Shown in pieces: positions 1 through 44,938 of a stretch of DNA of 44,938 bases. Position 1 is the stretch's first letter, and each line of letters opens with the position of its first letter. Location of the stretch: the NCBI GenBank assembly GCA_025457625.1, contig JALOUA010000004.1, positions 1-44,938 on the forward strand, in the 5' to 3' direction. Below the pieces are notes generated by a model. It was not told the origin of the DNA, did not search any database, and saw only the letters and a list, made by a program, of their open reading frames with translations. This DNA is from Akkermansiaceae bacterium. Its GTDB lineage: Bacteria; Verrucomicrobiota; Verrucomicrobiia; Verrucomicrobiales; Akkermansiaceae. The position numbers and the translations under genes were made by a program.

Positions 1-2358
1 ACGCGCTGTCACCATCCTGAAGCCCGTTCAGTTTGGTGAACAGTGAACACGACTTGCCGAAGATTTCGAAACGCTTGCGCAAGCGGGTCTCCAAATCCAC
101 ACCGTCCGAACCGTTGTTCAGAGCGCGCTTCAACATGTCCCAGACACTGAGCGATTCGATTTGCGGAATGACATGCTGATCCAGGGCCATCTCGATCGAT
201 GCCTCCATTGAGCGCTGCAGACCGGTCACGAGTTGCTGGATCTTCGTATGGGTCCAGGCCTGCCGGTGGTTGCTCGCATAAGCTGGATTTGTGTCCAGTT
301 CGCCCATAATCGCCTTGAAGCACCCACATACACTGACGCTTCCATTGCTGCCATGCCGCCAGCCATCCGCAATAGCCGTGCTTGCCTTGATCAATAGCGT
401 TTCGCTACCATCCCTTCCCGCGATCGGCATCGTCAAAACCGAATCGGTCAACCGCTGCAGTTCGGCTTTTTCACTGACGACATCGCGGTTTGTGAAGTCA
501 TGGGTTTGCTGGTCCGCCAACAGCTTGTCCACACGCATCCGGTAATTGTCAAAAACCGAGTAACCGGCGTGTTTGGCAACCAGTTTGCGAGCGACACTAA
601 TCCGACGGAGACGTTCAATAATGTCGATGAGGGCCGATTCTCCGGCAGTCAGCATCGCCAGATCCCTGATGCTGTCCCGATAACGGGTGAGCGAGTTGCG
701 GACCAACCTGGGGCCGGCCCACCGGGAGCGCAGCAGGTTCATTTTTGAAGGGAACGCCTTTTCGGATTGCTCCAATGTGGTTTCAAAAACCTGTTTGGTG
801 CCGCCCGGTCCGTAAATATGGTCACGAGTCGTGGCAATGCTTGCTCGGCAATCATCAAGTGCCTAGGTAATGATTCCCGGCCCGTCGTCCGTTCCAAGCA
901 GGCTGTTGATCAGATACTTGAGCGTTCCCATTTCGAGCCGCTTGTCAGGAAGTTCACCCAGCAAATCCTTCAGGATCTCATCCAGAGCGACTGCAAGCCT
1001 GTGACGAAGATCCTCCATCTTGGCCTTTACTTCCGGATGTTCCAATCTCAGGCAACGGCCGTAATAATCCTCAAGGGATGCGGCCATGTCCTGCCAGTCC
1101 CTATTGAATTCAGCCGCCTTGTCCGGGAGGGAGTAACGGCTGTCGTCCTTGATGGAGTCATCGCTTTCCACGGCGAACTGCTTGTAGAATTCCGCCCAAC
1201 GGATCTGGTTTTCGAAATGATTCAGGCAACTCTGATACCGGTCCGGCTCGTTGTTGTAGAAATCGTCACTGGAAAGCCGGGTGATGACTTTTTCCGCGGC
1301 GATCGCCCTCAACTTGGCTTTGGGCATCTTGATGTTCAGCATGCCGATCAACTCGATGGTATTGGGACGATTTCCGAATTGGGCATCCGCCTGCATGGCG
1401 TATTCAAAGCCAAATCGTTTTGGCTGCGCGCGCCCACGAGAGTCACCCGGTAATACGGCGGAGCCATTGTATCAAACAACCCGTTGGGTAAACTGCCATT
1501 CAATCCGAGCGTTCTTGGCCAGCGACCGTCCTTCAATACTGTCCGTCGACCATTGCTGCCTTGCAGCAGACTTAATTCAGACAAAGCAAACGCGGTATTA
1601 TGGTTCTGGGTGTCTTCCCGGATCTGGTTGCGGCTGGCTTCCATGTTTCCTGTCTGGCAGACATCGCCGAGGATGTAAGTTCCGGCAATCGTGGTGTTCG
1701 CACCGAACACATCCTTGATGAGAAACGGAATATCTAGGAACAAGCCGCTGCAGGTTCCCCCGGCAAGCAGTCCAAATACCCGACAAACCATCTCATTCAT
1801 GCCGATTTCCGCAGCCTGTTCTTCATCTCTAGCGGACAACTCTGCATATTTTTGACTAAAATAATCCCGGATGCCCGTGAGCTTGTGTCGCACCGCATCA
1901 CTGCGGTGGAAAAGCAGTCGTCCGCATGCCCGAATTCCGCCGCAGCCGGTTGTGAAATTATCCACGGGTGGATACCACGGTCGGTTTGCTGCCTTACCCT
2001 CCCAATACCACCACTTGGATGTCTCATCCAAAATTCTCGGGTCCTGCCGCTGGCTCAAAACCATGGTGTCGACGACGTCTGTGGTTTTTGAACTTCCCGC
2101 CAAGGACATGGAAAGGAAATCAAGATCGCTTCCGACTCCTTTTTCCCGATCCCGTTCCGAGGTGATGGCCAAGAAATAGGTCCACTCCAATGTTTCTTTG
2201 TCGGCTCGGCTTTCCAGTTCCTGTTTGAGTTTCGAAACAATCTTGGCTCCGGTCGAGCCGAGACCGATGTAAATTCTCGGGTGTATGGCCATGGTTTGTG
2301 GGGGTTGGGTGTCTGATTGGGATGGTTTTTCGTGTTCAGGCTTTTTCACGCCACTCAA
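1..2358 (-). pseudogene. Tubulin-like GTPase (Tubulin_2-type), disrupted, 3' end beyond window
   Basis: N-terminal part (ORF 1348..2358) has IGLGSTGAKIV and GGTCSGLFLDIPFLIKD glycine-rich nucleotide-binding motifs. Coding continues in another frame (ORF 863..1396) and then, after an in-frame TAG at 863-865, stays open in that same frame to position 1 (MGELDTNPAYASNHRQAWTHTKIQQLVTGLQRSMEASIEMALDQHVIPQIESLSVWDMLKRALNN...). Confidence 0.65.
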
Positions 2359-4540
2359 CGGTCACGCCGCCAAAGACGAATTGATCGCCGTGTGTGAGAG
2401 GAGTTGGGCCGGCCACTTCACTTTCGGTTACCGCCTTTTGACCAAGTCTGATGGTTTCCGAGCGCTTTTTGACTGATTTTTCGGTCTTCGGAATGAGCAC
2501 GAAACTCTGCTGGAATGGCACGCGCCGGATCACTGCAAGGGTGGATGATCCTGCCTGCCTCAACTGGATGTCGTCGGAACTGGAACCACCAACCGTCGCC
2601 AACCGTCGCGGCCACAACCAGTTGGTGGCTCCGTGGGCGCGGAATACCTGACCCATCGTGGTCGAGCTACCCGGGTCCGGTTTGAGCGAGAACTCCAAAC
2701 CGCGTCTTTTTTGTGCGAGACTGAGACATGGTTTGAGGAAGAACGGCACGACACCGAAGATCCAGATGAAGAAAAGGACAGCTGCTCCGATCAGGTATTT
2801 GGCCCATGCGGGAAGTGGTGCTTTTGCTTTGATGCCCAGTGGCGAAGCCGTGATACTTGCTTTGCCATCGGCTCCTACAAAAGAAACACTGACCGAAACC
2901 TGGTAATCGCCCGGCTTCTTATAGGTATGGGATGGGTTCACCTCGCTGGTGGTTTCTCCGTCGCCAAAGTTCCATTGGATGGATTCGTAGGCGCCGTCGA
3001 TCTTGGCGGTGAAGCTGACTTCGAAAGGAACCGTTCCCTTTGATGGGTCGGCAGTCACGCTGATCGTCGGACCCGGCGGCAACACCTCAATGGTTGTGCT
3101 GGTCTCCGCTTGCCCACCCGGGCCCTTGACAACGAGACGCACTATCCGTTGCCCCGGGGTTTTGAAGGAATGAAGTGGGTTTTTCTCGGAGCTGGTTTTC
3201 TCGCCTGCGAAATCCCACACGTAGCTTTCGACCAGCCCCTCACTCTGGTCCATGAACTGGACCGACTCCCCCACCTTGAACTTTTCCCCAACCATCCGGA
3301 TGCCGGCGGTCGGCATGGGTGCGGGCGGTGGTTTTGGCAGAACGGTGACTTTCCGGGTGGCCGTCCCCTTCTGACCATTGTCGCCCGCGACTTCCAGTGT
3401 GACCTCGTAAGACCCCTCTGTTTCAAAGGTGAAAGCGAGAACGCGCTCATTGCCGGAGGGTTTCCCCTCAACCGTCCACTTGCGCTGGGTGATTTCGCCG
3501 ATTGAGCGATCCACGAATTCCGCGGGGCGGGCGGCAATCACTTCGCCTGGCACATGGAAGTCCGCCTGAACCGGGCTGGTTCCGACATTCACGATTGCCT
3601 GCGCTTTGTCGCGGGATCCGCTCTTGCGCTGGACTTCCAGCCTTACCACGTAGCGGCCCGGCTGGGTGAAGGTGTGCTTGACCGACTTGCCTTCGCCCGC
3701 AGGCTGGTCGTTCACCAACCACCGATGTGCCTGGAAGGCGGATTTGGAAGCATCGAAGAAGGTCACTTCCTGGCCGGTCACCGCAGGGCTGGGTGCCCAT
3801 TCGATGACAGGCGGGAAAGGATCCTCGGCGAAGTTCGGGTCGAGGACCGGATTGATGCGCCCTTTCTTCGCCTCCGCATTCACAGGCCCCATGAATTCCG
3901 CCTTGAGCGAGCCCAAGAGGATGAGGTCCGGCAGCATCAGACCTTTGGGGATTTCCGGAAACCCGTCGAGGACCTGCTGAAGGGTCAGGCTCGAACCCGG
4001 GTGATCGTTCTCGCCATCGGTGATGACCCGCACGTTGACCCACTGGTCTTCAGAGGATGCGGCGTATTCCCTCGCCTTCAGCAGAACGCGGCGGATGGTG
4101 GCGTAGAGATGGGTCTGGCTGTCGCGCGGCGGTGCCAGCGCCTTGACCCACGCTTCCGCTTTTTCCCTGTCACCCGCCCGGCTGAAAAGGAACTCCCGCT
4201 CGGAAACGATCCCGCTGTTGAACGAGATCAGGAACAGACGGGAATCCGCGGGCAATGAGGCGACGTAATTGCGAAGGGCCGGCCTGACGATGTCGATCCG
4301 CGAGGTCGCCCCGCTGCCCTGGGGGATGCGGTTGCCGTCCTTGTCCCAGAGCATGGAACCGGAAACGTCAATCGCCAGAATGTGGTCTGCGGCATGCAAA
4401 CGGCATGCGCACAGAGCCATCAAAAGCAACCATGCTAATTGACGCAAAATCAGCTGACTCGTGGCAATAAGGTCTTTCCTAACCATCTTCAAGTGATTCG
4501 TATTCAATTCACCGTTCGCCCGCAACTCCAAACGGAGCAA
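2336..4540 (-). CDS. VWA domain protein with about four PKD-like repeats, one TM helix and a C-terminal FHA-like domain
   Basis: Signal/TM N-terminus, then HILAIDVSGSMLWD (MIDAS DxSxS). PKD-like repeats (YVWDFAGEKTSSEKNPLHSFKTPGQ; IQWNFGDGETTSEVNPSHTYKKPGDYQV). TM segment YLIGAAVLFFIWIFGVVPFFL, then RLATVGGSSSDDIQLRQ...LTHGDQFVFGGVTVEW. Confidence 0.85.
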   Translation of the reverse strand: MLRLELRANGELNTNHLKMVRKDLIATSQLILRQLAWLLLMALCACRLHAADHILAIDVSGSMLWDKDGNRIPQGSGATSRIDIVRPALRNYVASLPADSRLFLISFNSGIVSEREFLFSRAGDREKAEAWVKALAPPRDSQTHLYATIRRVLLKAREYAASSEDQWVNVRVITDGENDHPGSSLTLQQVLDGFPEIPKGLMLPDLILLGSLKAEFMGPVNAEAKKGRINPVLDPNFAEDPFPPVIEWAPSPAVTGQEVTFFDASKSAFQAHRWLVNDQPAGEGKSVKHTFTQPGRYVVRLEVQRKSGSRDKAQAIVNVGTSPVQADFHVPGEVIAARPAEFVDRSIGEITQRKWTVEGKPSGNERVLAFTFETEGSYEVTLEVAGDNGQKGTATRKVTVLPKPPPAPMPTAGIRMVGEKFKVGESVQFMDQSEGLVESYVWDFAGEKTSSEKNPLHSFKTPGQRIVRLVVKGPGGQAETSTTIEVLPPGPTISVTADPSKGTVPFEVSFTAKIDGAYESIQWNFGDGETTSEVNPSHTYKKPGDYQVSVSVSFVGADGKASITASPLGIKAKAPLPAWAKYLIGAAVLFFIWIFGVVPFFLKPCLSLAQKRRGLEFSLKPDPGSSTTMGQVFRAHGATNWLWPRRLATVGGSSSDDIQLRQAGSSTLAVIRRVPFQQSFVLIPKTEKSVKKRSETIRLGQKAVTESEVAGPTPLTHGDQFVFGGVTVEWREKA

Positions 4541-4823
4541 AAATCTACCCCGAAAGGGTTGAGCATTGACTGTGGGGAGTCTGGATCGAGGTGTTGCTTT
4601 TCTGATGAACTGGTCCGCCCCCCCGGCAGATCGGGGCCTTTCTCAAACCATCCAAGATCGGCTTGAAACGAATCCTTTCGTTTTCCGAAGAATCTGGAAT
4701 CCTACATCCCATTCGTCCAATGTTCATCGAACCGCTCCAACGCCATCTCCACGTCTGTGCCCAGGTTGAACTACCCCGGATCGGCCTGTTCCGAATGCGG
4801 CGGGGTTTCGCAAATTCCACACG

Positions 4824-5228
4824 ATGCTGTGCCTCGATGTCGTCGGCACGGATGGCATGGACGAGAGCGAGCTCATTCACGCGCCGAGAGCGGAACATCT
4901 CGATGAAGTCTTCCGTTTTGCCGACAGCATGCCGGGAGAGCCCCTGCTTGTTCACTGCTGGGCAGGGGTTTCGAGGAGCACCGCCGTCGCGCTTGTCCTG
5001 ATCGTCAGGGCTATGCATTTCGACGGCTACACCGAAGATGAAATCGTCTCTGAGGCCTGCGAAATCCTTTTGGAGATCCGGCCTCAGGCAGCGCCAAATC
5101 CCCTGGTGCTGGAGATCGGGCTATCCCGATTCATGGATGCCGACTCCGCCAATCGCCTCATGGTCCGCCTGGTCAACGACCCGGCGCTTTTCCAAAATCG
5201 CCACAAGGGTGCCTCGCCCGGAATTTGA
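4824..5228 (+). CDS. Dual-specificity / tyrosine phosphatase-like protein, N-terminus probably damaged
   Basis: LLVHCWAGVSRSTAVALVLI carries the HC(X5)R active-site signature; upstream frame has a TGA at 4767-4769. Confidence 0.65.
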   Translation: MLCLDVVGTDGMDESELIHAPRAEHLDEVFRFADSMPGEPLLVHCWAGVSRSTAVALVLIVRAMHFDGYTEDEIVSEACEILLEIRPQAAPNPLVLEIGLSRFMDADSANRLMVRLVNDPALFQNRHKGASPGI

Positions 5229-5520
5229 AGGCGTTGTGCGTTTGCTCACTCCCCACATTCATCATCTCCACAGTGGCGTCAGGGTGCCGAAATGTCGGCG
5301 TTGGTTTGCTACCTGATCACGGCGCTTTCAGGTCCGCGCTCATTGCTATGGGTGCCGAGTCGCAACGAATCGTTCAGCGAGCATAGCAGTGGAAATTCGT
5401 ACATACCCGCCGCCCAGACCTCGCCGCTCCTTCCGCCGAAAACCCTTTCAAAAAGTGGCACGCCCTCGGCACACCATTTTGGATGAACCGCTAGATAGTT
5501 CTCATAAAAAACTGAAATTC

Positions 5521-5580
5521 AGTGCCTCAGGGGGGACTCTAACCCCACAGCACTTGCGGACCAACGGATTTCAAGTCTCA
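5521..5580 (-). other. tRNA-Ser-like 3' half (degenerate tRNA fragment)
   Basis: Reverse complement reads GAGACTTGAAATCCGTTGGTCCGCAAGTGCTGTGGGGTTAGAGTCCCCCCTGAGGCACT: a TGA-anticodon-like loop (CTTGAAATC), a long variable region and a T-arm-like GGGG-TTAGAGT-CCCC. No convincing 5' half. Confidence 0.35.
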
Positions 5581-5685
5581 ACATTCACGCTCACAGATTC
5601 AGCGAGACATCCGGTCGATCATTTGGCTCCGCCGATTTCGGCCTTCAAAAATAGGCGCATTATTGGCATAGTGACTTTTAAAAAC

Positions 5686-5714
5686 CTAACAAAAAGGGAG
5701 CCTTTTGACTCCCT
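5686..5714 (-). terminator. Rho-independent terminator downstream of tRNA-Tyr
   Basis: On the minus strand: AGGGAG-TCAAAAGG-CTCCCT followed by TTTTGTT; sits about 20 nt past the tRNA 3' end. Confidence 0.7.
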
Positions 5715-5732
5715 AAGTCATTGAAAATGAAA

Positions 5733-5818
5733 TGGTGGGCAGAGCTGGATTCGAACCAGCGTAGGCGTTAGCCAGCAGATTTACAGTCTGCCCCCTTTAG
5801 CCACTCGGGCATCTACCC
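5733..5818 (-). tRNA. tRNA-Tyr (GTA), CCA encoded
   Basis: Reverse complement GGGTAGATGCCCGAGTGGCTAAAGGGGGCAGACTGTAAATCTGCTGGCTAACGCCTACGCTGGTTCGAATCCAGCTCTGCCCACCA. Acceptor, anticodon (CTGTAAATC) and T arms (GGTTCGAATCC) pair; long variable arm present. Confidence 0.95.
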
Positions 5819-5917
5819 TTACACCATTCCCGCTCGCGCGGGGAGCGGAGATATGGAGGCGGCGCCTGGTTTTGACAAGGGAAAATCTCGGATCGGAAAA
5901 ATTCGCGGAGAAACGGA

Positions 5918-7921
5918 TCAGGGCGCCCCATGTGGGGGAATCCGCTGGTTTTTATCAACGCGTTTGAGCATCCGGCCGAGTTCCTCCGCGAGTTGGACGA
6001 GCCGTTGCTGATCGTCGGGCGCGGGCGGGGCGGGATCGAAGCGCAGCCGCTGGTGAAGCGCGATGGCCTCATGGAGACAGCGGTCGTGGGGGAGGATCGG
6101 CCGCAGGCGCTCCAGCCAGCGGGCGAAGGGCATGCCGGGAGGGCGCTCGCCCAGATGCCTGCGGGCGCGGATTTCGAGTTGATGCAGAGGCGTGCGCACC
6201 AACGGTCCTTCATATCCCGGCACTCGTGAGCGCGCTTCCAGCCGGCGACGGGAACGCCACAGGCGATGGGCGATGAACACGCTCAAAAGCACGCCGACAC
6301 CGATCATGGTGCCCGATATGGCAAGGCGGTGGTCCGGATGGTTGCGCCAGAGGAAAAAATCCTCGCGCAGCCGCTTGAGTTCGTCGCCAAGCCGCTGCCT
6401 GAGTGTGGGCGGGACGGTGACGCTGGCGGTCCAGTCGGGCGGCGTGGGATCGAAATCAAGCCACAATCCGGCATCGGCATCCCAGACACGGCACCAGGCA
6501 TGCCCGTGGGTGCCGCGGATGACAAACCCCCCGCGCTTGGGATCGCGCTCGATGAGCATGTATCCGGTGGCGTAGCGCGCGGGGATGCCCGCCTCGCGCA
6601 GCATCAAGGCGGCGGCGGTGGCGAAGTATTCGCAGTGCCCGGCGCGCGAATCGGTGAGGAATCTGGAAATGGCAGTCGCGCCGTCCACCCGATAGGACGG
6701 ATTGCGAATGGTCAATCGGCGGGTGTAGCGGAATTCATGATGGAAAAACGTGCGGATCCGGGCGAGTCGCAGGGACAAGGGGATTTCGGCACGGATGCCA
6801 AGCGAGTCGGTGACCGTGCGGATCGTTTCGCGCTCCGCGAGTGGAATGCGCAGGTCCTCCTTGGGCACCGGCGGAGTTTCCGGATTGTTGCCGCCGCGCC
6901 AGAACACCATGCCATCGATCACCGGATTTTTGGGAAACACGCGCACGGTGCCGAAACTGTTCTGTTCCACGCCATCGAGTGCGAAGTCGCGCAGGGCGGC
7001 GGTGTCACCGGGCAGGGGCAGCGGGCTTTCCGCGGCAGCGGCACCCCGCAGCGCGAAGGCCGGCAGGAGCGACGGATCATTGCCGAGCCAGTGTTCGTTG
7101 AGCAGATAATATGGATCCTCGCCGATGAGCCGGGTGTCGAGATCGCGGAAGTCGGTGATGGAAACCCGCTGGTTCTGCCAATTCGAGCCGAGAAACGTGT
7201 TGAACGAGGCGGTGCGCAGCAGGCGTGGCGGCGCGCTGCCGGGCGCAAGCCGCAACCGCCAGACGATATCGGGCGACTGTTGGACGACGCCGGCCGTCCC
7301 GATCAGGGTGTTGGCGAAATTGGGATCAAAGCCACTGCGGCCATGACCACCGGCGCGACCGAGCCATTCCTCGGTTTTTTCGAGCACGAACCTGCCCGTC
7401 ATCGCGAGCAGCCCGGTCACAAGCAGCAGAGGGATCATCACCCTCAAGCGGCCGTGGCCGGCGGAAACCAGCATCCATCCCGTGAGAACGACCATGCCGG
7501 GAAGAAACAACCAGTTGCTGGAACTGGAGCCGACCGCCGCGGAGACCATCGTCACGGCGAACAGCACGTTTCCGAAATTGAAATCCGGGGTTTCCTCGAT
7601 CAGTCCGAGGCGCTGGTTGCGCTCGTGCCGGTGGCGGGCCAGAAACGAAAAGGTATTGAGCGGCAGCGTGTCGCGCAGGCCGTAGGACTGGATGAACTGG
7701 ATGGGAAACAACAAGGGCGGCAGCCATGAGAGCAGGCTGGGCAGCGCGGTGTAGCGGCTGCCGTCCAGCCAGATGAGCACGGCCGCCAGCGCAATGCCCA
7801 TCGCCGTGAACTGCCAGACGCGGGCGCAGGCCGCGTCATCGAACTCCCAGCGGACGCGCGTCCAGTGGCGGCCCTCCACCACCAGCGCCAAGAGCAGGCC
7901 GAACAGCGGCCTGTCCGTCAT
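5918..7921 (-). CDS. TgpA-like transglutaminase / DUF3488 family membrane protein
   Basis: Several N-terminal TM segments, then the transglutaminase core AGHCEYFATAAALMLREAGIPARYATGYM...GTHGHAWCRVWDADAGLWLDFDPTPP (C-H-D triad). Confidence 0.9.
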   Translation of the reverse strand: MTDRPLFGLLLALVVEGRHWTRVRWEFDDAACARVWQFTAMGIALAAVLIWLDGSRYTALPSLLSWLPPLLFPIQFIQSYGLRDTLPLNTFSFLARHRHERNQRLGLIEETPDFNFGNVLFAVTMVSAAVGSSSSNWLFLPGMVVLTGWMLVSAGHGRLRVMIPLLLVTGLLAMTGRFVLEKTEEWLGRAGGHGRSGFDPNFANTLIGTAGVVQQSPDIVWRLRLAPGSAPPRLLRTASFNTFLGSNWQNQRVSITDFRDLDTRLIGEDPYYLLNEHWLGNDPSLLPAFALRGAAAAESPLPLPGDTAALRDFALDGVEQNSFGTVRVFPKNPVIDGMVFWRGGNNPETPPVPKEDLRIPLAERETIRTVTDSLGIRAEIPLSLRLARIRTFFHHEFRYTRRLTIRNPSYRVDGATAISRFLTDSRAGHCEYFATAAALMLREAGIPARYATGYMLIERDPKRGGFVIRGTHGHAWCRVWDADAGLWLDFDPTPPDWTASVTVPPTLRQRLGDELKRLREDFFLWRNHPDHRLAISGTMIGVGVLLSVFIAHRLWRSRRRLEARSRVPGYEGPLVRTPLHQLEIRARRHLGERPPGMPFARWLERLRPILPHDRCLHEAIALHQRLRFDPAPPAPDDQQRLVQLAEELGRMLKRVDKNQRIPPHGAP

Positions 7922-8006
7922 CGCCCCCCAGTAGAGGAGCGAGATTCCTAACAGAAGCCGGGGTGGTGTGTGGGCGGGATTGATGGCGGTTCGGGGACTT
8001 GGGGAT

Positions 8007-9401
8007 TCAGAGATTGGCGGGCAGGCGCCTCAGGTCGCGGGCGATGTGGCCGCTTTCCAGCCAGTGGCCGGGCACGTTGGCGGGTCGCTCGCCGCGGCCG
8101 ATGACGATGGGCACGCAAACCACGCCGCCCAGCGCGAGCGAGCGCAGGAGATCGGCGCGCGAGTCGTCCCAGCCGTTGAGGATGACCACACACGAGGTGA
8201 GGTCCTCGCTGTGGCGGAGGACCAGCCGGGCCAGCGACTTGTGACCGCCGCGGCGCGATGGCGTGACTCCGGCGAGAACTTCGAGAAGTTTCTCGGCGCG
8301 CTCCACCCCGCGGCCGGCGGTGACGATGTGCGCCTCGTTCTTGATGAACATCAGGTCGAGCAGCGACTCGCTGGTGTCGATCTCGGCGGCGAAGGACGCG
8401 GCCACGGAGACCGCCTCCTCGAAGATATCATCATTGCGGTCCGTGGACAGCGTGTCGAGCACCAGGCCGTAGCGCGGATAGAACGTGTCTTCGAGTTCCT
8501 TGACGATGGGATGACCGGTGCGGGCCCAGCTTTTCCAGTGAATCTGGCGGAGCGGGTCGCCGGGGCGGTAATCGCGCAGGCCGACGAATTCGCCGGAGGT
8601 GCCGATCGCATTGGTATTGGCATCGCCGCTGATTTTGAACGCGCCGCCGCCCGGCAGCCTGACCGGTGGCAGAGGATAACGGCGCGGCAGCACCGTGAGG
8701 CTGACAGGCGGCGCACTGACTCTAACACATTTCTGGAACAGGCCCAGCGGATCGGGCAGCATCACGCGCAGGTCGTGCAGGCGGATCACTCCCCGGCGCG
8801 CGGGGGTGATCTCGATGAAAACGCGCTTCTGTTGTCCGGGGGCGAGGTCGATTTCATCCATTGAGATGCCATCGGCAAACAGCCGCCTGCGCAGCAGCAG
8901 CCATTGCCAGCGGAAGTAGGCGAAGCAGCGGTCGAAACGGTTGCGTTCTTCCTCGCCCGGCTCGCGCAGGGTGATGAATTCCACGACATCGGGCCGCGGG
9001 TCCGGCGGGGTCTCGGCGAGCCATGCGCGGCGGATGTGCCGCCGCCCGCGGTTGCGGACGCGCAGGGCAAGGCGCAGCGTGACACCGGCCGTGGCATGGC
9101 GCGGGACCTCGCGCGCCGCCTCGAGTTTCGCCCGGCGCAGCAGCGCCCATGGCAGGCCGATGGAGAGCATCGCGAGGCTCAGCGAGAAAAGCTGATAGAT
9201 CGACGCGCGGGCATGGCCGATGCCGAGGCAGGTGGCCAGAACGAACACGATGCCCACGGCTGTGCCCGCCGGGCGCATCCGCCGGTGCAGGAAGTGATGG
9301 ATGCCGGAGCTGTGGGAATACATGCGGTGCAGCCAGCGGTCCAGACGTTCCCTGCGCGGAAGGACCACGGATTCAGGGGCATTGGCCACGTTCGCACTCA
9401 T
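8007..9401 (-). CDS. DUF58 domain-containing protein
   Basis: GEFVGLRDYRPGDPLRQIHWKSWARTGHPIVKELE is the DUF58 signature; adjacent to the TgpA-like gene as is typical. Confidence 0.9.
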   Translation of the reverse strand: MSANVANAPESVVLPRRERLDRWLHRMYSHSSGIHHFLHRRMRPAGTAVGIVFVLATCLGIGHARASIYQLFSLSLAMLSIGLPWALLRRAKLEAAREVPRHATAGVTLRLALRVRNRGRRHIRRAWLAETPPDPRPDVVEFITLREPGEEERNRFDRCFAYFRWQWLLLRRRLFADGISMDEIDLAPGQQKRVFIEITPARRGVIRLHDLRVMLPDPLGLFQKCVRVSAPPVSLTVLPRRYPLPPVRLPGGGAFKISGDANTNAIGTSGEFVGLRDYRPGDPLRQIHWKSWARTGHPIVKELEDTFYPRYGLVLDTLSTDRNDDIFEEAVSVAASFAAEIDTSESLLDLMFIKNEAHIVTAGRGVERAEKLLEVLAGVTPSRRGGHKSLARLVLRHSEDLTSCVVILNGWDDSRADLLRSLALGGVVCVPIVIGRGERPANVPGHWLESGHIARDLRRLPANL

Positions 9402-9466
9402 TTTCCGGAATGCGGGATTGTGGCCCCGGCCCGCGGTTTTGGCAAATACTCATCCGCGCCCCGCAC

Positions 9467-10069
9467 TCAGACGTAGTGCAGTTCGCGGGCCTTGGATTCG
9501 ATGGCCTTTTCGTTGTCGAGCAGCTCCTGGATGGGATCCCAACGGCCGGAAATCAAGGCGTCGCGCGCGGAATCCGGCATGGTGACCGGGAAGGCCAAAC
9601 CACCGGACGTGGTGACGCGGAGTTGGTCCACATCGATGGTCACCTCGATGGCGGGATCGGCCTCGATGGCATCACGGAGTTTGGCGATGTCCGCGGCGGA
9701 GGCGATCACGCAGGGCATGGCGAGCGTGGTCGAGTTGCCGAAGAAGATCTCGGCGAAGGACTCGGCGATCACGCCGTTGAAGCCGTATTTCCTCAGCGAC
9801 TGCGGCGCGTGCTCGCGGGACGAGCCGCAACCGAAGTTGACGCCCGCGACGAGGATCGAGGCCCCGGCGAAACGCGGATCATTGAGCGGGTGGTCGGTTT
9901 TCCTGCCGGTTTCCGAGTCGAAGCGCACATCGTAGAACGCGAACTCGCCGAGTCCGTCGAAGGTGACGCACTTCATGAAGCGCGCGGGAATGATGCGGTC
10001 GGTATCAATATCCGCGCCGGGAATGAAAACCGCGCGGCCGGTGACTTGTTTGACGGGTTCGAGGGCCAT
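9467..10069 (-). CDS. leuD: 3-isopropylmalate dehydratase small subunit
   Basis: GADIDTDRIIPARFMK, VNFGCGSSREHAPQSL, IAESFAEIFFGNS; start set at MALEPVKQVTGRAVFIPG inside the longer ORF. Confidence 0.95.
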   Translation of the reverse strand: MALEPVKQVTGRAVFIPGADIDTDRIIPARFMKCVTFDGLGEFAFYDVRFDSETGRKTDHPLNDPRFAGASILVAGVNFGCGSSREHAPQSLRKYGFNGVIAESFAEIFFGNSTTLAMPCVIASAADIAKLRDAIEADPAIEVTIDVDQLRVTTSGGLAFPVTMPDSARDALISGRWDPIQELLDNEKAIESKARELHYV

Positions 10070-10121
10070 GGTGGTGATTGGGGATTGGCGTTGGCGGGAA
10101 CGCGATGGGGTTGGAGGATGA

Positions 10122-11054
10122 TTATTCGGTGATGCGGGTGATGCGGTAACCTTTTGTTTCGAGGTGTTTGCGGATGCTGGTGTCACCGATGAGGTGGGCG
10201 GCTCCCACGGCGAAAAAATGGCTTTTGCCGGGCTGCTTTTCGAGGTGCCCGTCGATGGTTGCGGCCATGGTGACATCACGATCGGTGAGCAGGCGCTTCA
10301 ACAGCCGCGTGCCGATGGCGCGCTCCTGTTCGTTTACCCCGAAATCGCGGATGGAGCGGACCATCAGGTCGCCGATGGTTTTTTCATCCCCCGTTTCATA
10401 AGCGGCGATGATTTCATCGAGCATAGCGGCCCCTTGATCGAGGTTTTCGAGAGTGGCGCGAAGGAAGATCGATTGTTCGGCCTCGCTGAGCCCGCCTTCG
10501 AAGGCGGCGAGTTGATCCTTCACCTGCTCCAATCCGGATGCGGGCTTGTCCTCCTCGGTGGCGCGTTGCCAAAGCAGTTGATCGAGGCTTTTCCCGCCCT
10601 TGAGTTGATGGGGAAGCATGACGACGGCCGTGGCGACGGCCCAGGTTTTCATCGGTTCGAAAAGTTCCGCGGTGAATGCCGGGTTGATGCCCTTGAGCGC
10701 CGCATCGAGCTTGGCCATCGTGTCCTCACCGATCGACTGCGAAAGCTTGCTGCCGTCGTCACGCATCATCAGCGCCGCCGCGCCAAGCTGCGTTTTGGCA
10801 TCCAACGGGATTTCGGTGAACACGGCGTCCGCCTGTGCGAAAGCACGTTCGGCGGCCGGATGGAGTCGGGCGATCCGCGGAGTCGCAAGATGGATCGTGC
10901 CGAACAGATACGACGGTTTTTGGAGTGATTCCGACTCGATTTTCCAGAGAAGCGGCCTGTCGGGCGGAGCGGCCGCCTGATCGGCGGAAGCGTGGCATGC
11001 CAGAGCGGCGAGCGGGGCAATCAGGCGGATGGCGAGTGTGAGGAGGCCTTTCAT
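10122..11054 (-). CDS. TraB/GumN family protein
   Basis: LWKIESESLQKPSYLFGTIHLATPRI...ADAVFTEI and FFAVGAAHLIGDTSIRKHLETKGYRI; signal peptide at MKGLLTLAIRLIAPLAALACHA. Confidence 0.85.
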   Translation of the reverse strand: MKGLLTLAIRLIAPLAALACHASADQAAAPPDRPLLWKIESESLQKPSYLFGTIHLATPRIARLHPAAERAFAQADAVFTEIPLDAKTQLGAAALMMRDDGSKLSQSIGEDTMAKLDAALKGINPAFTAELFEPMKTWAVATAVVMLPHQLKGGKSLDQLLWQRATEEDKPASGLEQVKDQLAAFEGGLSEAEQSIFLRATLENLDQGAAMLDEIIAAYETGDEKTIGDLMVRSIRDFGVNEQERAIGTRLLKRLLTDRDVTMAATIDGHLEKQPGKSHFFAVGAAHLIGDTSIRKHLETKGYRITRITE

Positions 11055-11058
11055 GATG

Positions 11059-11670
11059 CTAGTCTTCAATGCGGTTGAGGTGATACCACGGACGCTGGAC
11101 GTCATCCGGAAAGGGGTTGCTCTGATAGAACGCGGCGAGCGGCGCGGCATAGCCGATGGAGTCGAGGCGTACGATGGTCTCGAATTGCGTGTGGAGATTT
11201 CTTTTCCAACGTTCGGAACGCCGGAAAACGAGGATCTCCGGCCAGTCCTGCTCGATGAGGACGATCTCCTCGACGGTGGGAATGCGCTTGTAGTTCGTGA
11301 GCTTGTCACTGCGGTCGATGCGCGCGGTGGATTCCGACAAAACCTCGATGATCAGCTTGGGATTGTGGACGACATGCGAATCGTCATCACCCGGTTCGCA
11401 AGCGACGAAGACATCGGGATAATAGTAGGCTTCACCAATGTCGTCGGCGATCTGGACTTTCACAGCCTCGATGTAAGTGCGGCAAGGACCACCCCGGAGG
11501 TGGTTTTGCAGACTGGATGCGAGATCGAGGCAAATTTCGTTGTGCCTGCGGCTTGCTCCGGACATGGCATAGATCCGCCCGTCCACGAATTCGTGGCGTG
11601 TTTCCGCGCGGAGCTCCCCTTCGAGATACTCGGCGGCGGTGACCGGCAGCTTGTGGGCGGAAGTTGACAT
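11059..11670 (-). CDS. Uma2 family (DUF820) putative endonuclease
   Basis: TRHEFVDGRIYAMSGASRRHNEI, YYYPDVFVACEP, KLIIEVLSESTARIDRSDKLTNYKRIPTVEEIVLIEQD. Confidence 0.9.
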   Translation of the reverse strand: MSTSAHKLPVTAAEYLEGELRAETRHEFVDGRIYAMSGASRRHNEICLDLASSLQNHLRGGPCRTYIEAVKVQIADDIGEAYYYPDVFVACEPGDDDSHVVHNPKLIIEVLSESTARIDRSDKLTNYKRIPTVEEIVLIEQDWPEILVFRRSERWKRNLHTQFETIVRLDSIGYAAPLAAFYQSNPFPDDVQRPWYHLNRIED

Positions 11671-11682
11671 GGTGGCGAAAGC

Positions 11683-13107
11683 TTAAGCCACCGCGGCGGG
11701 CTGCTCAATGTGGAAAAGCTCGCGAGCGTCGGAGATGTGGCCGTTGATGGCGGCCGCGGCGACCATCACGGGCGACATCAGCACGGTGCGGCCGGTGGGC
11801 GAGCCCTGGCGGCCCTTGAAGTTGCGGTTGGATGACGAGGCGCACAGTTGGTCGCCGACAAGCTTGTCGGGATTCATCGCGAGGCACATCGAACAACCGG
11901 CGCCGCGCCACTCGAAGCCGGCATCGGTGAAGATTTTGTCGAGGCCCTCGTTCTCGGCCTGGATGGCGACGATCTGCGAACCGGGGACGACGATGGCCTT
12001 CACTCCGGCAGCGACCTTGTGGCCCTTGATGTATTTCGCAACCTCGCGGAAATCCGAGATGCGTCCGTTGGTGCAGGAACCGATGAATGCGACGTCGATT
12101 CTCACGCCCTTGATCGGCGTGCCGGCGGGCAGTTTCATGTAGGCGAGCGCTTCCTCGATGGTGGCCTTTTCCTGCGGCGTGGCGGCCTTCGCGGGATCGG
12201 GGATGGTTTCGGAAATGGAGATGCCGTGATCCGGGGAAATGCCCCAGGTGACGGTGGGTTCGATGTCCGCGGCGTCGATGCGCACGATGTCGTCGTAATG
12301 CGCGTCCTTGTCCGAGGCGAAGGAAAGCCAGCGCGCGGCGGTGGCGTCGAAGTCGCTCATGTCCACATACGGGCGGCCCTTGAGGTAAGCGACGGTCTTG
12401 GCGTCCGGGTTGACATAACCGCAGCGCGCGCCACCTTCGATGGACATGTTGCAGACGGTCATGCGCTCTTCCATCGACATGCGGTCGAAGACATCGCCGG
12501 CATATTCGTAGCCATAGCCGATGCCGCCTTTCGCACCTAACAGGCGGATGATGTGGAGGATGACGTCCTTGGCATACACGCCGGGGCGGAGATCGCCGTT
12601 GACCTCGATGCGGCGCACCTTGAGGGCTTCGAGTGCCAACGTTTGGGAGGCAAGCACGTCGCGCACCTGGGTGGTGCCGATGCCGAAGGCGATCGCTCCG
12701 AAGGCCCCGTGGGTGGCGGTGTGCGAGTCGCCGCAGGCGATCGTGGTGCCCGGCTGGGTGATCCCCTGCTCGGGGCCGACGACGTGGACGATGCCCTGCT
12801 TGCCGGAGGCGAGGTCGAAGTAGGTGACGCCGAAGTCATCCGCGTTCTTGCGCAGCGCCAGCATCATTTCCGCGGCAAGCGGATCCTGCGGCGCGTCCTG
12901 ATCGATGGTCGGCACGATGTGATCGACGGTGGCGAAGGTGCGTTGCGGAAACTTCACCTTCAGCCCCAGGTCGCGCAGCATGCCGAAGGCCTGCGGCGAG
13001 GTCACCTCGTGGATGAGGTGGGTGCCGATGAACAATTGCGTGCGGCCGTCGGCCAGCGTGCCGACCGTGTGCGCGTCCCAGACTTTTTGGAAGAGGCTTT
13101 TTCCCAT
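11683..13107 (-). CDS. leuC: 3-isopropylmalate dehydratase large subunit
   Basis: [92 protein letters not shown]. Confidence 0.97.
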
Positions 13108-13213
13108 GGCGAAGATGCCGCCGTTGGTTCCCGGCGGGCGGGAAAACTGCATGGGCCCGCAGGACTTGTCAAAGCCGCATACCTCCCTGCCTCACACTTG
13201 CGGGCAAGAGGCC

Positions 13214-13435
13214 TCAGCGCAATTCAATGAAGAGTCCGGCGACAATCCCGCCAAGGGCGAGAAACGCCAGCAGGATGCCGAGAATCTTCAGCCATTTCCC
13301 TTTCGAGACGGGTCGGGACGCGTCGCCATCGACCCATTCGTCCCATGTCCGGCGGTTCTGCCCTCCCGTGCGGTGGTAATGACGCAACTGTCCGCCGAAG
13401 CGTTTTTTGCCCTCACTGGGAAAGATGCGTTTCAT
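13214..13435 (-). CDS. Small single-TM hypothetical protein
   Basis: MKRIFPSEGKKRFGGQLRHYHRTGGQNRRTWDEWVDGDASRPVSKGKWLKILGILLAFLALGGIVAGLFIELR; hydrophilic N-terminus with C-terminal TM helix. Confidence 0.55.
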   Translation of the reverse strand: MKRIFPSEGKKRFGGQLRHYHRTGGQNRRTWDEWVDGDASRPVSKGKWLKILGILLAFLALGGIVAGLFIELR

Positions 13436-13590
13436 CGTGAAATCGATTTTGAATGCCGCAGATGGCAGAACCGCCGCGATTAGGGAAGCCCGTTTTCCGG
13501 CAGCGGCCGGAAAACCAGTCAGAATGCGGGGAATTTGACGGGAGAGATCGCGGTTTGCAAATCCGCTCATTCGTTGCATCTTTGCCGGAC

Positions 13591-13965
13591 ATGATCCGCT
13601 TCCTCCACACCCGCATCCGCGTCCGCGATCTCGAAAAGTCCATCGCCTTCTACGGGCATCTCGGCTACATCCTGCGCGAATCCAAGGACTCGCCCCAAGG
13701 CAACCGCCTCGCCTTCCTCACGCTGCCCGGAAACGACGTGTTCCTCGAACTCTGCCACTCTCCGGACTACACCGCCACCTGCCCGGAAGACCTCATGCAC
13801 ACCTGTCTCGGCGTGCCGGACATCATCGGATACTGCGACAAGGTGGAAAAGGCCGGCATCGAAATCTGGCCCTCCGGCTGGCGCGAGAAATTTTCCTCCG
13901 GTGCCCGCAAGATGGCCTTCGTCACCGACCCCGACGGCTATGAGGTGGAGATTTTGGAAAATTGA
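13591..13965 (+). CDS. VOC family protein (lactoylglutathione lyase-like)
   Basis: MIRFLHTRIRVRDLEKSIAFYGHLGYILRE...KMAFVTDPDGYEVEILEN is the glyoxalase fold signature. Confidence 0.9.
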   Translation: MIRFLHTRIRVRDLEKSIAFYGHLGYILRESKDSPQGNRLAFLTLPGNDVFLELCHSPDYTATCPEDLMHTCLGVPDIIGYCDKVEKAGIEIWPSGWREKFSSGARKMAFVTDPDGYEVEILEN

Positions 13966-14042
13966 CGCCCGTCCGCGAAAATTCCGGGGGGTTTCCCGCC
14001 CGCCGGGGTATGACTTGGCGGCGGACCATTCCGCCAACGATC

Positions 14043-14348
14043 ATGAACGACTCTGACTTGGATCAACTGCTCGGGTCCGCGCAAACGACAGTCACTCCAC
14101 CTGCCGGATTCCGGCGCGAGGTCTGGCTGCGCATCGAGGCGGCCGAAGCCAAGGCGTGGAAACCGCGCCTCAGACTGCTCGCCGAGCGGTTTTTCAACTG
14201 GCTGGCACTTCCTCCGGTCGCCCTCGCCACTTGCTCCGTGATGCTCGCCGCCGGCGTATGGGCCGGGCTGGAATCCGGAAATCCGGCACCGCAGGGCGAA
14301 ATGTCTTACATCCAATCCATCAGCCCGTTCGCCCAAACCCACCGCTGA
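14043..14348 (+). CDS. Small membrane protein, possible anti-sigma-like partner
   Basis: MNDSDLDQLLGSAQTTVTPPAGFRREVWLRIEAAE... with one central TM segment; stop overlaps the next start (TGATG). Confidence 0.6.
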   Translation: MNDSDLDQLLGSAQTTVTPPAGFRREVWLRIEAAEAKAWKPRLRLLAERFFNWLALPPVALATCSVMLAAGVWAGLESGNPAPQGEMSYIQSISPFAQTHR

Positions 14349-14821
14349 TGAAAAGGGGGCTGCTGATTCTCATATTGGCGCTGGCCGCGGGTGCCGCCGC
14401 ATTTGTGGTCGCGCGATCGCACCGGCAGTCGGCACACAGCGAGATCCTGCTCGACAGCATGCCCGAGCTGGCATGGCTGCGCACGGAATTGAAATTGACC
14501 GAAGCGCAGTTCCGCCAAGCGAGCGGGTTGCACACCGCCTACCGGCCGGTTTGCGCGGAGATGTGCCGTCACATCTCCGCGGCCCACGCCAAACTCGAAA
14601 CCCTCGCGCAAAGCGGACGCGGCATCACTCCGGAACTCACCGCAGCCATCCAACACCACGCGCGCGTCCATGCCGAATGTCAGGAGAAAATGCTGGAGCA
14701 TCTCTATCAGACGGCAGCATTGCTCGATGACGGGCAGGCGGCGCGCTATCTGGAAACCATGATTCCATACGCGCTGGACTCATCAAGCACCGGCGGCAAG
14801 CCGGGTTGCCACAAGGACTAG
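14348..14821 (+). CDS. Periplasmic heavy-metal sensor-like protein (CpxP/ZraP-like)
   Basis: N-terminal TM; WLRTELKLTEAQFRQASGLHTAYRPVCAEMCRHI...HARVHAECQEKMLEHLYQTAALLDDGQAARYLE. Confidence 0.65.
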   Translation: MKRGLLILILALAAGAAAFVVARSHRQSAHSEILLDSMPELAWLRTELKLTEAQFRQASGLHTAYRPVCAEMCRHISAAHAKLETLAQSGRGITPELTAAIQHHARVHAECQEKMLEHLYQTAALLDDGQAARYLETMIPYALDSSSTGGKPGCHKD

Positions 14822-14838
14822 CAAACGGGCTGTCTCAC

Positions 14839-15408
14839 ATGGAAGACTCCGATTCCGAACTGATGTCACGCCTCGCCGCAGGCGATGACCTGGCGCTCAA
14901 CACGCTCATCACGCGTTGGAGCGCTCGCGTGTCGTCGTTTCTTTTCCGTATGACCGGTCAGCGCGAAACCGCGGTGGACCTCGCCCAGGAGACCTTCGTG
15001 AAGCTCTATCTGGCGCGCGATAGATACAAGCCGCAGGGCAATTTCAGCACATGGCTCTTTGCCATCGCCGCCAATCTCGCGCGCAACCACTCGCGCTGGA
15101 AATCCCGCCACCCCACGGTGTCACTGGATGCATCGGAGCCGGACGGCACGGATGCCTGGCCCGAACCCATAGACCCCAACCCGTCTCCGGGTGACGCCGC
15201 AATCAACAGCGAAAGTTCCGCCGCCGTGCGGCGCGCCATCCTTTCGCTGGCACCCGACCTGCGGGAAGCCCTCACGCTTTTCATCTACGAAGGCCTCGGC
15301 TACGCGGAGATCGCGGAACTCAGCCGCTGCAGCGTCAAAGCCGTGGAAACCCGGATTTACCGCGCGCGCCAGATCCTCAGGGAGCAGTTGAAGGAACTCC
15401 GGGGATGA
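14839..15408 (+). CDS. ECF-type RNA polymerase sigma factor
   Basis: Sigma-70 region 2 (DLAQETFVKLYLARDRYKPQGNFSTWLFAIAANLARNHSR) and region 4 (LREALTLFIYEGLGYAEIAELSRCSVKAVETRIYRARQIL). Confidence 0.95.
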   Translation: MEDSDSELMSRLAAGDDLALNTLITRWSARVSSFLFRMTGQRETAVDLAQETFVKLYLARDRYKPQGNFSTWLFAIAANLARNHSRWKSRHPTVSLDASEPDGTDAWPEPIDPNPSPGDAAINSESSAAVRRAILSLAPDLREALTLFIYEGLGYAEIAELSRCSVKAVETRIYRARQILREQLKELRG

Positions 15409-15538
15409 TGCGTGACAGGCGGCTTCCGCCCGCTTGGCAGGCTGCTGGTTTTTTCAAGGGTTTGAAAACGCGGCGGCTTATCAATCCATGAAAGCGGTGT
15501 TCAAGGCCCACAAGGAATATCCCGGAGTGGGACATCGC

Positions 15539-15625
15539 CCGACCATCGCTGGCGCGGCGGTGTCCTTGTCGTCCGTGTCGGTGATTTCCAACGCCCTGCG
15601 GCTGCGGAATCTCAAGCTTCGTTGA
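15539..15625 (+). pseudogene. C-terminal remnant of a copper-translocating P-type ATPase
   Basis: PTIAGAAVSLSSVSVISNALRLRNLKLR followed by a stop matches the extreme C-terminus of CopA-type ATPases; no other ATPase sequence is visible upstream. Confidence 0.7.
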
Positions 15626-15695
15626 GAAAAATGAAATGAACACAAGGGTTTCGCCGCCCGCCGGACATACACCGGATGAACCGACCATTCCACTC

Positions 15696-15956
15696 ATGAA
15701 AACCATATCCATCCTCACCGCCCTCGCCCTGCTTGTTTCCCCGTCGCTCTTCGCTGCCGAGACGGCGAAAAAAGAGGAAGTGAAGCCCTACAAACCCGAC
15801 ACATGCATTGTCTCCGGTGAAAAACTCGGGGAAATGGGCAAACCCTATGTCTTCGTGCATGAGGGCCAGGAGATCAAACTCTGCTGCAAGAGCTGCCTGA
15901 AGAAGTTCAACAAGGAGCCTGAAAAGTATCTGAAGAAGCTCGAAGAGAAGAAATAA
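15696..15956 (+). CDS. Secreted small YHS/TRASH-like metal-binding protein
   Basis: Signal peptide MKTISILTALALLVSPSLFAAE, then DTCIVSGEKLGEMGKPYVFVHEGQEIKLCCKSCLKKFNKEPEKYLKKLEEKK with a C...CC.SC motif. Confidence 0.75.
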   Translation: MKTISILTALALLVSPSLFAAETAKKEEVKPYKPDTCIVSGEKLGEMGKPYVFVHEGQEIKLCCKSCLKKFNKEPEKYLKKLEEKK

Positions 15957-16057
15957 GCTCCCACCCATCCGCAGATGTTCCCAAATCGGCGGCATGGAAT
16001 GCCCAAACCGAGTAAATTCTTGGAAGAGCCCCATTATCCGCTACTCTCACCCCAGAC

Positions 16058-16423
16058 ATGAACGTCAAAGCCGTCATCACCTTGATCCTCGGGCTGGTTT
16101 TCCAGCTCGCCCAAGTCTTGCCTGCTGCGGCTGCCGCGTCGCCATGCGCCTCACACGGAACGTCCTGCGCATGCTGTGAGGGCGCGGATTCCTGCCCTTG
16201 CGCGAAAAACGGCAAGTCGGAACAAAAACCCGCTCCGCTGGTTCCCGACTCCGGAAGTGTCTTGAAACTGCCGGCCGCCAAGGCCGGTGACACCCGGGTT
16301 TCAGTCGAATCTCTCGCCGGAAACCATCCCTCCCCCGCCGTGGAAGCATCACCGGTCGCAGGCCCGTCAGGCGGCTACGCCGGCGTGCGCCTGTCGGTGG
16401 CGTTCTGTTCATTTGTCATCTGA
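16058..16423 (+). CDS. Cys-rich secreted hypothetical protein
   Basis: Signal-like N-terminus, then SPCASHGTSCACCEGADSCPCAKNGK; lies between metal-related genes. Confidence 0.55.
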   Translation: MNVKAVITLILGLVFQLAQVLPAAAAASPCASHGTSCACCEGADSCPCAKNGKSEQKPAPLVPDSGSVLKLPAAKAGDTRVSVESLAGNHPSPAVEASPVAGPSGGYAGVRLSVAFCSFVI

Positions 16424-16523
16424 GTCGCCGCCTTTCCCAGGCGAATTGCGTCCGCTCGTCTCCGCCACTCCGGCGGCTTTGTTAGAGCGGATCATTGGAA
16501 CCCAACTCCAACGACCATGACTC

Positions 16524-17768
16524 ATGAACTCTTATCAACATCTTCTTGCCGGCCTTGCCGTGGCCGGAAGCCTGCTTCATGCGGGTGAATCACGGCTCCT
16601 GAATGACGGACTGCTCTCCGGCTTGAGGTCCGAGGCGGCCCGCTCCCACCCGGCGGCCGTCGCCGGAAAATACAAGGCCCAAGCCGCCGCACACGAAGTC
16701 CGCGGCGTGCGCCTGTGGAACGATCCCATGATCGGCGTCGGCTTCATGGGCGCGAAGGAAATGATGCGCGCTGACGACGGCGACGTCATGATCGGTTTCG
16801 AACAGGCATTGCCGAAACCCGGCATGTTCGCCGCGGAGCGTGCGAAGATGGAGGCCATGCACCGTGCCGAAATCGCAAACTCCGGCAATGCCGCGCTGAG
16901 TGCCGGTGCCGAAGCCGCCAGAGCCGCCATCGAACTCGCGCTTGCGGACGAATCCATCACCCTGCAACAGGCCCAGGTCGATTGGATGGCCGCGATGGTC
17001 GATAACGCCAAACAAATGGCCGCCGATCCGATGGGTTCCAGCACCGACGCGCTCCGCATGGAAACCGAGTTGGCGAAGGAACAGCAGATGCTTGATGCCG
17101 CCCGCCGCAGCCGCGAAGGCTATGCAAGATTGCTGAACATCACGCTCGGACGACCACTGGATTCACCGTGGCCCGTGTTGAAACTTCCCGCCTCTCCTCC
17201 ACCCGTGCCGGTTGCCAGTGCCGAGGTCGCCCGCATCCCGCATGCGAATCCCAAGGTTCGTTCCATGAAGGAAATGGTCTCCGCCGCCAACGCGGACGCC
17301 CGCATCGCCGACCGCGAGCGCCTGCCCGAAGTCGCCGTCGGCGTGGACACGAAACTCTACTCCGAAACAGGAGATATCCGCAGCACCACGCTCGGTGTGA
17401 AACTCAGCCTGCCATGGTTCAACGATCCGGCCTACAAGGCGAAGATCGACGCCGCGAAAAGCCGCGAACTCGCCGCCGCAAGCGATGTGGAAACCATGCG
17501 GCGCGAGATCGCCGGCATGGTCACGATGGCTGCCACCGAGGCCGCCAACGCCGCCGCCCAGGCCCGCGCCTACTCCGGTGAAATCCATGACAGGGCGCTC
17601 AAAGCCAGCCAAACCACCGAGGCCGCTTGGATCAGCTCGAAGGCCCCTCTAACCGACCTGCTGGACTCCGCCCGCACCCTTTACGCCATCCGCCTCGAAC
17701 AACGCCGCATGATCGCCATGCAACTCGCCGCGCTCGAACAACTCCACACCCTGGTCCCCAACCGTTAA
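16524..17768 (+). CDS. TolC family outer membrane protein (CusC-type)
   Basis: Coiled-coil repeats, VRGVRLWNDPMIGVGFMG..., immediately upstream of the RND adaptor and pump genes. Confidence 0.85.
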   Translation: MNSYQHLLAGLAVAGSLLHAGESRLLNDGLLSGLRSEAARSHPAAVAGKYKAQAAAHEVRGVRLWNDPMIGVGFMGAKEMMRADDGDVMIGFEQALPKPGMFAAERAKMEAMHRAEIANSGNAALSAGAEAARAAIELALADESITLQQAQVDWMAAMVDNAKQMAADPMGSSTDALRMETELAKEQQMLDAARRSREGYARLLNITLGRPLDSPWPVLKLPASPPPVPVASAEVARIPHANPKVRSMKEMVSAANADARIADRERLPEVAVGVDTKLYSETGDIRSTTLGVKLSLPWFNDPAYKAKIDAAKSRELAAASDVETMRREIAGMVTMAATEAANAAAQARAYSGEIHDRALKASQTTEAAWISSKAPLTDLLDSARTLYAIRLEQRRMIAMQLAALEQLHTLVPNR

Positions 17769-17772
17769 TGCC

Positions 17773-19452
17773 ATGAAAACATTCCTCACCATCCTCATCA
17801 CCGCGCTGTTAGCCGCGACAGGCACCTGGTTTGCCCTCAAGAAAACCGGAGCCGCGGCCTCAAGCGCCGCCACCGGCGAACGCAAGGTCCTCTACTATCA
17901 GAGCGCCATGCACCCGTGGATCAAGAGCGACAAACCCGGCCGCTGCACGATCTGCGGCATGGAGCTCACTCCCGTTTACGAGGGCGACAAGGGTTTCGAT
18001 GACGCCGGAGGCGAGAACATCGTCGCCCTCACCCAGAACCAAATCCAGGTGCTGCACGTGCGGACCGTCGAGGCGAAAACCCGGCCGCTCGTCCGCACCC
18101 TGAGCGTTTCAGGCACCATCGATGACAATCAAATGCGCCACCGCGTGCTGTCCGCCTACGTGGACGGCCGCATCGACAAGTTGTATGTGAACTACATTGG
18201 CGCGGAAGTTACCGAGGGCCAGCCACTCGCGGATTTCTACAGTCCCACGCTGCTCCAGGCGGAACGCGAATACCGCCAACTCGGCGGCGAGTTGAAGCAA
18301 AACACCGGACTCCGCCTGCGCCAGATGGGACTCACCCCGGCGCAGATCGAGGCACTCGATCAAAAACCCGCCGATGCCCTCACTTCGCAGATTCTCGCGC
18401 CCATCAGCGGCACCGTCGTCGCGCAATCGATCTACGAAGGCCAATACGTCGCCACCGGCCAGCAACTGTTCGAAATCGCGGACTTCTCCACGATGTGGTT
18501 CATGTTCCGCGCCTACGAACAGGACATGCCTTGGATCAGGATAGGCCAGTCGGTCACCGTCACCACTCCAGCTCTGCCTGACAAATCCTTCGTCGGAAAA
18601 ATCGCCTTCATCGATCCGAACTTCGACGAAGCCACGCGTTCGACCAAGGTGCGCGTCGAACTTCCCAACCCGCTCGTCAACGGCCGCCGCGAACTGCTGC
18701 ACCGCCTCTACGCCGATGGCATGGTGGAACTCGAAGCGCCTGCCGTGCTCACCGTTCCACGCTCGGCCGTCATCGAAGCCGGGCCACAGGCCGTCGTCTA
18801 CATTGACCAGGGCGGCGGGGCTTACGGACAGGCCGTTTTGAAAACCGGACGCCGCGGTGACACCCACATCGAGGTTCTATCAGGTCTGAAGGAGGGTGAC
18901 GCGGTCGTCACCAACGGCAACCTGCTCATCGACGGCCAGGCGGAGATGAACCGTGCGTTCATGACTCCGCCGGAGGAAACCAAGCCCGTCAGCGCACAGA
19001 CCGCACTGGATGAAGAGCAGAAGCAATCCATCGCGGAATTCATCAAGGTGGCCGATGCCATGGCCGCCGCGCTCGCCAAGGACGATCTCGCGGGATTCAA
19101 CAAGGCCAGCGAACCGGCGATGAACGTGACGGGTGAGATGGTGAAGTTGCTCAGTCCGGCCGTGGAGAATCTCGACGATCTCGACAAATCCCGCCATTTT
19201 CACGGCTTCGACGACCTGAAGAGCGCGCGCACCGCCTTCCACAAATTCTCGGTAACGGCCACCGCCGCGCTCGAACCGCTGCGGAAAGCCGGACAAACGC
19301 CGGAATTCCAAATCTACGAATGCGCCATGGTGGACGATGCCATACCTGGCGTGTCCAAGAAGGCCCGCTGGATCCAGACCGGCGGACGCGCCATGGCCAA
19401 TCCCTTCTTCGGCGCGGAGATGCTCGAATGCGGAAAGGAAATCAAACCCTGA
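17773..19452 (+). CDS. Efflux RND periplasmic adaptor (CusB-type) with N-terminal heavy-metal-binding domain and C-terminal extension
   Basis: YYQSAMHPWIKSDKPGRCTICGMELTPVYEG metal-binding motif; GTVVAQSIYEGQYVATGQQLFEIADFSTMWFMF hybrid motif; C-terminal EEQKQSIAEFIKVADAMAAALAKDDLAGFNKAS resembles DUF3347. Confidence 0.9.
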   Translation: MKTFLTILITALLAATGTWFALKKTGAAASSAATGERKVLYYQSAMHPWIKSDKPGRCTICGMELTPVYEGDKGFDDAGGENIVALTQNQIQVLHVRTVEAKTRPLVRTLSVSGTIDDNQMRHRVLSAYVDGRIDKLYVNYIGAEVTEGQPLADFYSPTLLQAEREYRQLGGELKQNTGLRLRQMGLTPAQIEALDQKPADALTSQILAPISGTVVAQSIYEGQYVATGQQLFEIADFSTMWFMFRAYEQDMPWIRIGQSVTVTTPALPDKSFVGKIAFIDPNFDEATRSTKVRVELPNPLVNGRRELLHRLYADGMVELEAPAVLTVPRSAVIEAGPQAVVYIDQGGGAYGQAVLKTGRRGDTHIEVLSGLKEGDAVVTNGNLLIDGQAEMNRAFMTPPEETKPVSAQTALDEEQKQSIAEFIKVADAMAAALAKDDLAGFNKASEPAMNVTGEMVKLLSPAVENLDDLDKSRHFHGFDDLKSARTAFHKFSVTATAALEPLRKAGQTPEFQIYECAMVDDAIPGVSKKARWIQTGGRAMANPFFGAEMLECGKEIKP

Positions 19453-19458
19453 TAGATC

Positions 19459-22400
19459 ATGATTGAAAAACTCATCGAATGGAGTCTGCGCAACCGCTTC
19501 CTCGTCGTCTGCGCCTCGCTCCTGATCGTCGCGCTCGGAATCCGCGCCGTTTACCTCACCCCGGTGGATGCCATTCCGGATCTCACGGAAAACCAGGTGC
19601 TCGTCTATGCCGATTGGATGGGCCGCAGTCCGCAGGAAGTGGAGGACCAGGTGACATTTCCGCTATCGACAGGATTGCAGGGGCTTGCCGGAGTGAAAGA
19701 GGTGCGCGCCACCTCGATGTTCGGGTTTTCGCTCGTCACGATCATCTTCCAGGATGGAGTGGACACCTACTTCGCCCGGGCCCGGGTGCTCGAACGCTTG
19801 AATTACCTCCAGGGCCAGATGCCCGAGGGCGTGACTCCGCAGTTGGGGCCCGATGCCACCGGTCTCGGTTGGGTCTATCAGTATTACCTGCACGTGGATC
19901 CCGCGAAATCTCCCGATGGCGGCTACGACCTCGCGCAGCTGCGCTCGCTTCAGGATTGGAAGATCCGTTACGATCTCGCCAGCGTGCAGGGTGTGGCGGA
20001 AGTCGCCAGCATCGGCGGCTTTGTGAAGCAGTATCAAGTGGAGCTTTCCTCCACCAAAATGCGGGCGGCGAACATCACGCTCATGGAGGTGATGACCGCC
20101 GTGCAGAACGCCAACCTCAATGTCGGCGGCAAGACCGTGGAGGAAAACGGCGCGGAATTCGTCCTGCGCGGCGTGGGACTCGTCACCAGTCCGCAAGACC
20201 TTGAACTCGTCACCGTCAAGGCGGTGGACGGCACGCCGATCTATCTCAAAGACATCGCCACCATCCAGATCGGCGGCGATTACCGCCGCGGCACGCTGGA
20301 TTTGAACGGCTACGAAGCCGTCGGCGGCACCGTGGTCATGCGCACTGGTGAAAACGCGAAAGCCGTCATCGAGCGCGTGAAGGAAAAGATTGCCGGGATC
20401 TCACCGAGCCTTCCGCCCGGCGTCACGATTCGTCCGTTCTATGACCGCAGCTCGTTGATCGACCGCACCATCGACACGCTCAAGCACGCGCTCGTCGAGG
20501 AAATCATCCTCGTCACCCTCGCCCACGTCATTTTCCTGTGGCACTTCCGCAGCATCCTCATCGTCACGCTGCCGCTGCCGATCTCGATTCTCATCTCATT
20601 CCTGCTGATGAAGCAGTTCGGCATCACCAGCAACATCATGTCGCTCACCGGCATCGCCATCGCCATCGGTGTGCTGGTGGACGCCGCGATCGTGGTGACG
20701 GAAAACGTCATCCGGCATTGCGAGGCGGAGGAGAAGGAAAAGGGCCGGGCGCTCACCGCGGCCGAACGATGGGAGACCACGCTATCCGCCAGCAAGCAGG
20801 TGGGCCGCCCGATCTTTTTCGCGATGGCGATCATCATCCTCGCCTTCATCCCGGTCTTCGCGCTCACCGGGCAGGAGGGAAAACTGTTCCACCCGCTCGC
20901 CTTCACCAAGACCTTCGCGATGATCGGCGCGACCTTGTTAGGGGTGACGCTGGTTCCCGTGCTGTGCTCGATCCTGGTCCGCGGGCCCTATCACGAGGAG
21001 GACCGCAACATCGTGATGAAGTTCCTCATGGGCATTTACGATCCCGCCCTCGGCTGGGCGCTCAACCATCGCAAGACGGTCGTCGGCGCGGCGGTTTTGT
21101 TGCTGGGTTTCTGCCTGCTCATCGCCTTCGGTCTGCCGCGCGCGACAGTCAAAAGCATCCGCGACGCCGGATTTTCGCGCACGGCGGATCTGGTCACCGG
21201 ATTCGGCAGGGAGTTCATGCCGCCGCTCAACGAAGGCAGCCTGCTGCACATGCCCGTGATGATGCCGAAAACCGGACTCAAGGAAATCCAGCGCGTGATG
21301 TCATGGCAGGACAGGATCATCGCCGAAACTCCGGAGGTGGAAACCGTCGCCGGCAAGCTGGGAAGATTCGAGACCGCCACCGACCCCGCGCCCACCGAGA
21401 TGCTGGAGACCACCATCCTGCTCAAACCGGAATACATCCCCAACGGGAAATTCCGCGTGAAGCGCAACCCCGCATGGCGTGACGGCATGACCATGGAGAA
21501 ACTCAAAGCCGAACTGACGGAAAAGATGAAACAGGTTCCCGGCTACGTGCCCGCGTTTCTCCAACCGATCGAAAACCGCATCCTCATGCTCTACACCGGC
21601 ATCCGCGCGCAGGTCGGCGTGAAGATCTACGGCGACAACCTCGACGATATCCAGCGCAAGGCGTTTGAGATCGAAAAACTCATCAATGAAATCCCGGGCG
21701 CGGCCGGTGTTTCACCTTCACGCGTGCAGGGCAAACCCTACCTCAACATCGAGGTGGACCGCACCGCGATGGCGCGTTACGGCCTCAGCGCCAAGGATGT
21801 GCTGGATGCGGTGGAAATCTCCATCGGCGGCAAGAATGTCAGCACCACCATCGAAGGCCGCCAGCGCTTCCCCATCCAGATCCGCGTCGAGCGCGGCGAA
21901 CGCGACGACATCGAAAAACTCAGCCGCATCCTCATCGCGGCCAAACCCGGCATGAGCGCGCCGGCTGCCGCCGCGCCAGGCGGAGGCGGGATGGGCGGTG
22001 GCATGGGTGCACCCGCTGCCGCGTCCGTGGCTGGCGGTGGCGATGGTTTCGACACACCCTATATCCCGCTCGGCATGGTGGCGAAAATCACCCGCAGCAT
22101 CGGCGCCAACGAAATCGCCTCGGAGAATGGCAAGCTCCGGAGTTATGTGCAGGCAAACGTCGAAGACCGCGACCTCGGCGGATTCGTCCAGGAGGTCGAG
22201 GCGAAGCTCAAGACCGTGAACTGGGAGGGCCTGACCTGGAAGATGACCGGCGAATACGAAAACCAACGCCGCTTCGCGAAAACCATGCAACTGGTTTTCC
22301 CGGTCGTCATGCTGGTGATCTTCGTGCTGCTCTTCATGGTTTTCCGCAGCGGCAAGGAAGCCGCCCACGTCATGCTCGCCGTGCCCTTCGCGCTGAGCGG

Positions 22401-22833
22401 CGGCGTGATCCTGCAAAAATTGTTAGGCTACAACTTCAACGGCGCGGTATGGGTCGGCTACATCGCGCTGTTCGGCACCGCCGTGCAAACCGGCGTGGTG
22501 ATGGTGGTCTATCTGGAGGAAAGCGTGAAAGCGAAGATGGCCGAACTCGGCGAGCGGTTCTCCCGCGCCGACCTCGTCCAGGCGGTCAAGGACGGCGCCA
22601 AGCTGCGCCTGCGTCCCAAGGTGATGACCGTGGCCACCACCGTCGCCAGCCTGCTGCCCATCATGTGGAGCACCCGCCAGGGCGCCGAAGTCATGAAACC
22701 GCTGGCCACTCCGGTGATTGGCGGGATGATTTCCAGCCTGATCCACATCCTCATCGTCACGCCGGTGATCTTCCTCTGGCTGAGAGAACGGCAGCTTACC
22801 CGAGATTCGAGATCGTCTGGAAGATCGCCGTGA
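19459..22833 (+). CDS. CusA/CzcA family heavy-metal efflux RND pump
   Basis: MIEKLIEWSLRNRFLVVCASLLIVALGIRAVYLTPVDAIPDLTENQVLVYADWMGRSPQEVEDQVTFPLS...; 1124 aa, RND TM clusters. Confidence 0.95.
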   Translation: MIEKLIEWSLRNRFLVVCASLLIVALGIRAVYLTPVDAIPDLTENQVLVYADWMGRSPQEVEDQVTFPLSTGLQGLAGVKEVRATSMFGFSLVTIIFQDGVDTYFARARVLERLNYLQGQMPEGVTPQLGPDATGLGWVYQYYLHVDPAKSPDGGYDLAQLRSLQDWKIRYDLASVQGVAEVASIGGFVKQYQVELSSTKMRAANITLMEVMTAVQNANLNVGGKTVEENGAEFVLRGVGLVTSPQDLELVTVKAVDGTPIYLKDIATIQIGGDYRRGTLDLNGYEAVGGTVVMRTGENAKAVIERVKEKIAGISPSLPPGVTIRPFYDRSSLIDRTIDTLKHALVEEIILVTLAHVIFLWHFRSILIVTLPLPISILISFLLMKQFGITSNIMSLTGIAIAIGVLVDAAIVVTENVIRHCEAEEKEKGRALTAAERWETTLSASKQVGRPIFFAMAIIILAFIPVFALTGQEGKLFHPLAFTKTFAMIGATLLGVTLVPVLCSILVRGPYHEEDRNIVMKFLMGIYDPALGWALNHRKTVVGAAVLLLGFCLLIAFGLPRATVKSIRDAGFSRTADLVTGFGREFMPPLNEGSLLHMPVMMPKTGLKEIQRVMSWQDRIIAETPEVETVAGKLGRFETATDPAPTEMLETTILLKPEYIPNGKFRVKRNPAWRDGMTMEKLKAELTEKMKQVPGYVPAFLQPIENRILMLYTGIRAQVGVKIYGDNLDDIQRKAFEIEKLINEIPGAAGVSPSRVQGKPYLNIEVDRTAMARYGLSAKDVLDAVEISIGGKNVSTTIEGRQRFPIQIRVERGERDDIEKLSRILIAAKPGMSAPAAAAPGGGGMGGGMGAPAAASVAGGGDGFDTPYIPLGMVAKITRSIGANEIASENGKLRSYVQANVEDRDLGGFVQEVEAKLKTVNWEGLTWKMTGEYENQRRFAKTMQLVFPVVMLVIFVLLFMVFRSGKEAAHVMLAVPFALSGGVILQKLLGYNFNGAVWVGYIALFGTAVQTGVVMVVYLEESVKAKMAELGERFSRADLVQAVKDGAKLRLRPKVMTVATTVASLLPIMWSTRQGAEVMKPLATPVIGGMISSLIHILIVTPVIFLWLRERQLTRDSRSSGRSP

Positions 22834-24079
22834 TCATCAGGTAGGCCATGGTGCCGATGAGGCCGGCCATGATGATGAGCACGGTGGGCATGATCAGCGC
22901 CATGATGCGCTGCAAGTCCTTGTTGAGTTCCTTGTCATAGCGCTCGGCGGCGCGGCGCAGCGATTGGTCGATTTTCCCGGTTTGCTCGCCGACGGCGATC
23001 ATGTCGATGAGCAGTGGTGGAAACGAGCCGTTGCGGATGAGGGCTTTGGAAAACGAGCGACCGTCACCGACCTGGTCGATCACCTGGTCGAGCGCGGCGC
23101 GCAGCGAGCGGTTCTGGGTGGCGTCGCGAGAGAGTTCGAGGGCGCGCAGCAGCGGCAGGCCGTTGCCGACGAGGTTGGCCATGGTTTCGAGGAACTGGAC
23201 GTAAAAGCGGCTGGTGATGACGCGGCCCATGAGCGGAAGCCGGAGCTTCATGCGGTCCCACGCGGGTTTGTTGGCGTCGTTGTCCTTCCATGCCTTGAAG
23301 AAGATGCCCGCGGCGATGAGCACGAGCACGATGACCAGCCACCACTTGGTCATGAAGTCGGATGCGCCGATGAGGATGGCCGCGCCCAGCGGGATTTTGC
23401 CGCCGGGCGTGCTCTCGATGAGCGAGGTGAGCTGTGGAATGAGGGTGGTGACGAAAACGATCGAAACGCCGATGCCGGCAAACACGAGGAAGGCCGGATA
23501 GATCATCGCGAGGATCAGGCGGCTCTGGAGTTCGGCGAGCGTCTTGAGATAGTGCGCCTGGCGCTTGAGGATGGTGTCGAGCGCGCCGGAAGCCTCGCCC
23601 GCGGCGGCCAGCGAACAATACAGCGGCCCGAAACTCGGGCTGACCTTCTTGAGCGCGGCGGAAAAGTTGACGCCGTCCCTGACAATCTGGCGGATTTTGT
23701 AGGAAACCGCCTTGAGGTTGCCGAGTTCCTGGCGGTTCTCCATCGACTTGAGCGCGGGCTCCAGCTGGAGGCCGGCGCTGAGCATGTCGGAGAGTTCCTC
23801 GGTGAAAAGCACCACCTCCTGGCGCTTGAGTTTGATCGGACCTTCCGGAATGGCGTCCTCGGCGGCCTCGGCCTTGCCGGTTTGGCGCAGCGGCTCGCCT
23901 TCCTTGGACTTGCCATTGGTCTTGCGCGCGGGAACGGCGGCGGACGTTTCACGCAGATTGACCGGCTGCAGGCCCTTCTTGTCTAACAGCCGCAGCGCCT
24001 CCGGGCGGTCGGCGGCATCGATCTCACCGGTGGTGACGGCGCCTTTGGTGGAGAGGGCTTTGTAGGCGAAGACGGGCAT
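22796..24079 (-). CDS. Type II secretion / type IV pilus inner-membrane platform protein (GspF/PilC family)
   Basis: MPVFAYKALSTKGAVTTGEIDAADRPEALRLLDKKGLQPVNL; VVLFTEELSDMLSAGLQLEPALKSME; GEQTGKIDQSLRRAAERYDKELN. Confidence 0.9.
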   Translation of the reverse strand: MPVFAYKALSTKGAVTTGEIDAADRPEALRLLDKKGLQPVNLRETSAAVPARKTNGKSKEGEPLRQTGKAEAAEDAIPEGPIKLKRQEVVLFTEELSDMLSAGLQLEPALKSMENRQELGNLKAVSYKIRQIVRDGVNFSAALKKVSPSFGPLYCSLAAAGEASGALDTILKRQAHYLKTLAELQSRLILAMIYPAFLVFAGIGVSIVFVTTLIPQLTSLIESTPGGKIPLGAAILIGASDFMTKWWLVIVLVLIAAGIFFKAWKDNDANKPAWDRMKLRLPLMGRVITSRFYVQFLETMANLVGNGLPLLRALELSRDATQNRSLRAALDQVIDQVGDGRSFSKALIRNGSFPPLLIDMIAVGEQTGKIDQSLRRAAERYDKELNKDLQRIMALIMPTVLIIMAGLIGTMAYLMITAIFQTISNLG

Positions 24080-24114
24080 CGTTGATTTGAAATTTCAAAT
24101 TTGAGATTTCAGAT

Positions 24115-25830
24115 TCAATCCCCTCCCCCGATGTCGGAGGAGGTGACGGAGATGACTTCCTCGATGGTGGTCATGCCCTGCATCACCTTGAACCAGCCGT
24201 AGGTGCGCATGGGCACATAGCCGTCGCGGAAGGCCTGCTCGCGCATCTTGGGCGCGGGCGCGCTGTGGGCGACGAGTTCCTGCATCGCGGGTGTCAGCAG
24301 GATCACCTCGTAAATCGCGAGACGGCCGGAGAACCCGGTGCCGCGGCAGCGGTCGCAACCCTTGGTGGAATAGGGCATGCCGGGGATGTCGAGCGGGATG
24401 CCGAGGTTGCGCTTGTCCTCGTCGGTGATCGCGCGCGGCACCTTGCAGTGCGGGCACAGGCGGCGCACCAGGCGCTGGGCGAGGAAGGCGCGCACGGCGG
24501 CGGATACGAGGAAGGGCTCCACGCCCATGTCCACCAGACGGCTGATGCCGCCCATCGCGTCGTTGGTGTGGAGGGTGGAGAACACCAGGTGACCTGTTAG
24601 GGAGGCGCGGATGGCGATTTCCGCCGTCTCAAGGTCGCGGATTTCCCCGATCATCACGATGTTGGGATCGGCGCGCAGGATCGAACGCAGCGCGTTGGCG
24701 AAGGTCAGGCCGATCTCGCTTTTCACGGCGATCTGCATCACGCCGGGAAGTTTGTTTTCCACCGGATCCTCGACAGTGACGATGCGCCGCTCGGGGTGGT
24801 TCACCTCGCTGAGGAAGGAGTAAAGGCTGGTGGACTTGCCCGAACCCGTGGGGCCGGTGATCAGGATGATGCCGTTGGGCAGGTGCAGCAACTGCTCGAT
24901 CTTCCTCTGCACGAAGGGCTCCATCGAGAGCTTGGCGAGGTTGAATTTCTCCTGGTTGAGCAGACGCAGCGAAACGCTCTCGCCCTCGACGGTGGGCACC
25001 GTGGCGACGCGGACGTCGATGGTGGCGCCTTCGAACTGCAGGTTGATCCGGCCGTCCTGCGGCACGCGGCGCTCGGCGATGTCAAGGCGCGCCATGATCT
25101 TCAAACGGGCGATCACCGAGCTTTGCAGCGCCTTGATGTTTTCCGGCACGGCGATCTCGATCAGGCGGCCGTCGATGCGGTAGCGGATGCGCAGGTTGGT
25201 GGCGAGCGGCTCGACGTGGATGTCGGTCGCCCGCTGGTCGAGCGCCTCGCGGATGATCTGGTTGACGAACTTGACCACGCTGGCCTCCTCGTCGTCGTCC
25301 TGGTCGATGACGTTGGCCTCGTCCTCGCCTGTTTCGAGGTGGTCGTAGTCGAAATCCCGGCCTTCGAGGATCTGCTCGAAGGTGTCGGCACCCACGCCGT
25401 AGAGGCGGCGGAGCGCCTCGTGCAGGCGCTTGCGGGACGTCATGCACCAGTCGATGGGCAGCGTGAGCTCCTGGGCGGCGGCCTGGCGGGCGACGAGGTT
25501 GAAGGGATCGAAGGTGGCGAGTTTCAGGCGTTTGTGGTCGCCCTCGCCGGTGATTTCCACCGGCAGCAGGCGGTGGCGCAGCGCGATCCGGGGACCGCAG
25601 GCCTCGCGCAATGGCAGCGGAACCTCGGCAATCGGGATGATGTCGAGCCATTCCATGCCCAGATCCGCGGCAAGTTCGCGCATGTAGCGCTCCTCATCGA
25701 CGACCCCGGCGTCCAGCACGTCATCAATGGGCGAGCGCTGGCGCTGGGCTGCGGATAGCAGCACCTCGGTGAGCGCGGGAATGTCTTCGCATCCGGTGCG
25801 GCGGGCGGGTTCGAGCAGGAGTTGCGACAT
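24115..25830 (-). CDS. GspE/PulE/PilB family secretion ATPase
   Basis: Walker A ILITGPTGSGKSTSLYSFL; Asp box EDPVENKLPGVMQIAV; Walker B-like RSILRADPNIVMIGEIRDLETAEIAIRASLTGHLVFSTLHTNDA; C-terminal CPHCK. Confidence 0.95.
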   Translation of the reverse strand: MSQLLLEPARRTGCEDIPALTEVLLSAAQRQRSPIDDVLDAGVVDEERYMRELAADLGMEWLDIIPIAEVPLPLREACGPRIALRHRLLPVEITGEGDHKRLKLATFDPFNLVARQAAAQELTLPIDWCMTSRKRLHEALRRLYGVGADTFEQILEGRDFDYDHLETGEDEANVIDQDDDEEASVVKFVNQIIREALDQRATDIHVEPLATNLRIRYRIDGRLIEIAVPENIKALQSSVIARLKIMARLDIAERRVPQDGRINLQFEGATIDVRVATVPTVEGESVSLRLLNQEKFNLAKLSMEPFVQRKIEQLLHLPNGIILITGPTGSGKSTSLYSFLSEVNHPERRIVTVEDPVENKLPGVMQIAVKSEIGLTFANALRSILRADPNIVMIGEIRDLETAEIAIRASLTGHLVFSTLHTNDAMGGISRLVDMGVEPFLVSAAVRAFLAQRLVRRLCPHCKVPRAITDEDKRNLGIPLDIPGMPYSTKGCDRCRGTGFSGRLAIYEVILLTPAMQELVAHSAPAPKMREQAFRDGYVPMRTYGWFKVMQGMTTIEEVISVTSSDIGGGD

Positions 25831-25881
25831 GAGCGGGTGACTTGTTGTCGCTTAAAACCCGCCCGGGCGCAATCTGTCTCT

Positions 25882-26748
25882 TCAATTCGGGGTTTTCTTT
25901 TCCCGACGGTCGGTCCTGACATCGACCGGCGCGGCCGCCTTGCCACCCGCCAGCACGCGGTGTGGGAAGGGGATTTCGATGCCTTCCCTGGCAAATGACT
26001 GCCGCACATCGCGTGCGATCGTGTTGCGGGCCACCAGATAATCCTCCCTGGCCATCCACACGCCGAGCAGGAAATTGATCGAGGAATCGCCGAATCCGAC
26101 AAACAGGACCAGCGGGCCCGGCTCATCGAGGCAGTGTTCGTTTGCCTCGGCCGTCTCGCGCAGCACGCGCATCACATGATCGATGTCCTCGTTGTAGGAC
26201 ACGCCGATTTCCAGATCATAACGGCGGATCGGATTGCGGGTGATGTTGATCACCTTGGATTTCACCAGCGTCTCGTTGGGAATGCGCACCGAGCGGTTGT
26301 CGAGTGTCCTCAGGCTGGCGGAAATCATCCCGATGTTGTCCACCAGGCCGGTGACGCCATCGACCTCGATCAGGTCCCCCAGCACGAAGGGTTTCTCTCC
26401 TAACAGAAAGAAGCCGCTGATCACGTTGGACAGCGAGGTCTGGGCGGCGAAACCCACGGCGATGCCGACAATGCCCGCCGCGCCGAGGGCTGCGCCGAGC
26501 TTGACGCCGAACTGGTTGAGCACGGTGGCCAGAATCACCGCAAAGAGGATCCAGCGCACCGCGCGTGACAGCATCAGTCCCGCCTGCGCGGAAAAACGCA
26601 CCGCCGCGACGCGGTAAACCACGCGCGCGGCGAGGGCGGCCAGCGGCAGGCCGATGAGCAGGACCAGTCCGCTGCGGATGATGTTGTGGACGAGCGGGTT
26701 CTCCATCCATGAGGCGATGGAACCGGGAATTTCAATGACGGCGGTCAT
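25882..26748 (-). CDS. MscS family mechanosensitive ion channel
   Basis: GAALGAAGIVGIAVGFAAQTSLSNVISGFFLLGEKPFVLGDLIEVDGVTGLVDNIGMISASLRTLDNRSVRIPNE. Confidence 0.95.
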   Translation of the reverse strand: MTAVIEIPGSIASWMENPLVHNIIRSGLVLLIGLPLAALAARVVYRVAAVRFSAQAGLMLSRAVRWILFAVILATVLNQFGVKLGAALGAAGIVGIAVGFAAQTSLSNVISGFFLLGEKPFVLGDLIEVDGVTGLVDNIGMISASLRTLDNRSVRIPNETLVKSKVINITRNPIRRYDLEIGVSYNEDIDHVMRVLRETAEANEHCLDEPGPLVLFVGFGDSSINFLLGVWMAREDYLVARNTIARDVRQSFAREGIEIPFPHRVLAGGKAAAPVDVRTDRREKKTPN

Positions 26749-27569
26749 GAGGGATCGTCGAACGGGTTGATATGTCCCAACACTCTGGCAAAAGCGCTTT
26801 GAATCGTCGAACGGCGGATTCTGCCCATGCGGGGCGGAGTGATTTCCACGGCGTCGTTGTAAGGCGCGGAGGGCCTCGGCGCATAAGTGACATTGCCGAG
26901 GTCGCCGGCATCGCCACCCATCCGGATACGCGCCGCATTCGACCACAGCCGGCCGTCTTTTTCAAAAACCGAGAGGTGGCCGGTCTCCAGATAGAGACGC
27001 TCGAAGGGCATGCTGGCGCCGCCGTCGTTGAGCAGGGAGATCGGGCAGACGATGTCCATTTGCGGCCACTCTTCCGGCTCGAAAACCCGCCGCGCATAGG
27101 TCCGCAGCGCGTAACCGAGCCGCCCGGCCAGAGGCGTGCCGTGCCAGGTCTTGGACAGCGTGGCGGTGGCAAGGGCCGTCAGGGGCAACATCTCGTCACG
27201 GCACTCGCCGATCACCTCGATCCAGGCGGCCACGCCTATGAAAAACCCGGCCTGCCCCTTGGGCCGGATATGCAGCGGGAAATGCGGACGTGCCACCACC
27301 GGCATCGGCGGAAACACCGGTTGGAAACGCAGCCGCACGTCGTCTTCATGATGGTCCCAGCGCTCCCATTTCAAATCGTCCGGCAGCGAATCGACGGTTC
27401 CGGAATCCGCCAGGCCTTCAGGCGCGCCATCGCGGAAAGAAGCGATGCGCCATTCGGAACGGTAGTTCAGCACGATGATGGACAAGGCTCCGAAATCCAC
27501 ACGCAACCATTCCCCGTCACTGGGTTTGTGTTCGGTCCAACGCTCCGACTGAGTCATGCATCCAGCCAA
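26745..27569 (-). CDS. DUF432-like protein
   Basis: FPLHIRPKGQAGFFIGVAAWIEVI...LATATLSKTWHGTPLAGRLGYALRTYARR resembles the DUF432 core; 4-nt overlap with the MscS gene. Confidence 0.7.
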   Translation of the reverse strand: MAGCMTQSERWTEHKPSDGEWLRVDFGALSIIVLNYRSEWRIASFRDGAPEGLADSGTVDSLPDDLKWERWDHHEDDVRLRFQPVFPPMPVVARPHFPLHIRPKGQAGFFIGVAAWIEVIGECRDEMLPLTALATATLSKTWHGTPLAGRLGYALRTYARRVFEPEEWPQMDIVCPISLLNDGGASMPFERLYLETGHLSVFEKDGRLWSNAARIRMGGDAGDLGNVTYAPRPSAPYNDAVEITPPRMGRIRRSTIQSAFARVLGHINPFDDPS

Positions 27570-27640
27570 AACCCTGACATCGCGATGTCAAAATAAAACA
27601 TCTAACAGACGGATTCGCGGGACGGGCCGGGTCAATGGCA

Positions 27641-30600
27641 TCATGAATCCGCTTTCAGCGCAGCGGCTTTCCCCTCCCGCCTGTCCGTGAATTTCTGCAC
27701 GAAGACATAACACACCGGGATCAGGAACAGCCCGATGGCGGTGGCGATGGACATGCCGAAGACCACGCCGGTGCCCATGGTGCTGCGCGAGGCGGCACCG
27801 GAGCCGGAGGCCAGCATCAGCGGCACGCAGCCGAGGATGAAGGCGAACGAGGTCATCAGGATCGGGCGCAGGCGGAGTTTCGCGCCCTCGATGGCGGCGT
27901 CGATGGTCGGCATGCCCTCATCGCGTTTCATTTTGGCAAACTCGATGATGAGGATGGCGTTCTTGGCCGCCAGGCCGATGAGCATGACGAGCCCGACCTG
28001 CGCATAGACGTTCATTTCGAAATTGCGGGCGAACAGGCCGACCAGCGTGCCGAGAATGACGGTGGGCACGGAAAGCAGCACGGCGAAGGGCAGCGACCAG
28101 CTTTCATACTGCGCGGCGAGCAGCAGGAACACGAACAGCACGGCCATGCCGAAGATGACGCCCGCCTGGCCTTCGGATTTCACCTCCTGCAAGGTCAGCC
28201 CCGACCATTCGTAGCCGGTCTCGGCGGGCATTTCCTTCATCACCTCCTCGATCGCCTTGATCGCCTGGCCGGAGCTGTATCCGGGCGCGGTGGCGCCGAT
28301 GACCTCGGCGGAGTTGTAGAGGTTGAAACGCGTGACCAGGTTGGGGCCGGACATCTTGGTGACCTTCACCAGCGTGCTCAGTGGAACCATGCCGCCGTCG
28401 TTGTTGCGCACGTAGAATTTGCCGATGTCGTCGGGCTTGCTGGTGAACTCCGGCTCGGCTTGCAGGAAGACTTTGTAGACTTTGCCGAATTTCACGAAAT
28501 CATTCACGTAAAGCCCGCTCAGGTAGGTCTGGAGCGTGGCGAAGACGCTGTCCACCGGCACGTTGAGGGTGCGCGCCTTCTCGCGGTCGAGTTCCACCCT
28601 CACCTGCGGCGTGGCCGGATTGAAGGTGGTGGTGAGTCGGGCGATTTCGGGACGCTTCGCGGCCAGCTCCTGAAGTTGTTTCACATAGCCGGCAAGTTGG
28701 TCGATGCTGCCGCCGGAGCGGTCCTGGAGCTGCATCGTGAAGCCGGAAACGTTGCCGTATCCCGGCAGCGGCGGCGGACCGAAGGCGAAGGCACGGGCAC
28801 CGGGGATGCCGTAAAATTTCCGCGTCCACTCCGCGGCGATCGCCTTGGCGTGGAGGCGGGGCTCGGCACGCTCCTCCCAGGGTTTGAGCCCCACGAACAT
28901 CAATGCCGCATTCGGCACGTTGAGGTTGTTGAGGATGTTGATCCCGGCCAGTCCAACGGCGGATTGCACGCCTTCGGTATTGCCGACGATTTCCTCGATC
29001 TGTTTGAGAACCTCGTCGCTGCGCTGCAGCGACGAGCCTTCCGGCAATTCGATCGCCACGAAAAGATATCCCTTGTCCTCGTCGGGGATGAATCCACCGG
29101 GAACGTGCTTGCCGATGCGGTTGATGGCGATCACCACGATCACCAGCAGCAGCATGGAAATCGTCGCCTTGCGCACCAGTCCGCCGACAATGGCACCATA
29201 GCGCCGGATGACCCAGTCGAAGCCCTTGTTGAACAAACGGAAGAAGGCGGCGACCGGGCCTTTGCCGGGTTTCGGCTCGCGCAGCAACATGGCCGCAAGC
29301 GCCGGGCTGAGCGTCAGCGCGTTGATCACCGAGAACACCACGGCAATGGCGATGGTCAGCGCGAACTGCTTGTATAGCGCGCCGGTGACTCCGCCCATGA
29401 AGGCGACCGGCACGAACACCGCGCAGAGCACCAGGCCGATGGCGATCACCGGGCCGGTCACCTCCTTCATCGCAATGCGCGTCGCCTCCTTGGGCGTCTT
29501 GCCATGCTCGATGTGATGCTGCACCGCCTCGACCACCACGATGGCGTCGTCCACCACGATGCCGATCGCCAGCACCAGGCCGAACATCGTCAGCACGTTC
29601 ACGCTGAAACCCATGACCGGAAACAAAATGAACGCCCCTAACAGCGAGACGGGCACCGTGCACATCGGGATGATCGTGGCGCGGAAACTCTGCAGGAAGA
29701 TATAAACGACGATCAGCACCAGGATCACCGCCTCGAACAGCGTGTGGACGATCGCCTCGATCGATGCCTCGATGGGCAGCGTGGAATCGAGCGCGATTTC
29801 ATAAATCATGTCCGCCGGGAAGCGCTCCTCCGCCTTCTTGAGGATGGCCTTGACGTTCTCCGCCGTTTCGAGCGCGTTGGCACCGGGCGCAAGATAGATG
29901 GCGAAGGCGCCGGCCGGCGATTGGTTGAGGCGCGCGCGCAAGTCATAGGTCTGCGCGCCGAGTTCCACACGGGCCACATCCTTGATTTTGACCTGCTGTC
30001 CGTCCGCACTTGCCCGGACGATGACTTCCTCGAACTCCTTCGGATCCTTGAGCAGGCCAAGCGCGCGCACGTTGAACTGGCTCTCCTGCCCGGCAGGTGC
30101 GGGCTCCGCGCCGATGCGGCCGGCGGGCGACTGCGCGTTCTGTTCCTGCAGCGCTTTTTTGATGTCATCCGGCGTGATGCCGAGCGAGGCGAGCTTGTCC
30201 GGCTGCAGCCAGATGCGCATCGTGTAGTCCTGCGCGGTGAAGTTCTTCACATCCCCCACGCCCTTCACGCGCTTGATGGCATCCACCAGATTGAGATCGC
30301 AGAAGTTGCTGAGGAACACCGCATCATAGGTGCCATTCGGCGACGCGAGACCGATGACCATCAGGATGTCCGGGCTCGAGCGGTTGACCACCACGCCCTC
30401 GCGTTTCACGGCCTCCGGAAGCTGCGCCTCGGCCTGGCTCACGCGGTTCTGCGTGTTGACCTGCATGATGTCCACGTCCGTGCCGACATCGAAATAAACA
30501 TTGAGCGTCATTTTGCCGTCGTTGGCGCTGAACGACTGCATGTAGAGCAGCTTGTCCACGCCGTTGACCTTGGTCTCGATGGGCGTGGCCACCGATTCCA

Positions 30601-30772
30601 TGACCGCCTCGGCCGCCGCGCCGCGATACGAGGCGGTGGCCTGGATCATGGTCGGGCTGACCGTCGGATACTCCGAAATCGGCAGCCGCGAGAGGGAGAT
30701 GGCGCCAACGATGCACGTGAGGATGGCAATGACCATCGCCACGATCGGCCGGCGAATGAAGAATTCGGCCAT
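27641..30772 (-). CDS. Efflux RND transporter permease (AcrB/HAE1 family)
   Basis: MAEFFIRRPIVAMVIAILTCIVGAISLSRLPISEYPTVSPTMIQATASYRGAAAEAVMESVATPIE; 1043 aa. Confidence 0.96.
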   Translation of the reverse strand: MAEFFIRRPIVAMVIAILTCIVGAISLSRLPISEYPTVSPTMIQATASYRGAAAEAVMESVATPIETKVNGVDKLLYMQSFSANDGKMTLNVYFDVGTDVDIMQVNTQNRVSQAEAQLPEAVKREGVVVNRSSPDILMVIGLASPNGTYDAVFLSNFCDLNLVDAIKRVKGVGDVKNFTAQDYTMRIWLQPDKLASLGITPDDIKKALQEQNAQSPAGRIGAEPAPAGQESQFNVRALGLLKDPKEFEEVIVRASADGQQVKIKDVARVELGAQTYDLRARLNQSPAGAFAIYLAPGANALETAENVKAILKKAEERFPADMIYEIALDSTLPIEASIEAIVHTLFEAVILVLIVVYIFLQSFRATIIPMCTVPVSLLGAFILFPVMGFSVNVLTMFGLVLAIGIVVDDAIVVVEAVQHHIEHGKTPKEATRIAMKEVTGPVIAIGLVLCAVFVPVAFMGGVTGALYKQFALTIAIAVVFSVINALTLSPALAAMLLREPKPGKGPVAAFFRLFNKGFDWVIRRYGAIVGGLVRKATISMLLLVIVVIAINRIGKHVPGGFIPDEDKGYLFVAIELPEGSSLQRSDEVLKQIEEIVGNTEGVQSAVGLAGINILNNLNVPNAALMFVGLKPWEERAEPRLHAKAIAAEWTRKFYGIPGARAFAFGPPPLPGYGNVSGFTMQLQDRSGGSIDQLAGYVKQLQELAAKRPEIARLTTTFNPATPQVRVELDREKARTLNVPVDSVFATLQTYLSGLYVNDFVKFGKVYKVFLQAEPEFTSKPDDIGKFYVRNNDGGMVPLSTLVKVTKMSGPNLVTRFNLYNSAEVIGATAPGYSSGQAIKAIEEVMKEMPAETGYEWSGLTLQEVKSEGQAGVIFGMAVLFVFLLLAAQYESWSLPFAVLLSVPTVILGTLVGLFARNFEMNVYAQVGLVMLIGLAAKNAILIIEFAKMKRDEGMPTIDAAIEGAKLRLRPILMTSFAFILGCVPLMLASGSGAASRSTMGTGVVFGMSIATAIGLFLIPVCYVFVQKFTDRREGKAAALKADS

Positions 30773-30778
30773 GGTCGG

Positions 30779-31945
30779 TCAGTCTTTGGTGGGTTCTGCG
30801 GATTTGGCGGCGGCGGGCGCGATCGTCACGGGCATTCCCTCCCGCACCTTGTGGATGCCCTCCACGATGATGCGGTCGCCTTCCTTGAGCCCCTCGTTGA
30901 TGATGATTCTCGGGCCGACCTGTTCACCGGTTTGCACCGCTTGCTGGGCCGCCTTGCCATCCCCGTCGATCCGCCAGACGAAGCTCTTGCCCTGAAGATC
31001 GACGAGGGCCCGCTCGGGCACGGTGATGGTGTTGGGGCGTTTGCCGAGATCCACGCGGACGCGGGCGAACATCCCGGGCCTCAGCAGTTTCTCCTTGTTG
31101 GGAAACTCGGCGCGCACCCGCAGTGTGCCGGTCTTGGTGTCCACCGCACGGTCGATGAAAACGAATTTGCCGGGGTCGGCATGCTCCCTGTCATTGGAAA
31201 GAATCAGCGTGAGTGGCACATCCTCCACCTGCTTGCCGGTGACTTTGCTTTTGTCCTTGGCCTGGAGGTATTCCACCTCGCTCACGTTGCAGTAGAACCA
31301 GATCGGATCGAGGGTGGAAATGGTGGTCATCAGCGTGGGTTCGCCCTTGCCGACGAGTTCGCCGATCGAGACCTGCTTCGCGCCGATCAGCCCGGAAACC
31401 GGGGCCTTGATGTCGGTGTAGCCCAGATCGATCTGGGCTGATTCCACGCGGGCTTGCGCGGATTCCACGCCGGCCCTGCCGACATCCACCGAGGCCAGCG
31501 CGTTGTCGAGGTCCTGCTGGGGAACCGCGCGGTTGGCCACCAGCGGCGTCAGGCGGGCCACATCCCTTTCATACTTGTGGAGCGCGGCCTCGGCTTCCGC
31601 GAGCATGCCCTTGGCTGCGGCGAGACGCTCGATGAAGGGTTTCTTGTCGAGTTCGAAAAGCATGTCGCCCTGGACGACCTCGGTGCCCTCGGTGAACAGC
31701 ATCTTGTCCACGAATCCCTCGACGCGGGCGCGCACCTCGACGTTGCCGGGCGAGTCAAGCTGGCCGATCAGGGTGGTGGAAAGCGGCACGTCGGTGGAGG
31801 TGACTTCCATCACTTCGACAACGGGCGGCGGAGGGGCGGCCGGCACGGGTTTCTCGCAGGCGGGGATCGCCAAAACCGCCATCAGAAATAAAACCGCAGG
31901 CTGAAATCCATCAAACCGTCGCTTTGCGAATATCTGCTTGAACAC
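30779..31945 (-). CDS. Efflux RND periplasmic adaptor (AcrA-type)
   Basis: VEVRARVEGFVDKMLFTEGTEVVQGDMLFELDKKPF, DIKAPVSGLIGAKQVSIGELVG; directly upstream of the permease. Confidence 0.93.
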   Translation of the reverse strand: MFKQIFAKRRFDGFQPAVLFLMAVLAIPACEKPVPAAPPPPVVEVMEVTSTDVPLSTTLIGQLDSPGNVEVRARVEGFVDKMLFTEGTEVVQGDMLFELDKKPFIERLAAAKGMLAEAEAALHKYERDVARLTPLVANRAVPQQDLDNALASVDVGRAGVESAQARVESAQIDLGYTDIKAPVSGLIGAKQVSIGELVGKGEPTLMTTISTLDPIWFYCNVSEVEYLQAKDKSKVTGKQVEDVPLTLILSNDREHADPGKFVFIDRAVDTKTGTLRVRAEFPNKEKLLRPGMFARVRVDLGKRPNTITVPERALVDLQGKSFVWRIDGDGKAAQQAVQTGEQVGPRIIINEGLKEGDRIIVEGIHKVREGMPVTIAPAAAKSAEPTKD

Positions 31946-32049
31946 GTGTCAGGGCTATCGGATCGGGCGCCGGCGTGTCAACTAGAACCTTGGTCCTACC
32001 GTTTTCCTTTGGCTTGCAAAACACGGCGTTTGCAGCCACACCAGTCCCC

Positions 32050-33435
32050 GTGCGATTACATGTCCTCCTACCCGGCTCTCTGTTGATCAGTTCCTGCGTC
32101 CTCGGACCACAGCCCGGCGCGCCCGACGCGCAGGCGCCCGGATCTATCCGCGGTGACTCCGCGCCCCACGGCGCATCCTTCGGCGACAAGGCATGGCGGC
32201 AGGTTTTCACCGATTCCACGTTGCGCGAGCTGATCGAGCGCGCGCTGGCCAACAACCCGGACCTGGTGGCCGCCACCTTCCGCATCGAGCAGGCGCGCGC
32301 GCGCGCCAACTCCGCCCGGTCCGACTGGTTTCCGCAGGTCAGCGGCAGCGGCGGTGCGGCGGCGAGCTATGGTTCGCGAAACGCCGGCCAGGTTCCTCCC
32401 GGCGGCGACCGCAGTTCGGAGTCCTATGATCTGACGGCCCTCCTCAGTTGGGAACTCGACCTGTGGGGCGGCATCCGCCGCAGCAACGAAGCCGCGCGCT
32501 CCAGATTGCTGGAGGCCGAATACCGGCGCGACGCGGTGCAAACCAGCCTCGTCGCCGCGGTCGCCGCCTCCTACATCGAACTCAAGAACCTCGACGAACG
32601 CCTCGCCATTTCCAAACGCACCGCGGAGAGCCGCCAGTCCGCGCTCGAACTCGTCATCTCGCGCCGCGACGGCGGCGTCAGCTCCGACCTCGAAGTGGGC
32701 CAGGCCGAGGCGCTGTTAGGCCAGGCGCGCACCGCCATCCCGATCACCGAGCAGGCGATCACCGCCAAGGAAAACGAAATCCGTTTCCTGTTAGGAGAAT
32801 ACCCGGCCGGTGTGGCGCGCGGCGGCAGCCTCGACGGCTTGGACCGCTCGCTGCGCATCAGGGGCGGCCTCCCGTCCGCGCTGCTGGAGCGCCGGCCGGA
32901 CATCGCCGCCGCCAGCCAGGCCTATCAGGCCGCGGTCGCCGAGATCGGCGTGGCCGAGGCCCTGCGCCTGCCCTCGCTCTCCCTCACCGGCAGCGGCGGC
33001 GTGCTCAGCTCCGCCCTGGACAACCTGCTAGAAAGCAATTCCGCCGCTTACACCATCGGCCCGCGGCTCGCGGGTCCGATCTTCGACGCCGGCCGCGGCA
33101 AGGCCCGGGTGGACGCCGCCAAAGCCCTCGCCGGCGAGGCGCTCGCCGCGCACGACCGTGCGGCGAAACAGGCGTTCCGCGAAGCGGCCGATGCCATCAA
33201 CGCCCACCTGAAAACCGGCGAAATCATCACCGAACTGTCGCGTCTCGTGGAGGCCAACCGCAAGGTCGCCTCCGTCGCCAACGACCGCTTCACGGGCGGC
33301 GAATCGAGTTATCTCGAAGTGCTCGACGCCGAACGCAGCCTGTTCGATTCGGAACTCACTCTCACCGACGCGCGCCGCGACCGCCTGCTGGCCGTGGTGC
33401 AGGCCTACCGCGCCCTCGGCGGCGGCTGGAAGTGA
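32050..33435 (+). CDS. NodT-family outer membrane efflux lipoprotein
   Basis: Lipobox-like SLLISSCVLGPQP; WRQVFTDSTLRELIERALANNPDLVAATFRIEQARA; LLSWELDLWGGIRR; GTG start at 32050 suggested (ORF opens at 31975). Confidence 0.88.
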   Translation: MRLHVLLPGSLLISSCVLGPQPGAPDAQAPGSIRGDSAPHGASFGDKAWRQVFTDSTLRELIERALANNPDLVAATFRIEQARARANSARSDWFPQVSGSGGAAASYGSRNAGQVPPGGDRSSESYDLTALLSWELDLWGGIRRSNEAARSRLLEAEYRRDAVQTSLVAAVAASYIELKNLDERLAISKRTAESRQSALELVISRRDGGVSSDLEVGQAEALLGQARTAIPITEQAITAKENEIRFLLGEYPAGVARGGSLDGLDRSLRIRGGLPSALLERRPDIAAASQAYQAAVAEIGVAEALRLPSLSLTGSGGVLSSALDNLLESNSAAYTIGPRLAGPIFDAGRGKARVDAAKALAGEALAAHDRAAKQAFREAADAINAHLKTGEIITELSRLVEANRKVASVANDRFTGGESSYLEVLDAERSLFDSELTLTDARRDRLLAVVQAYRALGGGWK

Positions 33436-33592
33436 GCAAGGGCGCGCGGACATCCTGCCAGAGTCCTCCACACGGCATCTGAGACGTCATGATCAGCCGC
33501 CAATGATCCAAGCCGGCGGGCGCATGAATGGCGCGAATGATGAATCAGCCTTCGGCGCCATGCGGAATATAGATCCGTGCTTACAGGCATCC

Positions 33593-34450
33593 TCACCTCC
33601 CTGCGTCAGCCTCCATTTCAGCAATCGCCGCTTCAATGGCGTGTTGGTTCACACGAATGAACCCGACGTTGGGTCGATCGAAATCGATGATCACCAGCAT
33701 GATCATCGCAAGCACCAGTGCGAGAATGTAGCCAAGCCAGCGATTGGACCGATCCGTCACGCCGATGCTGAAACCGGCAACCGCCACCGTGATTGCGGCT
33801 ATCATGAGGAGCACCGTCAGAATCACGGGGGGCAGAGTGTCCATCACGGCCACCAGGCGCATGGTTCCCGAATCAATTACCGCATTAACCGCTTCCACCA
33901 GCGAGGCCTCGATTGGACCGGGTCCATCAGGCGCTCACTTTACAATGTTATCCGTGATGGGCCATAACCTGCCCTTCGCTGCTTCTGAGGCTTCAACCAT
34001 CTCTTTGAACTCCTGAAGGGTGATTGCCTCGCCCGGCCTTCCCCTCCTGGTCTGTGCATAGTGGTAGAGCGCCTCCCTCAATTCGCTGCGGCCGGGCTCG
34101 GGCACCAACCCGGCTCTCAGGTAGGCGGTCCCCAAGGCGTTGGCCTCCACCACCACCGCCTGCTTGCGCGCCTTGTGCTGGGTGATGCCCGACCCGAATG
34201 TAAAGGCCAGCATCAACCCGAGCACGCCGAATAGCGAGGTCAGGATCAGTTGGCCGAATTCACTTCCGGCATCGCCCTGGCTGACGCACCGCCGCAATCC
34301 GAGTCGATAGCCAATCTCCAGTCCCACAAGGATCACCGCGGCGAAGATCACGAAATCCAGCCAGATCGGGATTTGATGAAAGAGGGAAAAATTCACCTGT
34401 CGGGGAGAGTGGATGCCTGGCACGCCATTTGAAGCACGGTGATCAACCAC
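33593..34450 (-). pseudogene. DUF4239/bestrophin-like membrane protein split by an in-frame TGA
   Basis: ORFs 33935..34450 and 33593..33898 share one frame; the join reads LWPITDNIVK*APDGPGPIEASLVEAVNAVIDSGTMRLVAVMDTLPPVIL. Confidence 0.6.
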
Positions 34451-34535
34451 ACATCGAGGAGAGAGTGGTTATGCATCCAGCACGAGCATGACAAGTCATA
34501 AATCCCACCATTGGAACGTCGAATCACGCCCGCCA

Positions 34536-36140
34536 TCAACCGTTCCCCATGAACACCAAGCCTGCCATCCGGAGGGCTTCCTCGACCCGGAGGGCCAGTT
34601 CTTCGATCTTGATGCCCTTGCGGATCAGCCGCGGACCGCTCTCCCGGAAATCCGGACGCACCAGCAGCAGATGCTCAAGAAACGCCCGGGCTTCTTCATG
34701 GCGGCCGAGATGTGCCAGTGCCGCAGCCCTCATCACGGGTGCCCAGAAAATATTGAGGTCCATGTAGCGCGCCGCCCAGGCATGGGCCTCATCGAATTCC
34801 TCCCTGCGGAAGGCATCCAGCCACAATCCGCAGAACACGGTGTCCCGCACAAAGGGATTGAGCTCCACCGCTTCCTTGGAAATGGCCGCACCGCGTTCGT
34901 AATCCCCTTGTAAAATCAGCAGGTAACCGACCGCATCCCGGAAAAAATGAGAGCCCGGGTGCTGGGAAAGGGCGGTAAGCGTGGCCTCATGGCCTTGCTC
35001 CAGGTTTCCTGCCATGGTTTGCGCGAAACCCAGAATGCACCATGCCCGCTGGTCCGCTCCGCTCAGGGAAACTCCTCTCTCCGCATACCGGATGGCTTCT
35101 TCCATCGAGACCTGCAGTTCCGGAAACATCTCCAGAATGTGGTTGAGCGTGCACATGCGCGCCAATCCGCTCCAGAGCCGGCCATCTTCCGGGAAAGCCT
35201 CCACCGCGTGCCGCAAGCCCACCAGTGCCTTTTCAAATAGCTCCGGGGTTCCGCAGCGCTCGGCATGATAGAGGTGCAGAAGCGCCTCGTAGGCGCTGGC
35301 CTCGAGCACAGGCACACTGTCCATCCGTTTGAAGACATGCTGCGCGATAGCCCCTTCTTCCTCGGCAATGCTTGCCGCCACCCGCTCCACCAACTGATCG
35401 AGGAATCGATCGCGGTTCCCGGATTCGGGTCGATAACTCATCTGCTCCGACCAGCGGAGGATATGGGTCTCGAATTCTTCGAGCCGGACCGTGACACGAA
35501 GGATGCCGGACGATTCTGCAATCCTGCCTCTGACCACGAAGCAATTCGCGCCCTTGCAAGCGCTTCGGGCGCTTTCCGCCACGTGCGAGTCGCTTCCAGC
35601 GCTTCCGGGAAGCAAGATCACGCGGCCCACTTGGTATTGATCCAAGGCCACCGCCAGTTCGGAGCCCAGCCCTTGTGCAATGAACTCCAGTTCCTCGCAC
35701 CGGGATTCATTTCGGAACGGCTCGACGAACAGGACGGGCGGCATGATCCGCGCCGCCAGTGTGGACTTTCCATTGCATGCAACCTTGGGAGCGTAGCTGC
35801 CCTTTGGCAGTGAAATCACCACGGGATCCTTCTTTCCATCCGTCAGGTAATAGTGCTCCAGCGCACGCCGGACCCGCCCTGCCTGGACCCGGACCAGAGG
35901 ATCAAGCCCGGGATCAAAATCCCCATTCCTGCCATAAATCCCATGGGCGATCGTCCGCTGCGAGAGCCCGTCGCCCCGGCCCGCCAGCGTTTCCTCCACG
36001 ACAAACCGCAAAAACTCCTCCGCGCGGGGGCTGCCGCCGAAATCCACGCTCCGGCATAGGCGCTCCACTTGCTCGCGAACCGCATGCGTGCCGCCAACCA
36101 TGGACACATCGGTTCTGTCACTGGGATCACTTGGATACAT
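34536..36140 (-). CDS. wHTH-type N-terminal domain plus TPR protein (adenylate-cyclase-like regulator)
   Basis: EEFLRFVVEETLAGRGDGLSQRTIAHGIYGRNGDFDPGLDPLVRVQAGRVRRALEHYYLTDGKKDPVVISLPKGSYAPKV, then TPR-like repeats. Confidence 0.75.
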   Translation of the reverse strand: MYPSDPSDRTDVSMVGGTHAVREQVERLCRSVDFGGSPRAEEFLRFVVEETLAGRGDGLSQRTIAHGIYGRNGDFDPGLDPLVRVQAGRVRRALEHYYLTDGKKDPVVISLPKGSYAPKVACNGKSTLAARIMPPVLFVEPFRNESRCEELEFIAQGLGSELAVALDQYQVGRVILLPGSAGSDSHVAESARSACKGANCFVVRGRIAESSGILRVTVRLEEFETHILRWSEQMSYRPESGNRDRFLDQLVERVAASIAEEEGAIAQHVFKRMDSVPVLEASAYEALLHLYHAERCGTPELFEKALVGLRHAVEAFPEDGRLWSGLARMCTLNHILEMFPELQVSMEEAIRYAERGVSLSGADQRAWCILGFAQTMAGNLEQGHEATLTALSQHPGSHFFRDAVGYLLILQGDYERGAAISKEAVELNPFVRDTVFCGLWLDAFRREEFDEAHAWAARYMDLNIFWAPVMRAAALAHLGRHEEARAFLEHLLLVRPDFRESGPRLIRKGIKIEELALRVEEALRMAGLVFMGNG

Positions 36141-36198
36141 GGCATCAGGAAGACTCGGTCAGAAAACTAAAGAACCAGAAAAGAAGAGTCAACCCAAG

Positions 36199-36242
36199 GT
36201 AAGTTACCCAGTCGTTACTTGTGATGCAGTCAGCGCATGCGC
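36199..36242. promoter_or_regulatory. Palindromes in divergent intergenic region (possible operators)
   Basis: GGTAAGTTACC (36199-36209) and GCGCATGCGC (36233-36242) lie between the divergent regulator and the DUF3300 cluster. Confidence 0.3.
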
Positions 36243-36339
36243 CATGGTGCTTTGCAACTAGCAGACCGCCTGTGATCGGGCGTTTTTCCGCCGGTATCCA
36301 CACGGCAAGCTTGAAAGGAGACCCAACTACCCGCGCACC

Positions 36340-37753
36340 ATGAGATTCTCCCCCACACCCTGCGACCTGCAGCCGATCCGGCAAATCGCCGCCCTTCTCA
36401 TCATCGCCGGGATGTTCACAAGCACCCCGGGTCTTGCGCAAACCGCACCCGCCCCTCCATCCGCCGTCGCCAACAAAAGCGCCGTAACCGCCTCAAGCGA
36501 TCCAGGGGCCTCCGTCGCGAGGATCAGCGCCGGGGAGGCGGGCTACGCGATGAAGTCCATGGACCAACTCGAGGAAATGGTCGCTCCAGTGGCCCTCTAC
36601 CCCGACGAACTTCTCGCCCAGATCCTCCCGGCTTCAACCCGCCCGCTCGACGTGGTCAAGGCCCACCAGTTCCTTCAGCGCGAGCCGGATTTCCAGGAAC
36701 TCCCCGCCGAAGCCACCGAGAACTGGGACCCGGCGGTGGTCTCGCTGCTGCAGTTCAAGGAGGTGGTCGCCATGATGGCGGGAGACATCGATTGGACGGT
36801 TGCCCTCGGTGAGGCGTTTTACTTCCAGGAAGGCGATGTCTACGACGCGATCCAACTGGTCCGCACCCGGGCCGATGCGAAAGGACTTCTCACCGGGAAT
36901 CAGCACCAGGTCTACGTCAAGGAAACCGAGATCATCCGCATCGAGCCCGCCGACCCCGAGGTGATCTACGTGCCGAAATACAACCCGCAAGTCATCTACG
37001 TGAATCAAGCCGCCCCTAGTCCGGATCCGTTCCTCACCTTCGTTGCCGGAGTCGCAGTGGTTTGGGGGCTGAGTGCACCACCATCATTACCACTCCCATT
37101 ACGGATACTACTATCATGGGGGGAAACCTCCCAAGCCCCCCTCCTACCGTCCCCCGGTGCATCCGCCCAGGCCCCCGGGCTGGCGACCTCCCGGCCAGCG
37201 CCCGCCAGGCTATCTTCCGCCTCGCCCGACCCAGCCGATCGCGCATCCTCCCGGCTACCGCCCGGATCGACCCGGAACTCGCCCACCGGGCGACGACAAT
37301 AGCTGGCGCCCATCCCGTCCGCCTGTGACCAGTCCCCCGGACCGTCCCGGAAACGGCCGCCCACCGCTCGCAGGTGCGGACCGACCCACCCAATTGCCCA
37401 GCGCACGCCCGCCCACACCGGGCACCCTCCCCACACAACCCAGCACGCGCCCTACACAGCCGAGCACCCGCCCCACCCAGCCGAGCACGCGCCCCACCCA
37501 ACGTCCTTCCACACCGACCACGCGTCCGGGCACACCGTCGCAACAACCGGGATCCACCTTTGGACCCAGCACGCGTCAGAGTGCTCCCGCGACGCGCAAC
37601 GCCAGCGACCGCGGCAGTTCGAGCATCAATCGCAGCAGCGGCGCCACCCGTCCGACATCTGGTTACCAAAGCGGCTCCTCCTTCCTACCCCAGCAGGGAG
37701 GCAACCGGGCGTCCTCGCGCGGAGCCGCCAGTTCCGACCGTCGGAAACGTTGA
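36340..37753 (+). pseudogene. DUF3300 protein with frameshift before its His/Pro-rich tail
   Basis: MDQLEEMVAPVALYPDELLAQILPASTRPLDVVKAHQFLQREPDF...IRIEPADPEVIYVPKYNPQVIYVNQ in one frame; HHHHYHSHYGYYYHGGKPPKPPSYRPPVHPP...SSDRRKR in another. Confidence 0.7.
37433..37495 (+). repeat. Three tandem 21-nt units encoding TQPSTRP
   Basis: ACACAACCCAGCACGCGCCCT / ACACAGCCGAGCACCCGCCCC / ACCCAGCCGAGCACGCGCCCC. Confidence 0.85.
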
Positions 37754-37784
37754 TCCCTTCCACCACAAGCAACCAGTCCCACTC

Positions 37785-38693
37785 ATGAAGAATTGCACCA
37801 TCCTCGCCTTCGTCGCCGTCGCAGCAACCACCCTGCCGGTCCTCGGCCAGCGGCAGTATGATTCCCCCGAAGCGGCTTTTACCGCCGTCGCCGAAGCCTG
37901 TGCCGCGGGAGACAAGCAAGCACTTGCCGACGTCTTCGGCGGCAAATCCACTGCGGTCCTTGAGGAAGAATCCACTGCCACCCTGCATGCGTTCGCCGAA
38001 GCCTACCAGACCCACCATGAGATCCTGACCAAGGACAACCAGCGCCTCATCCAAGTCGGCGAAGTCGGATACGTCCTGCCGATCCCGCTCGTCGCTTCGG
38101 ATTCGAAATGGTCATTCGACCTCGATGCCGCCATGAGCGAGATCCGCAAACAACGCATCGGCCGCGACGAACTCACCGCCATCGAAACCTTGCGCGGCTA
38201 TGTCACCGCCCAGCGGGCCTACGCCGCCGGCGATCATGATGGCGACGGCGTCAAGGAATACGCCCAGCGCATCCTCAGTTCCGAAGGCCAGCGCGACGGA
38301 CTCTACTTCGTGACCGAACCCGGCGAAGAGCCCAGCCCTTTCGGCCCCCTCGTCGCGGAAAAGGCCGATTACCTCAAGGACAAGAAACCCGGCGACCCCT
38401 ACTACGGCTACTATTTCAAAATCCTCCGCAGTCAGGGTGCAGCCGCGCCGGGCGGGGCCTACGACTACGTCATCAATGGCAACATGATCGCCGGTTTCGC
38501 GATGTTGGCATGGCCCGCCGAATACGGAGCCTCCGGCATCATGAGCTTCATCGTCAACCACGAGGGCAAGGTCTGCGACCGCGATCTCGGCAAGGACACC
38601 GCCGGAATCGCCGAAGCCATGACCACCTACCAACCTGAAGGCGGCTGGAACGAGGTGCCCGCCGACGGCATCGACGAGTCGACGGTCGATTGA
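37785..38693 (+). CDS. DUF2950 domain-containing exported protein
   Basis: Signal peptide; QRQYDSPEAAFTAVAEACAAGDKQALADVFGG, ETLRGYVTAQRAYAAGDHDGDGVKEYAQRILSSEGQRDGLYF, PYYGYYFKILRSQG. Confidence 0.88.
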   Translation: MKNCTILAFVAVAATTLPVLGQRQYDSPEAAFTAVAEACAAGDKQALADVFGGKSTAVLEEESTATLHAFAEAYQTHHEILTKDNQRLIQVGEVGYVLPIPLVASDSKWSFDLDAAMSEIRKQRIGRDELTAIETLRGYVTAQRAYAAGDHDGDGVKEYAQRILSSEGQRDGLYFVTEPGEEPSPFGPLVAEKADYLKDKKPGDPYYGYYFKILRSQGAAAPGGAYDYVINGNMIAGFAMLAWPAEYGASGIMSFIVNHEGKVCDRDLGKDTAGIAEAMTTYQPEGGWNEVPADGIDESTVD

Positions 38694-38795
38694 TCCTGCT
38701 CCGCTGCGGCAAATGCACTCCATACCCAATGATCAACAAACCCAGGGCGATCGCCCGGATCTCTCAAGGCTACGAAAACACCAAAAACCAACGCT

Positions 38796-39389
38796 ATGAA
38801 GATCCTTGACTTCCATAACCTCCTCGCCGCCACAGCCGCCGGATTTCTAACACTACTCACCGTCTCCTGCGCGTCGGGACCGGGAGGCAGCGATGCGATG
38901 ACCTCCAGCGCGGACGCCCGCAAAATCGATCAGAAGTCCCGCAGCGCCCTTGAAAGGCTCTACCGAACCAACCCCAAAGCACGGACCTTGGCCAACAACG
39001 CCGAAGGGATCCTCGTCTTCCCGGACATCGTCAAGGGCGGGCTGGTCTGGGGTGGAGCCTATGGGGACGGGGCACTCTATCAAAGAAACCGCGCCACCGG
39101 TTATTACCGCAGCATTTCAGCCTCCTGGGGCCTGCAGGCGGGCCTCCAGAAATATGGCTACGCGCTCTTCCTGATGGATGACAAGGCACTGCGCGCCCTG
39201 AATGCCTCGGGCGGCTGGGAAATCGGATCCGCCCCGAATCTGACCGTGGTCGACAAGGGCATGGCCGGATCGCTTTCCACCACCACTCTGGAAAAGGGCA
39301 CCTATGCCATATTCTTTGATCAGAAAGGCCTGATGGCCGGGCTGGGCCTCCAAGGAACCAAGGTCACCCGCCTCGCGATTCATCGGTAA
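38796..39389 (+). CDS. SYLF (YSC84-like) lipid-binding domain protein
   Basis: AEGILVFPDIVKGGLVWGGAYGDGALYQRNRATGYYRSISASWGLQAGLQKYGYALFLMDDKAL; lipobox-like LLTVSCAS. Confidence 0.9.
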   Translation: MKILDFHNLLAATAAGFLTLLTVSCASGPGGSDAMTSSADARKIDQKSRSALERLYRTNPKARTLANNAEGILVFPDIVKGGLVWGGAYGDGALYQRNRATGYYRSISASWGLQAGLQKYGYALFLMDDKALRALNASGGWEIGSAPNLTVVDKGMAGSLSTTTLEKGTYAIFFDQKGLMAGLGLQGTKVTRLAIHR

Positions 39390-39430
39390 GCGCATTTCCA
39401 AATATCACACGAACAAAACAGACAACCACC

Positions 39431-41788
39431 ATGAAACAAACCCACATTCTAACCAGATTCGCCGCGCTGCTGGCAATAGGCACCGGCTCCGCATTCTCCC
39501 AGGACATCCTGCCCTTCCCCTCACCGCCGATGGGCGGCAAGGTCGGTCCCACCATGCAGGAATCCGTCCACAAGTGGCGGGAGGCACCACGCCACCTGCC
39601 GGCGGATGCGCCCAACATCCTGATCGTCATGCTTGACGACGCCGGGTTCGGACAACCCAGCGCCTTCGGTGGCGAAATCGCCACCCCGACGCTGACACGC
39701 CTGGCCAACGAGGGCATCTCCTACAACGCCTTCCACACCACCGCGATGTGTTCGCCGACCCGGGCCGCCCTGATGACCGGCCGCAACCACAACCGCGTCG
39801 GCTTCGGCCAGATCGCCGAGCTCGCCAACGACTGGGACGGCTACACCGGCATCATCCCGAAATCCTCGGCCACCATCGCCGAGGTGCTCGGATACTACGG
39901 TTACGCATCCTCCGCCTACGGCAAGGATCACAACACGCCCGTCGACCAGCTCGCCAACGGCCCCTACAACCGCATGCCGACCGGCCGGGGCTTCGACTAT
40001 TTCTACGGCTTCATCGCCGGCGAGACTTCCCAGTGGGAACCCGCGCTGTGGGAAAACACCAATCCGGTTTCCCCTCCTCACGTGAAGAACCACGAGGACT
40101 ACCACCTCACCGAGGACATGGCGGACAAGGCGATCACCTGGATGAACCGCCACCTCGCGATGAATCCCGACCGGCCCTTCCTCATGTGGTGGACGCCGGG
40201 CGCGGTCCACGGCCCGCACCACGTCGCCGCGAAGTGGGCCGACAAGTACAAGGGCAAGTTCGACGATGGCTGGGACGCCTACCAGCAGCGGGTCTTCGAG
40301 CGCCAGAAGAAGATGGGCTGGATCCCGGCCAACACCACCCGCGCGCCCCGTCCGGAAGGGATGCCCGCATGGGAAAGCCTGTCGGAAAAGGAACGCGCCT
40401 TCCAGGCCCGCCTGATGGAGGTCTTCGCCGGCTTTCTCGAACACACCGACGTCCAGGTCGGAAAACTGATCGACGCCCTCGATGCGCGCGGCATCCGCGA
40501 CAACACGATCGTCATCTACATCTTCTCCGACAACGGGGCCTCCGCCGAAGGCATGGCCGGCAGTGTCGCCGAACTCAACGCCCAGAACGGCATTCCCACC
40601 ACGGTCGAGGAACACATGGCGGTGACCGAACAACTCGGCGGCCTTCAAGCGATCGGCAGTCCGAAGATGGACAACATGTACCACTCCGCCTGGGCCTGGG
40701 CCGGTGACGCGCCGTTCCGCTACACCAAGCTGATCGCCGCCGACTGGGGCGGCACCCGCACCCCGATGGTCATCTCCTGGCCGAAGCGCATCAAGCCGGA
40801 CAAGACACCGCGGCCGCAGTTCACCCACGTCAACGACGTGGTTCCGACCCTCTACGAGATCCTCGGCATCCAGCCGCCGAAGGTGGTCGATGGCCACGAG
40901 CAGGACCCGATCGACGGCACCAGCTTCGTTTACACCTTCGACTCGGCGACCGCTCCGGAGCGGAAGACGACCCAGTATTTCGACATCATGGGCAGCCGCG
41001 GCATCTATCACGAGGGCTGGATGGCCAGCACCTTCGGCCCGCGGACGCCGTGGGTGGCGCAGGTGCCGGACATCAGCAAATGGGATCCGATGCAGGACAC
41101 ATGGCAGTTGTTCGACACGCGCAAGGACTACTCGCTGATGCATGACTTGGCCGCGGACCAACCCGACAAGCTGAAGGAGATGAAGGATCTCTTCATGAAA
41201 GTGGCCGAGGAAAACAAGGTCCTGCCGATCGGCGGCGGCCTCTTCGCCCCGCTCAACCCGCACGAGCAGAAACGCAGCACCAACACCGAGTGGACCCTTT
41301 TCGAGGGGATCACCCGCATCCCGGAAAGCCAGGCACCGAACGTGCGCAATGGCAACCTGCGCGCCGAGATCGAAGCCGAAGTGCCGGAGGGCGTCAACGG
41401 GGTGCTCTTCGCCATGGGCGGCTACGCCGGCGGGGTCAGCCTCTTCGCTGTCGATAGCATTCTCTACTATGAATACAGTGCCTTGCTGATCAAGCGCGAC
41501 AAGATCGAAGTCGGCAAGCTGCCGGCCGGCAAGGTGACCATCGCCATGGAAATGCGGACGCCCATGCAGCGCGCCGCACCCGCCGAGCTCAAGTTCTGGA
41601 TCAATGGCAAGGAGGCTGCCACGGGCACGGTGCAACGCACGGTCCCCGGCACCTTCACCGCCTCGGAAACCTTCGACGTGGGCATGGACACCTGCTCGCC
41701 GGTGGCCGACGCCTACTTCGACAAGGCTCCCTTCCGGTTCGAGGGCAAGCTGGGCAAACTGCACTTCAAGAACCTGCCGGCCAATTGA
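39431..41788 (+). CDS. Arylsulfatase (S1-type, Cys-type formylglycine motif)
   Basis: PNILIVMLDDAGFGQPSAFGGEIATPTLTRLANEGISYNAFHTTAMCSPTRAALMTGRNHNRVGFG; signal peptide. Confidence 0.95.
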   Translation: MKQTHILTRFAALLAIGTGSAFSQDILPFPSPPMGGKVGPTMQESVHKWREAPRHLPADAPNILIVMLDDAGFGQPSAFGGEIATPTLTRLANEGISYNAFHTTAMCSPTRAALMTGRNHNRVGFGQIAELANDWDGYTGIIPKSSATIAEVLGYYGYASSAYGKDHNTPVDQLANGPYNRMPTGRGFDYFYGFIAGETSQWEPALWENTNPVSPPHVKNHEDYHLTEDMADKAITWMNRHLAMNPDRPFLMWWTPGAVHGPHHVAAKWADKYKGKFDDGWDAYQQRVFERQKKMGWIPANTTRAPRPEGMPAWESLSEKERAFQARLMEVFAGFLEHTDVQVGKLIDALDARGIRDNTIVIYIFSDNGASAEGMAGSVAELNAQNGIPTTVEEHMAVTEQLGGLQAIGSPKMDNMYHSAWAWAGDAPFRYTKLIAADWGGTRTPMVISWPKRIKPDKTPRPQFTHVNDVVPTLYEILGIQPPKVVDGHEQDPIDGTSFVYTFDSATAPERKTTQYFDIMGSRGIYHEGWMASTFGPRTPWVAQVPDISKWDPMQDTWQLFDTRKDYSLMHDLAADQPDKLKEMKDLFMKVAEENKVLPIGGGLFAPLNPHEQKRSTNTEWTLFEGITRIPESQAPNVRNGNLRAEIEAEVPEGVNGVLFAMGGYAGGVSLFAVDSILYYEYSALLIKRDKIEVGKLPAGKVTIAMEMRTPMQRAAPAELKFWINGKEAATGTVQRTVPGTFTASETFDVGMDTCSPVADAYFDKAPFRFEGKLGKLHFKNLPAN

Positions 41789-42621
41789 CAAGCATGCCAC
41801 ACATCATGAACTCCCTGAAAACCATGATCCGTCACCTTGTCCCATTGGTCTGCGCCCTGCTGTCCGCGCACGCCATCGCCCAGGACGAAGGTGCGGCCGA
41901 CCTCGCGCAGAAACTCACCAATCCGGTCGCGGACCTGATCAGCATCCCGGTCCAAGCCAACTTTGATAATAACATCGGACCGCTTGATGATGGTTCCAAA
42001 TTGCAGACGAACATCCAGCCGGTGATCCCGTTCGACCTCAACGAGCACTGGAACCTGATCACCCGCACGATTGTGCCCGTCATCCATCAGGAAGACATCT
42101 TCCCGGGCGCCGGCTCCCAGTTCGGACTCGGAGATATCAACCTGAGCCTGTTCCTTTCGCCGAAGGAAGCGACGGCGGGAGGACTGATCTGGGGGGCGGG
42201 ACCGGTCTTCCTGCTTCCCACCGCCACAGATACCCTCCTGGGTGGTGAAAAGTGGGGTGCCGGACCCTCCTTCGTGGCACTCAGGATGCAAGGTCCATGG
42301 ACCTACGGCATGCTCGCCAACCATCTCTGGTCATTCGCCGGCGACGGCAATCGGGCGGATCTCAACAACACCTTCGTCCAGCCCTTCCTCGCTTACACCA
42401 CGCCGACCGCCGTGACCCTGTCCCTGCAGAGCGAGACCAGCTACAACTGGACCACCGAACAGTGGTCGGTCCCGATCAATGTCTCCGTCGCCAAGCTGGT
42501 GAAGATCGGCAGACTGCCGGTCAGCCTCCAGGCCGGCATCGGCTACTGGGCGGAGTCTCCCGACAATGGCCCGGAAGAATTCCGCTTCCGGCTCCAGGCC
42601 AACCTCGTCCTGCCCAAATAA
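41785..42621 (+). CDS. Outer membrane beta-barrel transporter-like protein
   Basis: Signal peptide ending SAHAIAQ; NPVADLISIPVQANFDNNIGPLDDGSKLQTNIQPVIPFDLNEHWNLITRTIVPVIHQ...GLGDINLSLFLSPK. True start probably MNSLKTMIRH, about 24 nt downstream. Confidence 0.75.
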   Translation: MTSMPHIMNSLKTMIRHLVPLVCALLSAHAIAQDEGAADLAQKLTNPVADLISIPVQANFDNNIGPLDDGSKLQTNIQPVIPFDLNEHWNLITRTIVPVIHQEDIFPGAGSQFGLGDINLSLFLSPKEATAGGLIWGAGPVFLLPTATDTLLGGEKWGAGPSFVALRMQGPWTYGMLANHLWSFAGDGNRADLNNTFVQPFLAYTTPTAVTLSLQSETSYNWTTEQWSVPINVSVAKLVKIGRLPVSLQAGIGYWAESPDNGPEEFRFRLQANLVLPK

Positions 42622-42646
42622 CCCAAAAGCGCAACGCATCAGGATC

Positions 42647-44038
42647 ATGAGAGTGATTTCAAGAATCCCCGTCCTGCTCGTAGTCACCATCACCGGTCTA
42701 TCAGCAATCGCTTCCTCGGAAACCGTCAAACTCAGCGACGCGCAGGTCGAAAACCTCGTCCGTCGTTCCTACCAATACGTCGCCCTCTACAACGTGAACA
42801 ACAAGTTCGCGATGAAGCAGGGCGGCTGGAACACCCTGGTGGCCGACACCACGCTCAAGGATCACACAATGCGCGAGATCGCACGGCCTAACAACGACTC
42901 GCTCTACATCTCCGCCCTGCTGGACCTGCGCAAGGAGCCGGTGATCCTTGAGATGCCCGCCTTCGATTCGAAATACGTCTCGTTGATGATCACGGCCTAC
43001 GACCACTACGTCAACGTGCCTATGGGCACACGGATGGGTGATTTCCGGAAACCCGAAAGGATGCTCATCCATTCGGCCCGCACTGATGGCTACGAGGGCG
43101 AACCGGTCAAGGGAGTCGACCGCACCTTCGAGGCAACCGGCGATTTCGTCTCGGCAGTCTTCCGCGTCATGCCGCATGGCAACGACCCGGAGCGCTTCCA
43201 GCGCATCATCCGACAGATGCGGGAGGTGAAAATCACCTCCCTGTCGGAATACAACGGCGGCAAGGCCAAACCAATCGATGACATCACCTTCCCGCAGGTG
43301 GGCAAGACCGATGCGGACGTCTTCGAAAACAACCTGCTGGAAGTGATGCAGTTCGTCTTCAATCACACGACCTTCGATCCCAAGGACGAGATCGATCAAG
43401 GCCTGCTGGCTGCCTACAAGCCCTTGGGCATCACCCCCGGAAAAGAATACGACGCCAACCGTGTCGCAGGTATCGACGGCAAGCGATTCCGCAAGGTGGC
43501 CGAGGATGTGCAGCGCACCGAGTTCGCCCGTTCCCAGGACCAGGCGGTGAGCCTGCAGATCGGGCCGAGCATGTTCCAACCCAAGGGAAAAATCCCGCTC
43601 GACGTGCTGGTGCTCCAATCCGTCATCGGCCCGATCGGACTTCCGGCGGCCGAGGCGATGTACAAACCGGTGGTCACCGCCGATGGCAAGCCGATGAACG
43701 CGCGAAACGATTACGTCATCCGCATGACCAAGGACCAGCTGCCACCGGCGGGCGCGTTCTGGTCGCTCACCCTCTATGACATGGAAAACGGCTTCTTCAT
43801 CCCCAACGAACGGAAGAAATACAGCGTGGGCGAGAACGCGGGCATGAAACTCGACGCCGAAGGCGGCATCGAGATCCATGTCGCCGCCAAGCAACCCGAC
43901 GGTGTGCCTGCGGAAAACTGGCTCCCGATCAACCGCCAGGATGAGAATCTCGACATCGTCGCCCGGGTTTATGTGCCCGACCTCGAAAAGATGAAAACCT
44001 GGAAACCGCCCACGGCCGAGATGGTCGAGGCCAAGTGA
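42647..44038 (+). CDS. DUF1254/DUF1214 domain protein
   Basis: MKQGGWNTLVADTTLKDHTMREIARPNNDSLYISALLDLRKEPVILEMPAFDSKYVSLMITAYDHYVNV; GAFWSLTLYDMENGFFIPNERKKYSVG. Confidence 0.88.
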   Translation: MRVISRIPVLLVVTITGLSAIASSETVKLSDAQVENLVRRSYQYVALYNVNNKFAMKQGGWNTLVADTTLKDHTMREIARPNNDSLYISALLDLRKEPVILEMPAFDSKYVSLMITAYDHYVNVPMGTRMGDFRKPERMLIHSARTDGYEGEPVKGVDRTFEATGDFVSAVFRVMPHGNDPERFQRIIRQMREVKITSLSEYNGGKAKPIDDITFPQVGKTDADVFENNLLEVMQFVFNHTTFDPKDEIDQGLLAAYKPLGITPGKEYDANRVAGIDGKRFRKVAEDVQRTEFARSQDQAVSLQIGPSMFQPKGKIPLDVLVLQSVIGPIGLPAAEAMYKPVVTADGKPMNARNDYVIRMTKDQLPPAGAFWSLTLYDMENGFFIPNERKKYSVGENAGMKLDAEGGIEIHVAAKQPDGVPAENWLPINRQDENLDIVARVYVPDLEKMKTWKPPTAEMVEAK

Positions 44039-44060
44039 TTCAGAAAGGGAAACGCCAGTT

Positions 44061-44938
44061 GTGAAACGAACCATCCAGACCACCCTGACACTGGCCCTTC
44101 CCGGCATGATCCTGTCGGCCTTCGCAAGGGACACCGCACAGGCGGAAACCGCAAAGCCGAAACTGATCCTCCAGATCACGGTCGACCAACTGCGCGGCGA
44201 CATGCCGGCACGCTTTCTCGACCGCATGGGCGATGGCGGATTTCGCTATCTTTTCCAGAATGGAATTGTCTACGGCAACGCCCACCACGCGCACGCCAAC
44301 ACCGAGACCATCGTCGGCCACGCCACGCTCGCGACCGGTGCCCATCCCTCGGCCCACGGGATGATCGGCAATATCTGGCTCGACCGCGGAACCGGTTCGC
44401 TGACCTATAACATCGAGGACCCCCGCTACCCCCTGCTGACCCAGGGCGCGGACGTCGACAAGAAAACGGAGATCGACCCCACCCAGAAGGTGGCGGGAAC
44501 CGACGGGCGCTCGCCCGCGGCGATGCTGGTTTCGACCTTCGGCGACGAGTTGGCGATCCACACCGCCGGCAAGGCCAAGGTCTTCGCGGTCTCGGTCAAG
44601 GATCGCGGCGCGGTCTCGTTCGCGGGGCACGCCGGCAAGGCCTTCTGGTTTTCCAAAAGTGCCTGCGAATTCGTCACCAGCAGCTTCTATTACGAGAAGT
44701 ATCCCGAGTGGGTCACCGCCTTCAACAAGGCGGACCCGACCAAGCGTTTCGCCGACACCTCTTGGGACTTGTCCCAGAATCGTTCGAAATATCTCTACGG
44801 CGACCGTGACGACCAGGCTTGGGAGTTGAATATGCCACCCTTCGGGCGGACCTTCCCGCACCCCTACGGACCGAGGGATGGCAAAGTCTTCAGCACCTTG
44901 CTGACCTTGAGCCCGGCCGGCGACGAGCTGACCCTCGA
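44061..44938 (+). CDS. Alkaline phosphatase family protein (PafA-like), truncated by window end
   Basis: GTG start; KPKLILQITVDQLRGDMPARFLDRMGDGGFRYLFQNGIVYGNAHHAHANTETIVGHATLATGAHPSAHGMIGNIWLDR; open to the window edge. Confidence 0.85.
   Translation, partial: MKRTIQTTLTLALPGMILSAFARDTAQAETAKPKLILQITVDQLRGDMPARFLDRMGDGGFRYLFQNGIVYGNAHHAHANTETIVGHATLATGAHPSAHGMIGNIWLDRGTGSLTYNIEDPRYPLLTQGADVDKKTEIDPTQKVAGTDGRSPAAMLVSTFGDELAIHTAGKAKVFAVSVKDRGAVSFAGHAGKAFWFSKSACEFVTSSFYYEKYPEWVTAFNKADPTKRFADTSWDLSQNRSKYLYGDRDDQAWELNMPPFGRTFPHPYGPRDGKVFSTLLTLSPAGDELTL

Follow-up and report, generated by a model that had tools for sequence, protein, structure and literature searches.

A vWA–PKD membrane protein with an FHA-fold cytosolic tail encoded beside an interrupted Tubulin_2 gene in an Akkermansiaceae genome

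The window analysed here is a stretch of 44,938 nucleotides from an Akkermansiaceae bacterium, and at its position 1 contig C20 of a 406-contig MAG comes to its end, so that anything further left is lost from the contig. Two neighbouring genes at this end are read from the minus strand. The upstream one is an ORF running from 4540 to 2336, fully open over 734 aa; although the frame is open to a TTG at 4540, the start codon is most likely the ATG at 4486 (residue 19), which places the gene for a membrane protein of vWA–PKD×4–TM–FHA-like layout at 2336..4486. The downstream gene encodes a tubulin homologue and reaches the contig end. A phosphatase-like ORF (4824–5228) adjoins the vWA gene divergently, and a tRNA-Tyr gene lies nearby at 5733–5818.

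The membrane protein begins with a predicted signal peptide or first hydrophobic stretch (MVRKDLIATSQLILRQLAWLLLMALCACRLHAAD; 4385..4486, minus strand; h-region at residues 30–45, as read from the sequence). The vWA domain that follows (3893..4384, minus strand) has an intact MIDAS, with the motifs D58VSGS, SQTHLY (T143) and TDGEND at 173–179. Its Pfam VWA_2 match is sub-threshold (23.1 bits, against a curated cut-off of 27), and the protein is matched at E = 1.1e-9 by an HMM trained solely on vWA proteins encoded near other tubulins. Four PKD (Ig-like) repeats occupy 2825..3817 on the minus strand (~3817–3581, 3571–3335, 3310–3074 and 3070–2825, or residues ~242–320, 324–402, 411–489 and 491–572, with boundaries placed by eye), and Pfam PKD_4 matches the protein in four stretches at E = 4.6e-44. 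PKD matches on plasmids and in related genomes were set aside as generic repeat matches and not whole-protein relatives. A single transmembrane helix (YLIGAAVLFFIWIFGVVPFFL; residues 582–602; 2735..2797, minus strand), at which the hydrophobicity of the protein peaks (2.53), precedes a cytosolic tail. An initial annotation had described an exported VWA domain with a DxSxS motif, about four PKD-like repeats and a TM helix leading to a cytosolic domain, and each of these is borne out.

The same annotation had called the cytosolic domain FHA-like, a reading that an independent profile now upholds. The tail (residues 614–734; 2339..2701, minus strand, with its core at 2608–2351) adopts an FHA fold according to hhalign and Foldseek: taken alone, it aligns to an FHA profile of independent origin at E = 2.6e-4, a level reached by 0 of 200 shuffles, and the top 13 Foldseek matches of its model are all FHA. 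That model is of low confidence (pLDDT only 52) and was built from an alignment that included FHA-fold rows. The Pfam FHA model gives no match to the window tail. In cyanobacterial relatives, the tail is modelled by AF2 with a pLDDT of 92, its fold matches in the PDB are FHA, its PDB profile matches are mostly FHA, and the independent FHA profile aligns with it at E 5.9e-9. Similar tails occur in Acidobacteriota (L130), Actinomycetota (L131, where Pfam FHA itself matches at E 0.012) and Bacillota (L113 and L126), so that with the cyanobacteria and the source genome FHA-like tails are found in at least five phylum-level groups. FHA similarity was undetectable in the tails of Clostridium, Bacteroidales, Latescibacterota, Gemmatimonadota and others, and the adaptor may thus differ by lineage or be unrecognisable there. 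In the hhalign alignment of the window tail, the residues that bind phosphothreonine are replaced (GR by GG, SxxH by SxxL, with NG(T) lost), and comparable pocket positions are also lost in the cyanobacterial tails.

By sequence, the second gene belongs to the Tubulin_2, or FtsZl1, family. Its ORF matches PF13809 with 91.6 bits (E = 7.7e-26, profile positions 1–234 of 356), and the in-frame part of the GTPase domain (1351..2358, minus strand) scores 100 bits against a family HMM; the glycine-rich loops are GLGSTG (T1) and GGTCSG (T4). The gene probably starts at the ATG at 2292, which leaves 43 nt between it and the vWA gene. The overlap of the two genes in the initial annotation therefore holds only with a TTG or GTG start, and its tubulin-like assignment stands, but two lesions escaped it. 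The reading frame breaks within 1397..1440 (near 1400–1440) and continues in a shifted frame at 866..1396 (~190 open codons), a piece with a weak collinear match to relatives (3.2 bits vs 1.3 for the best shuffle). An in-frame TAG stop at 863..865 comes next, followed by a further 287 open codons (2..862) cut by the contig end, all on the minus strand. The gene thus spans ~785 codons to the contig end, including one frameshift and one TAG, and its C-terminal pieces match relatives weakly, with no convincing homology on their own, where a family member would be expected to have a coiled-coil or helical C-terminal part in a single long frame. The ORFs of relatives are uninterrupted, 64 of 69 being longer than 700 aa. 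Given these unbroken frames in relatives and the TAG as a second lesion after the first, we rejected a programmed frameshift as the main reading.

Relatives of this tubulin are distant. No close one was found in 388 genomes of the phylum, in a phage collection or by a single-protein scan of genome contigs; an alignment-based scan yielded 114 distant relatives, of which 80 were kept. The window tubulin forms a long branch (2.07) in the tree, where the nearest clade is Deinococcota L059 and L120 (99/91 support); its T4 variant with cysteine is common to L059, L093 and L120. A vWA gene lies directly upstream of the tubulin at 47 of 79 relative loci and at most three genes upstream at 57, and of 960 ORFs just one at a distance of more than five genes gives a vWA match. 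The 21 loci without a vWA neighbour are mostly from Ignavibacteria. In 53 of the 57 vWA proteins the predicted topology comprises a single late TM helix and a cytosolic tail of 59–145 aa (the window protein, with a tail of ~130 aa, was absent from the training set), and other members carry Ig-like families between the vWA domain and the TM helix, in parallel to the PKD stalk. Same-phylum Tubulin_2 operons (L141–L147) have no vWA gene and were rejected as relatives, being of a different type. The initial annotation had named three findings that would speak against it; what was found is an FHA fold (by profile), a Tubulin_2 family match and co-occurrence of the two genes in the neighbourhood survey, along with a conserved topology that would link the outside to a cytosolic tubulin. 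Its observation is partly confirmed and its interpretation partly supported.

The pairing of vWA and FtsZl1 genes is already known (Makarova and Koonin 2010, PMC2875224), the conserved topology less so. The operons described there share with our locus a cytosolic Tubulin_2 GTPase domain and an adjacent vWA gene with signal peptide and MIDAS, while a PKD stalk and a cytosolic FHA-fold tail go unmentioned in the main text of that paper, the usual T4 loop is GGTGSG instead of GGTCSG, and the frame is broken here. As to the GTPase, kinase and OmpA partners of FtsZl1, the contig ends inside the tubulin gene, before any such genes. GAP1-N2 GTPase-centric systems (PMC7159879) likewise combine a tubulin homologue with a membrane-bound vWA protein, which in Actinobacteria is fused both to FNIII repeats and to a beta-rich domain, so far uncharacterised and perhaps the counterpart of our tail; these systems are defined by DO-GTPase and GAP1 genes, which do not show in the window and would here lie left of base 1. 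The Deinococcota operons L059 and L120 belong to the nearest clade and share the GGTCSG loop, but the vWA-like protein adjoining in L120 lacks the MIDAS and PKD repeats, and their TolQ-like and OmpA genes are not seen in the window before its contig ends inside the tubulin gene. A search of the source genome for a TolQ-like partner was empty.

Taken together, we propose, with a probability of about one half, that the locus is a vWA-type FtsZl1 (Tubulin_2) operon in which the FHA-fold tail tethers the tubulin and the membrane protein acts as an outside-in tether. The inner-membrane protein would expose its metal-binding vWA domain on the four-PKD stalk to the periplasm or the outside, cross the membrane once and end in the cytosol with the small FHA-fold domain. 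Having lost its phosphothreonine-binding residues, this domain would serve as an adaptor that needs no phosphorylation and by which the tubulin-like GTPase is held or nucleated on the cytosolic side of the membrane; a putative ligand engaged by the vWA/PKD part outside might then alter tubulin assembly inside. Whether filaments form is uncertain, because FtsZl1 proteins have no recognisable T6–H7 elements (PMC2875224). A referee objected in 2010 that an FtsZ-like protein in the cytoplasm and vWA proteins in the periplasm cannot come together in one complex (PMC2875224); the conserved single TM helix and small cytosolic domain offer a physical route across the membrane and thereby remove that objection. 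FtsZl1 proteins are widespread and largely uncharacterised, and the layout, which recurs in many phyla, suggests how a contact made outside the cell could be passed on to a tubulin-like protein inside, with a tail of ~100 residues as the exact piece to name as the candidate for tubulin binding.

Integrins combine a vWA/MIDAS head, a beta-sandwich stalk, a single TM helix and a small cytosolic adaptor site with a cytoskeletal link. The likeness is in layout and manner of working only, we claim no homology beyond the vWA fold, and the integrin partner is actin where ours is tubulin-like. A speculative and rather improbable extension is a transmembrane cytoskeletal receptor common to bacteria of many phyla, with a MIDAS vWA head, an Ig-like or PKD stalk, a single TM helix and, inside, a degenerate FHA adaptor nucleating a divergent tubulin, as an outside-in counterpart of integrins in layout.

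What else might the pair do? It is unlikely, if worth weighing, that it forms a conflict or defence system in which the vWA protein would detect a signal related to an invader and the tubulin would either assemble as the effector, as has been proposed for GAP1-N2, or help a BREX-like island. Tubulin and membrane vWA genes are on record in GAP1-N2 systems, and HSP70-like third genes in L076, L127 and L136 echo that report (PMC7159879); in Thermales, brxL is preceded on its 5' side by a trio of vWA, tubulin and hypothetical genes, and a methyltransferase, HEPN or helicase gene is found close by, and our locus resembles an island beside tRNA-Tyr. Yet linked BrxL is seen only with the Thermales relatives, the source genome (83% complete) has no BrxL_ATPase, no PADLOC model matches the window proteins, and cyanobacterial loci, surveyed as ORFs only, have a constant third gene without a Pfam match and not known defence genes. 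The sole published Tubulin_2 mutant that we found has, moreover, a motility phenotype: in Synechocystis, mutants of sll0445 (Tubulin_2), sll0446 (FtsA-like) and sll0447 are impaired in phototaxis, and there is an association with pilus proteins (PMC9880817). At least one Tubulin_2 member thus acts at the cell envelope, a point in favour of the proposed membrane tether as well. This, along with a strong presence of relatives in Nostocales, would suit an operon for surface motility or envelope organisation such as the positioning of pili, in which the vWA/PKD part would bind a surface or pilus components; we hold this doubtful, since sll0445 counts as a Tubulin_2 member and not as an established member of a vWA-type operon, and the family is spread over many lineages of unrelated lifestyle.

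Very improbable is a tail that reads phosphothreonine and recruits the tubulin only once a Ser/Thr kinase has acted, given that the post-glycine arginine, the SxxH histidine and NG(T) are all replaced in the window tail, even though FtsZl1 genes have protein kinases among their neighbours, Planctomycetes have fusions of a kinase with FtsZl1 (PMC2875224) and the divergent phosphatase-like ORF would fit. As to this copy, its frameshift and stop indicate that it is either decaying, as part of an acquired island beside tRNA-Tyr, or affected by draft-MAG sequence errors. A functionless remnant, a more plausible reading though still somewhat less likely than not, agrees with the two lesions, with a GC3 of 0.58–0.71 across the tubulin and vWA genes vs 0.70–0.89 elsewhere, with the lack of a close relative in the phylum and with the neighbouring tRNA gene. 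Against it, the vWA–PKD–TM–FHA gene is open throughout with its MIDAS intact, and sequence errors could account for both lesions, which lie close to a contig end of a draft MAG. PF13809 has one other, weak match in the source genome (contig C333, a 617 aa open frame), probably FtsZ, and similar matches occur in most relatives.

We report that the membrane protein encoded beside the Tubulin_2 gene in the window ends in a cytosolic FHA-fold tail. The 734-residue protein (ORF 4540–2336, minus strand), which likely starts at ATG 4486 (residue 19), carries a hydrophobic segment at residues 30–45. Next come a vWA domain whose MIDAS is complete (D58VSGS, SQTHLY, TDGEND) and four PKD repeats; a single strong TM helix (residues 582–602) then leads into a tail of ~130 residues. 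Pfam support is strong for the PKD repeats (E 4.6e-44) and weak for the vWA domain (23.1 bits vs a cut-off of 27), and an HMM built solely from vWA proteins adjoining other Tubulin_2 genes found the protein at E 1.1e-9.

The tail had no FHA match with Pfam. We compared the single tail with a profile of 29 ordinary FHA domains drawn from related genomes. It scored 24.9 (E 2.6e-4, 71 columns); the best-scoring of 200 shuffles reached 17.0, the reversed tail 12.1, and the protein's own PKD repeats 8–11. The alignment covers the FHA core in full: VGGSSSDDIQL lies on IGRxxDNDIxL at one end, and PLTHGDQFVFGGVTVEW lies on the closing LxxGDxIxxG motif at the other. The initial annotation had read the domains correctly, its FHA call included. 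In cyanobacteria, the predicted fold of homologous tails reaches pLDDT 92, and FHA-domain structures make up all 50 of their best PDB fold matches. The model of the window tail itself, which is not independent as cyanobacterial rows were included in its alignment, reaches a pLDDT of only 52, with FHA as its 13 best fold matches. In the profile alignment glycine replaces the FHA arginine, leucine replaces the SxxH histidine, and no NG motif remains, making phosphothreonine reading by the tail unlikely.

The pairing itself recurs widely. Scanning about 85,000 species genomes for tubulin relatives gave 80 loci, and the co-occurrence that the initial annotation proposed to check is borne out: a vWA gene lies directly upstream of the tubulin in 47 of 79 loci and within three genes upstream in 57, compared with one locus where it is downstream and just one match more than 5 genes away. 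One late TM helix and a tail of 59–145 aa characterise 53 of the 57 upstream proteins. FHA-like tails are detectable in Nostocales, Pseudanabaenales, Acidobacteriota (L130), Actinomycetota (L131), Bacillota (L113, L126), and the window; by profile comparison the likeness is marginal in Thermales and undetectable in Clostridium, Bacteroidales, and several others. Pfam vWA families match 26 of 34 scanned neighbours, several with weak Ig-like matches, and PKD repeats are confined to the window protein among them.

The family was described as FtsZl1 by Makarova and Koonin, whose paper records the link to vWA proteins as well as signal peptides and TM segments, and proposes a role in membrane remodelling (PMC2875224); the main text has no words for FHA or PKD. 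The vWA–tubulin pairing is already known; what is added here is a refinement, the FHA-tailed topology, and a variant, the version with PKD repeats. A referee of that paper objected that a tubulin in the cytoplasm could not meet vWA proteins in the periplasm. The most economical reading of the pair, whose domains, fold, predicted topology, and gene adjacency are established here, is that it acts as a membrane tether and as an outside-in switch: the vWA/PKD part would be exposed outside, a single TM helix would cross the membrane, and a phospho-independent FHA-fold adaptor would hold the tubulin-like GTPase at its inner face. We infer the tail–tubulin contact, the signal direction, a ligand, and filament formation. 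Defence and motility are rival roles for its biological purpose, and both are compatible with this reading; GAP1-N2 conflict systems combine a tubulin with a membrane vWA protein bearing a beta-rich domain (PMC7159879), and phototaxis is impaired in a Synechocystis Tubulin_2 mutant (PMC9880817).

The window copy of the pair may be non-functional. The second ORF does encode the tubulin-like GTPase first proposed, matching Tubulin_2 at E 7.7e-26 (profile positions 1–234 of 356), and taking ATG 2292 as its start replaces the supposed gene overlap with a 43 nt gap. Its coding frame shifts at about 1400–1440, and the shifted frame runs ~190 open codons to a TAG at 865–863, then 287 more to the contig end; its relatives are uninterrupted (64 ORFs >700 aa). 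Two lesions within a single gene, so close to where a draft contig ends, could reflect either gene decay or errors in the sequence. The contig (44,938 bases) is one of 406 in a draft genome 82.75% complete, and base 1 is its end, so the system is not traceable further left on it. Divergent to the vWA gene, at 4824–5228(+), lies a dual-specificity/tyrosine phosphatase-like ORF (HCWAGVSRS) with a seemingly short N-terminal part.

The locus was probably acquired horizontally, given its lower GC3, the lack of close tubulin relatives among 388 genomes of its phylum, and the tRNA-Tyr at 5733–5818(-), a single match in its own genome, which borders lower-GC3 genes on the left and higher-GC3 genes on the right. 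In relatives, the neighbouring transglutaminase gene has no adjoining tRNA. In the tubulin-domain tree the window groups with L093, L128, L120, and L059 (support 99/91), a group including two Deinococcota and one Hydrogenedentota; its place is unsure because its branch is long (2.07), and the grouping is supported by the rare T4 loop GGTCSG, present in 3 of 69 other tubulins, exactly L059, L093, and L120. Same-order, verrucomicrobial Tubulin_2 genes (L141–L147) fall in other clades and lack a vWA neighbour; most form another operon type, encoding in order a ~263 aa TM protein, the tubulin, and a ~650–750 aa protein.

Other Tubulin_2 operons differ in content. In Thermales (L057, L058, L060, L068), a trio of vWA, tubulin, and hypothetical genes is found 5' of brxL, and genes for methyltransferase, helicase, or HEPN proteins are close by; the trio is possibly an unlisted BREX-like accessory module, and our literature search found no paper linking tubulin-like proteins with BREX. 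Deinococcota L059 and L120 have TolQ/ExbB-like, OmpA, and LRV/HEAT-repeat genes, which resemble parts of Zorya, with weak ZorA matches in L059; multi-TM and one-TM genes in the verrucomicrobial operons of L144 and L147 may resemble this TolQ/OmpA pair. Tubulin_2 is followed by a gene for an HSP70-like protein in Gemmatimonadota, Bryobacteraceae, and Latescibacterota (L076, L127, L136), and by one for a papain-like protease membrane protein in Bacteroidales (L112).
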